From positions 1 through 64,000 of the forward strand of contig CAMDNW010000007.1 in assembly GCA_945903275.1 (NCBI GenBank): a stretch of 64,000 nucleotides of DNA. The letters run 5' to 3'. This stretch comes from Thermoflexus hugenholtzii JAD2 (GTDB lineage Bacteria; Chloroflexota; Dehalococcoidia; UBA2979). The translations under genes were made by a program, and so were the position numbers. Below are positions 1 to 64,000 of this stretch, in pieces (position 1 is the stretch's first letter; each line of letters begins with the position of its first letter). The notes beneath the pieces were generated by a model that saw nothing but the letters and a program-made list of their open reading frames with translations, searched no databases and was not told the DNA's origin.

Positions 1-487
1 CCTCGTTGTTGGCGTACATGACGGAGACGAGGACGGTGTCCGGACGGATGGCGGCGGCGACCTCGGCGGGGTCGACGCGGCCGTGGGCGTCGACGGGGAG
101 GAGTTCGATGTCGAAGCCGAGGCGGGCGAGCCACTGGGCGGATTCGAGGACGGCATGGTGCTCGACGGCGGAGGTGAGGATGTGCGCGCCGAGGCCGGCC
201 TCGCGCTGGGCGAGGGCGACGCCCTTGATGGCGGCGTTGATGCTTTCGGTGCCGCCGGAGCAGAAGACGATCTCCTCGGGCATGGCGTTGAGCACGGCGG
301 CGACGGCCTCACGGGCAGCCTCGAGGGCTTCGGCGGCGGCGCGGGCGGTGGCGTAGTGGCCGGAGGGGTTGCCGGGGGCAGAGGCGGTGTGGAGGTGGGC
401 GCGGGTAGCCTCGAGTGCCTCGGGGCGAAGCGGGGTGGAGGCGGCGGAGTCGAGGTAGATGGGGGATGGGAGTTGGGGCATGGGCAT
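1..487 (-). CDS. Cysteine desulfurase (NifS/SufS class V aminotransferase), N-terminal part, runs off window edge
   Basis: Reverse-strand translation MPMPQLPSPIYLDSAASTPLRPEAL...CSGGTESINAAIKGVALAQ...SAVEHHAVLE...VSVMYANNE; typical NifS motifs. Not in the ORF track because it is open at the edge. Confidence 0.9.
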   Translation of the reverse strand, partial: MPMPQLPSPIYLDSAASTPLRPEALEATRAHLHTASAPGNPSGHYATARAAAEALEAAREAVAAVLNAMPEEIVFCSGGTESINAAIKGVALAQREAGLGAHILTSAVEHHAVLESAQWLARLGFDIELLPVDAHGRVDPAEVAAAIRPDTVLVSVMYANNE

Positions 488-646
488 CAGGATAGCGCGG
501 AAGATACGGGGTCGGGGTACCTCACCCCCACACCTCACCACTGTACTGGATGGGGCCGTCGCCGAGAAGGCCCTCTCCCGGATTCGGATGGCTAGGACAT
601 GCGGGAGTTCGTTGTGGCGCGGGGCACCTCGGAGGTGGATTCGACA

Positions 647-670
647 CGTTGCGCCGTGTACGGCGCAACG
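647..670. promoter_or_regulatory. Perfect 10-bp inverted repeat, 4-nt loop (cgttgcgccg tgta cggcgcaacg)
   Basis: Read directly; lies between the HTH gene and the cysteine desulfurase. Terminator or operator unresolved. Confidence 0.5.
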
Positions 671-697
671 GCTCACAACGAGCGGAGGGGAGCGGGG

Positions 698-913
698 TTA
701 GAGAAGGCGGCGGATGGGTTTGCGGCCGGGGCGGGGGTCGTAGTTAGACTTGAACATTTCGAGCTTGTCGCGCTCGATGAGGTATTTGCCGGCGAAGAGA
801 ACGGCGGGGACGCGGCGCTGCTTGATGAGGCGGCGCAGGCTCTGCGGGTGGATACCGAGTTCACGGGCAGCCTCGACGAGGTCGAGGTAATCGCGGAAGG
901 GGGATTCGGGCAC
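698..913 (-). CDS. Small helix-turn-helix (excisionase/MerR-like) DNA-binding protein
   Basis: 71 aa MPESPFRDYLDLVEAARELGIHPQSLRRLIKQRRVPAVLFAGKYLIERDKLEMF; excisionase-like HTH pattern. Confidence 0.7.
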   Translation of the reverse strand: MPESPFRDYLDLVEAARELGIHPQSLRRLIKQRRVPAVLFAGKYLIERDKLEMFKSNYDPRPGRKPIRRLL

Positions 914-1036
914 TGGGTTTGTCCTCGAAAGTCCTCAGCAATGGTTCAGGTGCGTCAGCAGGATACCGGGGAAATATAACAGTGTAAATCGCATAGACAA
1001 TTCGGTACGTGGGCGAGCCCCGGACGCCTAGGGGGG

Positions 1037-1843
1037 CTAGGCAGGCGGCTCGATGGCGATGCCGGTGGCGTTGTGGTCGGTGATGGTCATATCGACTTTG
1101 ACGCGGGCGTTCTGGGCGGTCTCGGCGTCGAGGAGGAGGCGGGCGGGGAGGCCGTCGGCGCGGAGCCAGAGGATGGTCGTGCCCTGGAGTTGGTCGATAG
1201 GCAGGCCAAGTGAGCCGGAGGTTTCGACGATCGACTTGAGTTGTTCGCCGGTGAGCGGGTAGCGGACAAGGGGCTGGCCGTCGATCTGTTCGGGCGTGCC
1301 GGTGACGCCTCGGAGCACCGTCTGCATGCGGGCGATCGAGGGGCCGCTGAGCAGAGCGGACGGGTCGATGCCGAGGCCGAGCGCGCGGGCGGTGCTGGAC
1401 GAGCCGAGGCGGTCTTCCATCCAGGGGTTGTTGCCGTCGCGGTTCCAGACGCGGCTGCCAACCTGCCTGCGCTCCACCTCGAGCAGGCCGAAGCCGAGGT
1501 TGATCTTGGTGAGCGAGTGCTGACGGTCGACAGCGGTCGCGCCCACGATCGAGACGGTGACGGGCGGCGGGGGCGCGGAGGTTTGTGCGCCGGGGGCGGC
1601 GTTGGGCGAGCCGAAGAGGTTGATCGCCTCAACATTGAGAGCGTAGCGGTACGAGGTGAGCGAGGCTCCCGGTGTAGGTGTAGGTGTAGGTGTAGGTGTA
1701 GGTGTAGGTGTAGGTGTGCCTGTGGCGGCGGTCGTGACGGCGGCGGAGGCTGGTAGTTGGGGAGCCTCCTGGCCGCAGCCGCCCGCGAGGGCGGCGAGCA
1801 CGAGCAGCACGATGCGTGCGAGGCGCGCGCTGGTTCGCGGCAC
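1037..1843 (-). CDS. Secreted lipoprotein with Thr-Pro linker (LppX/LprG-like possible)
   Basis: Lipobox-like LAALAGGCGQ, (TP)n linker, conserved C-terminal domain. Confidence 0.7.
   Translation of the reverse strand: MPRTSARLARIVLLVLAALAGGCGQEAPQLPASAAVTTAATGTPTPTPTPTPTPTPTPGASLTSYRYALNVEAINLFGSPNAAPGAQTSAPPPPVTVSIVGATAVDRQHSLTKINLGFGLLEVERRQVGSRVWNRDGNNPWMEDRLGSSSTARALGLGIDPSALLSGPSIARMQTVLRGVTGTPEQIDGQPLVRYPLTGEQLKSIVETSGSLGLPIDQLQGTTILWLRADGLPARLLLDAETAQNARVKVDMTITDHNATGIAIEPPA
1671..1718. repeat. 8 copies of the hexamer ggtgta (encodes the TP linker on minus strand)
   Basis: Direct tandem repeat in sequence, in frame with the lipoprotein. Confidence 0.9.
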
Positions 1844-2541
1844 TAGTCGAACTCAGACTTCGCGTCGCCTTCGCGCTCGATGTAGCGCATGGAGCCTCGG
1901 TAGTCGTCGTCGGTGAGTTTGCCGGTGGAGTGGAGGTAGGTGAGCAGATTCTCCATGGTGAGCATGGCGTGGAGGCGGACACCGATGGCCTCGAGGCGGC
2001 GGGCGGCGCCCTGCTCACGGTCGATGAGCACGACAGCGTCGCGCACGAAAAGGCCGGCGCGGCGGAGTTGCGTGGCGGTATCGACGAGTGAGCCGCCGCC
2101 GGTGGCAAGATCGTCGACGATGAGCGCGGTCTGGCCGGGGCGGTAGATACCCTCGATGTGCGGGCGCTCCTCCTCGTTACGCTCGCCGGGGCGCGCGTAG
2201 AGCAGGGGGACGCGCATCTGGAGCGAGAGGGCGGTGGAGATGTGCAGGCCGCCGATGGGAACGCCGGCGAGCAGTTCGAAACCGGCGACGGGCTTGTTGC
2301 GGCGGGCCATCGCCATCTTGAGTTCGTCCTCGATCAGCACGCCGATGCGGATGAGCGTGTTGGGGCGGGCGATGATCAGTTTGGGGTTCACGTAGACGGG
2401 GGAGTGGCGGACGGTGCGGCCGAGGCTGAAGTCACCGAACTGAACGCCGCCCAGTTGCCAGAGGGCATCCGCGAGCCAGAACCGCCCACTTGCCTCCGCG
2501 TCGACAGCCCCTGAGGGGTTCGAAGTCATCGCCGCTCCCAC
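1843..2541 (-). CDS. pyrE: Orotate phosphoribosyltransferase
   Basis: 232 aa; PRPP motif ALIVDDLATGGGS, FGDFSLGRTVRHSPVYVNPKLI. Confidence 0.85.
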   Translation of the reverse strand: MGAAMTSNPSGAVDAEASGRFWLADALWQLGGVQFGDFSLGRTVRHSPVYVNPKLIIARPNTLIRIGVLIEDELKMAMARRNKPVAGFELLAGVPIGGLHISTALSLQMRVPLLYARPGERNEEERPHIEGIYRPGQTALIVDDLATGGGSLVDTATQLRRAGLFVRDAVVLIDREQGAARRLEAIGVRLHAMLTMENLLTYLHSTGKLTDDDYRGSMRYIEREGDAKSEFD

Positions 2542-3187
2542 GCTTCCGCGTTCACTAGGTTCTGGGGCCGCTCACCGGCGAGCGCTGCCAGCAGATTATC
2601 CACAGCCAGCGCCGTCATCGCTGTCCGGGTTCGCTCGGTGGCGCTGCCGAGGTGCGGCGCAACCAGCAGGTTCGGCGCCCGTAGAAGCGGGTCGTCCGGC
2701 GGCAACGGCTCCGGCGTGGTGACGTCGAGGGCCGCCGCCGCAATCGTGCCACGTTCCAGCGCAGCCCGCAGCACTTGCTGGTCGACGACCCCGCCACGCG
2801 AAGTATTCACGAACACCGCGCCCGGCCGCATCTTCGCGAACCAGTCAGGATCGCACATGCGCTCCGTCTCCGGGGTCAGCGGGACGTGCACTGAGACGAA
2901 GTGCGACTCCGACAGTAGTGCATTGAGGCTTGCATATTCGCCCGGGAAGTCCGGATGCACCGCACGACTGTAATAGAGGACACGCATCCCAAAGCCGGCG
3001 GCACGGCGGGCGACCGCCGCGCCGATACGGCCCGCGCCGATGATGCCGATGGTAGAGCCAGAGACCTCGCGTCCGAGCAGCCATGTGGGATGCCATGGAC
3101 CCCACGCGCCATCGCGAACGGCGCGCTCGGCCTCGGGCAGGCGGCGGGGAGCGTGCGAGTCACGAAGACGCGAGGCCGCTCAGGCAT
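2526..3187 (-). pseudogene. D-isomer-specific 2-hydroxyacid dehydrogenase with internal deletion in the N-terminal catalytic domain and frame change
   Basis: MPERPRVFVTRTLP (one frame) is followed after about 10 codons by LPEAERAVRDGAWGPWHPTWLLGREVSGSTIGIIGAGRIGAAVARRAAGFGMRVLYYSR... (other frame), then intact C-terminus. Confidence 0.8.
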
Positions 3188-3288
3188 GGGGGTGGGCCGC
3201 GCCGATATTCATTCGCACACGAGGATTATAGGGGGCAGGCGGTAGCTGACCGTGTGGAAGCCTCTGCTACACTCGATTTCCACCGCCG

Positions 3289-3663
3289 TTGACGGACTTG
3301 ATCGCCCGGAAGGATACCGACTTGGCCACGAAAGACCCCCTAGAGCCGTTCACCCGCATCTCGGTCGACGAAGCCAAAGAGATGATCGAGAGCGGCGATG
3401 TGCAGGTGATCGACAGCCGCGAGGGCTGGGAGCACGCGGACGGACACGTCCCGGGATCGCTAAACATTCCGCACATGGCAACGCTGCCACGGCACAAGGA
3501 TCTGGCGACAGACAAGCCGATCCTGTTCATCTGCAAGTCAGGGCAGCGTTCCGCCGTCGCGGCTGAGTTTGCGGCGACGATGGGGCTGACCGACCTCTAC
3601 AACGTGGAGGGCGGGCATCTTGCGTGGGAAGCGGCGGGATACGAGATGGAGACGAGCGGCTGA
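3289..3663 (+). CDS. Rhodanese-like domain protein
   Basis: VIDSREGWEHADGHVPGSLNIPH...ILFICKSGQRSAVAA; active-site CKSGQRS. Confidence 0.9.
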   Translation: MTDLIARKDTDLATKDPLEPFTRISVDEAKEMIESGDVQVIDSREGWEHADGHVPGSLNIPHMATLPRHKDLATDKPILFICKSGQRSAVAAEFAATMGLTDLYNVEGGHLAWEAAGYEMETSG

Positions 3664-3747
3664 CGCTGGTTTACGTTCCGGATGCGGCGTCGAGCGCGCT
3701 ATAGAGCACCTCGCGCACCACGGCGAGCAGTTATCACCATCGAGGCA

Positions 3748-3796
3748 GATAGCGGGAACGCGAGTAGGAGTTTCCCCTACTCGCGTTCCCGCTATC
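3748..3796. terminator. Long perfect hairpin (21-bp stem, 7-nt loop) between convergent genes
   Basis: gatagcgggaacgcgagtagg agtttcc cctactcgcgttcccgctatc; no U-tract. Confidence 0.55.
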
Positions 3797-3834
3797 ACGT
3801 CCGTGCCGTCCCGGCGCGCGCCACGCCGGAGGCA

Positions 3835-4482
3835 TTAGTTCGCCATCCCAAACCCTCGCCAGCGTTGCGCCACCGCGCTTGCGGAGTCGCGTTCCTCATC
3901 TTCGACCGCGTCTTCCAGCAGCGGCAACAGCGCTTCGAGGCGCGCGTAGACATCGATGGTTCCCAGCACTGCTTGCAGCACCTCGGGGTCGGCATCGACC
4001 TCGACTGCCGCGGCGTCGGCGAGCGCAGTGTGCGTCTCCGGTATCTCGTACTCGCGCTCGAACTCGCCGTTGGCCGCCGCGCGCAGCCGTGCCATGTGCG
4101 CGAGGTGCGCACTCACCCGCTCGATGAGCGGAGCGGGGACTTCGCCACCAGTGTCATCGAGGTAGTCCGCATCGGCCCAGAGGTAGGCGCGGTCGTGATG
4201 CAGTTGGTTGATGCGGAAGCGGCGCTCGCCGGTGGCAGCGATTTGCACAACGCCATCGGGGCGCGTGGCGGCGGAGATGATGCGCGCGGTGGTGCCGATG
4301 TCGTAGGGGATCGCGCCGTCGCCAACCTCGTCGCCCTCGCGGATCAGCACGACGCCGAATGGCTCATCGTCCTCCAGGCATTCGGTGACGAGTTGGCGGT
4401 AGCGCGGCTCGAAGATCTGGAGCGGCAACGACATACCGGGGAAGAGAACGACTTCACCGAGCGGGAAGAGGCGGAGCTGCAC
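3835..4482 (-). CDS. LON peptidase N-terminal (substrate-binding) domain protein
   Basis: MQLRLFPLGEVVLFPGMSLPLQIFEPRYRQLVTECL. Confidence 0.88.
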   Translation of the reverse strand: MQLRLFPLGEVVLFPGMSLPLQIFEPRYRQLVTECLEDDEPFGVVLIREGDEVGDGAIPYDIGTTARIISAATRPDGVVQIAATGERRFRINQLHHDRAYLWADADYLDDTGGEVPAPLIERVSAHLAHMARLRAAANGEFEREYEIPETHTALADAAAVEVDADPEVLQAVLGTIDVYARLEALLPLLEDAVEDEERDSASAVAQRWRGFGMAN

Positions 4483-4874
4483 TACCAGCTCTGAAGCACG
4501 GCCGAGAAGGCGACCGCGAGTGCACCGACCAGCGCGGCAAGCGCGCCGCCCATCATGGTGCTCAGCGGGACGCCTCGGCGGTGGATTCCCGCGACGACGT
4601 TGCCGACCTGGCGGCCATCCCAGCCGAGATCAATCAACACGCGGGCGGCCTCGAAGCGGCGATCCTCGGGGACGTAGAGCGCGGTGGCGAAGACGGGGCC
4701 AAGCGGCAGAATGGAGGAGCCGGTGCCCATGCGCCGCGTGTCCTCGATGCGAACGCGCGCGCGGATGGTCGCAGCCTCGAGGCCCGCGAGCCAGCGGCGC
4801 GCGGCGGCTTCGTCTTCCGTCACGGCGAGCGGCACCATCCGCGAGGAGGGGCGGGAAGCGTGCTGCGTAGTCAT
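4482..4874 (-). CDS. Conserved hypothetical protein with C-terminal hydrophobic segment
   Basis: MTTQHASRPSSRMVPLAVTEDEAAARRWLAGLEAATIRARVRIEDTRR...; overlaps the next gene start. Confidence 0.6.
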   Translation of the reverse strand: MTTQHASRPSSRMVPLAVTEDEAAARRWLAGLEAATIRARVRIEDTRRMGTGSSILPLGPVFATALYVPEDRRFEAARVLIDLGWDGRQVGNVVAGIHRRGVPLSTMMGGALAALVGALAVAFSAVLQSW

Positions 4875-4957
4875 GGCGCGATGGTAGCACCGCGAGGTAT
4901 AGGGCAACGCACGCGGAAACCTACCGATATCTACTCGACATGCCGCAGCCGGGAAAG

Positions 4958-7528
4958 TTACGCCGGCTGGAGCGCCCGCACGCGGACGGTGGCCGAGGCT
5001 GGCCCGCTGCCTTCGAGCGGCAGGAGGGCCATGATCGCACCGCCATCGTAGTAGTGCGGGACGTAGACGGTGCCCTGCAGGACGCCGTTGTCAAGGCGAG
5101 CGGTGATGCGTACCTCGGTCGCGCCATCGGCGAGAACGACCGCGTCGCCCATACGGATGCCGAGCGCCTCGGCGTCGGCGGGGTGGAGCACCGCGGATTC
5201 TTCGCGGTGCATCTTGTCGGCTTCCTCAGAGTGGATGGAGGCACCCTCCCACGAGGTGAAGAGCGAGCGGCCGGTGACGAGGCGGAGGCCATCGCCGCCG
5301 GACTGTGCCATGGACGCCATCGCAACAACAGGCTGGGTGCGCGTCGCGCCAGCCGAAGCGGGGGCAAGGGCGCGGGTACGGCCGGAGCGAATGTCGCCGT
5401 AGGCGACGTAGCCGGGGACGCGGGCGGCGATGCCGACCATCACGCTGGCGGCATCGGCTACACCGAGACTGCCATCACTACTGGGGGCGAGCGCGGTCGC
5501 GAGCGCGCTGAGGATGACGAGGCCATCGCGCTCCTCGCGGGTGGCGGCGGAGGCGGGCTTCTGGCGGACGATGCGGCGGTCGGCGGTGGTAATGGTGCCG
5601 TCCTTGGCGAAGAACGGCGACTCCGCAAGCACCACGTCCGCGAGTTCGGCGGTGGTGGAGCGAAGCGAGTCGATCACGATGAGCGCATCGACGGCCTCGA
5701 AGGCCGCGCGTACGGCGGCTGCGCCGGGGGCGTTGAGCAGCGGGTTGTCGTCATGGACGAGCAGCGCCTTGATCGCGCCGCTGCGTGCGGCCTCGATGAT
5801 CCCGGCGAAGTCGTGGCCGTTGAGGCCGGGGGCGACGCCCATGTCGGCGATGCCGACGACGTTCGCGTCGGTCGGGAGGTAGTGGACGACGTTCGCGGCA
5901 GCATCGCCACGCAGCGCAATGGCGAGGTTGGCGACGGCCTTCGCGGCCTCGCCGGCCTCGGCAGCGCCGACGGCATTGGGGGCGAAGACGATGGCGACGG
6001 CGGACTCAGCGTTGTCCCGTGCGCGCGTGAGAGCGGCGGCGGCCTTCGTCTCGGCGTCGCCGCCGCCTTCGCCGGTGGCGAGCGCCTGCACGGCGACGCC
6101 CTCGTTACCAGGTTCCGGCTGAATCCACGCGGTGGCGAAGGGGACGAGTTCGGTCCAGCGTGTACTGACGAGCACGAGGCGGGCGCTGCGCTTGATGACG
6201 GCGTCCTTCACGCGGAGCGCCGCGACCTGGTGCGACTCTTCGAGGTCGCCCGCGACGACAATGATGGTGTCGGCGGTCTCGATGTCGGTGAGGCTCGCGG
6301 GCAATTGTGTCGTGCCTGCCGGCTGCTGGGCTATGCCGAGGCCGGCAGCGAGCGCGGACATGACCGCGCGGTGGGTCGCGCCGTGCGAGAAGTCGATGTG
6401 CGGGGTGCCGATCACCTCGCGGGCGATGCGGACGAGGGTGGCGGCTTCCTCGTTGGTCGCGAGGGGGGAGCCGAGGACAGCGATGGCCTCGGGGCCGTGG
6501 GCCTGCTTGATGGCGTTGAGTTTGGCAACAGCCTCATCCAGCGCCTCATCGAAGGAGACGGGGAGCAGGCGCTCGCCACGACGGGCGAGCGAGCGGCCGA
6601 GGCGTTCACGCTCGAAGACCGCGTCGTAGCCGAAGCGGCCACGCACGCAGATCTGGTCGCGGCTGAAAGCGTTGAGGCGGTCGGGGCGCACGATCATCGG
6701 GCGGCCATCGGTCTGCGTGCCGTAGGAGATGGTGCAACCAACCGCGCAGCCGTTGCAGACGGAGTTCGACCAGTCCTGCGGGACGCCGGCCCACTTGTTG
6801 GGCTTCTCCATCAGCGTGGCGGTGGGGCAGACATCGATGCAGGCGCCGCAGAAGTCGCAGTCGGAGTCGTGTACGGGGCCGCCGGTGCCGAAGGCGATGG
6901 CGGTCGAGGGGCCTTTGCCCGCGAGCGTGATCGCGCCGGTATGGCGGACATCGGCGCAGGCGCGGACGCAGCGGGTGCAGATGATGCACATCTGCGGATC
7001 GAACTCGAGGTAGGGATTGGCGCGGTCCGGCTCGGGGGGCGGGGTCTCGTAGTACGAACGGGTCTCGCCGACCCACGGCTCCTCGAACTCACCCATGTCG
7101 ATGAGTTCGGTGGAGGTCTGGAGTTCGCAGCGGTAGTTCTTGGAGCAGGTGAGGCAGCGGTGCGTCACCACGTCGTCGCGCAGGCAGATCTCGCCGGGCT
7201 GGCAGTGGACGCGGCGGTGGCAGGTAAGACAGCGATCCGGGTGGTTCGCCATGATCAATGACATCACGCCCTGGCGCGCTCGCTTCACCTCGGGGGTATC
7301 GGTCTGGACGACCATGCCCTCGGCGACGGTGGCGGTGCAGGAAAGTTGCAGCGTGGTGGGGCGGGCGCCGGCGATGTCGACGATGCAGGTGCGGCAACCG
7401 GCGTAGGGTTCGAGGCCGTCGATGTAGCAGAGGTTGGTGATGCGGACACCAGCCTCTTTGATCACCTCTACCAGACGGCGTCCGGCATCGGCCTCGATCT
7501 CCACATCGTTTACGGTGATCTTCACCAC
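4958..7528 (-). CDS. nuoG: NADH-quinone oxidoreductase subunit G-like / molybdopterin oxidoreductase with N-terminal 2Fe-2S and 4Fe-4S domains
   Basis: 856 aa; CYIDGLEPYAGCRTCIVD, CIICTRCVRACADVRHTGAI, CDFCGACIDVCPTATL, molybdopterin domain. Confidence 0.88.
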   Translation of the reverse strand: MVKITVNDVEIEADAGRRLVEVIKEAGVRITNLCYIDGLEPYAGCRTCIVDIAGARPTTLQLSCTATVAEGMVVQTDTPEVKRARQGVMSLIMANHPDRCLTCHRRVHCQPGEICLRDDVVTHRCLTCSKNYRCELQTSTELIDMGEFEEPWVGETRSYYETPPPEPDRANPYLEFDPQMCIICTRCVRACADVRHTGAITLAGKGPSTAIAFGTGGPVHDSDCDFCGACIDVCPTATLMEKPNKWAGVPQDWSNSVCNGCAVGCTISYGTQTDGRPMIVRPDRLNAFSRDQICVRGRFGYDAVFERERLGRSLARRGERLLPVSFDEALDEAVAKLNAIKQAHGPEAIAVLGSPLATNEEAATLVRIAREVIGTPHIDFSHGATHRAVMSALAAGLGIAQQPAGTTQLPASLTDIETADTIIVVAGDLEESHQVAALRVKDAVIKRSARLVLVSTRWTELVPFATAWIQPEPGNEGVAVQALATGEGGGDAETKAAAALTRARDNAESAVAIVFAPNAVGAAEAGEAAKAVANLAIALRGDAAANVVHYLPTDANVVGIADMGVAPGLNGHDFAGIIEAARSGAIKALLVHDDNPLLNAPGAAAVRAAFEAVDALIVIDSLRSTTAELADVVLAESPFFAKDGTITTADRRIVRQKPASAATREERDGLVILSALATALAPSSDGSLGVADAASVMVGIAARVPGYVAYGDIRSGRTRALAPASAGATRTQPVVAMASMAQSGGDGLRLVTGRSLFTSWEGASIHSEEADKMHREESAVLHPADAEALGIRMGDAVVLADGATEVRITARLDNGVLQGTVYVPHYYDGGAIMALLPLEGSGPASATVRVRALQPA

Positions 7529-7573
7529 GGCTGTTGCCCTCGCTGTTGCGGCGTGTTGGTTAAGGCGATCCCG

Positions 7574-8161
7574 CTAGTGCTGATGGTTGTGATCGTGACC
7601 GTGGTCGTGGGTGTGTTCGTTGCCGCGGCTCGGCAGGTGCTGAGGACCGAAGGGGCCATCGGCACCGGCGGCGGGGATGCGGCTCTTGGCGGTTGGCATC
7701 TCGGTGCGGAGGGGGTTGGCCTCCTGCATCTGGCCGTTGGGATAGCGGTTATCCGTCTGCTGCATGTAGGAGCGCGACTCACGGGTGAGCGACTCCTTGT
7801 TGCGATACATATTCTCGAAGACGTAGACGGCGTCGTCGTAACGGCCGCCGGCCTGAATGGCCTGATAGGGGCAGGCCTCGGTGCAGAGTCCGCAGTACAT
7901 ACAGATGCGGAAGTCGATCTCATAGCGGTCGACGTTGAGGGTGCCGTCCTCGCGGGGGGAGGTCTGGACGAGGATGCAGCCGTCGGGGCAGGCCTGAGCG
8001 CAGGTGGAGCAGCCGGTGCAGCGCTCCTCGAACCAGAGGAGGTTGGTGCGGGCGCGGACGGGCACCTGACGGGTCTCTTCGGGGTAGTTGACGGTGATCG
8101 GGGGTTTGAAGATGTGCTTGAAGGTCAGCAGCATGCCGCGGGCGATGCCCATGCCGTAGGC
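7574..8161 (-). CDS. nuoI: NADH-quinone oxidoreductase subunit I-like, two 4Fe-4S clusters, His-rich C-terminal tail
   Basis: CTGCSTCAQACPDGCI, CMYCGLCTEACPYQAI; ends NEHTHDHGHDHNHQH. Confidence 0.85.
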   Translation of the reverse strand, partial: AYGMGIARGMLLTFKHIFKPPITVNYPEETRQVPVRARTNLLWFEERCTGCSTCAQACPDGCILVQTSPREDGTLNVDRYEIDFRICMYCGLCTEACPYQAIQAGGRYDDAVYVFENMYRNKESLTRESRSYMQQTDNRYPNGQMQEANPLRTEMPTAKSRIPAAGADGPFGPQHLPSRGNEHTHDHGHDHNHQH

Positions 8162-8320
8162 CACGTCTGCCTCTTCTCCCGCAGCCGGGGAAGTACTCCA
8201 CCGGCGCATGCCGCCGCATAGTAGCAATCGAGGCGGGGTGAGGCTACCGCGTAGGTGACCGGAGAGAGGTGCAGAGGTGCAAACGTCCCCTCGCCTTGCC
8301 TAAAAGGAGAGACGAGAGGT

Positions 8321-8638
8321 CTATCTGGGCATCAGAGCGTAATGTGCCGCGATCTGAACGGCGACGGCTGCCGGGAGCACATCCGGCGCGGAGTATCCGG
8401 CGGTGTAGAGATACTGCTGGAACCGCAACTGGAACTCGACGCGAGGCATGTCACGGTTGCGGCGGCATCGCCGCAGGACGAACTGTTCACCGCTGGCGCT
8501 CACCGCGAGCAGGTTATCGTTGCGCGTGCTCGCCTCGAAGGATCGCTCGACACGCGCGCCATCGAGGCCGAAGCGATCGAGGACTGCGCACAACGCATCG
8601 GCAGGGATATCGGTGGTCATCGATGCATCCACGGGCAT
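8321..8638 (-). pseudogene. N-terminal remnant of an aminoglycoside phosphotransferase-like protein
   Basis: ASTRNDNLLAVSASGEQFVLRRCRRNRDMPRVEFQLRFQQYLYTAGYSAPDVLPA then stops; no catalytic HxDxxxxN part. Confidence 0.6.
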
Positions 8639-8665
8639 GATGACTGACGAATGTGATAGGTGCTG

Positions 8666-9274
8666 CTATCCCGCGACCCCAAGCAACTGGCGGGCCTCAT
8701 CGAGGAGGTCGGGGGTGTCGAGGTCGATGCGGACGACGGGCTCATCGTCCATGGGGACAAGGCGGGGCGGGTGAGCGTCGACGACGGCGCGGAGGCCGAA
8801 GGTATCTTCGCGGACGGCGAGCAGTTCGGGGAGCAGGCGGCCAGTGAGGACGACGGGGTGGCCGGACTTGCCTCGATAGGTGGGCTGGACGATGTCGGCG
8901 CCGGTGGTGCGGAGTTCGGCGACGAGGGCGTCGATGATGTCGGCGCGGGTGGGCTGGTCGACGTTCTGGATGACGATGACCTCGGGTGCTGCGCGGCCGG
9001 GGGCGGCAAGGGCGCGGGCACCGGCCACGAGGGAGGTGGCGCGGCCCTGTGACCAGCGCTGGTTGAAGATGACGTAGCGGGCGCCGTCGCCGAGGGAGCG
9101 GCGGACGGCGTCGGAGTGCGCGCCGGTGACAATGACGATGTCGTCGACGCAGGAGTCCATGAGTTGGGTGAGTTCCCAGCCGAGGAGGTTGGTGCCGCCC
9201 CAGGGGAGAAGAGGCTTGGAGCGGCCCATGCGGGTGGAGGCGCCTGCGGCGAGTATGAGGGCAGCGATGGTCAT
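8666..9274 (-). CDS. MobA/MocA-like nucleotidyltransferase
   Basis: MTIAALILAAGASTRMGRSKPLLPWGGTNLL...QNVDQPTRADIIDAL. Confidence 0.88.
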   Translation of the reverse strand: MTIAALILAAGASTRMGRSKPLLPWGGTNLLGWELTQLMDSCVDDIVIVTGAHSDAVRRSLGDGARYVIFNQRWSQGRATSLVAGARALAAPGRAAPEVIVIQNVDQPTRADIIDALVAELRTTGADIVQPTYRGKSGHPVVLTGRLLPELLAVREDTFGLRAVVDAHPPRLVPMDDEPVVRIDLDTPDLLDEARQLLGVAG

Positions 9275-9403
9275 GGGTGGCGCTCCTAGGGGGATCGCGG
9301 GCGGGGGTGTTGAGGCTGTATGTGGCGGTCGAAGTAGGGCGAGGTGGCGGTGCCAGCCCATCCCCCCTGCCCCTCTTCCCTCCTAGGGAAGGGGTGAGTC
9401 ATT

Positions 9404-9428
9404 CCAAAGGGGGTTGCACCCCCTTTGG
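9404..9428. repeat. REP-like perfect hairpin ccaaaggggg ttgca cccccttttgg-type in a non-coding G/C-run rich spacer
   Basis: ccaaagggggttgcaccccctttgg read directly; a second hairpin (cttccct cct agggaag) just upstream. Confidence 0.5.
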
Positions 9429-9682
9429 GCGAGCCAATCCCGCTTTCGGAGGGGGAGGAACCTCTGATGCAGGTTGCAGCGGCTACGGCGCGGGCCTCGA
9501 CGGATCGCGAGCGGGGGGTTGCGGGCTGGATGGGGCGGCGGTGGTTGGGCGAGGGTGCGGAGGCGGCCCATCCCCGCGTGTTACTGGGGCCATCGCCCAG
9601 AGTGGCCCGCTCAAGGGGGGAGGGGGCAGAATTCCGGATTCTCGCGACGGCGGTCATGGGCGAGCCTGCGCGGGACGGCGCA

Positions 9683-10084
9683 TCACGAGCTTGCTGCCTC
9701 GGTGGTGGTTTTTTCGCGCCAGGTGTCGACGGCCTGACGGACGGCGGAGGCAGCGAGGACGGAGCAATGGATTTTGGACTTGGGGAGGCCGCCGACGGCG
9801 TCGGCGTAGGCCTCGCGGGGGAGGGCGACGGCCTCGTCGAGTGGCTTGCCGGCGAGGAGTTCGGTGGCGGCGGAGGAGGTGGCGATGGAAGCGGGGCAGC
9901 CGGAGGAGAGGAACTGGGCGCGGGTGATGTGACCGTCCTCGATCTTGAGGAAGAGGCGGAGGGAGTCGCCGCAGACGGGGTTGGTGACGTAGGCCTCGGC
10001 GTCGGCATCAGCCATGGCACCCACGTTGCGGGGGTGCTGGAAGTGCTCGATGACGAGCGGGCTGTAGTACTCGGACGAGACCAT
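9683..10084 (-). CDS. NifU/IscU-like Fe-S cluster assembly scaffold
   Basis: MVSSEYYSPLVIEHFQHPRNVGAMADADAEAYVTNPVCGDSLRLFLKIEDGHI...GCPASIATSSAATELL...HCSVLA. Confidence 0.9.
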   Translation of the reverse strand: MVSSEYYSPLVIEHFQHPRNVGAMADADAEAYVTNPVCGDSLRLFLKIEDGHITRAQFLSSGCPASIATSSAATELLAGKPLDEAVALPREAYADAVGGLPKSKIHCSVLAASAVRQAVDTWREKTTTEAASS

Positions 10085-10243
10085 CGGAGTGTCCTCATTC
10101 CGGTGTCTGGTGGCTCCACTCACCCTGATCCTCCGCCAAGAAGGCGCAGGCCGAGGGTGAGCGGATAGCAGGCTCGTTTTTGTCGTGCACACTCATGATA
10201 AGCCGATTGGCACCGATCCGCCTTGCCGTGCGAACATAGGCGC

Positions 10244-11402
10244 ATGGAAGAACTTCGCGTCCGGATCGCTGAGTTGCAGGCCCGCGTGCGGGATGTGCAG
10301 GTGCGACTTTGACCTCCCCAATCTTGAGCACGACCTAGTCAACGCCCGCGACGAAGCGGCCTCGCCCACCCTGTGGGACAACTCGCAACGCGCGCAGGAG
10401 ACGATGAAGCGCGTCTCGCGCCTCGAAGGCGTCATCTCGACGTGGACGAAGTTGAGCGGTGCGATCGAAGACGCCGGTGGGATGCTCGCGCTGATCGGCG
10501 AGTCAGCCGAGGCCGAGCGCGAGGTACTGCTCGCAGACCTCGATCGCGACGTGAGGGCGCTGGAGGCGGAGTTCGCGGCGCTGGAGATCGGGCTCACGTT
10601 GAGCGGGCCGTACGACGACCACAACGCGGTGCTCGACATCCATGCCGGGGCGGGGGGCACCGAGGCGCAGGACTGGGTGGACATGCTGTTGCGCATGTAT
10701 CTGCGGTGGGCGGAGCGGCGCGGCTTCCGTGCGGAGATCATCTCGCTGTTGGCGGGCGAGCAGGCGGGCATCAAAACCTGCTCGGTGCGCATCGATGGCG
10801 AGAACGCCTACGGGCTGTTGCGGTCGGAGCGCGGAGTGCACCGGCTGGTGCGCATCTCGCCGTTCGACGCGGCACACGCGCGGCACACCTCGTTTGCACT
10901 TGCGGAGGTGCTGCCGGAGGCGGACATGGCGGACCCGACGATCGAGGTGAAGCCGGACGACATCCGCATCGACACCTACAAGGCGGGCGGTCACGGCGGG
11001 CAGAACGTGCAGAAGAACGACACGGCAGTGCGGATCACGCACATCCCCACGGGCATTGTGGTCACCTGCCAGAATGAACGCTCGCAGGGCCAGAACCGCG
11101 AGATGGCGATGCGCGTACTCAAGTCACGGCTGTTGGCGAAGGAGATCGAGCGCCGGGAGACCGAGCGCGCGGTGATCAAGGGGCAGCATGTCGAAGCCGG
11201 CTGGGGCAACCAGATCCGCTCCTACGTGCTCCAGCCGTACAGAATGGTGAAAGACTTGCGGACGAACGCCGAGACGAGCGACACCACGGCCGTGCTGGAC
11301 GGCGAGATCGATGAGTTCATCACCGCCTACCTGCGCAATCAGGTCGGCAGCGATACAGGCGAAGCAGGCGAAGCGGTCGCCACGGACGGAGCGAAGGCAT
11401 GA
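10244..11402 (+). CDS. prfB: Peptide chain release factor 2, expressed through a +1 programmed frameshift at CTT TGA C (10307-10313)
   Basis: ATG 10244: MEELRVRIAELQARVRDVQVRL-stop(TGA 10310-10312); +1 frame continues DLPNLEHDLVNARDEAASPTLWDN...GGHGGQNVQKNDTAVRITHIPTGIVV. Confidence 0.95.
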
Positions 11403-12769
11403 ACCAGACGCGGATGCGACTCGGTTCACTGGTAGGCGGCTTGATACTTGCTGCACTGTTCGGAGGGCCGATCGCGCTGTGGCCGGGGACGATACATGCG
11501 CAGACGCCGGAGACGGGTGTGACCTCAAAAGACCCTAGCACCATCGTATTCACGGTGCGGGCGACCGTGCCATCGGGGCTGAAGAGCGCGCGGCTGGACT
11601 ACGCGGTCTCGAACCCCAACGGCGATGTAGGCGGCACGGGCGAGGGCACGGTCACTCCGGGGACACCGGCGGACGCCTCGTTCTCGCTTCAGGCCAACGG
11701 GGGCCAGCGGTACATCCCGGTCGGATCACTGATCAAGTACCACTGGATCCTCGAAGGCACGAACGGCGCGAGCATCACGACGCCCACGCAGGAATACCTG
11801 TTCCTCGACGGCCGGTACGAGTGGCGATCGCGTACGGACGGCATCGCGACCGTGTACTGGTACGGGCCGGACGAGACGCGACCGACCGGCGTGCTACGCG
11901 CCGCCAAGGAGGCGCTCACTCAGACCGGTGAGCTGCTCAAGGTCAGCGTCGACTACAAGATCCGGCTGATGGTGTGGCGCTCCGAGGACGAAGGACGCCT
12001 CGCGAAGCGGCCGACCAGTCCGACCTTCGACGCGCAGATCCAGACCGGCGGGCAGCGCGTCGCGCCCGATGTCGTCTTCGTGTTCGCGAACGACCTGGAT
12101 GTGGTGCGGCATGAGGTCGCGCACATCGTCACGCACGTCGCGGGCACGGGCGCGTTCGGCAGCATTCCGTCATGGCTGGATGAGGGCACGGCGGTGTTCG
12201 TGCAGGAGTCGCCGGGCCCCGGTTACAGCGGAGACCTGCAGGGCGCGATCCGCGCCGACCGCACGCTCGTGCTGCGATCGATCCAAGCACCGGTGGGGCA
12301 GGCGCAACTGGTGAACGTGTTCTACGGCCAGTCGTGGTCGACGGTGAAGTTCATGGTGGACGAGTTCGGCCGTGAAAAGTTCGCGGAGTTGTACCGGGTG
12401 GTGAAGTCCGGCGCGCGCATCGATGATGCATTGCAGCAGGTCTACAAGCTGGACCAGGACAGCCTCTACAACGCGTGGCGGCAGAAAAACGGGCTGAAGC
12501 CGGTCGCGGCGGCGCAGATCGTGTCGCCGAACGTGCCTACCTCGCAAGCCACGCAGCCGCCACTGGGTATTCCGCAGGGCGGCGGCACGTTCTCCGGCCC
12601 GACGCCCGAGGCGTCCGGCGAGGGCGCACCGACGGCCTCGGGTGCTGGTGCGGCGAGCAGCGGGCCGAGCCGCACGATGGCCTACGCGGTGCTCGGCGGC
12701 ACGGTGGTGCTAGCGGCGGCGCTGGGTGGCGGCGGGTTCATGCTGCTGCGGGGGCGGAAGAGCGAGTAG
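11399..12769 (+). CDS. Secreted/anchored zinc metallopeptidase, peptidase MA-like
   Basis: Signal peptide; HEVAHIVTHVAG...PSWLDEGTAVFVQ; C-terminal TM; ATGA overlap with prfB. Confidence 0.8.
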   Translation: MNQTRMRLGSLVGGLILAALFGGPIALWPGTIHAQTPETGVTSKDPSTIVFTVRATVPSGLKSARLDYAVSNPNGDVGGTGEGTVTPGTPADASFSLQANGGQRYIPVGSLIKYHWILEGTNGASITTPTQEYLFLDGRYEWRSRTDGIATVYWYGPDETRPTGVLRAAKEALTQTGELLKVSVDYKIRLMVWRSEDEGRLAKRPTSPTFDAQIQTGGQRVAPDVVFVFANDLDVVRHEVAHIVTHVAGTGAFGSIPSWLDEGTAVFVQESPGPGYSGDLQGAIRADRTLVLRSIQAPVGQAQLVNVFYGQSWSTVKFMVDEFGREKFAELYRVVKSGARIDDALQQVYKLDQDSLYNAWRQKNGLKPVAAAQIVSPNVPTSQATQPPLGIPQGGGTFSGPTPEASGEGAPTASGAGAASSGPSRTMAYAVLGGTVVLAAALGGGGFMLLRGRKSE

Positions 12770-12881
12770 AGGGCGCACGGGCCGCCCGAGAACTCCTAGT
12801 TGACCCCAAGACTGGCCTCTTGAGGAAGATCGTTGATCTCAAACTCTGACGCCACCGATGGCGAGGCATGACACGCCTCGA

Positions 12882-13094
12882 TCAAGTCCGGCTAGCAGCT
12901 TCTAGCGCCTCGATGCGGGGCTCCAGCTCCGTCTGCTCACGTAGCCGCGCACCAAGCTCCAGCACGGCTCTCGCCGCAACAAGCCGCACGTTCTCCGACA
13001 CCGCGCTCTGGGCGAGCGCACAGAGCGCCTCAGCCGCGTCCGTGCTCGCTTCTGCGAGCGTCCCAACGGCACGGGCCAGTATCGCGCCACGCAC
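12882..13094 (-). pseudogene. C-terminal gene fragment (helical, terminase/HTH-like tail)
   Basis: SENVRLVAARAVLELGARLREQTELEPRIEALE; no upstream domain. Confidence 0.35.
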
Positions 13095-13267
13095 CTGAAG
13101 AACTGCGGATGCCGTCCGAAATTCTTGATGATCTCGGTTGGAGCAGTGAATTCGTAACCGAGGTGGTAGGAATCGAGTTGGATATGGCCCGAGGCTCCGA
13201 GCGATTAAGTAACTCGCCTACGATCCACGCAGCCGAAAAGGCGTAGCACGACCACTTTGATACGGCA

Positions 13268-14086
13268 TTAGCCCGGGAGGTAGAGGCCGCTCGGGGTCTG
13301 GGGTGGGACTTGTTCGGTCTCGGCGTTGGCGGCGGCCATGCGCTCGATGTCGGCCTCGGAGTAGTAGGGGGCGGTGACCTGCTGGGGGAGGGTGACGATG
13401 CCAGGGTCGCCCTGGGCGGTCATGGTGATCTGGCGGACGAGTGAGTCTTCATCCCAGACGCCGTTGAAGCGGAGCTGGCCGAGCATGGTCACCGGCACGG
13501 AGTCGATTTCGCGGGCGAGGGCGAGGGACGGAAACTCCACGAGTTCGGTGAACTGCACGCGCAGATGCCTCGACTCCACGGCGAGGGCACCGGCGTAGCG
13601 CATCATCTGTGCGGAGAGCTGGTCATAGATCGCGCCATACATCTCGATGTGGAGGTCGCTGCCGATCTTGGCGAGGGCGACCTTGTTCGGATCGCTGAAG
13701 GGGGTCTCCTCGCTTGAGAGGTAGGTGATCACGTCGACGACCGCAGGGAAAAGCGCGCCGGTCCAGAAGCCGACGATGCGCACGTCGCGGCCGTTGCGGC
13801 CCCGGAGCACAGTGACAGGCGCGCGGGTGATGCCTGCCTCGGCGGCTCGGCTGGCGTGGCGGTCGAGGTCGTAGAGCGTGACGGTGAGCGCGGGATGGAG
13901 CGAGGCGACGAGGCGTGCGAGGCGGATGACATCCTCGCTGTGCGGGCTTGGCTCGCGGTCGGGGCGGACGAGCACGGAGTCCTTTTGGGCCCATACCTCG
14001 ATCGAGACGGGGATGTTCATCTTTTCGTCGAAGATGCTGCCGATGGCCTCTTGCTGCTCCCGGTTGAACGCGAACTCCATCGTCAT
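13268..14086 (-). CDS. Tandem thioredoxin/glutaredoxin-fold protein (protein disulfide oxidoreductase-like) with no cysteine
   Basis: Two cis-Pro motifs (TRAPVTVL, DSVPVTML) in two-domain layout; 272 aa contains zero Cys. Confidence 0.75.
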   Translation of the reverse strand: MTMEFAFNREQQEAIGSIFDEKMNIPVSIEVWAQKDSVLVRPDREPSPHSEDVIRLARLVASLHPALTVTLYDLDRHASRAAEAGITRAPVTVLRGRNGRDVRIVGFWTGALFPAVVDVITYLSSEETPFSDPNKVALAKIGSDLHIEMYGAIYDQLSAQMMRYAGALAVESRHLRVQFTELVEFPSLALAREIDSVPVTMLGQLRFNGVWDEDSLVRQITMTAQGDPGIVTLPQQVTAPYYSEADIERMAAANAETEQVPPQTPSGLYLPG

Positions 14087-14688
14087 GCCGGTGGCCCCTC
14101 TTGCAGTTTGCGCATCGCGATGGTGAGGCGCTGCGCCGCTGTGAGCGAGGTCAGCACGGCCAGCAGCCAGAGCGCAGGGCCGAGCCAGCCGAGGATGAGC
14201 GCAGCGCTGGTGAGCGCGACACGCTCGGCGCGCGTGAACAGCCCGTCGGTGAGCGCGATGCCGAGGCCTTCGGCGCGAGCACGCACATAGGAGACGAGCA
14301 GCGAACCGACGACCGCGACGAAGCCGAGCATGGCGTGCTCATCGTTATCGCGCATGAGTGAGTAGGCCACGATGCCGCAGAGCACGACGGCCTCGGAGAT
14401 GCGGTCGAGCACGGAATCGAGCATGGCACCGGCCTTGCTGTCCTGGCCGGTAGCGCGCGCGAGGGCACCGTCGAGCATATCGAGCGCGCTCGCAAACAGC
14501 GTCACGATGCCGCCCGCGACGAGGTCGCCGGTTGCAATCAGCACTGCCGCACCAATGTTGCCCGCGACACCGAGGAACGAGAGAGTCGTCGGCGTCAGGC
14601 CGAGCGCGACTAGCACGCGCACCAACGGCGTGATCACGATCGCGGGCGGCCTCGCCGGCAGCAGCCGCCATGAGGAGAGCCACATCAT
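14083..14688 (-). CDS. CDP-alcohol phosphatidyltransferase (phosphatidylinositol-phosphate synthase-like)
   Basis: DMLDGALARATGQDSKAGAMLDSVLDR matches the CDP-OH-P motif D..DG.AR......G..LD...D. Confidence 0.9.
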   Translation of the reverse strand: MMWLSSWRLLPARPPAIVITPLVRVLVALGLTPTTLSFLGVAGNIGAAVLIATGDLVAGGIVTLFASALDMLDGALARATGQDSKAGAMLDSVLDRISEAVVLCGIVAYSLMRDNDEHAMLGFVAVVGSLLVSYVRARAEGLGIALTDGLFTRAERVALTSAALILGWLGPALWLLAVLTSLTAAQRLTIAMRKLQEGPPA

Positions 14689-15875
14689 GCGTGGGCCGCC
14701 TCGGGCTGGGCTTCAGGCTGGGGCACGCGAGGCGTGCGCGAGGCGGTGGTGGTGTAGCGCAGACGCTCGTAATAGGAGACCAGTTGGCGGGCGACGCGCG
14801 GCCATGAATAGTCCTCGGCGCGCGTGCGGCCTGCCGCGCCCAGCCGCGCGCGTGTGGCAGCGTCCTTCACCAGACCGGTGAGCACGTCGCCCAGCGCATC
14901 CGCGTCTCGCGGCGGGACCAGCAGCCCTTCGACCTCGTGTGTCAGCACCGATGCATACCCTTCGATGTTCGAGGCAACCACCGGCAGTCCGGCGGCCATG
15001 GCCTCCAGCAGGATTATCCCCTGCGATTCGTTCCCCGTCGCCGGGGAGCAGAATATCTGGGCGCTACGGTGAAAGCGCGGCAGTTCCTCATTGGAGACTC
15101 CGCCGAAGAACATGATGCCGCGCCGCCCGCTCTCCTCGACGGAGTCGCGATAGACGCGCCAGCGCCTCGACTCCGCGCCGACGACGACGAGGCGCGTGTT
15201 GGGGAGGCGTGCGTTCACCAGCCCGAAGGCGCGGATCAGGTACGGCATACCTTTGCGCTTCTCAGCACGGCCGACATAGAGGATGTTCACCATGCCATCG
15301 TCGAGGTAGGGCAGCGGCTCGATGGCCGGGTCGTTCCAGCGGTCGAGGTCGACGCCGTTGGGAATGATGTTGTAGAAGCCGGGGAAGTAGCGCGCCACGT
15401 ACTGCGCCGCGGGCGGCGAGACGGCGATCTTGCCATCGATCTCGCGGAACCAGCGCTTCAGCAGCAGGCGGCCGTAGGAATAGAGGCGATTGCCGCCCTC
15501 TTTGCGCGCGTGAAAGGTGCCCACGTTCACCACATTCGGGTTGGCGGCGCGCGAGTGACGGAGCACTTGGATCGGCAGTGAGGGCATGAGCGGCTCGTGG
15601 ACGTGGACGACATCGAACTGCTCGGCCTCGAGAATCAGCCGCACGCGGCGGCCGAGGCGCGGGTCGAGGGCGATGCGGGCGCTCGACCCGGAGGCAGGCA
15701 CCGGCAGCGGGTAGGCGGGTACGATCACGCGAGCGTCGTCGACCGGCCCGCTGGCGGGCGCGAGAATCTTCACCTGGTGGCCGAGGCCGATCAGTTGGGC
15801 GGCGAGCCCGTCGACGTGGCGGTTGACGCCGCCCGGGGTCAGCCAGTCGTAGGGGGAGACGAGCGCGACTTTCAT
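14685..15875 (-). CDS. GT4 glycosyltransferase (PimA-like)
   Basis: MKVALVSPYDWLTPGGVNRHVDGLAAQLIGLGHQVKILAP...ESQGIILLEAMAAGLPVVASNIEGY. Confidence 0.88.
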   Translation of the reverse strand: MKVALVSPYDWLTPGGVNRHVDGLAAQLIGLGHQVKILAPASGPVDDARVIVPAYPLPVPASGSSARIALDPRLGRRVRLILEAEQFDVVHVHEPLMPSLPIQVLRHSRAANPNVVNVGTFHARKEGGNRLYSYGRLLLKRWFREIDGKIAVSPPAAQYVARYFPGFYNIIPNGVDLDRWNDPAIEPLPYLDDGMVNILYVGRAEKRKGMPYLIRAFGLVNARLPNTRLVVVGAESRRWRVYRDSVEESGRRGIMFFGGVSNEELPRFHRSAQIFCSPATGNESQGIILLEAMAAGLPVVASNIEGYASVLTHEVEGLLVPPRDADALGDVLTGLVKDAATRARLGAAGRTRAEDYSWPRVARQLVSYYERLRYTTTASRTPRVPQPEAQPEAAHA

Positions 15876-16672
15876 ACGCCCACCGCCTGACGCATCCGGC
15901 GAGCGAAGCGCAGCACAGGCGGACCGAGGACCTTGCGCGGTGTGGTCGCGAGCCCGCGCACCTGTTGCGCGGCGAGCCGCCGCACGCCGATCTCACGCAG
16001 CGGCGTGGAGGCGCCGAGGACGCCTAAGGTTTCGTGTGCCTCGATGGCCGCGCGGAGCACCGCGGCGGTCTGTCCGGGAAAGAGCGTCCACGCGGAGCCG
16101 ACATCTTCCGGGAAGTGGGCATCGCTGCCGCCGGTCTCGGCGAGGCCCCACCGCTCGCGGTTGAGGCGCAGCGCGCGCTTGCCGGTGACGCGGCCGGCGA
16201 GCGAGGTGTTGGCGACCTCGATGCCATCAGGGCGCGTCTCAGGATCGGCGTCCGCGAGCAGGCGGTCGAGGGCGCGTTCGCCGATCGAGCGGGTGAGGTA
16301 GGAGAGCGGGTGCGGGACCACGGCCAGCCCACCGAGGCGGTGGATGGTCGCGACCGTCTCCGCGAGCGAACGGAAGGAACGCACCGGCTGGTCGATCCAG
16401 AGCGCGAGCAGATGGCCGCTCCGTGTGGTGACCTCGATGCCGGGGACAAACTCGAAGTGGTAGTGGCCTTGCGCGTGTATCTCGCGTGCGAGCAGCGCGC
16501 CTCGGACGTCGTCGTGGTCGGTGACGGCCATGACATCGAGATCGGTGGTGCGCTCGATGCGCTCAAAAAGTGCGCGAGCATCGGCCATGCCGTCGCCGTG
16601 CGAGGTATGGACCTGCAGGTCGGCGGCGCCGAACCGGGTGAAGGCGCGCGATGCTTCGTCCATCGGCGGCAT
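15872..16672 (-). CDS. PHP-domain metal-dependent phosphoesterase
   Basis: DLQVHTSHGDGMADARALFE...LDVMAVTDHDDVRGA. Confidence 0.88.
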   Translation of the reverse strand: MPPMDEASRAFTRFGAADLQVHTSHGDGMADARALFERIERTTDLDVMAVTDHDDVRGALLAREIHAQGHYHFEFVPGIEVTTRSGHLLALWIDQPVRSFRSLAETVATIHRLGGLAVVPHPLSYLTRSIGERALDRLLADADPETRPDGIEVANTSLAGRVTGKRALRLNRERWGLAETGGSDAHFPEDVGSAWTLFPGQTAAVLRAAIEAHETLGVLGASTPLREIGVRRLAAQQVRGLATTPRKVLGPPVLRFARRMRQAVGV

Positions 16673-16700
16673 TGTACGTCCCCGTCTCAGAGGATGCCGA

Positions 16701-17576
16701 TCAGAGCGTTAACCCTTGCCAGATTGGGGATAACGCGAACCATTGATCCGGCGCGCGGCGAATACCGGTCTCCAGCGCCGCCGCCATCGCACGCATGCCG
16801 GCCTCGATGTTCGCGTCGCGGCCGCCGGTGCGCGTGAGCGTCAACGGCTCGTCTATGATGACGCGCAGCCCACCGCGCGGCGAGCGCAGCACCGTCACCG
16901 GCAGAAGTGGCGCGCCGGTGCGCAGCGCGAGTTCGACCGGCCCCGAGGGCAGCCGCGCCCGCTCGCCGAAGAACATCACCGGCCGCCCGGTACCAAGGAG
17001 GTCGCGGTCGGCGAGCACCACCAGCACGCCGCCAGCGCGCACGTGCGTCAGTGCCTCGCGCGCACCGGCGAGGTCAGCGGTGACCAGCCGCAGCCCTGGC
17101 GCGCCTCGCAGGTCACGCACCCAGTCGTGCATACGCGAGGGCGAGAGCCGCTCGATGAACACCATCACAGCCAGCCCGCTCCGGCCGAGCGCGCGCAGGA
17201 TCGCCTCGGGGTTTCCGAGGTGGGACGAGACCGCGATCACACCGCAGCCTCGATCCACCGCACCGAAGAAGCGATCTGCGCCGTCCATCACCTCGATGGG
17301 CGCGAATTGCTGCTCGGGGGTCAGGTACGGCGCGCGGGCGAAGGCGGCGTAGTTGCGGGCGGCGGTACGCACGCAGCCACGCGCGGCACGTGCCCGAGCG
17401 CGCGGCGAGGCGGTGGGGCCGAGGACGTGGCGCATGTGGTCATCAGTGACACGCCGCAACCTCGGCGAGAGGTACCAAGCGAGGGTGCCGAGGACAACTG
17501 CTTTTATGTCGATCAGCCACGCGGGAAAGCGGCCTGCAACCCGCACCAAGAACCAGAGGACGGCGAATTGGAGCAT
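16701..17576 (-). CDS. LpxL/HtrB-family (PatA-like) lipid acyltransferase, copy 1
   Basis: GVIAVSSHLGNPEAILRALG...VLADRDLLGTGRPVMFFGERARLPSGPVELALRTGAPLLPV. Confidence 0.85.
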   Translation of the reverse strand: MLQFAVLWFLVRVAGRFPAWLIDIKAVVLGTLAWYLSPRLRRVTDDHMRHVLGPTASPRARARAARGCVRTAARNYAAFARAPYLTPEQQFAPIEVMDGADRFFGAVDRGCGVIAVSSHLGNPEAILRALGRSGLAVMVFIERLSPSRMHDWVRDLRGAPGLRLVTADLAGAREALTHVRAGGVLVVLADRDLLGTGRPVMFFGERARLPSGPVELALRTGAPLLPVTVLRSPRGGLRVIIDEPLTLTRTGGRDANIEAGMRAMAAALETGIRRAPDQWFALSPIWQGLTL

Positions 17577-17610
17577 GGGTGCAGTATCAGCGAGATCGGC
17601 ACCTATGAGA

Positions 17611-18483
17611 TCAGCGCAGGGTGGCAGCGCGGTCGGCCACCCACCACGAGCGGAAGATGTACCACTGCTCCGGGTCGCGGGCGACCATGCGCTCCAGCGC
17701 GCTCATGATCGCCTGCGTGAGCGCGCGGACATCGTGTTCGCTGTCGCCGGTGGGTGTGAACGGTATGGTTTCGCCCTGACCGTACACGCGAGGACTGCGT
17801 GGGTGCTCACGCCGGACGGTCGCCACCACAACACTCGCGCCAGCGCGCAGCGCGATGCGGGCGGGGCCATCCGCCACCAGCACTGTGTCCCCGAAGAACT
17901 GCGCCTCCACGCCGCCGCCCTGCGGGGGAACATCGATGAGCATCGCCACGACCTCGTTGCGTTTGAGGGCGCGCAGCACGCTCGGGCCGACGCGCTCGGC
18001 GGGGAGTATGGTCATACCCAAGGCGCGGCGCGCGCCAAGCACTAGATCGTTGAGCCGGGGATCGCCGAAGGTATCGGCGACCACGGAGAGCGGCAGGCCG
18101 CGCTCGGCGAGCGCCGCCGCACCGAGATCCCAGTTCCCGTAGTGCATGGTGATGAAGACGATGCCGTTACCTCGCCGCTCCACCTCGATCTGCGGCCAGC
18201 GATCGAAGATGACGCGCGAGTGCACCTCGGCCGCGGTGGCGGAGGTGAAGCGAAGGAAGTCGATGAGATAGACAGCGTAGTTCGCGAAAGAGCGGCGCGC
18301 CGCCAATCGCGCGCGCGCCTCGTCACGGAAGATGTGCCGCATGTTGGCGATAGAGCGACGTCGCCCCCCGGGCCACGCATAGAACGCGGCAACGCCGCAG
18401 GCCGCGGCAACCGCATAGGCCACCGAGAGCGGTGCCGCCTTCGCCAGCACGGACGCGATGCGAAACGCCCAATACACGGACAT
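17611..18483 (-). CDS. LpxL/HtrB-family lipid acyltransferase, copy 2
   Basis: GIVFITMHYGNWDLGAAALAERGLPLSVVAD...MLIDVPPQGGGVEAQFFGDTVLVADGPARIALRAGASVV. Confidence 0.87.
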   Translation of the reverse strand: MSVYWAFRIASVLAKAAPLSVAYAVAAACGVAAFYAWPGGRRRSIANMRHIFRDEARARLAARRSFANYAVYLIDFLRFTSATAAEVHSRVIFDRWPQIEVERRGNGIVFITMHYGNWDLGAAALAERGLPLSVVADTFGDPRLNDLVLGARRALGMTILPAERVGPSVLRALKRNEVVAMLIDVPPQGGGVEAQFFGDTVLVADGPARIALRAGASVVVATVRREHPRSPRVYGQGETIPFTPTGDSEHDVRALTQAIMSALERMVARDPEQWYIFRSWWVADRAATLR

Positions 18484-18505
18484 GAGGCCGTCCGGCCTGC
18501 TTCGA

Positions 18506-19594
18506 TTACCCGGTAATCAGCGCCTCGCCCTTGATGTAGGCCTCAAGGTTGTCGCGGGCGATGTCATCGTGGAATTGCTTCGGCGGAGACTTCATGAAAT
18601 AAGCCGACGGCTCGTAGATCGGGCCGGAGATGCCGCGGTCGAGCGCCAGCTTGGCGCAGCGGATGGCATCGATGACGACGCCGGCGGAGTTGGGGCTGTC
18701 CCAGACCTCGAGCTTGGTTTCGAGGTTCAGCGGCACGTCGCCGAAGGTCGTGCCTTCGATGCGGATGTGGCACCACTTGCGGTCGAGCAGCCACGGAACG
18801 TGGTCGGACGGGCCGACGTGGACATCGGCATAGGGCATGTCGTAGTCGATCTGCGAGGTGACCGCATTGGTCTTCGATATCTTCTTGGAGAGCAGGCGTT
18901 CGCGCTCCAGCATGTTGAGGAAGTCGGTGTTGCCGCCGAAGTTCAACTGGTAGGTGCGGTCTATGCGTACGCCGCGATCCTGAAACAGGCGGGCGAGAAC
19001 GCGGTGCAGGATGGTCGCGCCGAGTTGCGACTTGATGTCGTCGCCGATGATCGGGACACCGGCATCGCGGAAACGGTTACCCCAGTACTCCTCGCGCGCG
19101 ATGAAGACGGGGATGCAATTGATGAAGGCGCAGCCGGCGGCGAGCACTTGCTCCACGTACCACTTGGTCGCCTCTTCCGAGCCGACGGGCAGGTAGTTGA
19201 TGACGACATGAGTGTTGGTCTCTTTCAGGATCCTGGTGATATCGGCGGTCTGGCCCGGGGCCTTGGTGATGATCTCGGAGAGATACTTGCCGAGGCCATC
19301 GTGCGTCATGCCCCGGCTCACGGTGACGCCGCTCGTCGGCACGTCAGCGAACTTGATGGTGTTGTTCGGTTCCGACAAGATCGCCTCGGACAGATCCTTG
19401 CCGACCTTATTGATGTCGATGTCGAAGGCGGCGGTGAACTTGATGTCGCGGATGTGGTAGCCGGCGAGCACGGGGTGCATGAGGCCAGGGATGACTGCGC
19501 CGTCCTCCGCGCCCTTGTAGTACTCGACGCCCTGGATCAGCGAGGAAGCGCAGTTGCCGACGCCGATGATCGCAACGTTGATTGGTTCTGCCAT
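18506..19594 (-). CDS. ino1: Myo-inositol-1-phosphate synthase
   Basis: [21 protein letters not shown]...[34 protein letters not shown]...[17 protein letters not shown]. Confidence 0.95.
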
Positions 19595-19711
19595 GGGATT
19601 GCTCCTTCGTTGAGAGGTGGGGCGTATGTCCTAGAAACCTTACGCGCCGATTACACATTCGGCAAATAGATATTACAAACACTATCCATAAGTATAATAT
19701 ATGATTTTTGG
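19595..19711. promoter_or_regulatory. AT-rich divergent promoter region between ino1 and a LysR-type regulator
   Basis: TTGTAA-17-TGTAAT on minus; TATAAT on plus just before the LysR GTG; local AT-richness. Confidence 0.45.
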
Positions 19712-20605
19712 GTGACGACGGAACCAGCCAGCAGCCTTGCGGACTTCATTGGCGGCGTCAGCCTGCGCCAATTGCTCTACCTGCGCATGGCCGCGCACCA
19801 GCCCTCGTTCACCGCCGCCGCCGCCGCCCTGGGCATCACGCAGCCCGCGCTCTCGCAGGCGCTGCTGGAGGTCGAGCGCCGCGCGGGCGTCCCGCTGTTC
19901 GAGGCCAACGGCCGCCACCGCCGCCTCACGGAAGACGGCCGCGAATTGCTCGCCTTCGCCGAACGCGTACTGGCAGAAGCCGCCGCGCTACGCGACCGCC
20001 TCGATGCCCGCGCGCGAGGCGAGGCGGGCACGCTGCGCGTGGGGATGATCGATGCCGCCAGCCTGTACGTGCTGCCGGACATCATCCGCGAGTACCGCGA
20101 GCAGCATCCGGCGGTCGACTTGCAACTGCACGTCGACGCCACCGCCGCGCTGCTGACACAGTTACGCACGTTCGAGCTTGACCTTGTGTTCGCCATCGGC
20201 CCGCCCGAGAACGGCATCGAAGGCATCGAGGTGCTGCGCGAGCCGCTGCACGTGTACGCGCCACCGGGCCGCGACGACCCGCACGCGCCGCCGCTGCACG
20301 CGGAGTGGGCACTATACGAGAGCGGTTCACACACGCGCGCGATCATCGATGTAGGGCTAGGGCGACTGGGGATCGCGCCGCTCGTCACGCTGCAAAGCGG
20401 CAACCCGGAGGTGCTGCGGCAGATGGTCGCGCTGGGCCTCGGGTGGAGCGTGCTGCCGCCGGCGGTGGCCGAGGGCGCGCCGGTGCTCGCCTCGCGGCGT
20501 GGGGCACTGGTTGCGCAACGCTCGCTGTTCGCGATGCGGCGGGCGGGGGCTGCGCCGCATCCGCGCGCCGACGAATTCCTACGCCTCGCGCTCGCTGCTG
20601 CTTAG
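19712..20605 (+). CDS. LysR-family transcriptional regulator
   Basis: LRQLLYLRMAAHQPSFTAAAAALGITQPALSQALLEVERRAGVPLFEANGRHRRLTEDGRELL; GTG start. Confidence 0.93.
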   Translation: MTTEPASSLADFIGGVSLRQLLYLRMAAHQPSFTAAAAALGITQPALSQALLEVERRAGVPLFEANGRHRRLTEDGRELLAFAERVLAEAAALRDRLDARARGEAGTLRVGMIDAASLYVLPDIIREYREQHPAVDLQLHVDATAALLTQLRTFELDLVFAIGPPENGIEGIEVLREPLHVYAPPGRDDPHAPPLHAEWALYESGSHTRAIIDVGLGRLGIAPLVTLQSGNPEVLRQMVALGLGWSVLPPAVAEGAPVLASRRGALVAQRSLFAMRRAGAAPHPRADEFLRLALAAA

Positions 20606-21532
20606 TTGCTCATCGGTCGTCGTCACGAGCACGCGCACGGGCTGCCAGCGGCCACCTCGGTACTCCGTCAACGCCACGAGGGAGCCGCCGAAGTCGTAGG
20701 CGCGCGCACGGGTACCCTCGGGCGGTGCGTCGGCGCACAACGGTGGCGCGACGGGACGGCCGAAACGCACCTCGGCGACCTCAACGGCGTCCAGCAGCAC
20801 GGCGGGCCAGCCTGTGAGTACGGCGTCGGGCGCGTGCAGCAGCGCGTCGAGGCGGTCGTGGGCTTCGAGGCGCGAGACGGCGGCAGCGAGCGGCACGGCG
20901 CGGGCAGCCCCGAACGGGCCGACTTGGGTGCGGCGCAGCGCGCTGACGTGCGCCCCGACGCCGAGCGCACGGCCGAGGTCGCGGGCGAGCGCGCGCACGT
21001 AGTAGCCCTTGCTGCACTCGATCTCAACGCAGCACTGCGCACCATCGCGTGAGACGAGGCGGAGCGCGTGCGCCGTCACGACGCGAGGCATGAGGTCGAC
21101 TGTCTCGCCTCGGCGCGCGGCGCGGTACGCGGGGACACCCGCTCGCTTGATGGCGCTGTACTGCGGCGGGAGTTGGGCGTGTTCGCCGACGAACTGCGCG
21201 AGGGCAAGCTGGATCGCCTCGTCAGTGAGGCGATCCAGCTTGCCCTCGGAGGCGAGGGCTACGGACTCGCCTTCTGCGTCGTCGGTATCGGTCTCGATGC
21301 CCAGCGTGAGCTCGGTGGTATAGGCCTTGCGAGCGTCCACGAGGGCATCGATAAGCCTCGTAGCGTCGCCGCCGATGGCGACGGGGAGGACGCCGGTGGC
21401 GAGCGGATCGAGGGTGCCGGCGTGGCCGACACGCTTCACGCCGGCGGCGCGGCGGATGGCGCGAACGACATCAAACGAGGTCATGCCGGAGGGCTTATCG
21501 ATGTTGAGAAAACCAGAGGGCGTGGCCAGCAC
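20579..21532 (-). CDS. truB: tRNA pseudouridine-55 synthase
   Basis: GFLNIDKPSGMTSFDVVRAIRRAAGVKRVGHAGTLDPLATGVLPVAIG. Confidence 0.96.
   Translation of the reverse strand: MLATPSGFLNIDKPSGMTSFDVVRAIRRAAGVKRVGHAGTLDPLATGVLPVAIGGDATRLIDALVDARKAYTTELTLGIETDTDDAEGESVALASEGKLDRLTDEAIQLALAQFVGEHAQLPPQYSAIKRAGVPAYRAARRGETVDLMPRVVTAHALRLVSRDGAQCCVEIECSKGYYVRALARDLGRALGVGAHVSALRRTQVGPFGAARAVPLAAAVSRLEAHDRLDALLHAPDAVLTGWPAVLLDAVEVAEVRFGRPVAPPLCADAPPEGTRARAYDFGGSLVALTEYRGGRWQPVRVLVTTTDEQLSSSEREA
21199..21248. repeat. 22-bp perfect inverted repeat, 6-nt loop, inside truB
   Basis: cgagggcaagctggatcgcctc gtcagt gaggcgatccagcttgccctcg. Confidence 0.95.
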
Positions 21533-21537
21533 CGGGG

Positions 21538-21900
21538 CTATAGTTCGCGGCCCTCGCCGTGCGCGACCTCACGCATCAGCGCGGTCATGCGGTCAGCCTC
21601 AGCGATGGAGTGATCGGCGATGAAGTGCAGCCTCGGAATCTGGCGCATGTGGAGGCGTTTCACGAGCGAGCGGTGGAAGAACGGCTCCGAGCGCACGAGC
21701 GCCTCCAGCACTTCGCGTTGCGCCTCGGGCGTGTCCATGACGGAGACGTGGATGCGCGCCGTGCTCATGTCGGGCGAGACCTCGACGTGGGTGATCGAGA
21801 TCATCACGTCAGTGAGGGCGGGGTGCTTGATCTCGCGCCGCAGCAGATCGGCGACCTCGACCTGCAACTGGTCGGCGACCTTCTCCATACGGCGGCTCAT
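21538..21900 (-). CDS. rbfA: Ribosome-binding factor A
   Basis: MSRRMEKVADQLQVEVADLLRREIKHPALTDVMISITHVEVSPDMSTARIHVSV. Confidence 0.94.
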   Translation of the reverse strand: MSRRMEKVADQLQVEVADLLRREIKHPALTDVMISITHVEVSPDMSTARIHVSVMDTPEAQREVLEALVRSEPFFHRSLVKRLHMRQIPRLHFIADHSIAEADRMTALMREVAHGEGREL

Positions 21901-21921
21901 CGTCGTGCTTTCAGGTGCGGC

Positions 21922-23715
21922 TTACTGCCGCACCTGCTCCATGTGGTAGCAGACGATCTCGTCGCCCTCCTCGAAGTCGGTGAAGACATCGATCTGGATG
22001 CCGCACTCGAAGCCGGAGCCGACCTCTCGCGCGTCGTCCTGCACGCGCTTGAGGCTGTCGATGCGGCCCTCCGCGATCTGTGCGCCCTTGCGAAACACAC
22101 GGGCGAGCGAACCTCGGCGCACGGTGCCCTCGCGGACGTAGCAGCCTGCGATGGCGTTGCGGCGGGCGAGGCGGAAGACCTGGCGCACCTCGATGCGCGC
22201 GTCCTCCTGCTCCTCGAACACCGGCTTGAGCAGGCCTTTCACGGCGCGCTCCACGTCGTCGATGATGTCGTAGATCACGCGGTACTCGCGAATCTCGACC
22301 TGCTCGACCTCGGCGAGACGGCGCGCACCCGGCTCGGGGTCGGTATTGAAGCCGATCACCACGCCCTTGGAGGCGACGGCGAGGTTCACGTCGGAATCGT
22401 TGATGGTGCCCGCCGAGGCGTGGATCACCTTCACGTTGATGCTTTCCACGCTCTGCTCTTGGAGTGAGCGCACCAGCGGCTCGATGGAGCCCTGCACGTC
22501 TGTCTTGAGCACGATGTTGAAGTCGAGCACGTCGCCACGGTGAATCTGGCCGAACAGACTGTCGAGGGTGACGCCAGTGCTGACCATGCCGCCGGCCTCG
22601 ACCTCACGGCGGCCGGACTCGGTGACCACCCGCGCGGCCTTTTCATCGGCGGCGACGGTGAAGCGCTCGCCAGCGGGCGGCACCTCGGAGAGCCCGAGCA
22701 CACGCACGGGCTGTGACGGCCCGGCTTCTTTCACGCGCACGCCCGCCTCGTCGGTCATCGCTTTGACCTTGCCGAAGGCGAAGCCGGTGACGATGACATC
22801 GCCGACGCGCAGCGTGCCGGTCTGCACCAGCAGCGTGGCAACGACGCCACGGTGGCGGTCAGTGGACGCCTCGATGACCACGCCAACGGCAGGTTGCTTG
22901 GGGTTCGCCTTTAGATCTTGGAGGTCGGCGACGACCAGCACGTTTTCCAGCAGTGCGTCGATACCCTCACCCTTCAATGCGGAGACGGGGACGACGATCT
23001 GGTCGCCTCCGTACTCCTCGGGCACCATCGCAAGTTCCATCAGTTGCTGCTTCACGCGGTCGGGGTTGGCGTTGTTCGCGTCCATCTTGTTGAGGGCGAC
23101 GACGATGGGGACGCCGGCGGCGCGGGCGTGGTCGATGGCCTCGCGGGTTTGCGGCATCACGCCGTCGTCGGCGGCCACCACCACGATCGCGACGTCCGTG
23201 ATCTGCGCACCACGCGCGCGCATTTCCGTGAAGGCGGCGTGACCGGGGGTGTCTACGAAGGTCACCGTGCGGCCGTCGGGGGCCGTGGCCTGGTAGGCGC
23301 CGATGTGCTGGGTGATACCGCCAGCCTCGCCGGCCGCAACCTTGGCGCGGCGGATGCTGTCGAGCAGCGTGGTCTTGCCGTGGTCGACGTGACCGAGCAC
23401 GGTCACGACGGGCGGGCGCGACACCGCGTTTGCGTCGTCTGCATCGGTAACGCGGCGCGAGGTGTTCGCGGCCTGCGCTTCCTCGGCGGCAGGAGCGGCG
23501 GCGGTGAGCGCACCGCCCTCCTCCTCGGGCGAGAAGCCGAGGTCGGCCGCAACGACGGCTGCGGTGTCGAAGTCGACGATCTGGTTGATCGTCGCCATCA
23601 CGCCGTTCTTCATGAGTTCCTTGATCACGTCGATGGGCGTGACACCGAGCAACTCGGCTAGGTCTTTCACGGCCACGGCCTGCGGGAGGCGGACGATCTG
23701 CTCTGCCTGGGTCAT
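21922..23715 (-). CDS. infB: Translation initiation factor IF-2 (short N-terminus)
   Basis: [43 protein letters not shown]. Confidence 0.97.
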
Positions 23716-24017
23716 CTGGTGCTCGCTTCCTCAGTCTGCGGCGTTGCCGCCGGTGTGTGTGTGAGTAGTGCAGCGCGATCTTCCGCCGTCACCGTGGTGC
23801 GCAACGCGCGCGCGAGGCCGTCCGCGCGTCCGAGCGCGCGCTCCCAGCACTCCACCTGACCGCACAGATAGGCTCCACGACCCGCGAGGCGGCCCGTCGC
23901 GTCGAGCACGACGTGGCCGTCAGCGGCGCGCACCAAGCGCGTCAGACCGCGCTTGTCGCCCGGAGCACGGCACGCGATACACGTGCGCTGCGGTTGGTGG
24001 CGGGTGCGTACCTGCAC
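23712..24017 (-). CDS. ylxR: YlxR family protein (RnpM-like)
   Basis: RTCIACRAPGDKRGLTRLVR...GRLAGRGAYLCGQVECWERAL. Confidence 0.9.
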   Translation of the reverse strand: MQVRTRHQPQRTCIACRAPGDKRGLTRLVRAADGHVVLDATGRLAGRGAYLCGQVECWERALGRADGLARALRTTVTAEDRAALLTHTPAATPQTEEASTR

Positions 24018-24026
24018 GTGCGCACC

Positions 24027-25643
24027 CTACTTCTCATCTTTGTCGTCAGCGCTATCCGCGCTGTCTTCGAAGCCGAAGTCGAACTCTTCGCCGTTCAGTT
24101 CTTCCAGACCCTCTTCGATGTCCTCATCGTCGACCTCGAAGCGGCGCGGGCCGCGGCGGGCGGCGGCGGGGCGGGCGCGGTCGCCAGCGGGCACCGGCGC
24201 GCCTCGGCGGCCACCTGCGCCACGACGGGCGCCTGCACCACGCGGGGCGTCTTCGTCCTCGAGGTCGCGGCGCACCAGAATCTCGTCGCCGAAGCGGAGA
24301 CTGCCGCCGCTGGTGTCGCGCCGGGGCGCGGCAGGCGCGACCGGCTCGGCCACGGGCGTCTCCTGAAAGGCGGCAACGGCTTCCATCTCCGGGGTGAGCG
24401 GCGCGGCTTCGACAGGCATCGCGACGGCAGCGGGACGCTGCTCGCCGGGGAGGCCGGGGCGGGCGTACGCGGTCGCGGACGGCGCGGTGGTCTCGCGAGG
24501 CGCTACCGCCAGCGCGGGAATGCCGGGGCGGTCGGCCAGCGGGATGGCTTCCATGCTAGCGGGCGGCGGCTGGAACAGGTCTTCGCCGGCCTTGATCAGC
24601 ACGCTCTCGGCCTGAATGTCGATACGGCGCTTGGTGAGCCGGGCGGCCAGTCGGGCGTTCTGCCCTTCTTTGCCGATGGCGAGACTCAGTTGCTTGTCGG
24701 GCACCGCGATGAACGCGGTGTTGGAGTCTTCATCGATGCGGATCGAAACGACCTCGGCGGGGCTGAGGGCGTTAACTACGTAGCGGGTGGGGTTCGGATC
24801 CCAGCGGATGAGGTCGATGCGCTCGCCGCCGAGTTCGTTGACGATGTTGGTGATGCGCGCACCGCGTACGCCGACGCACGCGCCGATGGGGTCGACGCCG
24901 TGCTGCCGCGAGATCACGGCGACCTTGGAGCGATAGCCGGGTTCGCGGGCGATGCCGACGATCTCGACGATGCCACGGGCGACCTCGGGAATTTCGAGTT
25001 CGAATAGGCGGCGCAGCAGATCAGGGTGTGAGCGGGAGACGACGACCTGCGGGCCCTTGGAGGCGCGATAGACCTCTTTCACGTAGACACGCAGACGCTG
25101 GCCGACGCGGTAGTGCTCTGGGCGCACCTGCTCCGCACCGGGCAACACCGCCTCGGAGCGGCCGAGGTCGACGATCACCTGCCGACGGCCCGGCTCCACG
25201 CGGAGGATGGTGCCGGAGACGAGTTCGCCTTCTTTGCTGGTGAACTCGTCGAAGACGACCTCGCGCTCCGCCTCGCGGAGGCGCTGGAGGACGACCTGCT
25301 TGGCGGTTTGCGCCGCGATGCGGCCCGCCTGCTCGCCAGCCTCGACCGCTTCGCGAATGGTGTCGCCGATCTTCGCGTTGGGGAAGCCCAGTGTCGCGGC
25401 GCGCTCGGGCGAGACTTGAATCTCGTCGTCCTCGATCTCCTCGTCGGCCATCACGACGTAGCGGCGCCACGCCTGGATGTCGCCATCCTGCGGATCGATG
25501 ATGACCTCGATATCCGAGTACTGGAGGTCGTCTTTCTTGTACGCCGAAGCCATCGCGGCCGCGACGGCCTCGAACACCGTCTTAGAGTCGAGGTTCTTCT
25601 CGGCGGACAGCTGGGCGATAGCGATGATGAAGTCGTTCTTCAC
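24027..25643 (-). CDS. nusA: Transcription termination/antitermination protein NusA
   Basis: [26 protein letters not shown]...[31 protein letters not shown]. Confidence 0.96.
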
Positions 25644-25710
25644 ATGACCCCTATTCTGAGCCAGCCGACGCGTCGGCCTGCGCTCTCCATGGTTCCAAGG
25701 CCCCCGCGCG

Positions 25711-25740
25711 TAAAAAAACGTGGGCCACGGGACCCACGTC
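25711..25740 (-). terminator. Intrinsic terminator/attenuator-like hairpin followed by 7 U in the nusA leader
   Basis: minus strand ACGTGGG-TCCCGTGG-CCCACGT-TTTTTT; located upstream of the nusA start. Confidence 0.75.
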
Positions 25741-25766
25741 TCACGAGGAGGCGTCTGACGCGAATC

Positions 25767-25796
25767 ATGTTATCACGGCCTCGGGAGCGGTCACAA
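25767..25796 (-). promoter_or_regulatory. Candidate sigma-A promoter TTGTGA-18 bp-TAACAT for nusA operon
   Basis: Read on minus strand, just upstream of the leader hairpin. Confidence 0.5.
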
Positions 25797-25822
25797 CGGC
25801 AGCATTCCGGTAGGATGCGCGT

Positions 25823-26662
25823 ATGACTACCGGCCAACCCAGGCCCACCCCCACTCCCGGCACCGACACCTACACCCATGGGCACCACGCCTCCGTGGTG
25901 GGGCAGCATGCGCGCCGGACGGCGGAGGTGGAGGCGGCGTACCTGCTCCCACGGCTGCGGCCGGGGATGCGGCTGCTGGATATCGGCTGCGGGCCGGGGA
26001 CAATCACGACGGGCCTCGCGCGGGCGGTTGCGCCGGGGGAGGTGGTGGGCCTGGATGTGGCCGCAGCGGTGCTGGACGAGGCGCGCGCGCACCTCGCGAC
26101 GACGAGGCTGGACAACGTGAGGTTCGAGGAGGGCAGCGTGTACGCGCTGCCCTCCTCGAATGCGGCGTTCGATGTGGTGCACGCGCATCAGGTGCTACAG
26201 CACCTCACGCGGCCGGCCGACGCCGCGCGCGAGGCGTTCCGGGTGCTGCGTCCGGGCGGGATACTAGCGGTGCGCGAGTGCGACTACGCGACGATGACGC
26301 ACTGGCCGCACTTCGAGGGCATCGACCGCTGGCTGGCGGTGTACCACGCGGTAGCCGCGTGCAACGGCGCGGAGCCGGACGCGGGGCGCCGGTTGCCCTC
26401 ATGGCTGCGCGCGGGCGGCTTCGAGGAGATCGTGGTGACCTCGACGACGATGGTGTATTCGACGCCCGCGGAGGTGCAGAACTGGGGCGAGTCGTGGGCG
26501 CAGCGGATCCTTGAGTCGAGCGTCGCGACGCAGGCCGTGGAGTACGGCGTCGCGGCGCGCGCAGACCTCGAAGCGATCTCGGCGGCGTGGCGCACGTGGG
26601 CGCACGATGCGGACGCGTTCTTCATGTTTGTGAACGTGGAGTGTGTGGCGACGAAACGGTAG
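25823..26662 (+). CDS. SAM-dependent methyltransferase (UbiE-like class I)
   Basis: LLPRLRPGMRLLDIGCGPGTITTGLARAVAPGEVVGLDVAAAVLDEAR. Confidence 0.9.
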   Translation: MTTGQPRPTPTPGTDTYTHGHHASVVGQHARRTAEVEAAYLLPRLRPGMRLLDIGCGPGTITTGLARAVAPGEVVGLDVAAAVLDEARAHLATTRLDNVRFEEGSVYALPSSNAAFDVVHAHQVLQHLTRPADAAREAFRVLRPGGILAVRECDYATMTHWPHFEGIDRWLAVYHAVAACNGAEPDAGRRLPSWLRAGGFEEIVVTSTTMVYSTPAEVQNWGESWAQRILESSVATQAVEYGVAARADLEAISAAWRTWAHDADAFFMFVNVECVATKR

Positions 26663-26677
26663 CGCGAGGCTCAAGGG

Positions 26678-26915
26678 CTACTCCACCCACATCTCGATGC
26701 GGTTGCCGAGAGCCTCGAATCGTCAGGGCACTGTAGCGGCCTGCACCATGCGCTCCACCGGTGTCGTATCGCCGTCATCCCGTACTTCGAGGCGACTCTT
26801 GCGATCCTCGAAGCCACTGAGGATGACCTCGGTCACACCGGGCACCTCGAGTAATGCACGGGTCAGGCCATTAGCGGCGGCCAGTGAGCGTACGTGCGCG
26901 ATCAACTCGGTTCAT
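26678..26915 (-). pseudogene. Decayed paralogue of the downstream small alpha/beta domain protein
   Basis: MNRV(+1 nt)IAHVRSLAAANGLTRALLEVPGVTEVILSGFEDRKSRLEV...ATVP*RFEALGNRIEMWVE; strong SD before ATG 26915, 1-nt shift and in-frame TGA. Confidence 0.6.
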
Positions 26916-26946
26916 GTCACCTCCACACTCCGTCTACGGCCACCGT

Positions 26947-27219
26947 CTACAACCAGATCTTGATCCCGTCCTGAGTCGCAAGGATCCGCCAGCGGGCGGC
27001 GTACAACTCCTGCAGCTGGTGCTCCAGCGGCACTACGTTTTTGTACATGACCTCAATGTGAGCGGTGCCAGCCTTCAGGCTCATCAGTTGCACGTTGACC
27101 ACGCCCAGGACGCCCCGGAGCGCGCTCTGCAACCCGTTCATTTCACTGAACGACTGCACATGCGCGACGATCATCACGCAGTCGGTGGCGTTGCTGCTGC
27201 GTTCACGTGCCATTGCCAT
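26947..27219 (-). CDS. Small alpha/beta domain protein, unknown function
   Basis: IVAHVQSFSEMNGLQSALRGVLGVVNVQLMSLKAGTAHIEVMYKN; aligns with the adjacent ORF. Confidence 0.6.
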   Translation of the reverse strand: MAMARERSSNATDCVMIVAHVQSFSEMNGLQSALRGVLGVVNVQLMSLKAGTAHIEVMYKNVVPLEHQLQELYAARWRILATQDGIKIWL

Positions 27220-27367
27220 TGCTGCTCTTCACATGAGAGGAGCCTACGAGGCGTCCGTAATGAAACCGGCTAGCGGATCGGTAGACGGATGGTGAAAGTG
27301 AGTAAAGTATCGCCGCGCCCGAGGATGGCCGAAGGTTACGAAGCCGCTCTGGCCCTGATCTGAACCG

Positions 27368-29104
27368 CTACAAGGCCGCGATCGCCGCTGTCCGCAGCGC
27401 CGCGAGCCATGCGACGGCCTCCGCACGAGGCACGCGCTCGGCCTCGGTTGCCTCGCGGGGCTGCACCTCGACAACGCCCGCGCCGTGGTTGCGCGAAGAG
27501 ACGGTGACGCGGAGCGGCAGTCCGATCAGATCGGCGTCGTTGAACTTCACCCCGGGCGACTCGTCGCGGTCGTCGAAGAGCACATCAAGGCCGGCGACGG
27601 TCAATTCGGCGTAGAGCGTCTCGGCGTCCGCGGCCACCGCCGCGTCGCGCGTGAGGCCGAGGCCCACGAGGTGTACGTCGTAGGGGGCGATGGAGGCGGG
27701 CCAGGCGATGCCACGATCGTCGTGGTGCTGCTCGACGGCAGCGGCGACGATGCGATCCACGCCGATGCCGTAGCAGCCCATGATCGGCACACGCTGCTCT
27801 CCTGCCTCGTCGAGGACGTTCACGGCGAAGGCCTCGGAGTAGAGGCGGCCGAGGCGGAAGACGTGGCCCATCTCGATGCCACGCGCGGTACCGAGGGCGC
27901 CCTCGCAGCGCGGGCAGCCGAAGCCGGGCTGCGCGTTCGCGATATCGGTAACGGTGGTGGCGCGCCAGTCGCGGCCGTAGTTCACGTTGCGCAGGTGGAT
28001 ACCGTCGCGGTTCGCGCCAGCGACAAGGTTCGCGGTGGTGGTGACGGAGTGGTCTGCGATCATGCGGGTGCCTTCGCGCAGGCCAATCGGTCCAGCATAT
28101 CCGGGGACTACACCGATGGCTGTGGCCTCCGTCTCGAAGAGCGGTGCCAAGTCGACACCGCCGCCGAGCGCGTTCATCAGTTTGACCTCGTTGACATCGA
28201 GGTCGCCGCGGATCACGGCGAACACGGGGTAGGTTGCGCCGCCTTTCTGCTCGGTGGCGCGGAACAGCACGGCCTTCGCGGTGGCTGAGGCAGGAACGCC
28301 GAGGAATGCGGCGAGCGCCTCGATGGTCGTGGCATTGGGGGTGGCGACGTCCTCGATGGCGAGTGGTTCCTCGGCGTCCGGGCGGACACGGCGGAACTCG
28401 GCCTTCTCGGTGTTGGCCGCGTAGTCGCAGCGGTCACAGATCACGATGGTGTCCTCGCCGATGTCGGCGACGAAGATGAACTCCTGCGAGCCCTTGCCGC
28501 CGATGGCGCCCGAGTCCGCCTCGACGGGCGTGGTGGGTACGCCACAGCGCGCGAAGATGCGCGTGTAGGCGCGGAACATCGCGGCGTATGAGGCATCGAG
28601 GCCCGCGTCGTCGAGGTCGAACGAGTAGGCGTCCTTCATCGTGAACTCGCGCACGCGGACGAGGCCGCCTCGGGGCCGCTGCTCGTCGCGGAACTTGGTC
28701 TGCACCTGATAGAGCGTCACCGGCAGATCGCGGTACGACTGCGCGTGCTCGCGGAAGAGGCGAGTCACGGCCTCCTCGTGCGTGGGGGCGAGCACCATCG
28801 TGCGCTCGCGGCGATCGATGACGCGGAAGAGTGTGTCGCCGAAGAGATCGATGCGGCCAGCGGTCTCCCAGAGTTCGCCGGGCTGGATCGCGGGCATCAG
28901 CACTTCCTGCCCGCCTGCCGCGTCCATCTCCTGCCGGACGATCGCCTCGACTTTCTGCTTCACGCGGAGACCAAGCGGCATGTAGGTGTAGATGCCCGCC
29001 GCGAGTTGGTCGATGCAGCCGGCGCGGAGCAACAGGTCGGTGTTGACCGTGTCCGCGTCCGTGCGCTCGCGCCGCGTGTGTCCGAACAGCCTCGACATCT
29101 TCAT
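27368..29104 (-). CDS. proS: Prolyl-tRNA synthetase (bacterial type)
   Basis: MKMSRLFGHTRRERTDADTVNTDLLLRAGCIDQLAAGIYTYMPLGLRVKQKVEAIVRQEMDAAGGQEVLMP. Confidence 0.97.
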   Translation of the reverse strand: MKMSRLFGHTRRERTDADTVNTDLLLRAGCIDQLAAGIYTYMPLGLRVKQKVEAIVRQEMDAAGGQEVLMPAIQPGELWETAGRIDLFGDTLFRVIDRRERTMVLAPTHEEAVTRLFREHAQSYRDLPVTLYQVQTKFRDEQRPRGGLVRVREFTMKDAYSFDLDDAGLDASYAAMFRAYTRIFARCGVPTTPVEADSGAIGGKGSQEFIFVADIGEDTIVICDRCDYAANTEKAEFRRVRPDAEEPLAIEDVATPNATTIEALAAFLGVPASATAKAVLFRATEQKGGATYPVFAVIRGDLDVNEVKLMNALGGGVDLAPLFETEATAIGVVPGYAGPIGLREGTRMIADHSVTTTANLVAGANRDGIHLRNVNYGRDWRATTVTDIANAQPGFGCPRCEGALGTARGIEMGHVFRLGRLYSEAFAVNVLDEAGEQRVPIMGCYGIGVDRIVAAAVEQHHDDRGIAWPASIAPYDVHLVGLGLTRDAAVAADAETLYAELTVAGLDVLFDDRDESPGVKFNDADLIGLPLRVTVSSRNHGAGVVEVQPREATEAERVPRAEAVAWLAALRTAAIAAL

Positions 29105-29181
29105 GTGGGCGAGGATAGGCGAGGGTTGGGGGGGCGGGCAAACATTGGCCGGAAGGCATCGTCGTATAGGACGATCTAACG

Positions 29182-29718
29182 ATGCGTCCTGCACTCGTCG
29201 CCCTACTCACCCTTACGCTGCTCGCCACCTGCTCCCGTGGAGGGAGCGGCGGCTCTGCGCCCACGACCACCATCGAGGCCACCGCGACACCGACGGCGAC
29301 GGTGCCTGCGGGGCCGGTGGCGATCGATGCGGCGTGGGCGGATCGACTCAGCAAGGTCGCCGAGTTCAAGGTGGAGATGCCGCATCGACTCGCGTGGAGG
29401 ACGGACGGGGCGCTGTGTGTGCTGACGCTCGATGCGGTGTATGCCTACACCCCCGCTACGCGCGCCCTGACGGTTGCCTATACCGCGCCGAGTTCGCAGC
29501 GCGTGCTGGCCATCTCGCCGGGCGGCATTGTGGCGGTGGCGGGGAGCGGGTACGTGACGGCGGTGCGCCTCGTTGACCTTACAAGCGGGGATATCATGCG
29601 GACGATCGGGCCGGGCGGGATCACGACGAGCGAGACGTTCTTCGGTGGCGGCAAGCGGCTGCTGCTGACGGCGGGCGACAACGAAGGCAACAGGCGGCTG
29701 TGGCGCGCGGTACCTTAG
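29182..29718 (+). CDS. Putative lipoprotein with partial beta-propeller-like repeats
   Basis: Lipobox LTLLATCSRGGSGG; repeats LAWRTDGALCVL..., ends abruptly RRLWRAVP. Confidence 0.5.
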   Translation: MRPALVALLTLTLLATCSRGGSGGSAPTTTIEATATPTATVPAGPVAIDAAWADRLSKVAEFKVEMPHRLAWRTDGALCVLTLDAVYAYTPATRALTVAYTAPSSQRVLAISPGGIVAVAGSGYVTAVRLVDLTSGDIMRTIGPGGITTSETFFGGGKRLLLTAGDNEGNRRLWRAVP

Positions 29719-29774
29719 TGCGCGGAGATCCGCACGACGCGTCCGGATACGGCGCACAGAGGGGGAACTGACTG

Positions 29775-30290
29775 ATGGCAGCACGACAGGCAATGGAAAG
29801 CGCGTTCAAGGCGGCCGACACGCGCCTAGACCGGCTCGCACCGTTGATCGAGGCGTACGGGGACGACCGGCTGCTGGACGACGACGGGAAGTGGAGCGTG
29901 CGTGACGCGCTGGCGCATGTGGCGCTGTCAGCGCGCGTCTCGACTTTTGGGCAGCGAGCGCTCGCGCGGGCACGCGTGGAATCCTCGGCGCCAGCACCCG
30001 CCGCGCCCGGTGCGCCATCGATGGACGACCGGAACCGGCAGGCGGTCGATGCGATAGCGAACAATTCGATCACCGACCTAGTGACGCAAGCGAAGCAAGG
30101 GCACGCCGACTCATGGGAGGATATCCGGGCGATGTCCGACACAGACATAGACACCAAGGTGCCGCCGATGCAGGCAGGCGGTATGACGCAGAGCGTCGGC
30201 GGGATCATCCTGCGCACCCTCGAATACCACGAGGCGGGGCAGATGGAACGCATCGAAGCCGCGCTCAAGATGCACAAGCGCTGGGTATAA
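29775..30290 (+). CDS. DinB-like / maleylpyruvate isomerase N-terminal-like helical bundle protein
   Basis: DDRLLDDDGKWSVRDALAHVA...ARVST...LRTLEYHEAGQMERIEAAL. Confidence 0.7.
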   Translation: MAARQAMESAFKAADTRLDRLAPLIEAYGDDRLLDDDGKWSVRDALAHVALSARVSTFGQRALARARVESSAPAPAAPGAPSMDDRNRQAVDAIANNSITDLVTQAKQGHADSWEDIRAMSDTDIDTKVPPMQAGGMTQSVGGIILRTLEYHEAGQMERIEAALKMHKRWV

Positions 30291-30324
30291 CGCGAGCCTC
30301 GAACGCAGCGGCCGGAGCAAGACG

Positions 30325-30474
30325 ATGCCCTACCGACGCTCACCCGCGCCCGGCCGCTGCCGCCACTGCTTCCGTGAGACACCGCAGGCGTGCACAGCCT
30401 GCGCGCATCCGGTTTGCGAGCAGTGCGAAGAGCGACACGATACGGAGTTCCCGCACAAGACCTACGAGGGCTAA
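30325..30474 (+). CDS. 49-aa Cys-rich zinc-ribbon-like small protein (below ORF-track cutoff)
   Basis: MPYRRSPAPGRCRHCFRETPQACTACAHPVCEQCEERHDTEFPHKTYEG*; three CxxC motifs. Confidence 0.6.
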   Translation: MPYRRSPAPGRCRHCFRETPQACTACAHPVCEQCEERHDTEFPHKTYEG

Positions 30475-30964
30475 TCGCACTCCATCACGGCGAGCACTGG
30501 ATAGCGCGTCCGGATCGCCTGAGCATCACAGTTGATGCAAGCGATTGCGACGACCACGCCGCCTTGCGCCTCAATCAGCGTTGCGGCGGCGCTGATTGAG
30601 GCGCCGGTCTCGACTCACTCGTCGACGAGCAGCACGCGCGTCCCCGGCACGAACGCATCGAGGCGCAGTTCGAGGCTCTTCCACTCGCCGGCGTAGTCGA
30701 CGAACTCGCGGCGGTCGGCGGGCACCGGCAACTTGCCGCCCTTGCGGATCATGAGGAAGCCTTTACTCATGCACGCCGCGATCGCCGCACCGAGCACGAA
30801 GCCGAGCGCATCGAGATCCGTGACTACGTCGTGCGGGTGATCCGCCGCGAGCGCGACAAGGTCATCGACAAGCGCGGCGAACGCCTCGGCGTCCGCGAAG
30901 ATGGGGGCACGTCGCAGCGGTTGCCGGGAGTGCCGTCAGCGATCAGGCCGAGGTATGCGGGCAT
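30471..30964 (-). pseudogene. Adenine phosphoribosyltransferase-like gene with a frameshift and an in-frame TGA
   Basis: MPAYLGLIADGTPGNRCDV / APIFADAEAFAALVDDLVALAADHPHDVVTDLDALGFVLGAAIAACMSKGFLMIRKGGKLP...VLLVDE*VETGASISAAATLIEAQGGVVVAIACINC. Confidence 0.8.
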
Positions 30965-30980
30965 GACACAGGATACGCGG

Positions 30981-31913
30981 CTAGAACCCGGCTCGGCGCA
31001 GCACATCGAGGCCGCTCACAAGCGTCTCGTCGGCCTCGTGCTGGTCGATCTCTAGCGTGAATGTCCTGAAGTGAGGCATGCGGGCGGCGAGTGCGACGAA
31101 GTCCACGTCGCCAGTGCCGGGGGCGCGGTGGTCGGTGAGTTCGCGGACATCGTGCAGGTGCGCGCCGAGCATGCGGGGGCCGACGAGATCGAACCATGCG
31201 CCGATGTCTTCGAGGCCGAGGCGATGGTGCACCTCGCAATGGCCGACATCGTGCCAGTAGCCGGCGACATCGTGTGGGTAGGGGGCGAGCAGGGCGGCTG
31301 TCTCGTGCGCCAGCGGGATCTCTTGGTAGGCGAGGCGCGACTCGATGCCGAGGGCCACGCCGCGCGGCTGAGCATAGGCGACGAGTTCGGCCAGCGAGCG
31401 CGCGGCGGCCTCAATGTAGGGCGGAGCAAGGGCCGCGCGTTCGCGGACAGCCTCGTCGACCGCGCGGGCATACTCGGCGGCGAGCAGGTCGCGCATCGGC
31501 CAGAGGCCGCGCAGGCGGCGCTCGCTGTCGAGCATCGCGTTGCCCACGCTACCGAGGTGCACGACGACGTGCGGCGCGCCAGCCTGTGCGGCGAGATCGA
31601 CCGAGCGCTGCGTGTAGCGGACGGCAAGGGCGCGCTCGGCCTCATCGAGTGAGGCAATGTTGATGTCGCGGTTCCAGCCGGCGCTCGGGTGCTGCTCCAG
31701 CGGGGCGGGGGCGTGGACCGAGGCGACCGGCAGCACGCGGCCACCAAGGATCACGCCGACCATCTGCGCGTCCATCGAGTGATTGATCTCGACCGCGTCG
31801 TAACCGAGTTCCGCCGCGCGCTCCATGAAGGCATGGACATCGCGCTCAAAGCGCGGTTGCATCGCCCACATGGTGCTGAGAGCGAAGCGGGTGCGTGCGT
31901 CAGGAGCGATCAC
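30981..31913 (-). CDS. Sugar phosphate isomerase/epimerase-like TIM barrel (start uncertain, overlaps ispG end)
   Basis: [38 protein letters not shown]...VVVHLGSVG...[16 protein letters not shown]. Confidence 0.8.
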
Positions 31914-33082
31914 TGGGCGGCGCGCTTTGCCTCGATGAGCGTGTCGAGTTCGGTGCGCAGACGGCCGAGCACGGTGTCGTAGGGGTACGCGCCCAGTTCC
32001 TCGGCGCCACGCTTGAGGTTTACGGCGACGGGGCCGCACCAGAGGCCGAGGTCGGCATCGTCAGTCTCGCCAGGGCCGTTCACGCGGCAGCCCATGATGG
32101 CGATGGTGATGCGGTGCTCGCTGGCGTAGGCGGCCATCTCCTTCACCTGCCGCGCGAGATCGATGAACGCCATGTTCTCGACACGCGAGCAGGAGGGACA
32201 CGAGATGATGTTCAGGCCTTCGCCAAAGTTCGGCGGGACGGAGCGGAAGCGGCCGGCGGCGATGTCCGCGATGATCTCACGACCGGCGGCGATCTCCATG
32301 CCCTTGTCGTCGAAGGGCACGGTGAGGGAGACCCGCACGGTGTCGCCGATGCCCTGTGCGATCAACTGCTCGAAGGCGATGCGCGTCTTGATGACGCCGT
32401 CAGGCGGCATGCCCGCCTCGGTTACGCCGAGGTGCAGCGGGACATCGGGGCGCTGCTCTGCGAAGCGCTGGTTGCCTTCGACGACCTTCTTCCAGTCGGA
32501 GTCCTTCATAGAGACGACGTAGCGGGTGAAGCCGAGTTCATCGAGCATCGCGCAGTGTTCGAGCGCGCTCGCCACCATCGCGCCAACATCGTCGGCGCCA
32601 TACTCGGCAGTCTTCACCGGGTCGACGGAGCCGCAGTTCACGCCGACGCGCAGCGCGATATCGTGCTTCTCAGCGATCTCGGCGAGGAACGCGACCTTGT
32701 CGCGCACCGGCTTGTCGCGCTCGTGGTGGTACAGATGGCCGGGGTTGTAGCGGACTTTGTCGACGTGCGGCGCGACGAGTTCCGCGAGCCGGTAGTTCTC
32801 CTGCAAGTCGACGGACAGCGGGATCGCGAGGTCGCGCGTGCGGGCGCGCACCTCAGCGAGCGCCTCGACATCCTTGCGCGAGTCGACGGCGATGCGGACG
32901 AGGTCGGCGCCGGCGGCGGCGATCAGCGTCACCTGGCGCACGGTGGCCTCGATGTCCTGGGTGCGGGTGGCGGCCATCGACTGCACCGCGATGGGCGCGC
33001 CGCCACCGATGATCAGGCGGCCCACACGCACGGCGCGGGTGCGGTTGCGGGGCTGCGTCTCGACAAGCGTCAGGTCAGGCAT
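31910..33082 (-). CDS. ispG: 4-hydroxy-3-methylbut-2-enyl diphosphate synthase
   Basis: [21 protein letters not shown]...ADLVRIAV...[17 protein letters not shown]...[11 protein letters not shown]. Confidence 0.95.
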
Positions 33083-33127
33083 CGGTGGCTCCTCGCCCGC
33101 AGGATCGCACGAGGCGGGGTGGGGGCG

Positions 33128-33349
33128 CTACCACTGGCGTTCGAGCGCGATGATCCCGATCTGGCGGCTTGTCTTCTGCTGGTAATCGGCGACAAAGGTC
33201 AGGCCGGTCTTTGCCAGTTCGAGCAGGCGGTCGGTCTTGCGGCCGGTGGTCGTGAGCAACACGAGTCGGTCGCTGCCGTTCGCGCGGAAGTCCGCGATCA
33301 CGCGCGCGTTGCGCTCGGCATCCGGGTGATCCACCTGTTCCGAAGTCAT
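33128..33349 (-). pseudogene. Truncated/degenerate fragment resembling N-terminus of F420-dependent (Ddn-type) nitroreductase family
   Basis: ERNARVIADFRANGSDRLVLLTTTGRKTDR then unrelated 30 aa. Confidence 0.35.
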
Positions 33350-33392
33350 CGCGCCGCTCCCACCGCGAGCATCGAGACTGACGCGACGCAGT

Positions 33393-34559
33393 CTAGCGGA
33401 AGAGCGACTCCCCGCTCATGATGCGGCTGATATCGGCGAAAGTCACGGCGATGGCCAGTGCGAGGAACAGCACAAAGCCCACGAGGTGCACCATCGCCTC
33501 TTTCTCGGGCGCGATGCGCCGCCCGCGCCTCGCGACCTCGATCAGCACGAACAGTGCCCGGCCGCCGTCGAGCATGGGCAGCGGGAGCAGGTTCACGATG
33601 CCGAGGTTGATGGAGAGCAGCGCCGCCAGTTCCAGCAGCGGCGAGATGCCGCCCTGCCTCGCGATCTCGCCGGTGGTCTGGGCGATCGCGACGGGGCCGG
33701 CGACCTGCGGGCTGCTGCCGCCGTAGGCCCAGCCGAGGATCTCGTTGCGTGCGAGCACCATCGTGTCCGCGGTGGTACGCAAGCCCAGCGGGAGAGACTC
33801 CCACGGCAGGAGCGCGACGACCTCGGTGAATGGCACTTGCGGCGCGATCTGGATGCCGGTCGGGCCCTGGCCCTCCGGCGGCGCCCAGCGGGGGGTGACG
33901 CGCACTGTCATGTCATCGCTGCCACGCCGGATCAGCATGGGGGTCTCGCCGCCCATGTTGATGCGGATGAGGCGGCCAGCCTCCAGCACATTCTTCGCGT
34001 CGCGCCCGCCGATGGCGAGGATGACATCGCCCACCTGCAGACCCGCCTGTGCCGCCGGAGATTCAGGTGCGACGGTGGACACCACGGCGCGACCGACCAT
34101 CTCCTCGTGCGGGATGGTGAAGGCGAAGGCGAAGAGCGCCACCGGCAGCACGAGGTTAATCGCGGAGCCAGCCACCATGACGATCAGCCGCTGCCACGCG
34201 GGCTTCGAGGCCAGCGAGCGCGGGTGCGTCGGGTCTTCTTCGCCCAGCAGCCGTACGAAGCCGCCGAGCGGCAGCCAGTTGATGGTGTACTCGGTCTCGC
34301 CGAACTTCTTGCCCCAGACGCGCGGCGGGAAACCGACGCCGAACTCCAGTACGTGCACGCCGAACATCTTGGCGGTGATGAAGTGCGCCAGTTCGTGGGC
34401 CACCACGAGGCTGACGAGGATCACGATGAAGATCAGCGCCGACTGTAAGGCGCTGCGCGCGAACATTGCGGCGAGCGCCAATGAGACCAGTACGGTCAGG
34501 ACGGTGCTCATGGTGCGCATGAGCGACGGCTTCGGCTGCTCGGGCTGCGGCTCGTGGTC
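33393..34559 (-). CDS. rseP: Site-2 protease family M50 (RseP-like) with PDZ
   Basis: VVAHELAHFITAKMFGVHVLEFGVGFPP...AGLQVGDVILAIGG...LLPLPMLDGGRALFVLIE. Confidence 0.93.
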   Translation of the reverse strand, partial: DHEPQPEQPKPSLMRTMSTVLTVLVSLALAAMFARSALQSALIFIVILVSLVVAHELAHFITAKMFGVHVLEFGVGFPPRVWGKKFGETEYTINWLPLGGFVRLLGEEDPTHPRSLASKPAWQRLIVMVAGSAINLVLPVALFAFAFTIPHEEMVGRAVVSTVAPESPAAQAGLQVGDVILAIGGRDAKNVLEAGRLIRINMGGETPMLIRRGSDDMTVRVTPRWAPPEGQGPTGIQIAPQVPFTEVVALLPWESLPLGLRTTADTMVLARNEILGWAYGGSSPQVAGPVAIAQTTGEIARQGGISPLLELAALLSINLGIVNLLPLPMLDGGRALFVLIEVARRGRRIAPEKEAMVHLVGFVLFLALAIAVTFADISRIMSGESLFR

Positions 34560-34570
34560 GGCGTACTGGT

Positions 34571-35755
34571 TCACGGCATTCCTGCTTTCACTGCGGTTTC
34601 GACGTACGCGCGGCCCCACGACTCTGCCGCCAGCAGGTCGTCGAGGCGTGGCTCGCGTACGGGCGTGTGTTCATCCAGGACTCGTTCCAGCAGCCGCGCG
34701 ATCTCGGTGAACCGGATGCGGCCGCTGAGGAAGTGTTCCACCGCCAGTTCGTCCGCGCCGGAGAGCGCCGCCGCAGTGGTGTCGTCGCGGCGACCGGCCT
34801 CGAGCGCCACGCGCAGGGCGGGGTACTTCGCGGCGTCCACCGCGGCGAAGTGCATCGCGCCGCGCGCCGCGAGATCGAGCGGCGCGATGGTTGCGGCGTC
34901 AGCGCGCTCGGGGTAGGTCAGCGCGCACTGAATCGGGAGACGCATGTCCGGCTCGCCGAGTTGCGCTTTCACGGAGCCGTCGGTGAAGGTCACGAGGGAG
35001 TGCACCACGCTTTCGCGGTGCTGCAAGACATCGATGCGATCCACCGGCACATCGAACAGCCAGCGCGCCTCGATGGCTTCCATGCCTTTGTTGAAGAGCG
35101 TCGCGCTGTCGATGGTGACCTTCGGGCCCATGCGCCAGGTCGGGTGCTGGAGCGCCTCGGCGGGCGTCACTGTCTCCAGCCTCGTAAGGTCGTAGTCGCG
35201 GAACGCGCCGCCCGAGGCGGTGAGGGTGATGCGCGCGACCGAGGCGGAAGATTCGCCCCAGAGGCACTGCCAGATCGCGGAGTGCTCAGAGTCCACCGGG
35301 CGGAGCGAGCCACCGGCGGCCAGCAACTCACGCACGGCGTGGCCGCCGATCACCAGCACCTCTTTATTGGCGAGCGCGACGGCCTTCCCTGCGGCGAGTG
35401 CGGCGAGCGCGGGTTCGAGGCCCGCGCGGCCACTCGTAGCCAGCAGTACGACATCGACATCGGGGCGCGCGGCGATCTGTTCCATCGGCTGCCAGGCGTC
35501 GCGGCCGACCTCGGAGGCGAGTTGCGCGGCTTGCGGGCCGGGTTGCGCCCAGACGGCGGCGGGGCGGAACTCGGCGACCTGTTCGCGCAGGCGGGCGACG
35601 TTGTTACCGGCGGTGAGTGCGACCACACGGAAGCGGCCGGGAAGCGCGCGCACGACATCAAGCGCCTGTTCACCGACCGACCCGGTCGCACCGAGGATCG
35701 CAAGATTGATTACTGAGGTATGCGCGTTGACCACGTCAGTAACCAGTATAAACAT
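34571..35755 (-). CDS. dxr: 1-deoxy-D-xylulose-5-phosphate reductoisomerase
   Basis: LAILGATGSVGEQALDVVRALPGRF...LANKEVLVIGG...PVDSEHSAIWQCL. Confidence 0.96.
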   Translation of the reverse strand: MFILVTDVVNAHTSVINLAILGATGSVGEQALDVVRALPGRFRVVALTAGNNVARLREQVAEFRPAAVWAQPGPQAAQLASEVGRDAWQPMEQIAARPDVDVVLLATSGRAGLEPALAALAAGKAVALANKEVLVIGGHAVRELLAAGGSLRPVDSEHSAIWQCLWGESSASVARITLTASGGAFRDYDLTRLETVTPAEALQHPTWRMGPKVTIDSATLFNKGMEAIEARWLFDVPVDRIDVLQHRESVVHSLVTFTDGSVKAQLGEPDMRLPIQCALTYPERADAATIAPLDLAARGAMHFAAVDAAKYPALRVALEAGRRDDTTAAALSGADELAVEHFLSGRIRFTEIARLLERVLDEHTPVREPRLDDLLAAESWGRAYVETAVKAGMP

Positions 35756-36513
35756 GGCCCGACCAGCAGCAGCGAATCGAGCCGGTCGAGTAGCCCGCCG
35801 TGTCCTGGCAACACATTCGACATATCTTTCACGCCGATGCGCCGCTTCAGCGCGGATTCGAGGAAGTCGCCCACGATTCCCGCGAATGGCAGCAACACGG
35901 CCATCGCCGCGAGCCACACCCAGCCCGGCGAGATACCGAGGCTCCACGGCAACGCGACTGCCATGAGACCGCCCGCGAGCATCCCGCCGGCGAAGCCTTC
36001 CCACGTTTTGCCCGGCGATATCGCGCGCCAGAGGATGTGCCGCCCGATCAACTTCCCAGTCGCGTATGCGCCGGTGTCCGTGGCGAAGGTCACCGCGAGC
36101 ATGACAACCACCCATTGCGTGCCGAAGCTGGCGCGCAGCAGCAGCCAGTGCGCGCTGAGCGCACCAACGTAGAGCACCGCGCCGAGCCACCACGCACCCT
36201 CAGGGGTCGCCTCGGCGGGGCCGGACCAGAGCATGAGCACGAGGGCGAGCACGGTCACGGCGATCAGCGCAAGCGGCAGCCACTCGGGGGCGGCCTCGAC
36301 GGTGCGGAGGGTCGCGGCGAGTAGCGCGGCCATCACACCGCCCGCGACGGCGCTTGTGCGCGACGGCTCGTGTGGCGTGGTGAGGATGAACTCGGCGGTG
36401 CCGGCGGCGATCACGAGCGTCACCACAGCGGCGAAGAGTTGCTCGGGCAGGAACAGCAGCCCCGCGAGCAGCGGCAGCCCTACCGCCGCGACCACGAGGC
36501 GTTGCGCGAGCAT
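35710..36513 (-). CDS. cdsA: Phosphatidate cytidylyltransferase
   Basis: TFATDTGAYATGKLIGRHILWRAISPGKTWEGFAGGMLAG...KRRIGVKDMSNVLPGHGGLLDRLDSLL. Confidence 0.95.
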   Translation of the reverse strand: MLAQRLVVAAVGLPLLAGLLFLPEQLFAAVVTLVIAAGTAEFILTTPHEPSRTSAVAGGVMAALLAATLRTVEAAPEWLPLALIAVTVLALVLMLWSGPAEATPEGAWWLGAVLYVGALSAHWLLLRASFGTQWVVVMLAVTFATDTGAYATGKLIGRHILWRAISPGKTWEGFAGGMLAGGLMAVALPWSLGISPGWVWLAAMAVLLPFAGIVGDFLESALKRRIGVKDMSNVLPGHGGLLDRLDSLLLVGPCLYWLLTWSTRIPQ

Positions 36514-36518
36514 CGGGG

Positions 36519-37295
36519 TTACACAGCGTCCGTGCCGACATCCTCCGGAACCAGCCCGAACCGGCGGCACCGGCGGCTGTATTCGAGGAGTGCGGCGTCC
36601 ACCTCGGCCACGCCGAAGTCGGGCCAGTAGGCCGTAGTGAAGTGGTACTCGCAGTAGGCAGCCTGCCAGACGAGGAAGTTGGAGATGCGGTGCTCGCCGC
36701 CGGTGCGGATCAGTAGGTCTGGGTCGGGAAGGCCGACGGTGCAGAGACGGGCGGCGATGGCCTCCTCGGTGACTGCTTCGGGCGTCACACCTTCTGCGAC
36801 GAGTTGGCGCACAGCGGCCACGATGTCTGCGCGGCCGCCGTAGTTGAAGGCGAGGTTCACGGTCATGCGGTCGTTGCCGGCGGTGCGCTCCACCGCCATA
36901 CGAATCTTCTTTTGCAGCACCTTCGGTAATTGTTCGAGGTCACCGATGTGACAGAGACGCACACCGGCGTCCTCGAACACATGCAGGTCGCGGTCGATGA
37001 CGCGGCCGGCGAGGCGCAGGATCGCCTCGACTTCCGCGCGCGGGCGTCCCCAGTTCTCGGTGGAGAACGCGAAGAGGGTCAGCACGCGCACGCCGTGCTC
37101 GCCGAAGCGCTCGATCACCGGGCGGAGGTTCTCGGCTCCGGCGCGGTGGCCGTCCTGCCTAGACAGCCCGCGCGACTGCGCCCAACGGCCGTTGCCGTCC
37201 ATGATGATCGCGACGTGCTCCGGCAGCGTGTGGACACGCGGAAGCGGAGAAGTAGCGACAGCGGTTACTACCACACGGGCCTCGGCTGCGAGCAC
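36519..37295 (-). CDS. uppS: Isoprenyl transferase (undecaprenyl diphosphate synthase-like)
   Basis: EHVAIIMDGNGRWAQSRGLSRQDGHRAGAENLRPV...LLIRTGGEHRISNFLVWQAAYCEYHFT. Confidence 0.96.
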   Translation of the reverse strand: MLAAEARVVVTAVATSPLPRVHTLPEHVAIIMDGNGRWAQSRGLSRQDGHRAGAENLRPVIERFGEHGVRVLTLFAFSTENWGRPRAEVEAILRLAGRVIDRDLHVFEDAGVRLCHIGDLEQLPKVLQKKIRMAVERTAGNDRMTVNLAFNYGGRADIVAAVRQLVAEGVTPEAVTEEAIAARLCTVGLPDPDLLIRTGGEHRISNFLVWQAAYCEYHFTTAYWPDFGVAEVDAALLEYSRRCRRFGLVPEDVGTDAV

Positions 37296-37313
37296 GCTGC
37301 GGTGGATGCCTGC

Positions 37314-37872
37314 CTATACATCCATCAGTTCTTTCTCTTTGAGGCGCGACCAGCCATCGATCTGGTCAATGTGCGCGTGCGTCAGTTTCTCGATCTCTTC
37401 CTGGGCTTTGTGCTCGTCGTCTTCGGTCACTTCACCGGTCTTGAGCCCTTTGCGCAGTTCGTCGACCGCGTGGCGGCGCACATTGCGGATCGCGATGCGC
37501 GACTCCTCGGCCTTCTGGTTGACCTGTTTCACCAGGTCTTTGCGGCGCTGCTCGGTGAGCGGCGGGATGGGCAAGCGGATGATGTTGCCATCGTTCGACG
37601 GGTTGATGCCGAGGTCGCTCGTCTGGATCGCCTTCATGATCGAGTTCAACGCGCCCTTGTCCCAGGGCGTCACGGTGATCAACTGCGCTTCCGGCGCGGA
37701 AAGCGTCGCCAGTTGGTTGAGCGGCATGGCTTGCCCGTAGTGCGTGACGTGCAGATGTTCCACAAGCGCGGTGTTCGCGCGGCCCGTGCGCACGGAATCG
37801 AGGTTGTGCCGGAACGCCTGCACCGCCTTGTCCATGCGGTCGTCTGCGTCGAGGAGGATCTCTTCCGTCATC
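37314..37872 (-). CDS. frr: Ribosome recycling factor
   Basis: MTEEILLDADDRMDKAVQAFRHNLDSVRTGRANTALVEHLHV. Confidence 0.95.
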
Positions 37873-38011
37873 GCACGTCCTCCGCCCCCAAGGCCCTGCC
37901 CGAACGGCCGCCATGCTCGCGGCCCATCGCGACGATACCCCAGCAGCACCGCGCTATCGAGCGGAGACATTGAGGCGGCCTTAGCGATCGAGGCCACCTC
38001 GCGTCTTGCCG

Positions 38012-38515
38012 TTATGACTGGCCGAGTTCGAAGCGGGAGTAGCGGGCGACCCGGATGTTCTCACCGGTCTGGGCGATCACGTCTAGGATCAACTGCTCGA
38101 TCGTCCGCCCGCTGTCCTTGATGAAGGACTGGGACAGCAGCGCGTTCGACTTCGGGTCGCCGACAGCGTCGGCGGGCACTTCCTCGGCGGTCAGCGCCAG
38201 CGGGTTCATGGCCGCGACCTGCATCGCGATGTCGCGTGCGAGCGCGCGGAAGGTGTCCGTGCGTGCGACGAAGTCGGTCTCGCACTGCAACTCCACGAGC
38301 GCGCCGATGCGGCCCTGCCCGTGGATGTAGGACTCCACGACGCCCTGACCGGTCTCGCGGTCGGAGCGCTTTGCCGCGGAGGCGATGCCCTTCTCGCGCA
38401 GGATGCCCTTTGCCTTGTCGAAGTTTCCGCCAGCCTCGTCCAGCGCGCGCTTGGCGTCCATCACCCCTGCGCCGGTCTGCTCGCGCAGGCGGCGCACGTC
38501 GTCCACTGTGACCAC
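38012..38515 (-). CDS. tsf: Elongation factor Ts (short form)
   Basis: VDDVRRLREQTGAGVMDAKRALDEAGGNFDKAKGILREKG; GTG start. Confidence 0.94.
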   Translation of the reverse strand: MVTVDDVRRLREQTGAGVMDAKRALDEAGGNFDKAKGILREKGIASAAKRSDRETGQGVVESYIHGQGRIGALVELQCETDFVARTDTFRALARDIAMQVAAMNPLALTAEEVPADAVGDPKSNALLSQSFIKDSGRTIEQLILDVIAQTGENIRVARYSRFELGQS

Positions 38516-38592
38516 GGCCCTATCTCCTCGGCTACCGGCGCGCGCCTCGTGCGAGGCCGCGCGCCGCGCGTGTATGTACGTTGGAACTACGT

Positions 38593-39342
38593 CTACTCGG
38601 CGGGCATCCCCGCAGCAATCTCGACCGCTGCAACGGCCGCTGCTTCCTTCTCGACCTCGCCGTAGGCCATGCCTTCGAGGACGGCGTCGGCGATGCGGCC
38701 AGCGAGCAACTGGATCGAGCGGATCGCGTCGTCGTTGGCGGGGATGGGGAAGTCGATCTTGTCCGGGTTGGCGTCCGTGTCGCACATGGCGACGATCGGA
38801 ATCTTCAGCGAGTTCGCCTCTTGCACCGCGTTCGTCTCGATGGTGGGGTCGACGATGAAAAGCATGCCGGGCACGCGCTCCATGTCACGCATGCCGCCGA
38901 AGGAGCGCTGCATGCGCTCGAACTCCTTGGCGAGCAGGAGGCGCTCCTTCTTGGTCAGGCGGCCGTCGTCCATTGACGAGCGCGACTCGAGTTCCTTGAA
39001 GTAGGCGATGCGCTTGGCGATGGTCGACCAGTTGGAGAGCGTGCCACCGAGCCAGCGCGTGTTCACGTAGGGCATCCCGCAGCGATCCGCCTCCTGGCGG
39101 AGCACTTCGCGAGCCTGCTTCTTGGTGCCGACGAACAGCACTTGTTGGCCGGCGGACGAGACCGCGCGCACCTGCTGGAGCGCCGCGTCGAGCAGCGGTA
39201 CAGTCTTGGCAAGGTCGAGAATGTGGATGCCATGCCGCTCCGTAAAGATGTACGGACGCATGTGCGGGTTCCAGCGCCGGGTCTGATGTCCAAAGTGGAC
39301 ACCCGCCTCCAGCATCTGCCGCATCGTTACACCAGCTGCCAT
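38593..39342 (-). CDS. rpsB: 30S ribosomal protein S2
   Basis: TMRQMLEAGVHFGHQTRRWNPHMRPYIFTERHGIHILDLAKT. Confidence 0.97.
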   Translation of the reverse strand: MAAGVTMRQMLEAGVHFGHQTRRWNPHMRPYIFTERHGIHILDLAKTVPLLDAALQQVRAVSSAGQQVLFVGTKKQAREVLRQEADRCGMPYVNTRWLGGTLSNWSTIAKRIAYFKELESRSSMDDGRLTKKERLLLAKEFERMQRSFGGMRDMERVPGMLFIVDPTIETNAVQEANSLKIPIVAMCDTDANPDKIDFPIPANDDAIRSIQLLAGRIADAVLEGMAYGEVEKEAAAVAAVEIAAGMPAE

Positions 39343-39626
39343 ACCCATCTCCTTCTACGGGTCCATAGCCCGCTGACCACCCGCGATGCGGGCAGCCCAT
39401 CTCCCGCGCCGATCCCCGAAGGGCCGCCACGAGGCGTTCCCGGCACTCGAACATTGCGCTCGTGTGGGGGCGATGAGTATATCGCCGCGCCTCGCGTCCA
39501 GACCAGCCTCGTGATCTGGCCCGTTGCCCGCCCCGGACGACCGCGCCTACACTGCACGCGACGCAATGATCCCGGCACGCCGCCCCCGAACATTCGAGGT
39601 GGCCGCTACCGCCCGAGGAGGCCCTC

Positions 39627-39986
39627 GTGCCGCTGTACGACTACCAGTGCGAGGTGGGGCACCGCTACGAGAAGCGGGAGCCCTTCGGCTCGCCAGCCCA
39701 GCAGCCCTGCGACACGTGCGGCAAGCCCGCCCGCCGCCTGCTGAACGTACCCCCGATCGTCTTCAAGGGTTCCGGCTGGTACGTCACCGACAGCCAGCGC
39801 ACCATGCGCGGCGCCGTGGGCATGGAGCGCGACGGCGGCCCCGCCGACGACGATGGCGACTCTGGCTCCGATTCGGATTCCGGCACTACTGAAGCGGCTG
39901 AAAAGCCCGCAGCCAAGAAGAAGCCCGCGGCGAAGGCGAAGACCACGCGCGCGCCGAAGGCCAAATCCGCCTCCGCTGACGACTAG
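39627..39986 (+). CDS. FmdB-family zinc ribbon protein with Lys/Ala-rich tail
   Basis: MPLYDYQCEVGHRYEKREPFGSPAQQPCDTCGKPARRLL. Confidence 0.88.
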   Translation: MPLYDYQCEVGHRYEKREPFGSPAQQPCDTCGKPARRLLNVPPIVFKGSGWYVTDSQRTMRGAVGMERDGGPADDDGDSGSDSDSGTTEAAEKPAAKKKPAAKAKTTRAPKAKSASADD

Positions 39987-40007
39987 CCGGCCGGAGTCGC
40001 GAGACCC

Positions 40008-40466
40008 ATGCGCGCCGTCCTGCAGCGCGTCAACCGTGCCCGCGTCACCGTCGATGGCATCGAGGTTGGAGCGATCGGTTTCGGGCTGCTCGCTTATGCC
40101 GGGGTGGCCTCGGGTGACACGGAGGCTGAGGCAACGTGGCTCGCCCGCAAGATTGCGGAACTCCGTCTCTTTCCCGAATCCACGACCGAGGGCGCGCGCT
40201 CGATGGAACGCTCGCTGACCGAGGCAGGCGGGGCAGTACTGCTCGTTTCGCAGTTCACGTTGCTGACCGACACGCGGAAGGGACGCCGCCTCTCGTTCTT
40301 CGCCGCTGCCTCGCCCGAGGTGGCGGCGACGCTCCTCGACAGCCTCGCGGCGGCGTTGCAGGCGCAGGGGATCGAGGTGGCGACGGGGCGGTTCGGGGCG
40401 CACATGGTGGTGGAGTCGGCGAACAATGGACCGGTGACGATTGTGCTCGACAGCGGGGAGCGCTAA
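40008..40466 (+). CDS. dtd: D-aminoacyl-tRNA deacylase
   Basis: [17 protein letters not shown]...[20 protein letters not shown]...[19 protein letters not shown]. Confidence 0.96.
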
Positions 40467-41029
40467 GTCGTCGCGGTTACTCTTACGAGCAGCGCCTTGC
40501 CGCTTGCGACGGCGTCTTGGACGCGGTCGGCGGTGGCAGAGGCGTTGGGGTCGTGCGAGGTGTCGAGGATACCCCCGGGCTGGAGGCTATCGCGCACCCA
40601 GCGGGTAAACTCGGCGTGCAGGGCGCGGATGCGGTCGGGGAGTTGCTGGTCGGGAGAGCGGGCGGCGTCGCGGGCGAGGGTCGCGCCGAGCGTCGGGAGC
40701 AGGGTCACGAGGTGGATGTTGGCATCGATGCCGGTAAGCGCCTCGGCGTAGGCGCGGGCAGCGTCGGGCGGGACGACATCGTCGATGACTACAGCGTAGC
40801 GCGTGTTCACGCATTCGCGCGCCATGGCGGCGGCGTTGCGGACGGCCATGTGGAGTTGTTCCTCGGCCTGCTGGTCCCCCACCCAGGGGTGGCGGTAGCC
40901 GGCGCGCACCATGTGGCGCAGCGTGTCGACATCGATGTGCACCATGCGGTCGAAGCGTTCGCAGATCGCGGCGGCGACTGAGGATTTTCCCGCGCTGGGG
41001 GGGCCGGTGACAATGATCACCTGTTGCAT
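40463..41029 (-). CDS. P-loop kinase (AAA/phosphotransferase-like)
   Basis: Walker [17 protein letters not shown]; 188 aa. Confidence 0.75.
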
Positions 41030-41034
41030 GGGGG

Positions 41035-41238
41035 CTACTCCTCGAATCGCGGAAATGCCCGCAACATCGCAGCAATCTCTTTGGCGTTCGCCGTTCCGTC
41101 AAGGTTGATGCCGCGACTCACGAACAGGAATTCGGCCGCAGCCACTGCATCATCGTCATCGAAATGGACAATACGGTACTCGTCGATACGCTTTCCTCGC
41201 GTGTGGCCTTCACTTGCCGAGAAATCGATATAGATCAC
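41035..41238 (-). CDS. DUF2283-like small protein (start codon uncertain)
   Basis: In-frame upstream extension reads YLPYLRFDPEADVIYIDFSASEGHTRGKRI. Confidence 0.55.
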   Translation of the reverse strand: MIYIDFSASEGHTRGKRIDEYRIVHFDDDDAVAAAEFLFVSRGINLDGTANAKEIAAMLRAFPRFEE

Positions 41239-41293
41239 GTCTGCTTCTGGGTCGAACCGTAGATAAGGCAGATATCTTCAACACCATCCGCCA

Positions 41294-42169
41294 TCAGACC
41301 GCCTCGATCTCCAGAGAGATGTCGAGGGCGGGTGCAGAGTGAGTGAGGGCGCCGACGGAGATAAGGTGGACGCCGGTGGCGGCGACCGCGCGGATGGTGT
41401 CGAGGGTGATGCCGCCGGAAGCTTCGAACAGGACGGGCTTACCGAGATGCGTCTCGACGACGACGTGCATCTGGGCGGGGGTCATGTTGTCGAGGAGCAC
41501 GACTTCGGCGCCGGCCTCGACGGCCTGGGCGGCCATCGCCGCGTCAGTGACCTCGATCTCCACGCGCAGCAGGTGGGATGCGCCGCGCCGGGCCTGCGCG
41601 ATCACCTCGGCGATAGTCGCGCCGCGGCGCTGGGCGGCGGCGATGTGGTTGTCCTTGATCAGCACACCATCCTCGAGGGTGTTGCGGTGGTTCTTGCCGC
41701 CGCCGACGCGGACGGCGTAGCGCTCCAATTCGCGCAGGCCAGGGGTGGTCTTGCGGGTGTCGGTGACCTGCGCCGCACCACCCTCGGCCGCGCGCTGGGT
41801 CATACGACGGGTCATGGTGGCGATGCCGGACATGCGCTGCATGAGGTTGAGGGCCACGCGCTCGCTCGACAGGATCGCGGCGAGCGGGCCTTCGATCTCG
41901 GCGGCGACCTGACCGGGTTCCAGCACCGCGCCGTCGCCCACGATCACGTCGAGCACGATGTCGCCCGAGACCTGCGCGAAGACCTCCCGGGCCGCGTCCA
42001 TACCGCAGACGACGCCGCCCGACTTGAACAGGAACGTGCCACGTCCCTCCTGCCCCGGCGGCACGAGGGCGCGCGTGGTCACGTCATGGAACGCGCGGTC
42101 CTCCTCGAGGGCCTGCGCAACGATGCGCGTCACTTCCTCGGGATCGGGGGTCAGGATGTAGCCGAACAT
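41294..42169 (-). CDS. nadC: Nicotinate-nucleotide pyrophosphorylase
   Basis: LNLMQRMSGIATMTRRM...DTRKTTPGLRELERYAVRVGGGKNHRNTLEDGVLIKDNHI. Confidence 0.96.
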   Translation of the reverse strand: MFGYILTPDPEEVTRIVAQALEEDRAFHDVTTRALVPPGQEGRGTFLFKSGGVVCGMDAAREVFAQVSGDIVLDVIVGDGAVLEPGQVAAEIEGPLAAILSSERVALNLMQRMSGIATMTRRMTQRAAEGGAAQVTDTRKTTPGLRELERYAVRVGGGKNHRNTLEDGVLIKDNHIAAAQRRGATIAEVIAQARRGASHLLRVEIEVTDAAMAAQAVEAGAEVVLLDNMTPAQMHVVVETHLGKPVLFEASGGITLDTIRAVAATGVHLISVGALTHSAPALDISLEIEAV

Positions 42170-42195
42170 GGGGGCCTCCTCAGCGTGCGCTGATG

Positions 42196-42447
42196 CTAGG
42201 ACTTCGCAGGCTTCGACTTGCCAGCGCTGTTGAGGGCGATCGCCCAGCGAACGAGCGCCTTGAAGGCGGAAGCGTTCACTATTTCGCCTTCATGGGTGTC
42301 AATCGCGCGGCGTGCGTTTCCATCGAGACTTGAGTTGAAGAGATCGGCCGGATCCTTCAGAGACGCGCCCTTGTGGAAGGTCAGTTTACCCAAGAGCAGG
42401 CCTTCTGCGCCCATCAACCGCTGCAATACACAAGATGCTTGCGCCAC
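42196..42447 (-). pseudogene. DUF1801-like C-terminal fragment lacking its 5' half
   Basis: LTFHKGASLKDPADLFNSSLDGNARRAIDTHEGEIVNASAFKALVRWAIALNS. Confidence 0.55.
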
Positions 42448-43967
42448 GCCTCGCGGGGCTCGGGGAAGTCGGTGCGGTAGTGGGCGCCTCGGGACTCCTC
42501 GCGGGCGAGGGCGGCGTGGGCGGCGAGGCGAGCGCAGACGAGCAGCGAGCGCAGTTCGTGGCCGGCGCGATCGGTGGGGTTGTCGAACGTCGCCTGCTCG
42601 AAGGCTGCTTGCCAGCGCGCGAGCGTCGCGACGGCCATCGCGAGGTGTTCGCCGTCACGCTCGATGCCGGCGTGATCCCACATGAGGTTGCGAACATCGG
42701 CGGCGGTGGGGGCGGGGATGTCGTCGTAGACCTTGGGAAGCGGGCGCGCGGTGGGGGTGGGCGGGATCGCGCCGGGGGAGCCGGCGAGTAGCCGCTGCAC
42801 GGCGCGCTTGCCGAAGATCATCGTTTCGAGCAGTGAGTTGCTGGCGAGGCGGTTCGCGCCGTGGACGCCGGTGCAGGCGACCTCGCCAATGGCGAATAAG
42901 CCTCGGACGGTAGTCTCGCCCCAGGTGTTGGTGCGCACGCCGCCCATCGTGTAGTGCGCGGCGGGCGAGACGGGGATGCGGTCGCAGCTGATGTTGATGC
43001 CCGCTTCGAGGCAAGTCTTGTAGATCTGCGGGAAGCGCGCGGTCAGCCACGCCTCGTCACGCGCGGTGATATCGAGGAGCACGTGGTCGCTGCCGGTCTC
43101 GACCATCTCGCGCTGCGCGGCGCGGGCGACGATGTCGCGCGGGGCGAGTTCGGCGCGCGCGTCGTACTTCGGCATGAAGCGCTCGCCTCGGGTGTTGTAG
43201 AGCAGCGCGCCTTCGCCACGAACGGCCTCGGAGATCAGGAAGACGGGCACCTCGGGGAGGCGGAGCGCGGTGGGGTGGAACTGTGTGAACTCGAGGTCCA
43301 TCACCTCCGCGCCACAGCGGTAGGCGAGCGCAATGCCGTCGCCGGTCGCGACCAGGGGGTTGGTGGTATAGCGGTACATCTGGCCCGCGCCGCCGGTGGC
43401 GAGGATCACGGCGGGCACCTCGTAACTGAGGCGGCGGTTGTTGAGCCAGTCGAAGACATCGAGGCCCACGACACGGTTGTCGTGCACGCGCACATCGTCG
43501 GCGAGGGCGTGCTCGACCACCGTGACGCCCTCGCGCTGCGCGAGGCCGGCGAGCGACAGTTCGATCTCGAGGCCGGTCGCGTCGCCGCCGGCATGCAGGA
43601 TGCGCGATGCGGAGTGCGCGGCCTCGCGGCCGAGGGAGACCTCGCCGCCAGTGGAGTCGAACTCGACGCCGTAGCGCACGAGGTCGGCGATGCGGTCGGC
43701 GGCCTCGTCGGTAAGTATGTGCGCGGCTTCCTCGTCGACGAGGCCGGCGCCAGCGTCCATGGTGTCCTGCCAGTGGGCTGCGGCGGAGTCGTCGGGGCCG
43801 ACGGCGGCGGCGATGCCGCCCTGCGCGTAGCGGGTGTTCGCCTCGTCGATCGAGCCTTTGGTGACGACGAGGACGCGCTGGCCGTGCTCGTGCGCCTGGA
43901 GAGCGGCGTAGAGGCCGGCGATACCGGAGCCGACGACGACGACGTCGTATTGAGTGGTAGATGTCAT
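42414..43967 (-). CDS. nadB: L-aspartate oxidase
   Basis: YDVVVVGSGIAGLYAALQAHEHGQRVLVVTKGSIDEANTRYAQGGIAAAVGPDDSAAAHWQDTMDAGAGL. Confidence 0.96.
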   Translation of the reverse strand: MTSTTQYDVVVVGSGIAGLYAALQAHEHGQRVLVVTKGSIDEANTRYAQGGIAAAVGPDDSAAAHWQDTMDAGAGLVDEEAAHILTDEAADRIADLVRYGVEFDSTGGEVSLGREAAHSASRILHAGGDATGLEIELSLAGLAQREGVTVVEHALADDVRVHDNRVVGLDVFDWLNNRRLSYEVPAVILATGGAGQMYRYTTNPLVATGDGIALAYRCGAEVMDLEFTQFHPTALRLPEVPVFLISEAVRGEGALLYNTRGERFMPKYDARAELAPRDIVARAAQREMVETGSDHVLLDITARDEAWLTARFPQIYKTCLEAGINISCDRIPVSPAAHYTMGGVRTNTWGETTVRGLFAIGEVACTGVHGANRLASNSLLETMIFGKRAVQRLLAGSPGAIPPTPTARPLPKVYDDIPAPTAADVRNLMWDHAGIERDGEHLAMAVATLARWQAAFEQATFDNPTDRAGHELRSLLVCARLAAHAALAREESRGAHYRTDFPEPREAWRKHLVYCSG

Positions 43968-44172
43968 TGAGGAGGTGCACCTCGGAACGGCAACGGGACA
44001 TCAGCAGGAATGCGGTATTCGCTGTGAGGTACAGAGTTGAGTGCTAGAGGGGGGTCGGCCCAACTCCCCTTAGGTGAACTAGCCCTTACTTTTCGGAACG
44101 TCTGCTGCTGCGCGACTAGCAATACGCGTGGCGCTGACAGCGCGACCATCCCGAGGTGTGTGCGCTGTGCTG

Positions 44173-44836
44173 TCACGGCAACACCGCCTCGACCAGTTCG
44201 CCGACGGCCCAGACGTAGCCGTCGGGGTGGATGGTCATTGCCTCGCGCCAGCCGTGGCCGCGAGTCGCGACGTCCTTGAAGAGGGCGTTCTGCGTGCGGG
44301 CGCGGGCGGCGACCGCGTCGAGGCCGAGGGGCGCCTTCGCCAGACGGCCACTCGAGGCTCAGCGAGCCGCCAGTGGGCAGTGCGTGCCACCGCCTTGCCA
44401 TCTCGTCACATGCCGGCATGATCGCGTCGAGTTCAGCCGGCGTGACGTTCGCAGCGGCTGCAATGTTACGTGCGTACTCGGAGCCGGGCGCTACGTGACC
44501 CGCATGACTCTGCCACGCCGCGAAGACAGCAGCGGAGAGTACTTCCGAACGATCCCTCTCTGCACCGGAGGTAGCCAGACCCGCACGCTTCCCGGCCTCG
44601 CACCGATCAAGTGGCCGCGCGAGCGGACGGAACGTACCTGCATCCCCGCCGGCTGCGAGGTCGCCGTAGATGCCAGTACGCAGGCCCCAGTAACGCTCGA
44701 CGAGGAAGTGAACGAGGTCATGCGGGAGGTGCGCGTCGAAGCCCGGCGCCGGTTCTACCACCACGTCGACGGCTCGTTCGCGCTCCGCAACGACACGATA
44801 GCGGCGATCACCGGTGCGTGTGAACGTGATTCGCAT
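44173..44836 (-). pseudogene. Conserved hypothetical protein interrupted by a single-base frameshift near 44344
   Basis: MRITFTRTGDRRYRVVAERE...LPTGGSLSLEWP / (1-nt shift) LAKAPLGLDAVAARARTQNALFKDVATRGHGWREAMTIHPDGYVWAVGELVEAVLP*. Confidence 0.65.
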
Positions 44837-44864
44837 ATCGCTGAGATCCGGCGGGGCCGCGTTG

Positions 44865-46066
44865 TTACTTCAGCGCCAGCATACGTTCGAGGGCGACTTT
44901 GGCGTGCTGCTTGGTTTCAGCGGGCACCTCGATGCGGTTGACGACTTCGCCGGCGACGAGCGACTCCATGACCCACGCGAGGTAGGCGGGGTGGACGCGG
45001 TACATCGTGCTGCACGGGCAGACGACCGGGTCGAGGCAGAAGACCGTCTTGTCGGGGTTCTCCTTGGCGAGCCGGGAGACGAGGTTGATCTCGGTGCCGA
45101 TACCGATGACCGAGCCGGCGGGGGCCTCGGCGACGTACTTCGCGATGAAGGCGGTGGAGCCGTTGGCATCGGCGGCCTGCACCACGTCGTAGCGGCACTC
45201 GGGATGCACGACGATCTTCACGCAGGGGAAGCGCTCACGGGCCGCCTCGATCTGCGTGAGCGAGAAGCGCTGGTGCACGGAGCAGTGGCCCTGCCAGAGG
45301 ATGACGCGCGAGCGGTCGAGCGCCTCCGGCGTGAGTCCGCCGAGGCGGCCGGACGGGCCGCGCCAGTTCCACAGCGCCATCTCCTCGATGGGGATGCCCA
45401 TGGCGTGGCCGGTGTTACGGCCCAAGTGCTGATCCGGGAAGAAGAAGACGCGCTTGCCGCGCTCAAAGGCCCATTCGAGCACCTTCTCGGCGTTGGACGA
45501 GGTGCAGACCACACCGCCGTTCTCGCCGCAGAACGCCTTCAGCGAGGCGGCCGAGTTCATGTAGGTGACGGGGATGATGTCTTCGGTACCGCCGAAGTGC
45601 TCGCCGAGTTCGCGCCATGCGGCGCGCACATCGGGGTCCGAGGCCATGTCAGCCATCGAGCAGCCGGCCTCCATGTTCGGCAGGATCACCTTCTGGTGCG
45701 GCGCAGCGAGGATATCGGCGGCTTCCGCCATGAAGTGCACGCCGCAGAAGACGATGTACTCCGACTCCGGCCGCTCGGCGGCGTACTTCGCGAGCGCGAA
45801 CGAGTCGCCGCGCTCATCTGCAAACGCGATGATGTCCTCGCGCTGGTAGTGGTGGCCAAGGATGACGACGCGGCTGCCGAGGGTGACGCGGGCCGCGCGG
45901 ATGCGCGCCGTGAGTTCGTCAGCGCCGAGTGCCCAGTAGGCATCGGGGATGGTCTTCTGCCAAGAGCCGAAGGCGACCTCCTCGGACAGCGGGATGGTGG
46001 CGATGCCAGTGTCGGTCTCGCACTGAAGCTGAGGGAGCAGGGCGAATTCGGGTGTTGCAGTGGTCA
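44865..46066 (-). CDS. nadA: Quinolinate synthase
   Basis: RVVILGHHYQREDIIAFADERGDSFALAKYAAERPESEYIVFCGVHFMAEAADIL...CSTMYRVHPAYLAWVME. Confidence 0.96.
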
Positions 46067-46106
46067 TGGGTCGCGTCTTTCGGGGTGAGCGCCTGAGGCC
46101 TCTGAA

Positions 46107-46127
46107 TTTGCGTACTCCGTACGCAAA
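46107..46127. promoter_or_regulatory. Perfect 9-3-9 palindrome 41 bp upstream of nadA, candidate operator
   Basis: tttgcgtac tcc gtacgcaaa. Confidence 0.65.
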
Positions 46128-46227
46128 CAAGGTTGTGTAGAGGATACGCGAAGTGGCAGCGGGGGGTCAATTCGGGGGGGCGTTCGGGCCACGAACTGTT
46201 CAGGGTGATCTTACTAACAAGAGTCCC

Positions 46228-46650
46228 ATGGTCAGTCCGCCGAGGCACTGGCTTGAGTTTCGCCTTCTTGGCGCCGACCTGTCGGACGGTGTAGACGTGC
46301 GTGCGCTAACAAAGCTCATGACGGATCTATCCATAGCCCTACGGGTAATCGCGGATGAACACCTCGGACTAGGCGAGCGGCGGGGTCCAATGACAGTCGA
46401 GGAGCGAGTACTTGCAGGTGTACGGCACCGGGCAGGGGGTCGCGTTCGGCGAGGCGGGCGGGATGATCTGGAACTGCCATTCGATCGGGCGGATGACGCA
46501 GGACGAGACGACCTCAGCACGGTACTCGCTGACGTGCTAGGCACCGACGAAGGGGCCGCTGGCGCGGCTCAACGGCGTCCTGGTGCTGGGGGAGCAGGAG
46601 TCGGACGCGCACAGGACAACGTGCGCACCACGTTGTGGGAGTGGAAGTGA
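46228..46650 (+). pseudogene. Mosaic gene debris: N-terminal fragment of one ORF joined to decayed C-terminus of another
   Basis: WLEFRLLGADLSDGVDVRALTKLMTDLSIALRV... then, in another frame, EYLQVYGTGQGVAFGEAGGMIWNCHSIGRMTQDETTSARYSLTC*APTKGPLARLNGVLVLGEQESD / AQDNVRTTLWEWK*. Confidence 0.5.
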
Positions 46651-46771
46651 TCTCTCACCGCGTTTGATAGGGGCTGCGCGCTGTCTCGATGCGCCTTGGT
46701 GAGCCATGCACCTACGATATACGCGAGCATTATAGTAGGCGCGACCCAGCTAGGGGATGAGTGAGGACTAG

Positions 46772-48436
46772 GTGGCCCAGGAAGCCGGAGCGAAGCAGTC
46801 CGACGATCCTTCGGATAGTCCCCAGCAGCGAGCCGCCGCACCCGCAGCCGAACCCCCGCCCGATCACAGTACAGGGCGGCGGACAGACTCCGCCGCGACC
46901 CCGGCCACCGCAACAGGCGCAAGCGGCGGTACAGGACGACCGCCGGTACCGCCGCTTGCGCCGCCGGCCGCCATTGGCGGGAATCCGCGCCGCCGCCATA
47001 TCGCGCGCGATCTCACCACCGGGAGCATCCCGAAGAACCTCGCATCGCTGGCATGGCCGCAGGTGGTCGAGGGGCTGCTGAACGTCTTCGACCAGGTGTG
47101 GGACCTGTTTCTTGCGGGGCAGGGCTTCGGGTTCCGCGCGATCGCGGGCATCGGCAGCGCGCAACAGGTGGTGCAGTTGATGCGCACCGGCCGCATGGGC
47201 CTCGACACCGCGATGCGGGCGATGATCGCGCGCGCGGTCGGGGCGGGGGATCGCGAGCTGGCGCGGCACATCGCGCAACAGGCGTTCACGGTGAACATTC
47301 TGCTGGCGATCGTGGTCACGGGCTTCGGCGTGATCTTCACTGAGGTGATCCTGCGCGGCCTCGGCATCTCCGAGGCGGTGATCGAGCAGGCGGCAGGGTA
47401 CATGCGCTGGCAGTTCGCGGGCACGCTGGCACTAACCGCGCGGATGGCGACTGGGACGGCGTTGCAGGCGGCAGGCGATGCGGTGACGCCGATGAAAGCG
47501 ACGACCGCCGCGCGCCTCGTGGACATCGCACTGGCCCCGATCCTGATGTTCGGACTGCTGGAGGCGCCAGCGTTCGGCGTGGCGGGCGTCGCGGTGGCCA
47601 ACCTGATCGGGCAGACGCTCGGCGCGGTGATCAACGTGCGTAACCTAGCGAACGGACGCTCGGGCCTGCACGTCACGTTGCGCGGCTACCACTTCGACCC
47701 GCACCTGATCGGTCGCCTGGTGCGCATTGGCGGGCCGGCGACCATCAACAGCATTGAGCGGTCGGCGGCGCAGGTGATCCTGCTGGCGCTGATGGCTCCG
47801 TTCGGCGACGTGGCGCTGGCGGCATACGCGCTCACGCAACGCACGCAGATGGTCGTGAACATCGGTACGCAGGGCGTGGGCAACGCGAGCGGGATTATCG
47901 CGGCGCAGAGTTTGGGCGCCGGACAGCTGACACGGGCGCGGGCGACGGTGCTCTGGGCGCTCGGGTACGTTGCGGTGGCCAAGTTAGTGATCGTGGGGCT
48001 GCTGTTCGTCTTCCCGGAGTTCTTCCTGAAGATCTTCAACGACGATCCAGAACTACTGCACGTGGGCCGCATCTGGCTGCGGATCATGCTGATTGGATAC
48101 TTTGCGATGGGGCCGGTGCAGGTGCTGACGCAGTCGTTCCAGACGGCGGGCGACACGCTCATGCCGATGATCACGACGCTGCTAGCGATGTGGGTGATCG
48201 AGGTGCCGCTGGCGATCGTGCTCTCAGGTACGGCCGAGCGGTCGGGGGTACCACTCCCGTCGTGGGGGAACCTCGGTCACTACGGGGTGGCGACGGCGAT
48301 CAGCGTGGCCGCGTTCTTCCGGCTCGCGATGTACTTGCCGTACTTCGTGTGGGGACCGTGGCACAAGAAACGCGTCCTTGAAGGCGTGCGTGTGGAGCCT
48401 GTACCTGAAGAGCCGGTCGCCATCCCTCCGGTGTGA
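46772..48436 (+). CDS. MATE-family efflux transporter with low-complexity N-terminus
   Basis: ASLAWPQVVEGLLNVFDQVWDLFLAG...TALQAAGDAVTPMKATTAARLVDIALAPILMFG. Confidence 0.88.
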   Translation: MAQEAGAKQSDDPSDSPQQRAAAPAAEPPPDHSTGRRTDSAATPATATGASGGTGRPPVPPLAPPAAIGGNPRRRHIARDLTTGSIPKNLASLAWPQVVEGLLNVFDQVWDLFLAGQGFGFRAIAGIGSAQQVVQLMRTGRMGLDTAMRAMIARAVGAGDRELARHIAQQAFTVNILLAIVVTGFGVIFTEVILRGLGISEAVIEQAAGYMRWQFAGTLALTARMATGTALQAAGDAVTPMKATTAARLVDIALAPILMFGLLEAPAFGVAGVAVANLIGQTLGAVINVRNLANGRSGLHVTLRGYHFDPHLIGRLVRIGGPATINSIERSAAQVILLALMAPFGDVALAAYALTQRTQMVVNIGTQGVGNASGIIAAQSLGAGQLTRARATVLWALGYVAVAKLVIVGLLFVFPEFFLKIFNDDPELLHVGRIWLRIMLIGYFAMGPVQVLTQSFQTAGDTLMPMITTLLAMWVIEVPLAIVLSGTAERSGVPLPSWGNLGHYGVATAISVAAFFRLAMYLPYFVWGPWHKKRVLEGVRVEPVPEEPVAIPPV

Positions 48437-48835
48437 TGCCGTCCGCGATCCGATGCAGCCCACGCGGGGCTAGGCGGCGTCAGCTTGGTGCGCGGGGCGA
48501 GTCGTGCGCCGAGGCGCTGCAGCAGCCCGAGGCTTGACTGCGGTGGGCCGCGTGATGGCCGCCGCCGCCCGTGCCCGTGCCCGTGGTGCGGCTTTCGCGG
48601 GTCGTGAGGCCGCCTCGGGGATGCGCTTCGCACGCGCCGGCTGGCTGGCCTGTTTCGCCGCCTGTTTCGCCTCGGTGCTGCGCTCGACCTCGATGGCATA
48701 GTCGCCGGCGAGCGCCGCGACGGCACCGATCGCCGAGATCATCGGCGCGACCGTGACACCGACGATTGCCGCAGTCAGCGGGAAATGTAACGACCATGCC
48801 TCGCAACACCGGCCAAAGCGTGAGGCAGACACACT

Positions 48836-48985
48836 GTGAAGTTCAAGAACATGCAAGTGACGTGTGCGTGCGGAGTAAGTCAGCGGTTCGATGGCGACCA
48901 GTCCGAGGACTTTCGCGCGTGGATGCGTAAACACCAGTACGAGTGCTTGAAGAACACCGGAGACACCATCGTGATAGGAAATTAG
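48836..48985 (+). CDS. 49-aa hypothetical protein (GTG start) in lower-GC patch
   Basis: MKFKNMQVTCACGVSQRFDGDQSEDFRAWMRKHQYECLKNTGDTIVIGN*; stop abuts next ATG. Confidence 0.45.
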   Translation: MKFKNMQVTCACGVSQRFDGDQSEDFRAWMRKHQYECLKNTGDTIVIGN

Positions 48986-49219
48986 ATGCCAGAGAAACGA
49001 TTGCTACAGGTAGGTGACCTTATCGTACAACGACTTGGTTTACACACTAGGGACGATAAGCACTTTATGCTGCGCGTAGATCGAATCACGCCTACATCTG
49101 TGCAGTTTTCCAACATCGGTCACGGTCGAGGCAACAGCAACCGCAGGTTCACATATAACCTGTCGATGGTGCAGTCGGACATGACCTACAAAAACGGGCA
49201 TCGAATCACTGTGGCATGA
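48986..49219 (+). CDS. 77-aa hypothetical protein in lower-GC patch
   Basis: MPEKRLLQVGDLIVQRLGLHTRDDKHFMLRVDRITPTSVQFSNIGHGRGNSNRRFTYNLSMVQSDMTYKNGHRITVA. Confidence 0.55.
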   Translation: MPEKRLLQVGDLIVQRLGLHTRDDKHFMLRVDRITPTSVQFSNIGHGRGNSNRRFTYNLSMVQSDMTYKNGHRITVA

Positions 49220-49223
49220 CTAC

Positions 49224-49403
49224 TTAGGACTGGGCAATCATGTCGTCGCCGCGGCGGACACTGATGCGCCGTGCGTTCACGTCGTGAAATATCTCCGTCA
49301 GACACCCATCCAGATCGCTGACGCTGGATTTGAACGATGCATTCATCATCTTGGCCACCAGGCACCTAGTATCCAGCCGCACGCGGCTGTGTTGCTCTGT
49401 CAT
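49224..49403 (-). CDS. 59-aa hypothetical protein (below ORF-track cutoff)
   Basis: MTEQHSRVRLDTRCLVAKMMNASFKSSVSDLDGCLTEIFHDVNARRISVRRGDDMIAQS*. Confidence 0.4.
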   Translation of the reverse strand: MTEQHSRVRLDTRCLVAKMMNASFKSSVSDLDGCLTEIFHDVNARRISVRRGDDMIAQS

Positions 49404-49493
49404 CGTGCCTGTGCGTGCATCACGCAGGTATCACATCACCCCACAGCGCAATACAGCGGCGTGACATTCGATCCGGCTGGACGGGTGCGGAGA

Positions 49494-50132
49494 CTAGAGG
49501 AAGACCGGCTCCCGGCTGGTGAAGCGGTACAGGAGCGCCGGGCGGTGGGGGCCATCGCGGCGGGCTTCACCAGTGGCCTCGATGACCTCGGTTTGGAGCA
49601 TGCGCTTGCGGAAGTTGCGGCGGTCAAGGAGGTGGCCCTCGATGGCCTCGTAGGCAGATTGCAGTTCACGCAGCGTGAACTGCTCGGGCAGAAGGCTGTA
49701 GGCGATGTTGGTGTACTCGAGTTTGGCGCGAACGCGGGCGACGGCCTGCGCGATCACCTCGTTGTTGCGGAAGGCGAGCGCCGGGAGGGCGTCGACGCGA
49801 TGCCAGGCAGGCGGCCACTCCTCAGAGATGCGCAGCCGCACGAGTTCCTCGTCGATCAACGCGAAGTACGCGACGGCGAGGCTGGGTTGCGTGGGGTCGA
49901 GGTTGGACGAGGTGAACAGTTGCTCCAGATAGAGGTCGCGCGCGCCGGTCTCCTCGACGAGTTTCGCCTCAGCGGCCTCCTCGAGGCCCGTGGAGCCGTC
50001 CCAGCGTCCGCCGGGCAGCGCCCACAGGCCCTCCTCGGGCGGCGCGCTGCGGTGGATGAGCAGCACCTGCAATGCGTCGTCGATGACCGCGAAGATCACG
50101 ACGATAGTGGCGATTACGGGGGCCTGCTGCAC
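49494..50132 (-). CDS. NUDIX domain protein with C-terminal wHTH-like region (NrtR-like)
   Basis: IDDALQVLLIHRSAPPEEGLWALPGGRWDGSTGLEEAAEAKLVEETGA...FTLRELQSAYEAIEGHLLDRRNFRKRML. Confidence 0.85.
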   Translation of the reverse strand: MQQAPVIATIVVIFAVIDDALQVLLIHRSAPPEEGLWALPGGRWDGSTGLEEAAEAKLVEETGARDLYLEQLFTSSNLDPTQPSLAVAYFALIDEELVRLRISEEWPPAWHRVDALPALAFRNNEVIAQAVARVRAKLEYTNIAYSLLPEQFTLRELQSAYEAIEGHLLDRRNFRKRMLQTEVIEATGEARRDGPHRPALLYRFTSREPVFL

Positions 50133-50192
50133 CAGAAATCCTCGATTACTGCGATGTGCCGGAAGTCACAACGCGTACCGGACATTGCAACA

Positions 50193-50441
50193 TCAATCGC
50201 CGCGAGTTAGAGCCACGATCTCATCAGTCGTCATAGAAACGTGATCCACGCCCTTACGTAGCGCCGAAACAGCGGCTCCGCCACGCGTGACACCTCGTCC
50301 GGCCAATGTCTTCACGATGCGCACGCCGTCCGGCGCGAGGATGACTTCTACCGCGGCATTAGGCAGAAGTCCCCTCTGCTTACGGATCTGCCATGGAATC
50401 GTGACCTGACCCTTCGACGTGATTTTCAAGGCACCCTCCAA
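50193..50441 (-). CDS. AbrB/MazE-type antitoxin-like DNA-binding protein
   Basis: LKITSKGQVTIPWQIRKQRGLLPNAAVEVILAPDGVRIV. Confidence 0.85.
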   Translation of the reverse strand: MEGALKITSKGQVTIPWQIRKQRGLLPNAAVEVILAPDGVRIVKTLAGRGVTRGGAAVSALRKGVDHVSMTTDEIVALTRGD

Positions 50442-50486
50442 CGGGGAACAGCATACGGGAGCCAGCGTGCACGAAATGACAACGGG

Positions 50487-51794
50487 CTAGACGACCGAGA
50501 AGCTCAGCGCCCCCGCCTGCTGCCCTTGCAGCGACCACGGGGTGGCCTCGGTGACTGAGACATCGACGAGGTTGCCGACGAGGTTGCGGTAGCCATCGAA
50601 ATGGACGAGTTGTCCGCCGCGGATGCGGCCTGTGAGGCGGCCTTCCTGCTCACGCTCGACAAGCACCTCTACGCTGCGGCCTACGAGGCGGGCGTTGATG
50701 CGACCAGCCGACGCCGCGTGGAGCGCCTCGATGACTTGCAGACGCTCGCGCTTCACCTCGGTGGGCACATCGTCGGGCTGGTTGCGGTAGGCGAAGGTGC
50801 CGGGGCGCGGCGAGTAGGCAGCGACGTGGATCACGTCGAAACCGGTGCGCTCCAAAAGCCCCACGGTGTTGCGAAATTCCTCGTCAGTCTCGCCGGGGGA
50901 ACCGACGATGACATCGGTCGCCAATGCGACATCGGGCATGCGCGAGCGGATGCGCGCGACGCGCTCCTCGTACTCGGCGACGCTGTAGCCACGCCGCATC
51001 CGGGCGAGCACGGCGTCGTCGCCGGACTGCACGGGGATGTTGAAATGTTCGCAGACCTTTGGCAGGTCGGCGACGGCATCGATGATGCGGTCGGTCATAT
51101 CTTTGGGGTACGAGGTGAGGAAGCGCGTGCGGGCGATGCCATCGATGCGCTCAATGCCCTCGAACAGTGTCGCGAGGTCAGCCCCAGCGTCGGCGCCTCC
51201 GAGGTCGTGGCCGTACGCCTCGACGGTCTGGCCAAGCAGCGTGACCTCGCGCACGCCGTGCTCCGCGAGATGGCGTACCTCGGCTAGCACGTCAACAATG
51301 GGGCGCGAGCGCTCACGGCCGCGGCGCAGTGGGACGATGCAGTAAGTGCAGAACTTGTCGCAGCCGTGGACGACGGGGATGTACGCGGTTGGCCCGGTAG
51401 GCGTAGCGAAGGTCTCCGTCCAGAACTCGCCTTCCGAGGCGTCACGCACGACACCCGCCTTCGCCAGGATCGGATCAAACTCCTGCGGGCGCGCCCACAC
51501 ATCGACGAATGGAAAGCGGCGTTGCAGGTCGTCCGTTTTGGGGCCCACCATGCAACCCATCACCGCGATCTGGAACTGGGCACCGGCCTCGCGACGCTGG
51601 CGCAGCGTGTGCAGCCGTCCATAGGCGCGATCCTCGGCGTGCTGGCGCACGGAGCAGGTGTTGATGACAACGAGGCCGGCCTCGGTGTACTCGGCGGCCT
51701 CGGTCCAGCCGAGCCGTTCGAGGCCTGCGGCGAGCTTCAGCGAATCGGCGACGTTCATCTGGCAGCCAAGGGTCCAGATGTGGAAAGCGGGCAT
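50487..51794 (-). CDS. miaB: tRNA (N6-isopentenyl adenosine-C2)-methylthiotransferase
   Basis: MPAFHIWTLGCQMNVADSLKLAAGLERLGW...VHGCDKFCTYCIVPLRRGRERSRP...NIPVQSGDDAVLARMRRGY. Confidence 0.95.
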   Translation of the reverse strand: MPAFHIWTLGCQMNVADSLKLAAGLERLGWTEAAEYTEAGLVVINTCSVRQHAEDRAYGRLHTLRQRREAGAQFQIAVMGCMVGPKTDDLQRRFPFVDVWARPQEFDPILAKAGVVRDASEGEFWTETFATPTGPTAYIPVVHGCDKFCTYCIVPLRRGRERSRPIVDVLAEVRHLAEHGVREVTLLGQTVEAYGHDLGGADAGADLATLFEGIERIDGIARTRFLTSYPKDMTDRIIDAVADLPKVCEHFNIPVQSGDDAVLARMRRGYSVAEYEERVARIRSRMPDVALATDVIVGSPGETDEEFRNTVGLLERTGFDVIHVAAYSPRPGTFAYRNQPDDVPTEVKRERLQVIEALHAASAGRINARLVGRSVEVLVEREQEGRLTGRIRGGQLVHFDGYRNLVGNLVDVSVTEATPWSLQGQQAGALSFSVV

Positions 51795-51872
51795 GGGAGG
51801 CCTCGGTGGGGGTGCGTGCTGGGTGGCGGGCCGTCTCGACGGCGGTGATCCGGCTGGGATTCTCAATAGATT

Positions 51873-52273
51873 CTAGGGCGCTGCCGCGCGTGGCGCTGCG
51901 ACGGCCGGATCGCCGAGGCGCTTGTCGAGCCTGACCGCCTCGCAAGCCACGCACAACACGGTGGCGGAATCGACGACCGTTCCCTTGCGAATTTCGAGGA
52001 TGGCCATCTCGTACTTCCCACCCGGTTTGAGCCGCGGTTCAATCGAGCGCAGCCCTGACCTCTCCAGAAACCGAGCAGCACATGGGATTCTTCAGCGCGG
52101 GTGAGCAGCGCTGGGCCGTTTGCGAGGTAGGCGAGGTGACGCCACTTCACTACTTCATCGGCAATCGGCGCACTTCGGACAGCTGCGCGCAGCACCTCGA
52201 CACACTCACACTGCCAATCGGTGAGCGCCGTGACGTAGGCATCGGGATTCGCTGACGGGATGGTCTTTTGCAT
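51873..52273 (-). pseudogene. DUF1801-like protein interrupted by a single frameshift near 52050
   Basis: MQKTIPSANPDAYVTALTDWQCECVEVLRAAV...HVLLGFWRGQ / LRSIEPRLKPGGKYEMAILEIRKGTVVDSATVLCVACEAVRLDKRLGDPAVAAPRAAAP*. Confidence 0.7.
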
Positions 52274-52302
52274 CAGGTGGCGCGTCTTCGGGCTGGCGGA
52301 AG

Positions 52303-52394
52303 TGGCGGAGGGGGTGGGATTCGAACCCACGATCGAGGAAACCCTCGATAAGCGCTTAGCAGGCGCCCGCACTCGGCCACTATGCGACCCCTCC
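52303..52394 (-). tRNA. tRNA-Ser(GCU), CCA encoded
   Basis: minus GGAGGGGTCGCATAGTGGCCGAGTGCGGGCGCCTGCTAAGCGCTTATCGAGGGTTTCCTCGATCGTGGGTTCGAATCCCACCCCCTCCGCCA; variable arm present, anticodon GCT. Confidence 0.97.
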
Positions 52395-52408
52395 AGCGGA
52401 ACACGATC

Positions 52409-52833
52409 CTATGGTGAGCGGACAGACGAGGCAAGGCGGGTAGACCGCTCCACCACAAACTCAATACTGGCCTCGCGCGAGATATCGTTCCGCGCCACCG
52501 CGAGCACGAATCCCTCCAACTCGGGTTCCGAGGCACGCAGCACGATTTCGTTCCGGTCCAGGAAGACCAGCATCGCCGCCAGTGCCATCCGATTGTTCCC
52601 GTCGACGTAGGGGATGGGCTTTGTTGATGCCGTGGTGTAGCAACGCCGCTTTCGCCTCGGCGGTGCGGTAGTAGACCCAAAGTGGTTGATCGAGCGCCGC
52701 GAGGAGCCTGCCGCGGCCTTGCTCACCAGCGAGATGAAACGCGGGCGTACCCGGGAACAAGGCATTCATGAGCCCGCCCGCAATAACCTCGATGTCAGTT
52801 TCCGAGAGATAGATGAGGCGGCGGCTCAGTGCT
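52409..52833 (-). pseudogene. Doc/Fic-type toxin frameshifted inside its catalytic motif
   Basis: LIYLSETDIEVIAGGLMNALFPGTPAFHLAGEQ...ALLHHGINKAHP / YVDGNNRMALAAMLVFLDRNEIVLRASEPELEGFVLAVARNDIS; extra base in G4 run 52611-52614. Confidence 0.75.
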
Positions 52834-53017
52834 TCTCAAGCTCCCTGAGCAAGCCAGCATGCGCCTGGAGCACCCGTGCCAGCGCCTCCTGCGTCGTGGG
52901 CCGACGGCCACGGCGAGGCGAAATGCCGGTAGGCCGAACAGCATTTACAGCCCCCGGCTCACGAACCTGCTGTTCGACAGTAGTGTTCTTTCGTATAGCA
53001 GAGAAAAAGTAGCACAT
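52826..53017 (-). CDS. Putative antitoxin partner of the Doc-like toxin
   Basis: 63 aa ending RRGRRPTTQEALARVLQAHAGLLRELEKH; overlaps the toxin frame start. Confidence 0.45.
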   Translation of the reverse strand: MCYFFSAIRKNTTVEQQVREPGAVNAVRPTGISPRRGRRPTTQEALARVLQAHAGLLRELEKH

Positions 53018-53163
53018 GCGAACTAACCTTGCAGATCGGCGTGAATTAGCCCTACCCCTTGCAAAATGGCCCTTTTATGGTTTTCAATAATGCGCGCAGC
53101 GCCTTATCAATCAGGGGAGCGGCCTAGGCCGGCGGCGCGGCCCCACATACGGAGGAGCGAGAG

Positions 53164-53442
53164 ATGAACAAGACCGATCTGATCGCAGCGGTCGCGCAGG
53201 CGGCAGGCACCACCAACAAGGATGCAGAAGGCGTGCTGAACGCGTTCCGCGAAATCGTGCAGACCTCGGTAAAGAAGGCCGATGACGTGTCGTACCCGGG
53301 CCTTGGGAAGTTCAGCCAGTCGGCGCGCAAGGCGCGCACCGCGCGCAACCCGCGCACCGGCGAGACGCTGAACGTCGCAGCATCGAAGGTGCCGCGTTTC
53401 ACGGCTGCCGCCGAGTTCAAGCGCGTGGTGAACGGCAAGTAA
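53164..53442 (+). CDS. hup: HU-family DNA-binding protein
   Basis: MNKTDLIAAVAQAAGTTNKDAEGVLNAFREIVQTSVKKADDVSYPGLGKFSQSARKARTARNPRTGE. Confidence 0.96.
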   Translation: MNKTDLIAAVAQAAGTTNKDAEGVLNAFREIVQTSVKKADDVSYPGLGKFSQSARKARTARNPRTGETLNVAASKVPRFTAAAEFKRVVNGK

Positions 53443-53465
53443 TTGCTGTCGTTCTGTAGCTAAGC

Positions 53466-53500
53466 ACGAAAGAAGCCGCCCAGTGGGCGGCTTCTTTCGT
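53466..53500. terminator. Bidirectional intrinsic terminator between hup and sucD
   Basis: acgaaagaagccgccc agt gggcggcttctttcgt, 16-bp stem. Confidence 0.85.
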
Positions 53501-53520
53501 TGTCTGCCGGCATCGAGGCG

Positions 53521-54402
53521 TTAGGCCAGACCGCGCTCCTTGAGCACGCGCTGCATGGTCTCGCCGATCTGCGACGGCGACTGCACGATGGTGGCGCCGG
53601 CGTTCATCAGTGCAGTCTGCTTGGCTTGCGCGGTACCGGCCTTGCCCGCGATGATCGCGCCGGCGTGGCCCATGCGACGGCCGGGAGGCGCCGTAGCACC
53701 GGCGATGAACGCGACAACGGGCTTCGACATCTGCTTGATGTACTCGGCAGCTTCCTGCTCGGCGGTGCCGCCGATTTCGCCGATCATCACTACGGCCGCG
53801 GTGTCTGGGTCATCCTCGAACAGTTGGAGCGCTTGCTGCTGCGTCGTCCCGATGATCGGGTCGCCGCCGACGCCCACGCTCGATGACTGGCCGATGCCGA
53901 GGCGAGTCAACTGGTCGACGGTCTCGTAGACCAGTGTGCCGGAGCGGGAAATGACGCCCACGCTGCCCGGCGTGTACACGTCCACTGGCATGATACCCGC
54001 GCGCGCGAGCGCCATCGGCGTGATGACCCCGGGGCAGTTGGGGCCGATGAGCGTGGTCGCCGAGCCGCGCAGATAACGCTTCACGGCCACCATGTCGAGC
54101 GTCGGAATGCCTTCGGTGATGCAGATGACCACCGGGATGCCGGCGTCAGCCGCCTCGATGATCGCGTCGGCCGCAAAGGGCGCTGGGACGAAGATGAGCG
54201 AGACATTGGCCTGGAACTCATCCACGGCCTGACGCACCGTGTTGCGGATCTGTACTCCCTCGATGACCTGACCGCCGCGGCCCGGTGTGACGCCGGCCAC
54301 CACCTTGGTGCCATAGTCGAGGCTGTTGCGTGCTTCGCGTTGGCCCGCGCCGCCGAAGCCTTGAATGACGACTCTCGTGTTCTCGTCGAGCAGGACACCC
54401 AT
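53521..54402 (-). CDS. sucD: Succinyl-CoA ligase alpha subunit
   Basis: [44 protein letters not shown]...[10 protein letters not shown]...[17 protein letters not shown]. Confidence 0.96.
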
Positions 54403-54430
54403 TGCTGTTTCCTTACCTTCCTGGCCAGCG

Positions 54431-55591
54431 CTACTTGGCGGCAGCGACGGCTTTGCTCGCCGCCTCCGCGAAGCCGTCCGCGCGAATGAGGTCGATGCCC
54501 GACTCGTCGAGGATTTTCATGCCCAATTCGACGTTGGTGCCGGCAAGGCGCACGACGGTCGGCTGCGGCAGCATGCCTTCGCGCTTCGCCTGCACCACAC
54601 CCTCGGCGATGATGTCGGTGCGCGCGAGGCCGCCGAAGATGTTCACCAGCACGGCCTTCACGTTCGCATCGGCGCCGATGATCTTCAGCGCCGCCGCGAC
54701 GGCGGCCGGGTCGTTCTGCGTGCCGATGTCGAGGAAGTTGGCGGGCATGCCGCCTTCGAACTGGATAGCGTCCATCGTGGCCATCGCGAGGCCCGCGCCA
54801 TTCACGAGACAGCCGATGTTGCCGTCCAGTTTCACGTAGTTCTCAATGCCCGCGTCCTTGGCCTGCACCTCAAGGTCGTCGTCCTGCGACTTGTCCTGCA
54901 GATCGAAGAGATCCTTGTGACGGTAGTCCGCGTTGTCGTCGATGGAGAACTTGGCGTCGACGGCCAGCACACGGCCGTCGGTCGTCACCGCGAGGGGGTT
55001 GATCTCGGCAAGCGAGCCGTCGCACTCGATAAAGGCCTTGGCCAGCGCCGTGATGAGCGCGACCGCCGGGCGGTTCAAGTCGCCATCGAGGTCAGTCGCG
55101 AAGGCGAGCGCGCGGGCCTGGAAGCCCTGAAAGCCGACCGTCGGGTCGATGCCCTGCCAATGGATGAGTTCCGGGTGCTGCTCGGCGACTTCTTCGATGT
55201 CCATGCCGCCGGAGGCGGAGGCGATGACGATGGGCATCCCCATCGAGTTATCGATGACCACGCCGAGGTAGAGCTCGCGTGCGATATCGAACTGCTCCTC
55301 GACCAGCACCTCATTGATGGGCTGCCCGCCGGGGCCGGTCTGATGCGTCACCAGCCGGGTGCCCAGGAGCGCGCGGGCGGCCTCGGCTGCCTCCTGCGGG
55401 GTGTTCACGAGTTTGATGCCGCCAGCGCGTCCACGGCCACCGCCGTGAATCTGCGCCTTCACCACGGCCTTGCCTCCGACCGCCTCAGCGGCCGCGGCGG
55501 CTTCCTCGGGAGTGCGTGCGACTTGGCCCTTGGGGACCGGGACGCCGTACTTCGCGAGCAGTGCTTTTGCCTGATATTCGTGCAGTTTCAT
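54431..55591 (-). CDS. sucC: Succinyl-CoA ligase beta subunit
   Basis: [62 protein letters not shown]. Confidence 0.96.
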
Positions 55592-55828
55592 GCTGCTCCC
55601 GCCGTGTTCTACGGGCTCGCCGATCAAGGGTCGGGAGGCCCGCGCGATAGTAGCACCTGCCGACATGCGCTCAACCGCGCCACCGGAGCGGCACATCCGG
55701 TTGCTGGCTGACGTACGGGTGAGAGATTCACAGAAGCACGTATAACGATTGGGTGATGTAGTATCAATCACCGCGGGTTTGGCCCGAGGCAAAGACATAG
55801 GCATTTTGACGTTTCAAGGAGGAATCAT

Positions 55829-56125
55829 TTGTCGATCCGAAAGAAGACCTCGCTTCGTGCGGCCGCAATGCTCGTAGGCCTCATGGCGGCGCTCGCGCCG
55901 GTGGCCGTGCTCGCGTACGAAGCGGGCGCGCCGAAGGCTGACAGCGCGATCGTAGCCCAGGCGACGGCGACTGCCGCTGCCAAGGCTGCCTCGCCGGCCG
56001 CCCCCAAGACTGGTAACGCTGGCATGGCCAGCGAGGCCGGCACTGCCGGCGTCGCTGCCTTGCTCGTCGTGATGGCTGTCGGCGTTGTCGCCGGTGGTCG
56101 CGTCCTCGCTGCCCGCCGCAGCTAG
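55829..56125 (+). CDS. Small secreted protein with C-terminal sorting-like tail (PKTGNAG-TM-RR)
   Basis: Signal peptide; AAPKTGNAGMASEAGTAGVAALLVVMAVGVVAGGRVLAARRS; TTG start. Confidence 0.65.
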   Translation: MSIRKKTSLRAAAMLVGLMAALAPVAVLAYEAGAPKADSAIVAQATATAAAKAASPAAPKTGNAGMASEAGTAGVAALLVVMAVGVVAGGRVLAARRS

Positions 56126-56144
56126 TCCGCAGACACGACCTTGT

Positions 56145-56174
56145 GACGAGGGCCCGCTCCGGCGGGCCCTCGTC
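56145..56174. terminator. Intrinsic terminator hairpin
   Basis: gacgagggcccgc tccg gcgggccctcgtc followed by ttgtgt. Confidence 0.8.
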
Positions 56175-56290
56175 TTGTGTCCAGCGTCTTGCTCCCTGCC
56201 AGCCCGTTCCTTTGTTTTCCCTTGCTTCTAGCGTCTCCTGCCCCACGATAGGCGTACCCATCGAGCCATTCTGACGACGAGGGGCACCGC

Positions 56291-58420
56291 ATGAGCACCA
56301 GCCCGATGCGATCCGCCGGCTCCACATTCGGCACACTCGGCTGGCCCGCACTCTTTGCGGCGACGATCTTCCTCAGCGCGTTCCTGCTGTTCCAGGTGCA
56401 ACCGATTGCCGGCAAGATCGTGTTGCCGTGGTTCGGCGGTGGGTCGAACATCTGGATCACCACGCTGATGTTCTTCCAGGTCGCACTGCTAGGCGGTTAC
56501 GCCTACTCGCATCTGGTCGCGCTGCGGCTGAGTCCGCGCGCGCAGGGCTTCGTCCACATCGGCCTATTGGTGACGGCGGCGGCAACGCTGCCGATCATTC
56601 CCGGCCCCGAGTGGCGGCCCGAGGCCGAAGACAACCCGACCTGGCGGCTGCTGCTGGTGCTGTTGATCTCGGTCGGCCCCCCGTACCTGCTGCTCTCGAC
56701 GACCGGGCCGCTGCTGCAACACTGGTTCGCCACGCGCTACCCGAACCGCTCGCCGTATCCGCTGTACGCACTCTCGAACGTCGGATCGCTGCTGGCGCTG
56801 CTCTCGTATCCCGTGGTGTTCGAGCGATTCCTCGGGCTGCAGGCGCAGTCGCGGATGTTCGCGGGCGGCTTCGTGCTGTTCGCGGCGGCGTGCGCGGTGC
56901 TGGCATGGCAGACCGCGCGACTGGTCACACCAGCCCCGGCACAGGCAGTACACGAGGTGGCCGAGACCGACGGTGCTGAGGCCTCGGTTGTGCGGCCGGT
57001 GCAGGTGCTGTTGTGGGCAGCGCTGCCGGCGTGCGCCTCGGCGCTGCTGCTGGCGGTAACGACGCAGATGACGCAGGACGTGGCGGGACTGCCGCTGCTC
57101 TGGGTGCTGCCGCTCTCGGTCTACCTGCTTACGTTCATCGCCACTTTCAGCAGCGAGAAGATGTACGAACCGACCATGTACACGATCGTGCTCGCGTTCG
57201 CGTGCGCGGGCGGCGTGTACGTGCTGCGCGACTTCTCGATCGTGCTGCAAATCTCGCTCTATCTGCTGGTGCTGTTCCTGTGCTGTATGTCGCTGCACGG
57301 CGAGACATCGAGGCTGCGGCCAGCGCCGAAGCACCTGACGGTGTTCTACCTGATGGTTTCGGTGGGTGGCGCGCTGGGCGGCATGTTTGTGGCGCTGCTC
57401 GCGCCGGTGATCTTCGACGGGTACTGGGAGTACCACGTCGCGCTGCTGACGACGCCAGTGCTTGTGCTGCTGGCGCGGTACTACGACGAAGGCGAGCGGC
57501 GGCCGGTATGGATGATCCTAGTGGTCACCATCGCGGCGAGCGGGCTGCTGTTCGTGATGGGGTCGCAGCTCTACCAGCATGCGCTGAAGTTATACGACAA
57601 CACGCTGGGGCTAGAGCGGTCGTTCTACGGCGTGGTGCGCGTCTATTACGCGCAGCCGCTCGGCGAACAGCCGCAGCACCACATGCAGCACGGTCGCATC
57701 CTGCACGGCCTCCAGTTCCTAGACGAGCCATTGAAATCGAGCCGCACCGGGTACTACTCACCGACGACGGCGGTGGGCCTCGCGCTCGCGAATCATCCGG
57801 CGCGCAGACAACGCCCGCTCACGGTCGGGGTCACCGGCCTAGGCGCGGGGATGATTGCGGCGTATGCGGAACGCGGCGACGAGTGGTCGTTCTATGAGAT
57901 CGACCCGCTGGTCACGCAGATGGCCGAGGATCACTTCACGTACATGAATGACGCGCGGGCGCGGGGCGCAGGCGTGGAGGTCTACCACGGCGATGGACGC
58001 ACGGTGCTCGAACGGCAACTCAAAGACGACGGATCGAGGCAGTTCGACGTACTCGTGCTGGACGCCTTCACCAGTGACGCCGTCCCGGTGCATCTGCTCA
58101 CGCGCGAGGCGATCGCGATGTACTGGCAGCACCTCAAGCCGGATGGGATCCTAGCCATCAACATCTCGAACGCCTACCTAGACTTGAGTCCGGTGATCCG
58201 GGGGCTCGCGGCGGACAGCGGACACGAGGCGAAGCAGACGCGCGACCCGGGGAACGTCCCCGGCGGGCGGACGTCGTTCTGGTTCGTGCTGACCAACAAC
58301 CGGGCGTTCCTCGACAAGCCGGTCGTGGCGGGGGCGTTCGTGCCAGAGGTCGAGGGCGCCTCGACGGTGCGGTGGACGGACGACTACACCAACCTCTACA
58401 GCCTGCTGACGATCCGCTAG
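56291..58420 (+). CDS. Polytopic membrane protein fused to spermidine synthase-like domain
   Basis: N-terminal multi-TM region; C-terminal VGVTGLGAGMIAAYAERGDEWSFYEIDPLVTQMA...FDVLVLDAFTSDAVPVHLLTREAIAMYWQHLKPDGIL. Confidence 0.88.
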   Translation: MSTSPMRSAGSTFGTLGWPALFAATIFLSAFLLFQVQPIAGKIVLPWFGGGSNIWITTLMFFQVALLGGYAYSHLVALRLSPRAQGFVHIGLLVTAAATLPIIPGPEWRPEAEDNPTWRLLLVLLISVGPPYLLLSTTGPLLQHWFATRYPNRSPYPLYALSNVGSLLALLSYPVVFERFLGLQAQSRMFAGGFVLFAAACAVLAWQTARLVTPAPAQAVHEVAETDGAEASVVRPVQVLLWAALPACASALLLAVTTQMTQDVAGLPLLWVLPLSVYLLTFIATFSSEKMYEPTMYTIVLAFACAGGVYVLRDFSIVLQISLYLLVLFLCCMSLHGETSRLRPAPKHLTVFYLMVSVGGALGGMFVALLAPVIFDGYWEYHVALLTTPVLVLLARYYDEGERRPVWMILVVTIAASGLLFVMGSQLYQHALKLYDNTLGLERSFYGVVRVYYAQPLGEQPQHHMQHGRILHGLQFLDEPLKSSRTGYYSPTTAVGLALANHPARRQRPLTVGVTGLGAGMIAAYAERGDEWSFYEIDPLVTQMAEDHFTYMNDARARGAGVEVYHGDGRTVLERQLKDDGSRQFDVLVLDAFTSDAVPVHLLTREAIAMYWQHLKPDGILAINISNAYLDLSPVIRGLAADSGHEAKQTRDPGNVPGGRTSFWFVLTNNRAFLDKPVVAGAFVPEVEGASTVRWTDDYTNLYSLLTIR

Positions 58421-58530
58421 CCCTGACGCACATATCACGCTGTCAAGCATCCGGCACAGGCCAGATGGCGTAACGTTAGGAATGCGCACCGGACCATGCG
58501 GTCGGCAGACTGACTGAAAAGAGGAAACTT

Positions 58531-59163
58531 ATGTCTCAATTCTCGATGCGGCTGGCCCTGGCGGCTGGCCTCTTGGCGGCGCTAGCGATCGCGCCTGCGG
58601 CCGTCTCGGCGCAGGCAGCGACTCAGTGGCGGGCCGCGCTCACGGGCGCTAACGAGGTGCCAGCGGTCACCACAACGGCTACCGGTACCTTCACCGGCAC
58701 GTTGGACGAGATGGCTGGCACGCTAGCGTGGACGCTTGTCGTCCCCGCCGCGACCAGCATCACGGCAGCGCACCTACACACGGGCGCAGCCGGGGTCAAC
58801 GGCGGCGTTGCGCTCGGGCTCTACACGCCTGCAGCCGGTACCGCGACGGTCGGTTCGCTAAACCTGTCCGGCACCGCGAACGCCTCCAACCTGTCCGGCA
58901 CATTCGCGAACAACTTCGCGGGCTTCGCAGAGGCCGTGAAGGCCGGGACGATCTACGCGAACGTACACACCACGGCCAACGCCGGTGGTGAGATCCGCGC
59001 GCAGGTCACGCCCGCGACGGCTGCGGCTCCGGCTGCGCCGAAGACCGGTAACGCCGGTATGTCCGGTTTGACGAGTACCGCCGCTATGGCTGCGCTGCTT
59101 GCCGTGCTTGCCGCTGGCCTTGTCGCCGGTGGCCGCCTAGCGGTCGTGCGCCGCAACCGCTAG
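58531..59163 (+). CDS. CHRD-domain secreted protein with C-terminal sorting-like tail
   Basis: WRAALTGANEVPAVTTTATGTFTGTLDE...AHLHTGAAGVNGGVALGLY...ANVHTTANAGGEIRAQV...AAPKTGNAGMSGLTSTAAMAALLAVLAAGLVAGGRLAVVRRNR. Confidence 0.88.
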   Translation: MSQFSMRLALAAGLLAALAIAPAAVSAQAATQWRAALTGANEVPAVTTTATGTFTGTLDEMAGTLAWTLVVPAATSITAAHLHTGAAGVNGGVALGLYTPAAGTATVGSLNLSGTANASNLSGTFANNFAGFAEAVKAGTIYANVHTTANAGGEIRAQVTPATAAAPAAPKTGNAGMSGLTSTAAMAALLAVLAAGLVAGGRLAVVRRNR

Positions 59164-59180
59164 CCAGCAGCCACGTATCC

Positions 59181-59216
59181 CATGACAGAGGCCCGCACGA
59201 GCGGGCCTCTGTCATG
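59181..59216. terminator. Intrinsic terminator hairpin
   Basis: catgacagaggcccgc acga gcgggcctctgtcatg. Confidence 0.8.
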
Positions 59217-59311
59217 TCCAATGATGGTCAGCGGCCTCGGGTTTCCTTGCCCGGGGTGGGGGCCGATGTTAGAGTCCACGGAAGACCGGACGACCACGAA
59301 AGGGCGTCACG

Positions 59312-59830
59312 TTGGCCTACAAGATCATCGAAACGTGCATCGGCTGTACGGCCTGCACCAAGCGCTGCCCGACGAACGCCATCACCGGCGTGCGTGACGA
59401 ACTCCACATCATCGACCCTGAGTTGTGCATCGACTGCGGTGCGTGCGGCGTGGTCTGCCCGCCCGAGGCGATCCTCGACGACATCGGCGACATCTGCCGG
59501 ACGTTCCCGCGCCGCGAAGCGCCGGTGGCGAAGATCGTCGAGGAAAACTGCATCGGCTCCGGTTGCGAGTTGTGCATCAATGTCTGCCCTTTCGACGCGC
59601 TGTCTCTGCAAGACGCACCGAACAACCACGACTACTACGGCATCGCCACCGTCGACCCGCGCAAGTGCACCGGTTGCCGGCTGTGCGAGGACTCCTGCGG
59701 CTGGTCGGCCATCTACATCGATCCGCCGCGCGAGATGCTGAAGCGGAAGATTTACCCGGTGGAGATCCTCACCCCCAAGAAGGGCAAAGGCCTCCAGCGT
59801 GCCCGCGAGCGTCAGGCCTCCGAGGCGTAA
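59312..59830 (+). CDS. Ferredoxin-type protein with several 4Fe-4S motifs
   Basis: CIGCTACTKRCPTNAI, CIDCGACGVVCPPEAI, CIGSGCELCINVCPFDAL, CTGCRLCEDSCGWSAI. Confidence 0.9.
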   Translation: MAYKIIETCIGCTACTKRCPTNAITGVRDELHIIDPELCIDCGACGVVCPPEAILDDIGDICRTFPRREAPVAKIVEENCIGSGCELCINVCPFDALSLQDAPNNHDYYGIATVDPRKCTGCRLCEDSCGWSAIYIDPPREMLKRKIYPVEILTPKKGKGLQRARERQASEA

Positions 59831-59848
59831 CGCTCGCCACCGGCAGCA

Positions 59849-59882
59849 AAGCAAGAGGCCCGCCCACGCGGGCCTCTTGCTT
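59849..59882. terminator. Intrinsic terminator hairpin
   Basis: aagcaagaggcccgc ccac gcgggcctcttgctt. Confidence 0.8.
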
Positions 59883-59920
59883 ACCCGAGTTTATGAGTTG
59901 CCCATCTGAGGCGAGACACC

Positions 59921-60364
59921 ATGACTGAACCGCTCCGCCTCGAAGTGCTAACCTTGCGGCCCGGCGCACGCGTGCCGGAGCGGCAGAGCGCGCTCGCGTC
60001 TGGCTTCGACCTGCACGCCTGTCCCGACGCGGCCAGCATCGAGGTAGGGACGACACCGGTGCTGGTGCCGACGGGCATCGCAATCGCCGCGCCCGCGGGC
60101 AGCGATGTGCAGATCCGCCCGCGATCCGGGCTGTCCGCACGAGGCATCATGGCAGTCTTCGGGACGCTCGATGCGGATTACCGGGGAGAGTTGTTCGTCA
60201 CGATGTACTGCCTGCCGGATGTGGGTCGGTACGTGATCCACAACGGCGACCGCATCGCACAGCTAGTGGTGTCGATGCTCGCGCCGGTGGAGTGGACGAT
60301 CGTGGAGCGCCTCGACGCTACGGAGCGCGGCGAAGGTGGGCATGGGTCAACGGGGCGGGCGTAG
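59921..60364 (+). CDS. dut: dUTP diphosphatase
   Basis: ASGFDLHAC...VLVPTGIAIAAPAGSDVQIRPRSGLSARGI...VFGTLDADYRGELFVTMYC...NGDRIAQLVV. Confidence 0.93.
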   Translation: MTEPLRLEVLTLRPGARVPERQSALASGFDLHACPDAASIEVGTTPVLVPTGIAIAAPAGSDVQIRPRSGLSARGIMAVFGTLDADYRGELFVTMYCLPDVGRYVIHNGDRIAQLVVSMLAPVEWTIVERLDATERGEGGHGSTGRA

Positions 60365-60387
60365 GGTTGACTGTTCGCGGGCAAAGC

Positions 60388-60413
60388 GAGAGCGGACCCG
60401 TGGGTCCGCTCTC
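60388..60413. terminator. Terminator-like hairpin after dut
   Basis: gagagcggac ccgtgg gtccgctctc. Confidence 0.65.
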
Positions 60414-60526
60414 TAAGCCAGCATCTGCCGTGCGGCGGGGGTAATTCGGCAGATACCGGCGTCTGTGCGACGCGCACTTCCGCGGCTGCGTCTAGTCGAT
60501 GGCGTCACCCTTCATTACTGGCTGCA

Positions 60527-60901
60527 TCACAGGTGCCGACCCGCGAAGAGGCCGAGCACTGTGACCGCTAACCCAATCGCCACGCTCCCGCCGAGGTTCA
60601 GCGCTGCCGAGGCTGGCGAAGCGGCCTCGGCCTGCCGCACGGCTTGGAACATCAGCGTGGAGAACGTCGTGAAGCCGCCCATCACCCCGACGGTCAGCCC
60701 CTCGCGCCACGCGGGCGAGAGCGCCAGTGGCCTCATCTCCGCCGCGCCGAGGATCAGTCCCAGCAGGAACGACCCAGCGATGTTCACCGTGAAGGTGCCC
60801 CAGACGTTCGAGCCGAACCACGTGACACTCCAGAGCGAGACGCCGTAGCGGGTCGCCGAGCCCACTGCTCCCCCGAGCGTTACGGCGGCGAGCGTCAGCA
60901 T
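60527..60901 (-). CDS. crcB: Fluoride channel CrcB/Fluc
   Basis: LGGAVGSATRYGVSLW...WGTFTVNIAGSFLLGLI...GVMGGFTTFSTLMFQAV. Confidence 0.92.
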   Translation of the reverse strand: MLTLAAVTLGGAVGSATRYGVSLWSVTWFGSNVWGTFTVNIAGSFLLGLILGAAEMRPLALSPAWREGLTVGVMGGFTTFSTLMFQAVRQAEAASPASAALNLGGSVAIGLAVTVLGLFAGRHL

Positions 60902-60907
60902 CGGGGC

Positions 60908-61582
60908 TCACGCTACCGACTCGGCACGTTGCTCATCGTCGAGGAAGAGGTAGTGATAGATGAGCGCCGCCAGCACGGCGCCGACGATGGGGCCGATCCA
61001 GTAAACCAGCGCGTGATCGAACTGGCCGAAGGCGACCTCGGGGCCGAGGGCACGGGCGGGGTTCATCGCTGCGCCAGTCAGGCGGCCGGCAGCGAGAATA
61101 TCGACGGTAATCATGAGGCCGATGGCGAAGCCGCCGACCTTCGGGGCGCGCTTGTCGATGGCGGTGCCAAAGATCGCGAGTACGAGGAAGAAGGTCAGTA
61201 CCGCCTCGATGATGACACCCTGGAGGAAGGTGATACCGGTGATGTCCGGGACACCGTTAGCGACATCGGTGAGGGTGGCGGGGAAGGCGGACTTCAGCAC
61301 CATCGCGGCGGCAATGCCGCCGAGGAGTTGCACAAGGATGTAGGCGACTGCATCGAGCGATGGCATACGGCGGGTGGCCCAGAGGCCGATGGTGACGGCG
61401 GGGTTGAACTGCCCGCCGGAGACCGCCCCGAGCGCTGTCGCCATGATCGCGATGGTGAGGCCGTGAGCGAGGGCGACGCCGACGATGGTGCTGCCGACGA
61501 TTACCGCACCCACGCCCATGAAGATGAGCGCAAAGGTACCGATGAACTCGGCGGCCAGTTTGCTGATGAGCGGCTGTCCCAC
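60908..61582 (-). CDS. MIP-family aquaporin
   Basis: Two NPA motifs: SGGQFNPAVTIG and GAAMNPARALGP. Confidence 0.93.
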   Translation of the reverse strand: MGQPLISKLAAEFIGTFALIFMGVGAVIVGSTIVGVALAHGLTIAIMATALGAVSGGQFNPAVTIGLWATRRMPSLDAVAYILVQLLGGIAAAMVLKSAFPATLTDVANGVPDITGITFLQGVIIEAVLTFFLVLAIFGTAIDKRAPKVGGFAIGLMITVDILAAGRLTGAAMNPARALGPEVAFGQFDHALVYWIGPIVGAVLAALIYHYLFLDDEQRAESVA

Positions 61583-61883
61583 TGGAACCCCCGTCCCTCA
61601 CATCGTTAGTGTGAGTTGAGCAGCATTACACCAATAATCAGCTTATACGTCAATGCGGTTTGTCAATTACCAGATATCCACAACAGCGCGCCAAACTGAG
61701 GGCCTCGCGGCAGTGATCGAGCGAGCCTCGAAGCGCCCTGTCCGCTACAAGCCACGGCGCCGAACGACCGGCTGAATCGGCTACCGGGACGGCTGTGTGA
61801 GCCGCGCGTGTTCTATGCCACCGAAGGAACACCGTTGACCAGCCTCATCCGAGCCGCCTACGGTTCTCTAGAGGAGTCCCGCC

Positions 61884-62396
61884 ATGCGCCTGATCCGGAA
61901 TCTCATCGCCACGCTGATCTTCGCCGTGCTGGGGGCGGCCGCGGGACGGTGGCTGTCCGCGCAGCGCCGAGGCGAGACGGCCTCGTTCGACCTTGCGGCG
62001 CTGCGGCCGACGGTACGCGAGGTGATGCCGGGCCTGATTGCGGCGCTGCGCGCGAGCGAGCGGCCATGGTCGTACCTGCACCTGCCGGGCTGGCTCGCGG
62101 CGTTCGCCGTGAACCTCGCGACCGGCGCGTTCGCGAGCGAACTCGCGCCGTGGCTGCGAGCGCTCGGCATCAACGGCGGCAGCAACGAGGCAAGCGATGA
62201 CCTCGATGGCCGTGACGACCGTGGCGACGGGGCGTTCGGCGCAGGCTTCGAGGCGCCCGAGCCGTGGTCAACCTCGGCCAGCGCTTCTGCCAGCGCCACA
62301 CGCAGCACCGTGCGCACCGAGGTCTGGACGAGCGAAGTGCCCCTGGCCTCGGAAACCCCGGAACCCATGCCGGGCTTCCGCCCCTTCGCGAACTGA
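61884..62396 (+). CDS. Hypothetical membrane-associated protein
   Basis: N-terminal hydrophobic segment; 170 aa open frame with SD gaggag upstream. Confidence 0.55.
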   Translation: MRLIRNLIATLIFAVLGAAAGRWLSAQRRGETASFDLAALRPTVREVMPGLIAALRASERPWSYLHLPGWLAAFAVNLATGAFASELAPWLRALGINGGSNEASDDLDGRDDRGDGAFGAGFEAPEPWSTSASASASATRSTVRTEVWTSEVPLASETPEPMPGFRPFAN

Positions 62397-62408
62397 CGAG
62401 TCCGGCGC

Positions 62409-62813
62409 GTGCCGCCCGACTCCTTCACGCTGGCCGAGGCGCGCGCGGCGCTTGTGGTGGTGCGCGCAGCCCTCAACGCGCTGCAGGTGGCGCAGCAGCG
62501 GCTGCGCGAGGTACAGGCGGAGTTGCGGGTGCTCAACCGCCAGCATCTGAACGACGGCGTGATGGCGGAGCACCGGGTACGGTCGCTGCGGCAGGAGCAG
62601 CAGGCGCTGGGCGAAGCGGCGCAGCGGCATGCCTTCGCGATCCGCGACGCGGGGGCGGAGTTGAAAAGCATCGAGGACGGCCTGCTCGACTTCCCCATGG
62701 TGATCGAGGGCGAACTGGCCTACTGGTGCTGGCGCAGCGGCGAGGATGACATCGATTGGTGGCACCTGCGCAGTACCGGGTTCGCCCGACGCCGCCGGAT
62801 TGAGATGGAGTAA
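62409..62813 (+). CDS. DUF2203-like protein
   Basis: FTLAEARAALVVVRAALNAL...GAELKSIEDGLLDFPMVIEGELAYWCWRSGEDDIDWWH. Confidence 0.75.
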   Translation: MPPDSFTLAEARAALVVVRAALNALQVAQQRLREVQAELRVLNRQHLNDGVMAEHRVRSLRQEQQALGEAAQRHAFAIRDAGAELKSIEDGLLDFPMVIEGELAYWCWRSGEDDIDWWHLRSTGFARRRRIEME

Positions 62814-62870
62814 AGCAGAGCGGAGGAGCGCGGCGGTGTACCCTCGTATACGTAGAGGCGGAGGCGCACG

Positions 62871-63443
62871 TTGACCCTGACCGCAGTCCTAGTCGCCGCG
62901 TATCTCCTAGGCTCGATCCCCATGTCGTACATCGTCGTGCTCCGGGCAACGGGGCGGGACATCCGGACGATGGGGAGCGGCAACCCCGGGACGATGAACG
63001 TGTTCGACACGGTCGGCTGGTTTGCGGCGCTGGTGGTCGCGGTGGGCGACATCTCGAAGGGCGCGGCGGCGGTTGCGCTCGCCTACCTCGCGGGCCTCAC
63101 CGACGGAGGCGCGGTGCTGGCGGCGATGGCAGCGGTGATCGGGCACGACTGGTCGATCTTCCTATGGCTTGAAGGCGGCAACGGCACGGCGGCGGTGATC
63201 GGCGGGATGCTGGCGCTGATGCCGGCGGCGACGCTGATTGCAGCGGGCGTCGCGATTGGCCTCGGCTACACGATTGGATCGCGGCGAATCGGCGGGATCA
63301 TCGGGATCGCGCTGGTGCCGGTGCTCGGGATCTTGCTCGGGGAGCCACACACGCAGCTGTACGGGGCGATCGCATTAATGTCATTCACGATCGTGAAGAT
63401 CATCCGCTTCGAAGGATTCTCCCCGGCGCGGCCTGACCGATGA
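62871..63443 (+). CDS. plsY: Glycerol-3-phosphate acyltransferase PlsY
   Basis: AYLLGSIPMSYIVVLRATGRDIRTMGSGNPGTMNVFDTVGW...GHDWSIFLWLEGGNGTA. Confidence 0.93.
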   Translation: MTLTAVLVAAYLLGSIPMSYIVVLRATGRDIRTMGSGNPGTMNVFDTVGWFAALVVAVGDISKGAAAVALAYLAGLTDGGAVLAAMAAVIGHDWSIFLWLEGGNGTAAVIGGMLALMPAATLIAAGVAIGLGYTIGSRRIGGIIGIALVPVLGILLGEPHTQLYGAIALMSFTIVKIIRFEGFSPARPDR

Positions 63444-64000
63444 CCACGTTCGAGGAAACACTCGACCGCTTCCGCCTGACCGCCGCCGGATCGCCGGAGG
63501 GTGTGCCGATGGCACGCCTCGCATTGCTGGCGGCGCAAGCGGAGTACCCGGACATCGACATCCCCAGTTACGAGCGGCGGCTGCTCAACCTGAGCCAGCA
63601 ACTCGAGGCGCGCATTCACCCGGCGGCGGACACGCGCACGCAACTCGCCGAGGCGCGCAAGTTGCTCTTCGAGGAATGCGCGTTCCGCGGCAACAGCGAC
63701 GAGTACAGCGAACCGCGCAACCTTTACCTGAACGACGTGATCGACAGGCAGCAGGGTATCCCGGCGTCGCTGGCGATCATCTACGTGACGGTCTGTCAGC
63801 GGGCGGGCATTCACGCGCGCCCGGTCGGACTGCCCGGCCACGTCATCATCCGCGTCGAAAGCCCCGAAGGCCCGGTGTTCATCGACCCGTTCGAGGCGGG
63901 GCAAGAACTGACCGAGGACGACTGCAAGAAACTGGTGCGCAACGTCTACGGCCGCCGCACTCCGTTCCGCGAGCACTTCCTAGACGCGATCACCGCGAGG
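63440..64000 (+). CDS. SirB1-like transglutaminase-related protein, runs off window edge
   Basis: MTTFEETLDRFRLTAAGSPEGVPMARLALLAAQAEYPDIDIPSYERRL...YLNDVIDRQQGIPASLAIIYVTVCQRAGIHARPVGLPGHVIIRVE. Confidence 0.85.
   Translation, partial: MTTFEETLDRFRLTAAGSPEGVPMARLALLAAQAEYPDIDIPSYERRLLNLSQQLEARIHPAADTRTQLAEARKLLFEECAFRGNSDEYSEPRNLYLNDVIDRQQGIPASLAIIYVTVCQRAGIHARPVGLPGHVIIRVESPEGPVFIDPFEAGQELTEDDCKKLVRNVYGRRTPFREHFLDAITAR

Follow-up and report, generated by a model that had tools for sequence, protein, structure and literature searches.

Genes of the nadA Locus

Pfam and NCBIfam profile matches assigned three NAD genes and one candidate regulator, all on the minus strand, within the window (the whole stretch of 64,000 nucleotides that was analyzed). 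The quinolinate synthase gene nadA (44865–46067; PF02445, 3e-96; TIGR00550 above cut-off), whose ATG is at 46067, is the presumed target gene. It is accompanied by two presumably coregulated genes, nadB for L-aspartate oxidase (42414–43967; TIGR00551 above cut-off) and nadC for quinolinate phosphoribosyltransferase (41294–42169; TIGR00078 above cut-off). Each of the three matched its own family, and the first-pass annotation had correctly placed them on one strand. A 290-amino acid open reading frame (ORF) on the same strand (43964–44836) lies between nadA and nadB, and therefore these two genes are not directly adjacent. The genome is a Chloroflexota assembly, probably of the Dehalococcoidia: the closest named neighbors of nadA were Chloroflexi MAGs, one of which is labelled Dehalococcoides.

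The fourth gene, nrtR (49494–50132), encodes a protein with a Nudix-like domain (PF00293, NUDIX, 1.1e-11) and an NrtR winged helix (PF21906, NrtR_WHD, 1.1e-24), and is proposed here to encode the repressor that binds the two operators described below. An NrtR-like NUDIX regulator had been claimed about 4 kb away from the palindrome upstream of nadA, and both the domains and the actual distance (3.4–4.0 kb) agree with this claim. Divergent from nadA and adjoining the operators is an ORF of 140 amino acids (46228–46650, plus strand), for which we found no Pfam match and no relatives in the nadA/nrtR neighborhoods of other genomes of the family.

The Palindrome Upstream of nadA

The sequence designated O1 (46107–46127, minus strand), proposed as the main site for NrtR in the nadA promoter, reads TTTGCGTAC-TCC-GTACGCAAA and is a perfect 9-3-9 palindrome, with coordinates and sequence exactly as first described. 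Its distance from nadA had been given as 41 bp to a start at 46066; there are in fact 39 bases between O1 and the ATG, whose first base is 46067 (minus strand). At up to three mismatches the O1 sequence has a single match in the window, and none was found in 100 shuffles.

Perfect 9-3-9 palindromes are nevertheless more frequent in the 64-kb window than expected: four were detected (at 9406, 46107, 49662, and 53473) versus about 0.65 under a first-order Markov model. Palindromicity was thus dropped as evidence in itself, and the case for O1 rests on its context and conservation. One of the other three palindromes, CAGTTCACGCAGCGTGAACTG (49662–49682), lies within the coding sequence of nrtR.

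A Second Copy Upstream of nadE

A scan of the genome for a second copy near NAD genes was the check set beforehand. Across the 1.75-Mb genome, the exact O1 pattern occurs once. The next-best site, GTTGCGTAT-TAT-ATACGCAAA (C8:40094-40114), is nearly palindromic and precedes the ATG of nadE by 17 bp; nadE encodes glutamine-dependent NAD synthetase (715 bits vs. a cut-off of 479). On the opposite side, the site is flanked by a cytochrome oxidase assembly gene of the ctaG type.

Further targets in this genome were sought at two to three mismatches, and this search was abandoned, the pattern giving 22 matches and the reversed control pattern 26. One match, at C1:101585, lies inside an ORF beside a gatB-like gene and was set aside. 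The region preceding nrtR contained nothing close to the motif.

Promoter Architecture

A promoter was predicted for nadA on the minus strand, comprising the −35 hexamer TTGACC (46165–46170), an 18-bp spacer, and the −10 hexamer TATCCT (46141–46146). Both the −10 hexamer and its distance from O1 are conserved at 20/20 nadA loci of the family for which sufficient upstream sequence was available. More generally, the pattern TTGA(C/T)N-17/18-TANNNT precedes the site in all 20 nadA regions and in 25 of the 27 nadE regions that were long enough to judge. The site begins 13–14 bp after the −10 hexamer at nadA and mostly 13 bp after it at nadE (range 11–17, one outlier). Transcription typically starts about 7 bp after a −10 hexamer, and hence O1 would span roughly +8 to +28 at nadA.

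A degenerate second copy, O2 (TTCGCGTATCCTCTACACAAC; 46132–46152, minus strand), has two mismatches to the family consensus. Lying 25 bp upstream from O1 and overlapping the −10 hexamer, it has the minus-strand sequence TTCGCGTAT-CCT-CTACACAAC. Most family nadA loci have such a weaker copy 24–26 bp upstream of O1, likewise overlapping the −10 hexamer. The tandem sites of BtAraR in Bacteroides are 3 bp apart, which corresponds to a 24-bp pitch, the same as the tandem spacing at nadA (PMC4666351). The positions of these operators would fit repression by occlusion.

Distribution of the Motif in the Family and the Class

Of 44 family genomes, 40 contain the pattern TTNGYGTAYNNNRTACRCNAA at no more than one mismatch; the reversed control pattern gave few matches. 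Upstream of nadA, the site is present at 35/35 family loci that have upstream DNA, a count that leaves out L021, where the locus stops at the contig edge. Upstream of nadE it is present at 31/38 family loci. It is absent there in two sister species (G001 and G002) and in G003, G004, G015, and G029; in G021, whose gene start was unmatched, it was not seen. These absences indicate that nadE is a less stable target. In many family genomes, nrtR is located close to nadA.

To analyze the whole class, we counted NrtR as present at E ≤ 1e-25. The exact motif occurs in 42 of 246 class genomes, and 41 of these 42 have NrtR (Fisher P-value = 4e-18); outside the family, NrtR was detected in 19 of 20 genomes with the motif and in 55 of 201 others (P-value = 2e-9), although these P-values are too small because related genomes are not independent observations. 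The exact sites in other families are situated before nadA, nadB, or nadE, and several of these families have a separate site for nadB. The one exception (G118:C11:35235) is not flanked by any NAD gene; the nadA gene of the same genome carries a different site, and the match was taken as chance.

For 80 additional class genomes outside the family, we searched the DNA upstream of nadA with the generalized pattern TTNGYGT-N7-ACRCNAA, allowing up to two mismatches. The site was found in 57/57 NrtR-positive genomes and in 0/23 NrtR-negative ones (P-value = 1.5e-20, again too small given the relatedness of the genomes). In the 23 NrtR-negative genomes, the best matches before nadA were at the shuffled background (3–5 mismatches). 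This split is complete and involves many families, and thus the site follows the regulator and not merely the nadA gene. Two results of sequence comparison, the copy before nadE in the studied genome and the joint occurrence across the class of NrtR and a motif preceding nadA, nadB, or nadE, support the earlier suggestion that the palindrome may act as an operator of NAD genes.

The NrtR Protein and Its Predicted Specificity

The best PDB match of the NrtR protein encoded in the window was AraR (5BS6, E-value 4.9e-32), followed by the Nudix-family protein 3GZ5 (E-value 3.5e-23), which we take to be the NrtR of S. oneidensis. These sequence matches settle the fold family of the protein. It also has the architecture of the NrtR family, with an N-terminal Nudix-like domain and a C-terminal NrtR winged helix that both score above their gathering thresholds. 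The Nudix signature GX5EX7REUXEEXGU is impaired: the E, R, and E of EX7RE are replaced by T, A, and K, and the glutamate of RE is absent in 68/68 aligned sequences. Known noncatalytic NrtR regulators likewise have a degenerate Nudix signature (PMC4666351).

Against the NCBIfam equivalog NF050029 (ADPR-responsive repressor), the protein scored 142.5 bits, below the cut-off of 400. Judged by this score it is a relative of the equivalog and not a member at its threshold, and so a response to ADP-ribose is not implied. The genome encodes no other NrtR_WHD protein. NiaR (3H domain, PF02829) is absent from the genome by a search in which the Bacillus subtilis and Thermotoga maritima controls were positive.

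In the AraR–DNA complex, residues K179, R180, N181, and K184 contact GTGT-N7-ACAC. Residues D178/K179/R180/N181/R183/K184 of AraR align with D170/R171/R172/N173/R175/K176 of NrtR. When NrtRs from outside the family were compared with their nadA sites, column 176, out of 212 NrtR columns, best distinguished A from C at motif base 8. Over all genomes, sites whose two halves have identical bases at this position gave 36 AA-Lys, 17 CC-Arg, 3 AA-Arg, and 0 CC-Lys combinations, and both states were observed within one family (f32). The NrtR tree shows 8 changes of motif state and 10 of residue 176. The link is represented by three supported independent pairs, too few for significance; nearly every random pairing agreed with the link, and none ran counter to it. 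The link lends support, albeit not decisive, to NrtR as the protein that would bind the site.

It is conceivable that these observations reflect something more general, namely an NrtR regulon of Chloroflexota that extends through the whole class and uses a standard repression module (a single operator just after the start at nadE, and a tandem pair at nadA whose upstream member covers the −10 hexamer). Its operator specificity would have shifted between lineages through K/R176 versus A/C at base 8, a natural protein–DNA specificity code for the NrtR family. We regard this generalization as evenly balanced between right and wrong. Such paired variation of a residue and an operator base would offer a simple handle on changes of DNA specificity in NrtR-family repressors, whose boxes vary strongly between groups.

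Proposed Regulation of NAD Genes

The best explanation, which we consider very probable, is that O1 is the operator of the NrtR-type repressor encoded at 49494–50132, which would repress nadABC and nadE and be released by an NAD-derived signal. At nadA, an NrtR dimer would bind O1, about +8 to +28 relative to the transcription start, and also the weaker tandem site O2, which covers the −10 hexamer and the start site. Bound NrtR would block RNA polymerase and, if nadA, nadB, and nadC are cotranscribed, the downstream genes nadB and nadC would be repressed together with nadA. At nadE, NrtR would bind a single O1-type site that is likewise placed after the promoter.

NAD turnover would then yield an NAD-derived metabolite, and its binding to the Nudix domain, which is catalytically degenerate, would cause the repressor to be released. 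This effector is probably ADP-ribose. Its identity is the weakest step of the explanation because NrtR scores below the NF050029 cut-off and another member of the family responds to NAD. The latter is NdnR of Corynebacterium glutamicum, an NrtR-family regulator likened here by regulator and not by box, which is said to respond to NAD (PMC4666351), and thus ADP-ribose cannot be assumed as the effector.

Alternatively, a different transcription factor might control the NAD genes through the palindrome, NrtR being present for some other reason. Members of the NrtR family can indeed control non-NAD genes, as AraR does (PMC4666351). We nevertheless regard this possibility as unlikely, considering the complete co-occurrence of site and NrtR outside the family (57/57 vs. 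0/23), the position of nrtR near nadA in many family genomes, the variation of motif base 8 with a residue of the NrtR recognition helix, and the identical spacing of the AraR operator. Moreover, the genome offers neither a NiaR domain nor a second NrtR_WHD protein.

It is clearly less probable still that the palindrome forms an RNA hairpin in the nadA leader, serving as an attenuator, as part of a riboswitch, or in occlusion of the ribosome-binding site. Being downstream of the predicted promoter, the site would be transcribed, and its nine pairs and 3-base loop could form a hairpin. However, there was no Rfam match at E ≤ 1 in 45900–46400 and no terminator pattern, and the sequence itself is conserved as well as the pairing. 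At asymmetric nadA sites, read on the mRNA strand, there are nine C.A mismatches versus three U.G wobbles. The presence of the site, furthermore, tracks NrtR. A functionless palindrome, for which the three other perfect 9-3-9 palindromes in the window might be cited, has a negligible probability, since the site keeps a constant distance to a conserved promoter within the family and occurs class-wide before NAD genes.

Comparison with Known Systems

The NrtR repressor proposed for O1 belongs to a known kind of system. Shared with NrtR regulons are the Nudix-like domain and NrtR winged helix, the degenerate Nudix signature, palindromic operators, and nadABC or other NAD genes as targets; a difference is that no autoregulatory site was seen here. 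The operators of NrtR regulons can have a GT-N7-AC core, which is also present in these sites as GYGT-N7-ACRC. On the other hand, the operator TTNGYGTAY-N3-RTACRCNAA differs from both the Mycobacterium NrtR box, GTTTTCGA-N7-TCGAAAAC, and the Streptococcus NrtR box, ATA-N-TTTA-N3-TAAAA-N2-ATA (PMC6800001). The Mycobacterium box is without the GT-N7-AC core, so this core is not universal, and NrtR boxes are reported to vary between bacterial groups (PMC4666351; PMC5343134). The first-pass annotation had regarded the sequence as an unfamiliar NrtR box, which is true with respect to the Mycobacterium and Streptococcus boxes but not with respect to its GT-N7-AC spacing, which is that of the AraR operator within the NrtR superfamily.

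BtAraR of Bacteroides (PDB 5BS6 and related entries) recognizes GTGT-N7-ACAC, whose spacing is the same as here; it controls arabinose genes and senses L-arabinose, whereas nearly all sites described here are located before NAD genes (PMC4666351). NadQ (COG4111) of Proteobacteria shares a homologous winged helix, the control of nadABC, and a palindromic operator, but has a different effector domain and a different consensus, ttATRCTCannntGAGYATaa (PMC5343134).

A literature search for NrtR in this class retrieved no description. The comparison covered the NrtR boxes of Mycobacterium and Streptococcus and the operators of AraR and NadQ, and some related box may have been listed earlier, for example by Rodionov et al. 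2008 or in the RegPrecise Chloroflexi collection. What appears to be new is a lineage-specific NrtR regulon, in its sequence, layout, and gene set. A bacterial class that is large and mostly uncultured would thereby gain an NAD-responsive regulon (nadABC and nadE), whose operators are located precisely enough to be tested directly.

Additional Sites in Related Genomes

Further exact copies were noted in three other genomes. In G220 (L283–L285), three copies are located before nadB, nadE, and nadA, and no nrtR was detected at E ≤ 1e-25, possibly because the assembly is incomplete (about 90% complete). In G006, a copy (L181 3845–3865; G006:C13:7344-7364) lies about 24 bp upstream of an ORF resembling the large chain of glutamate synthase (N-terminus), and a long NadE was not found in this genome; the copy could be an extra NrtR target or a chance match. 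Finally, one relative has an extra copy between nadA and nadB (L212 2474–2494; G014:C61:9473-9493), which is possibly a separate nadB operator.
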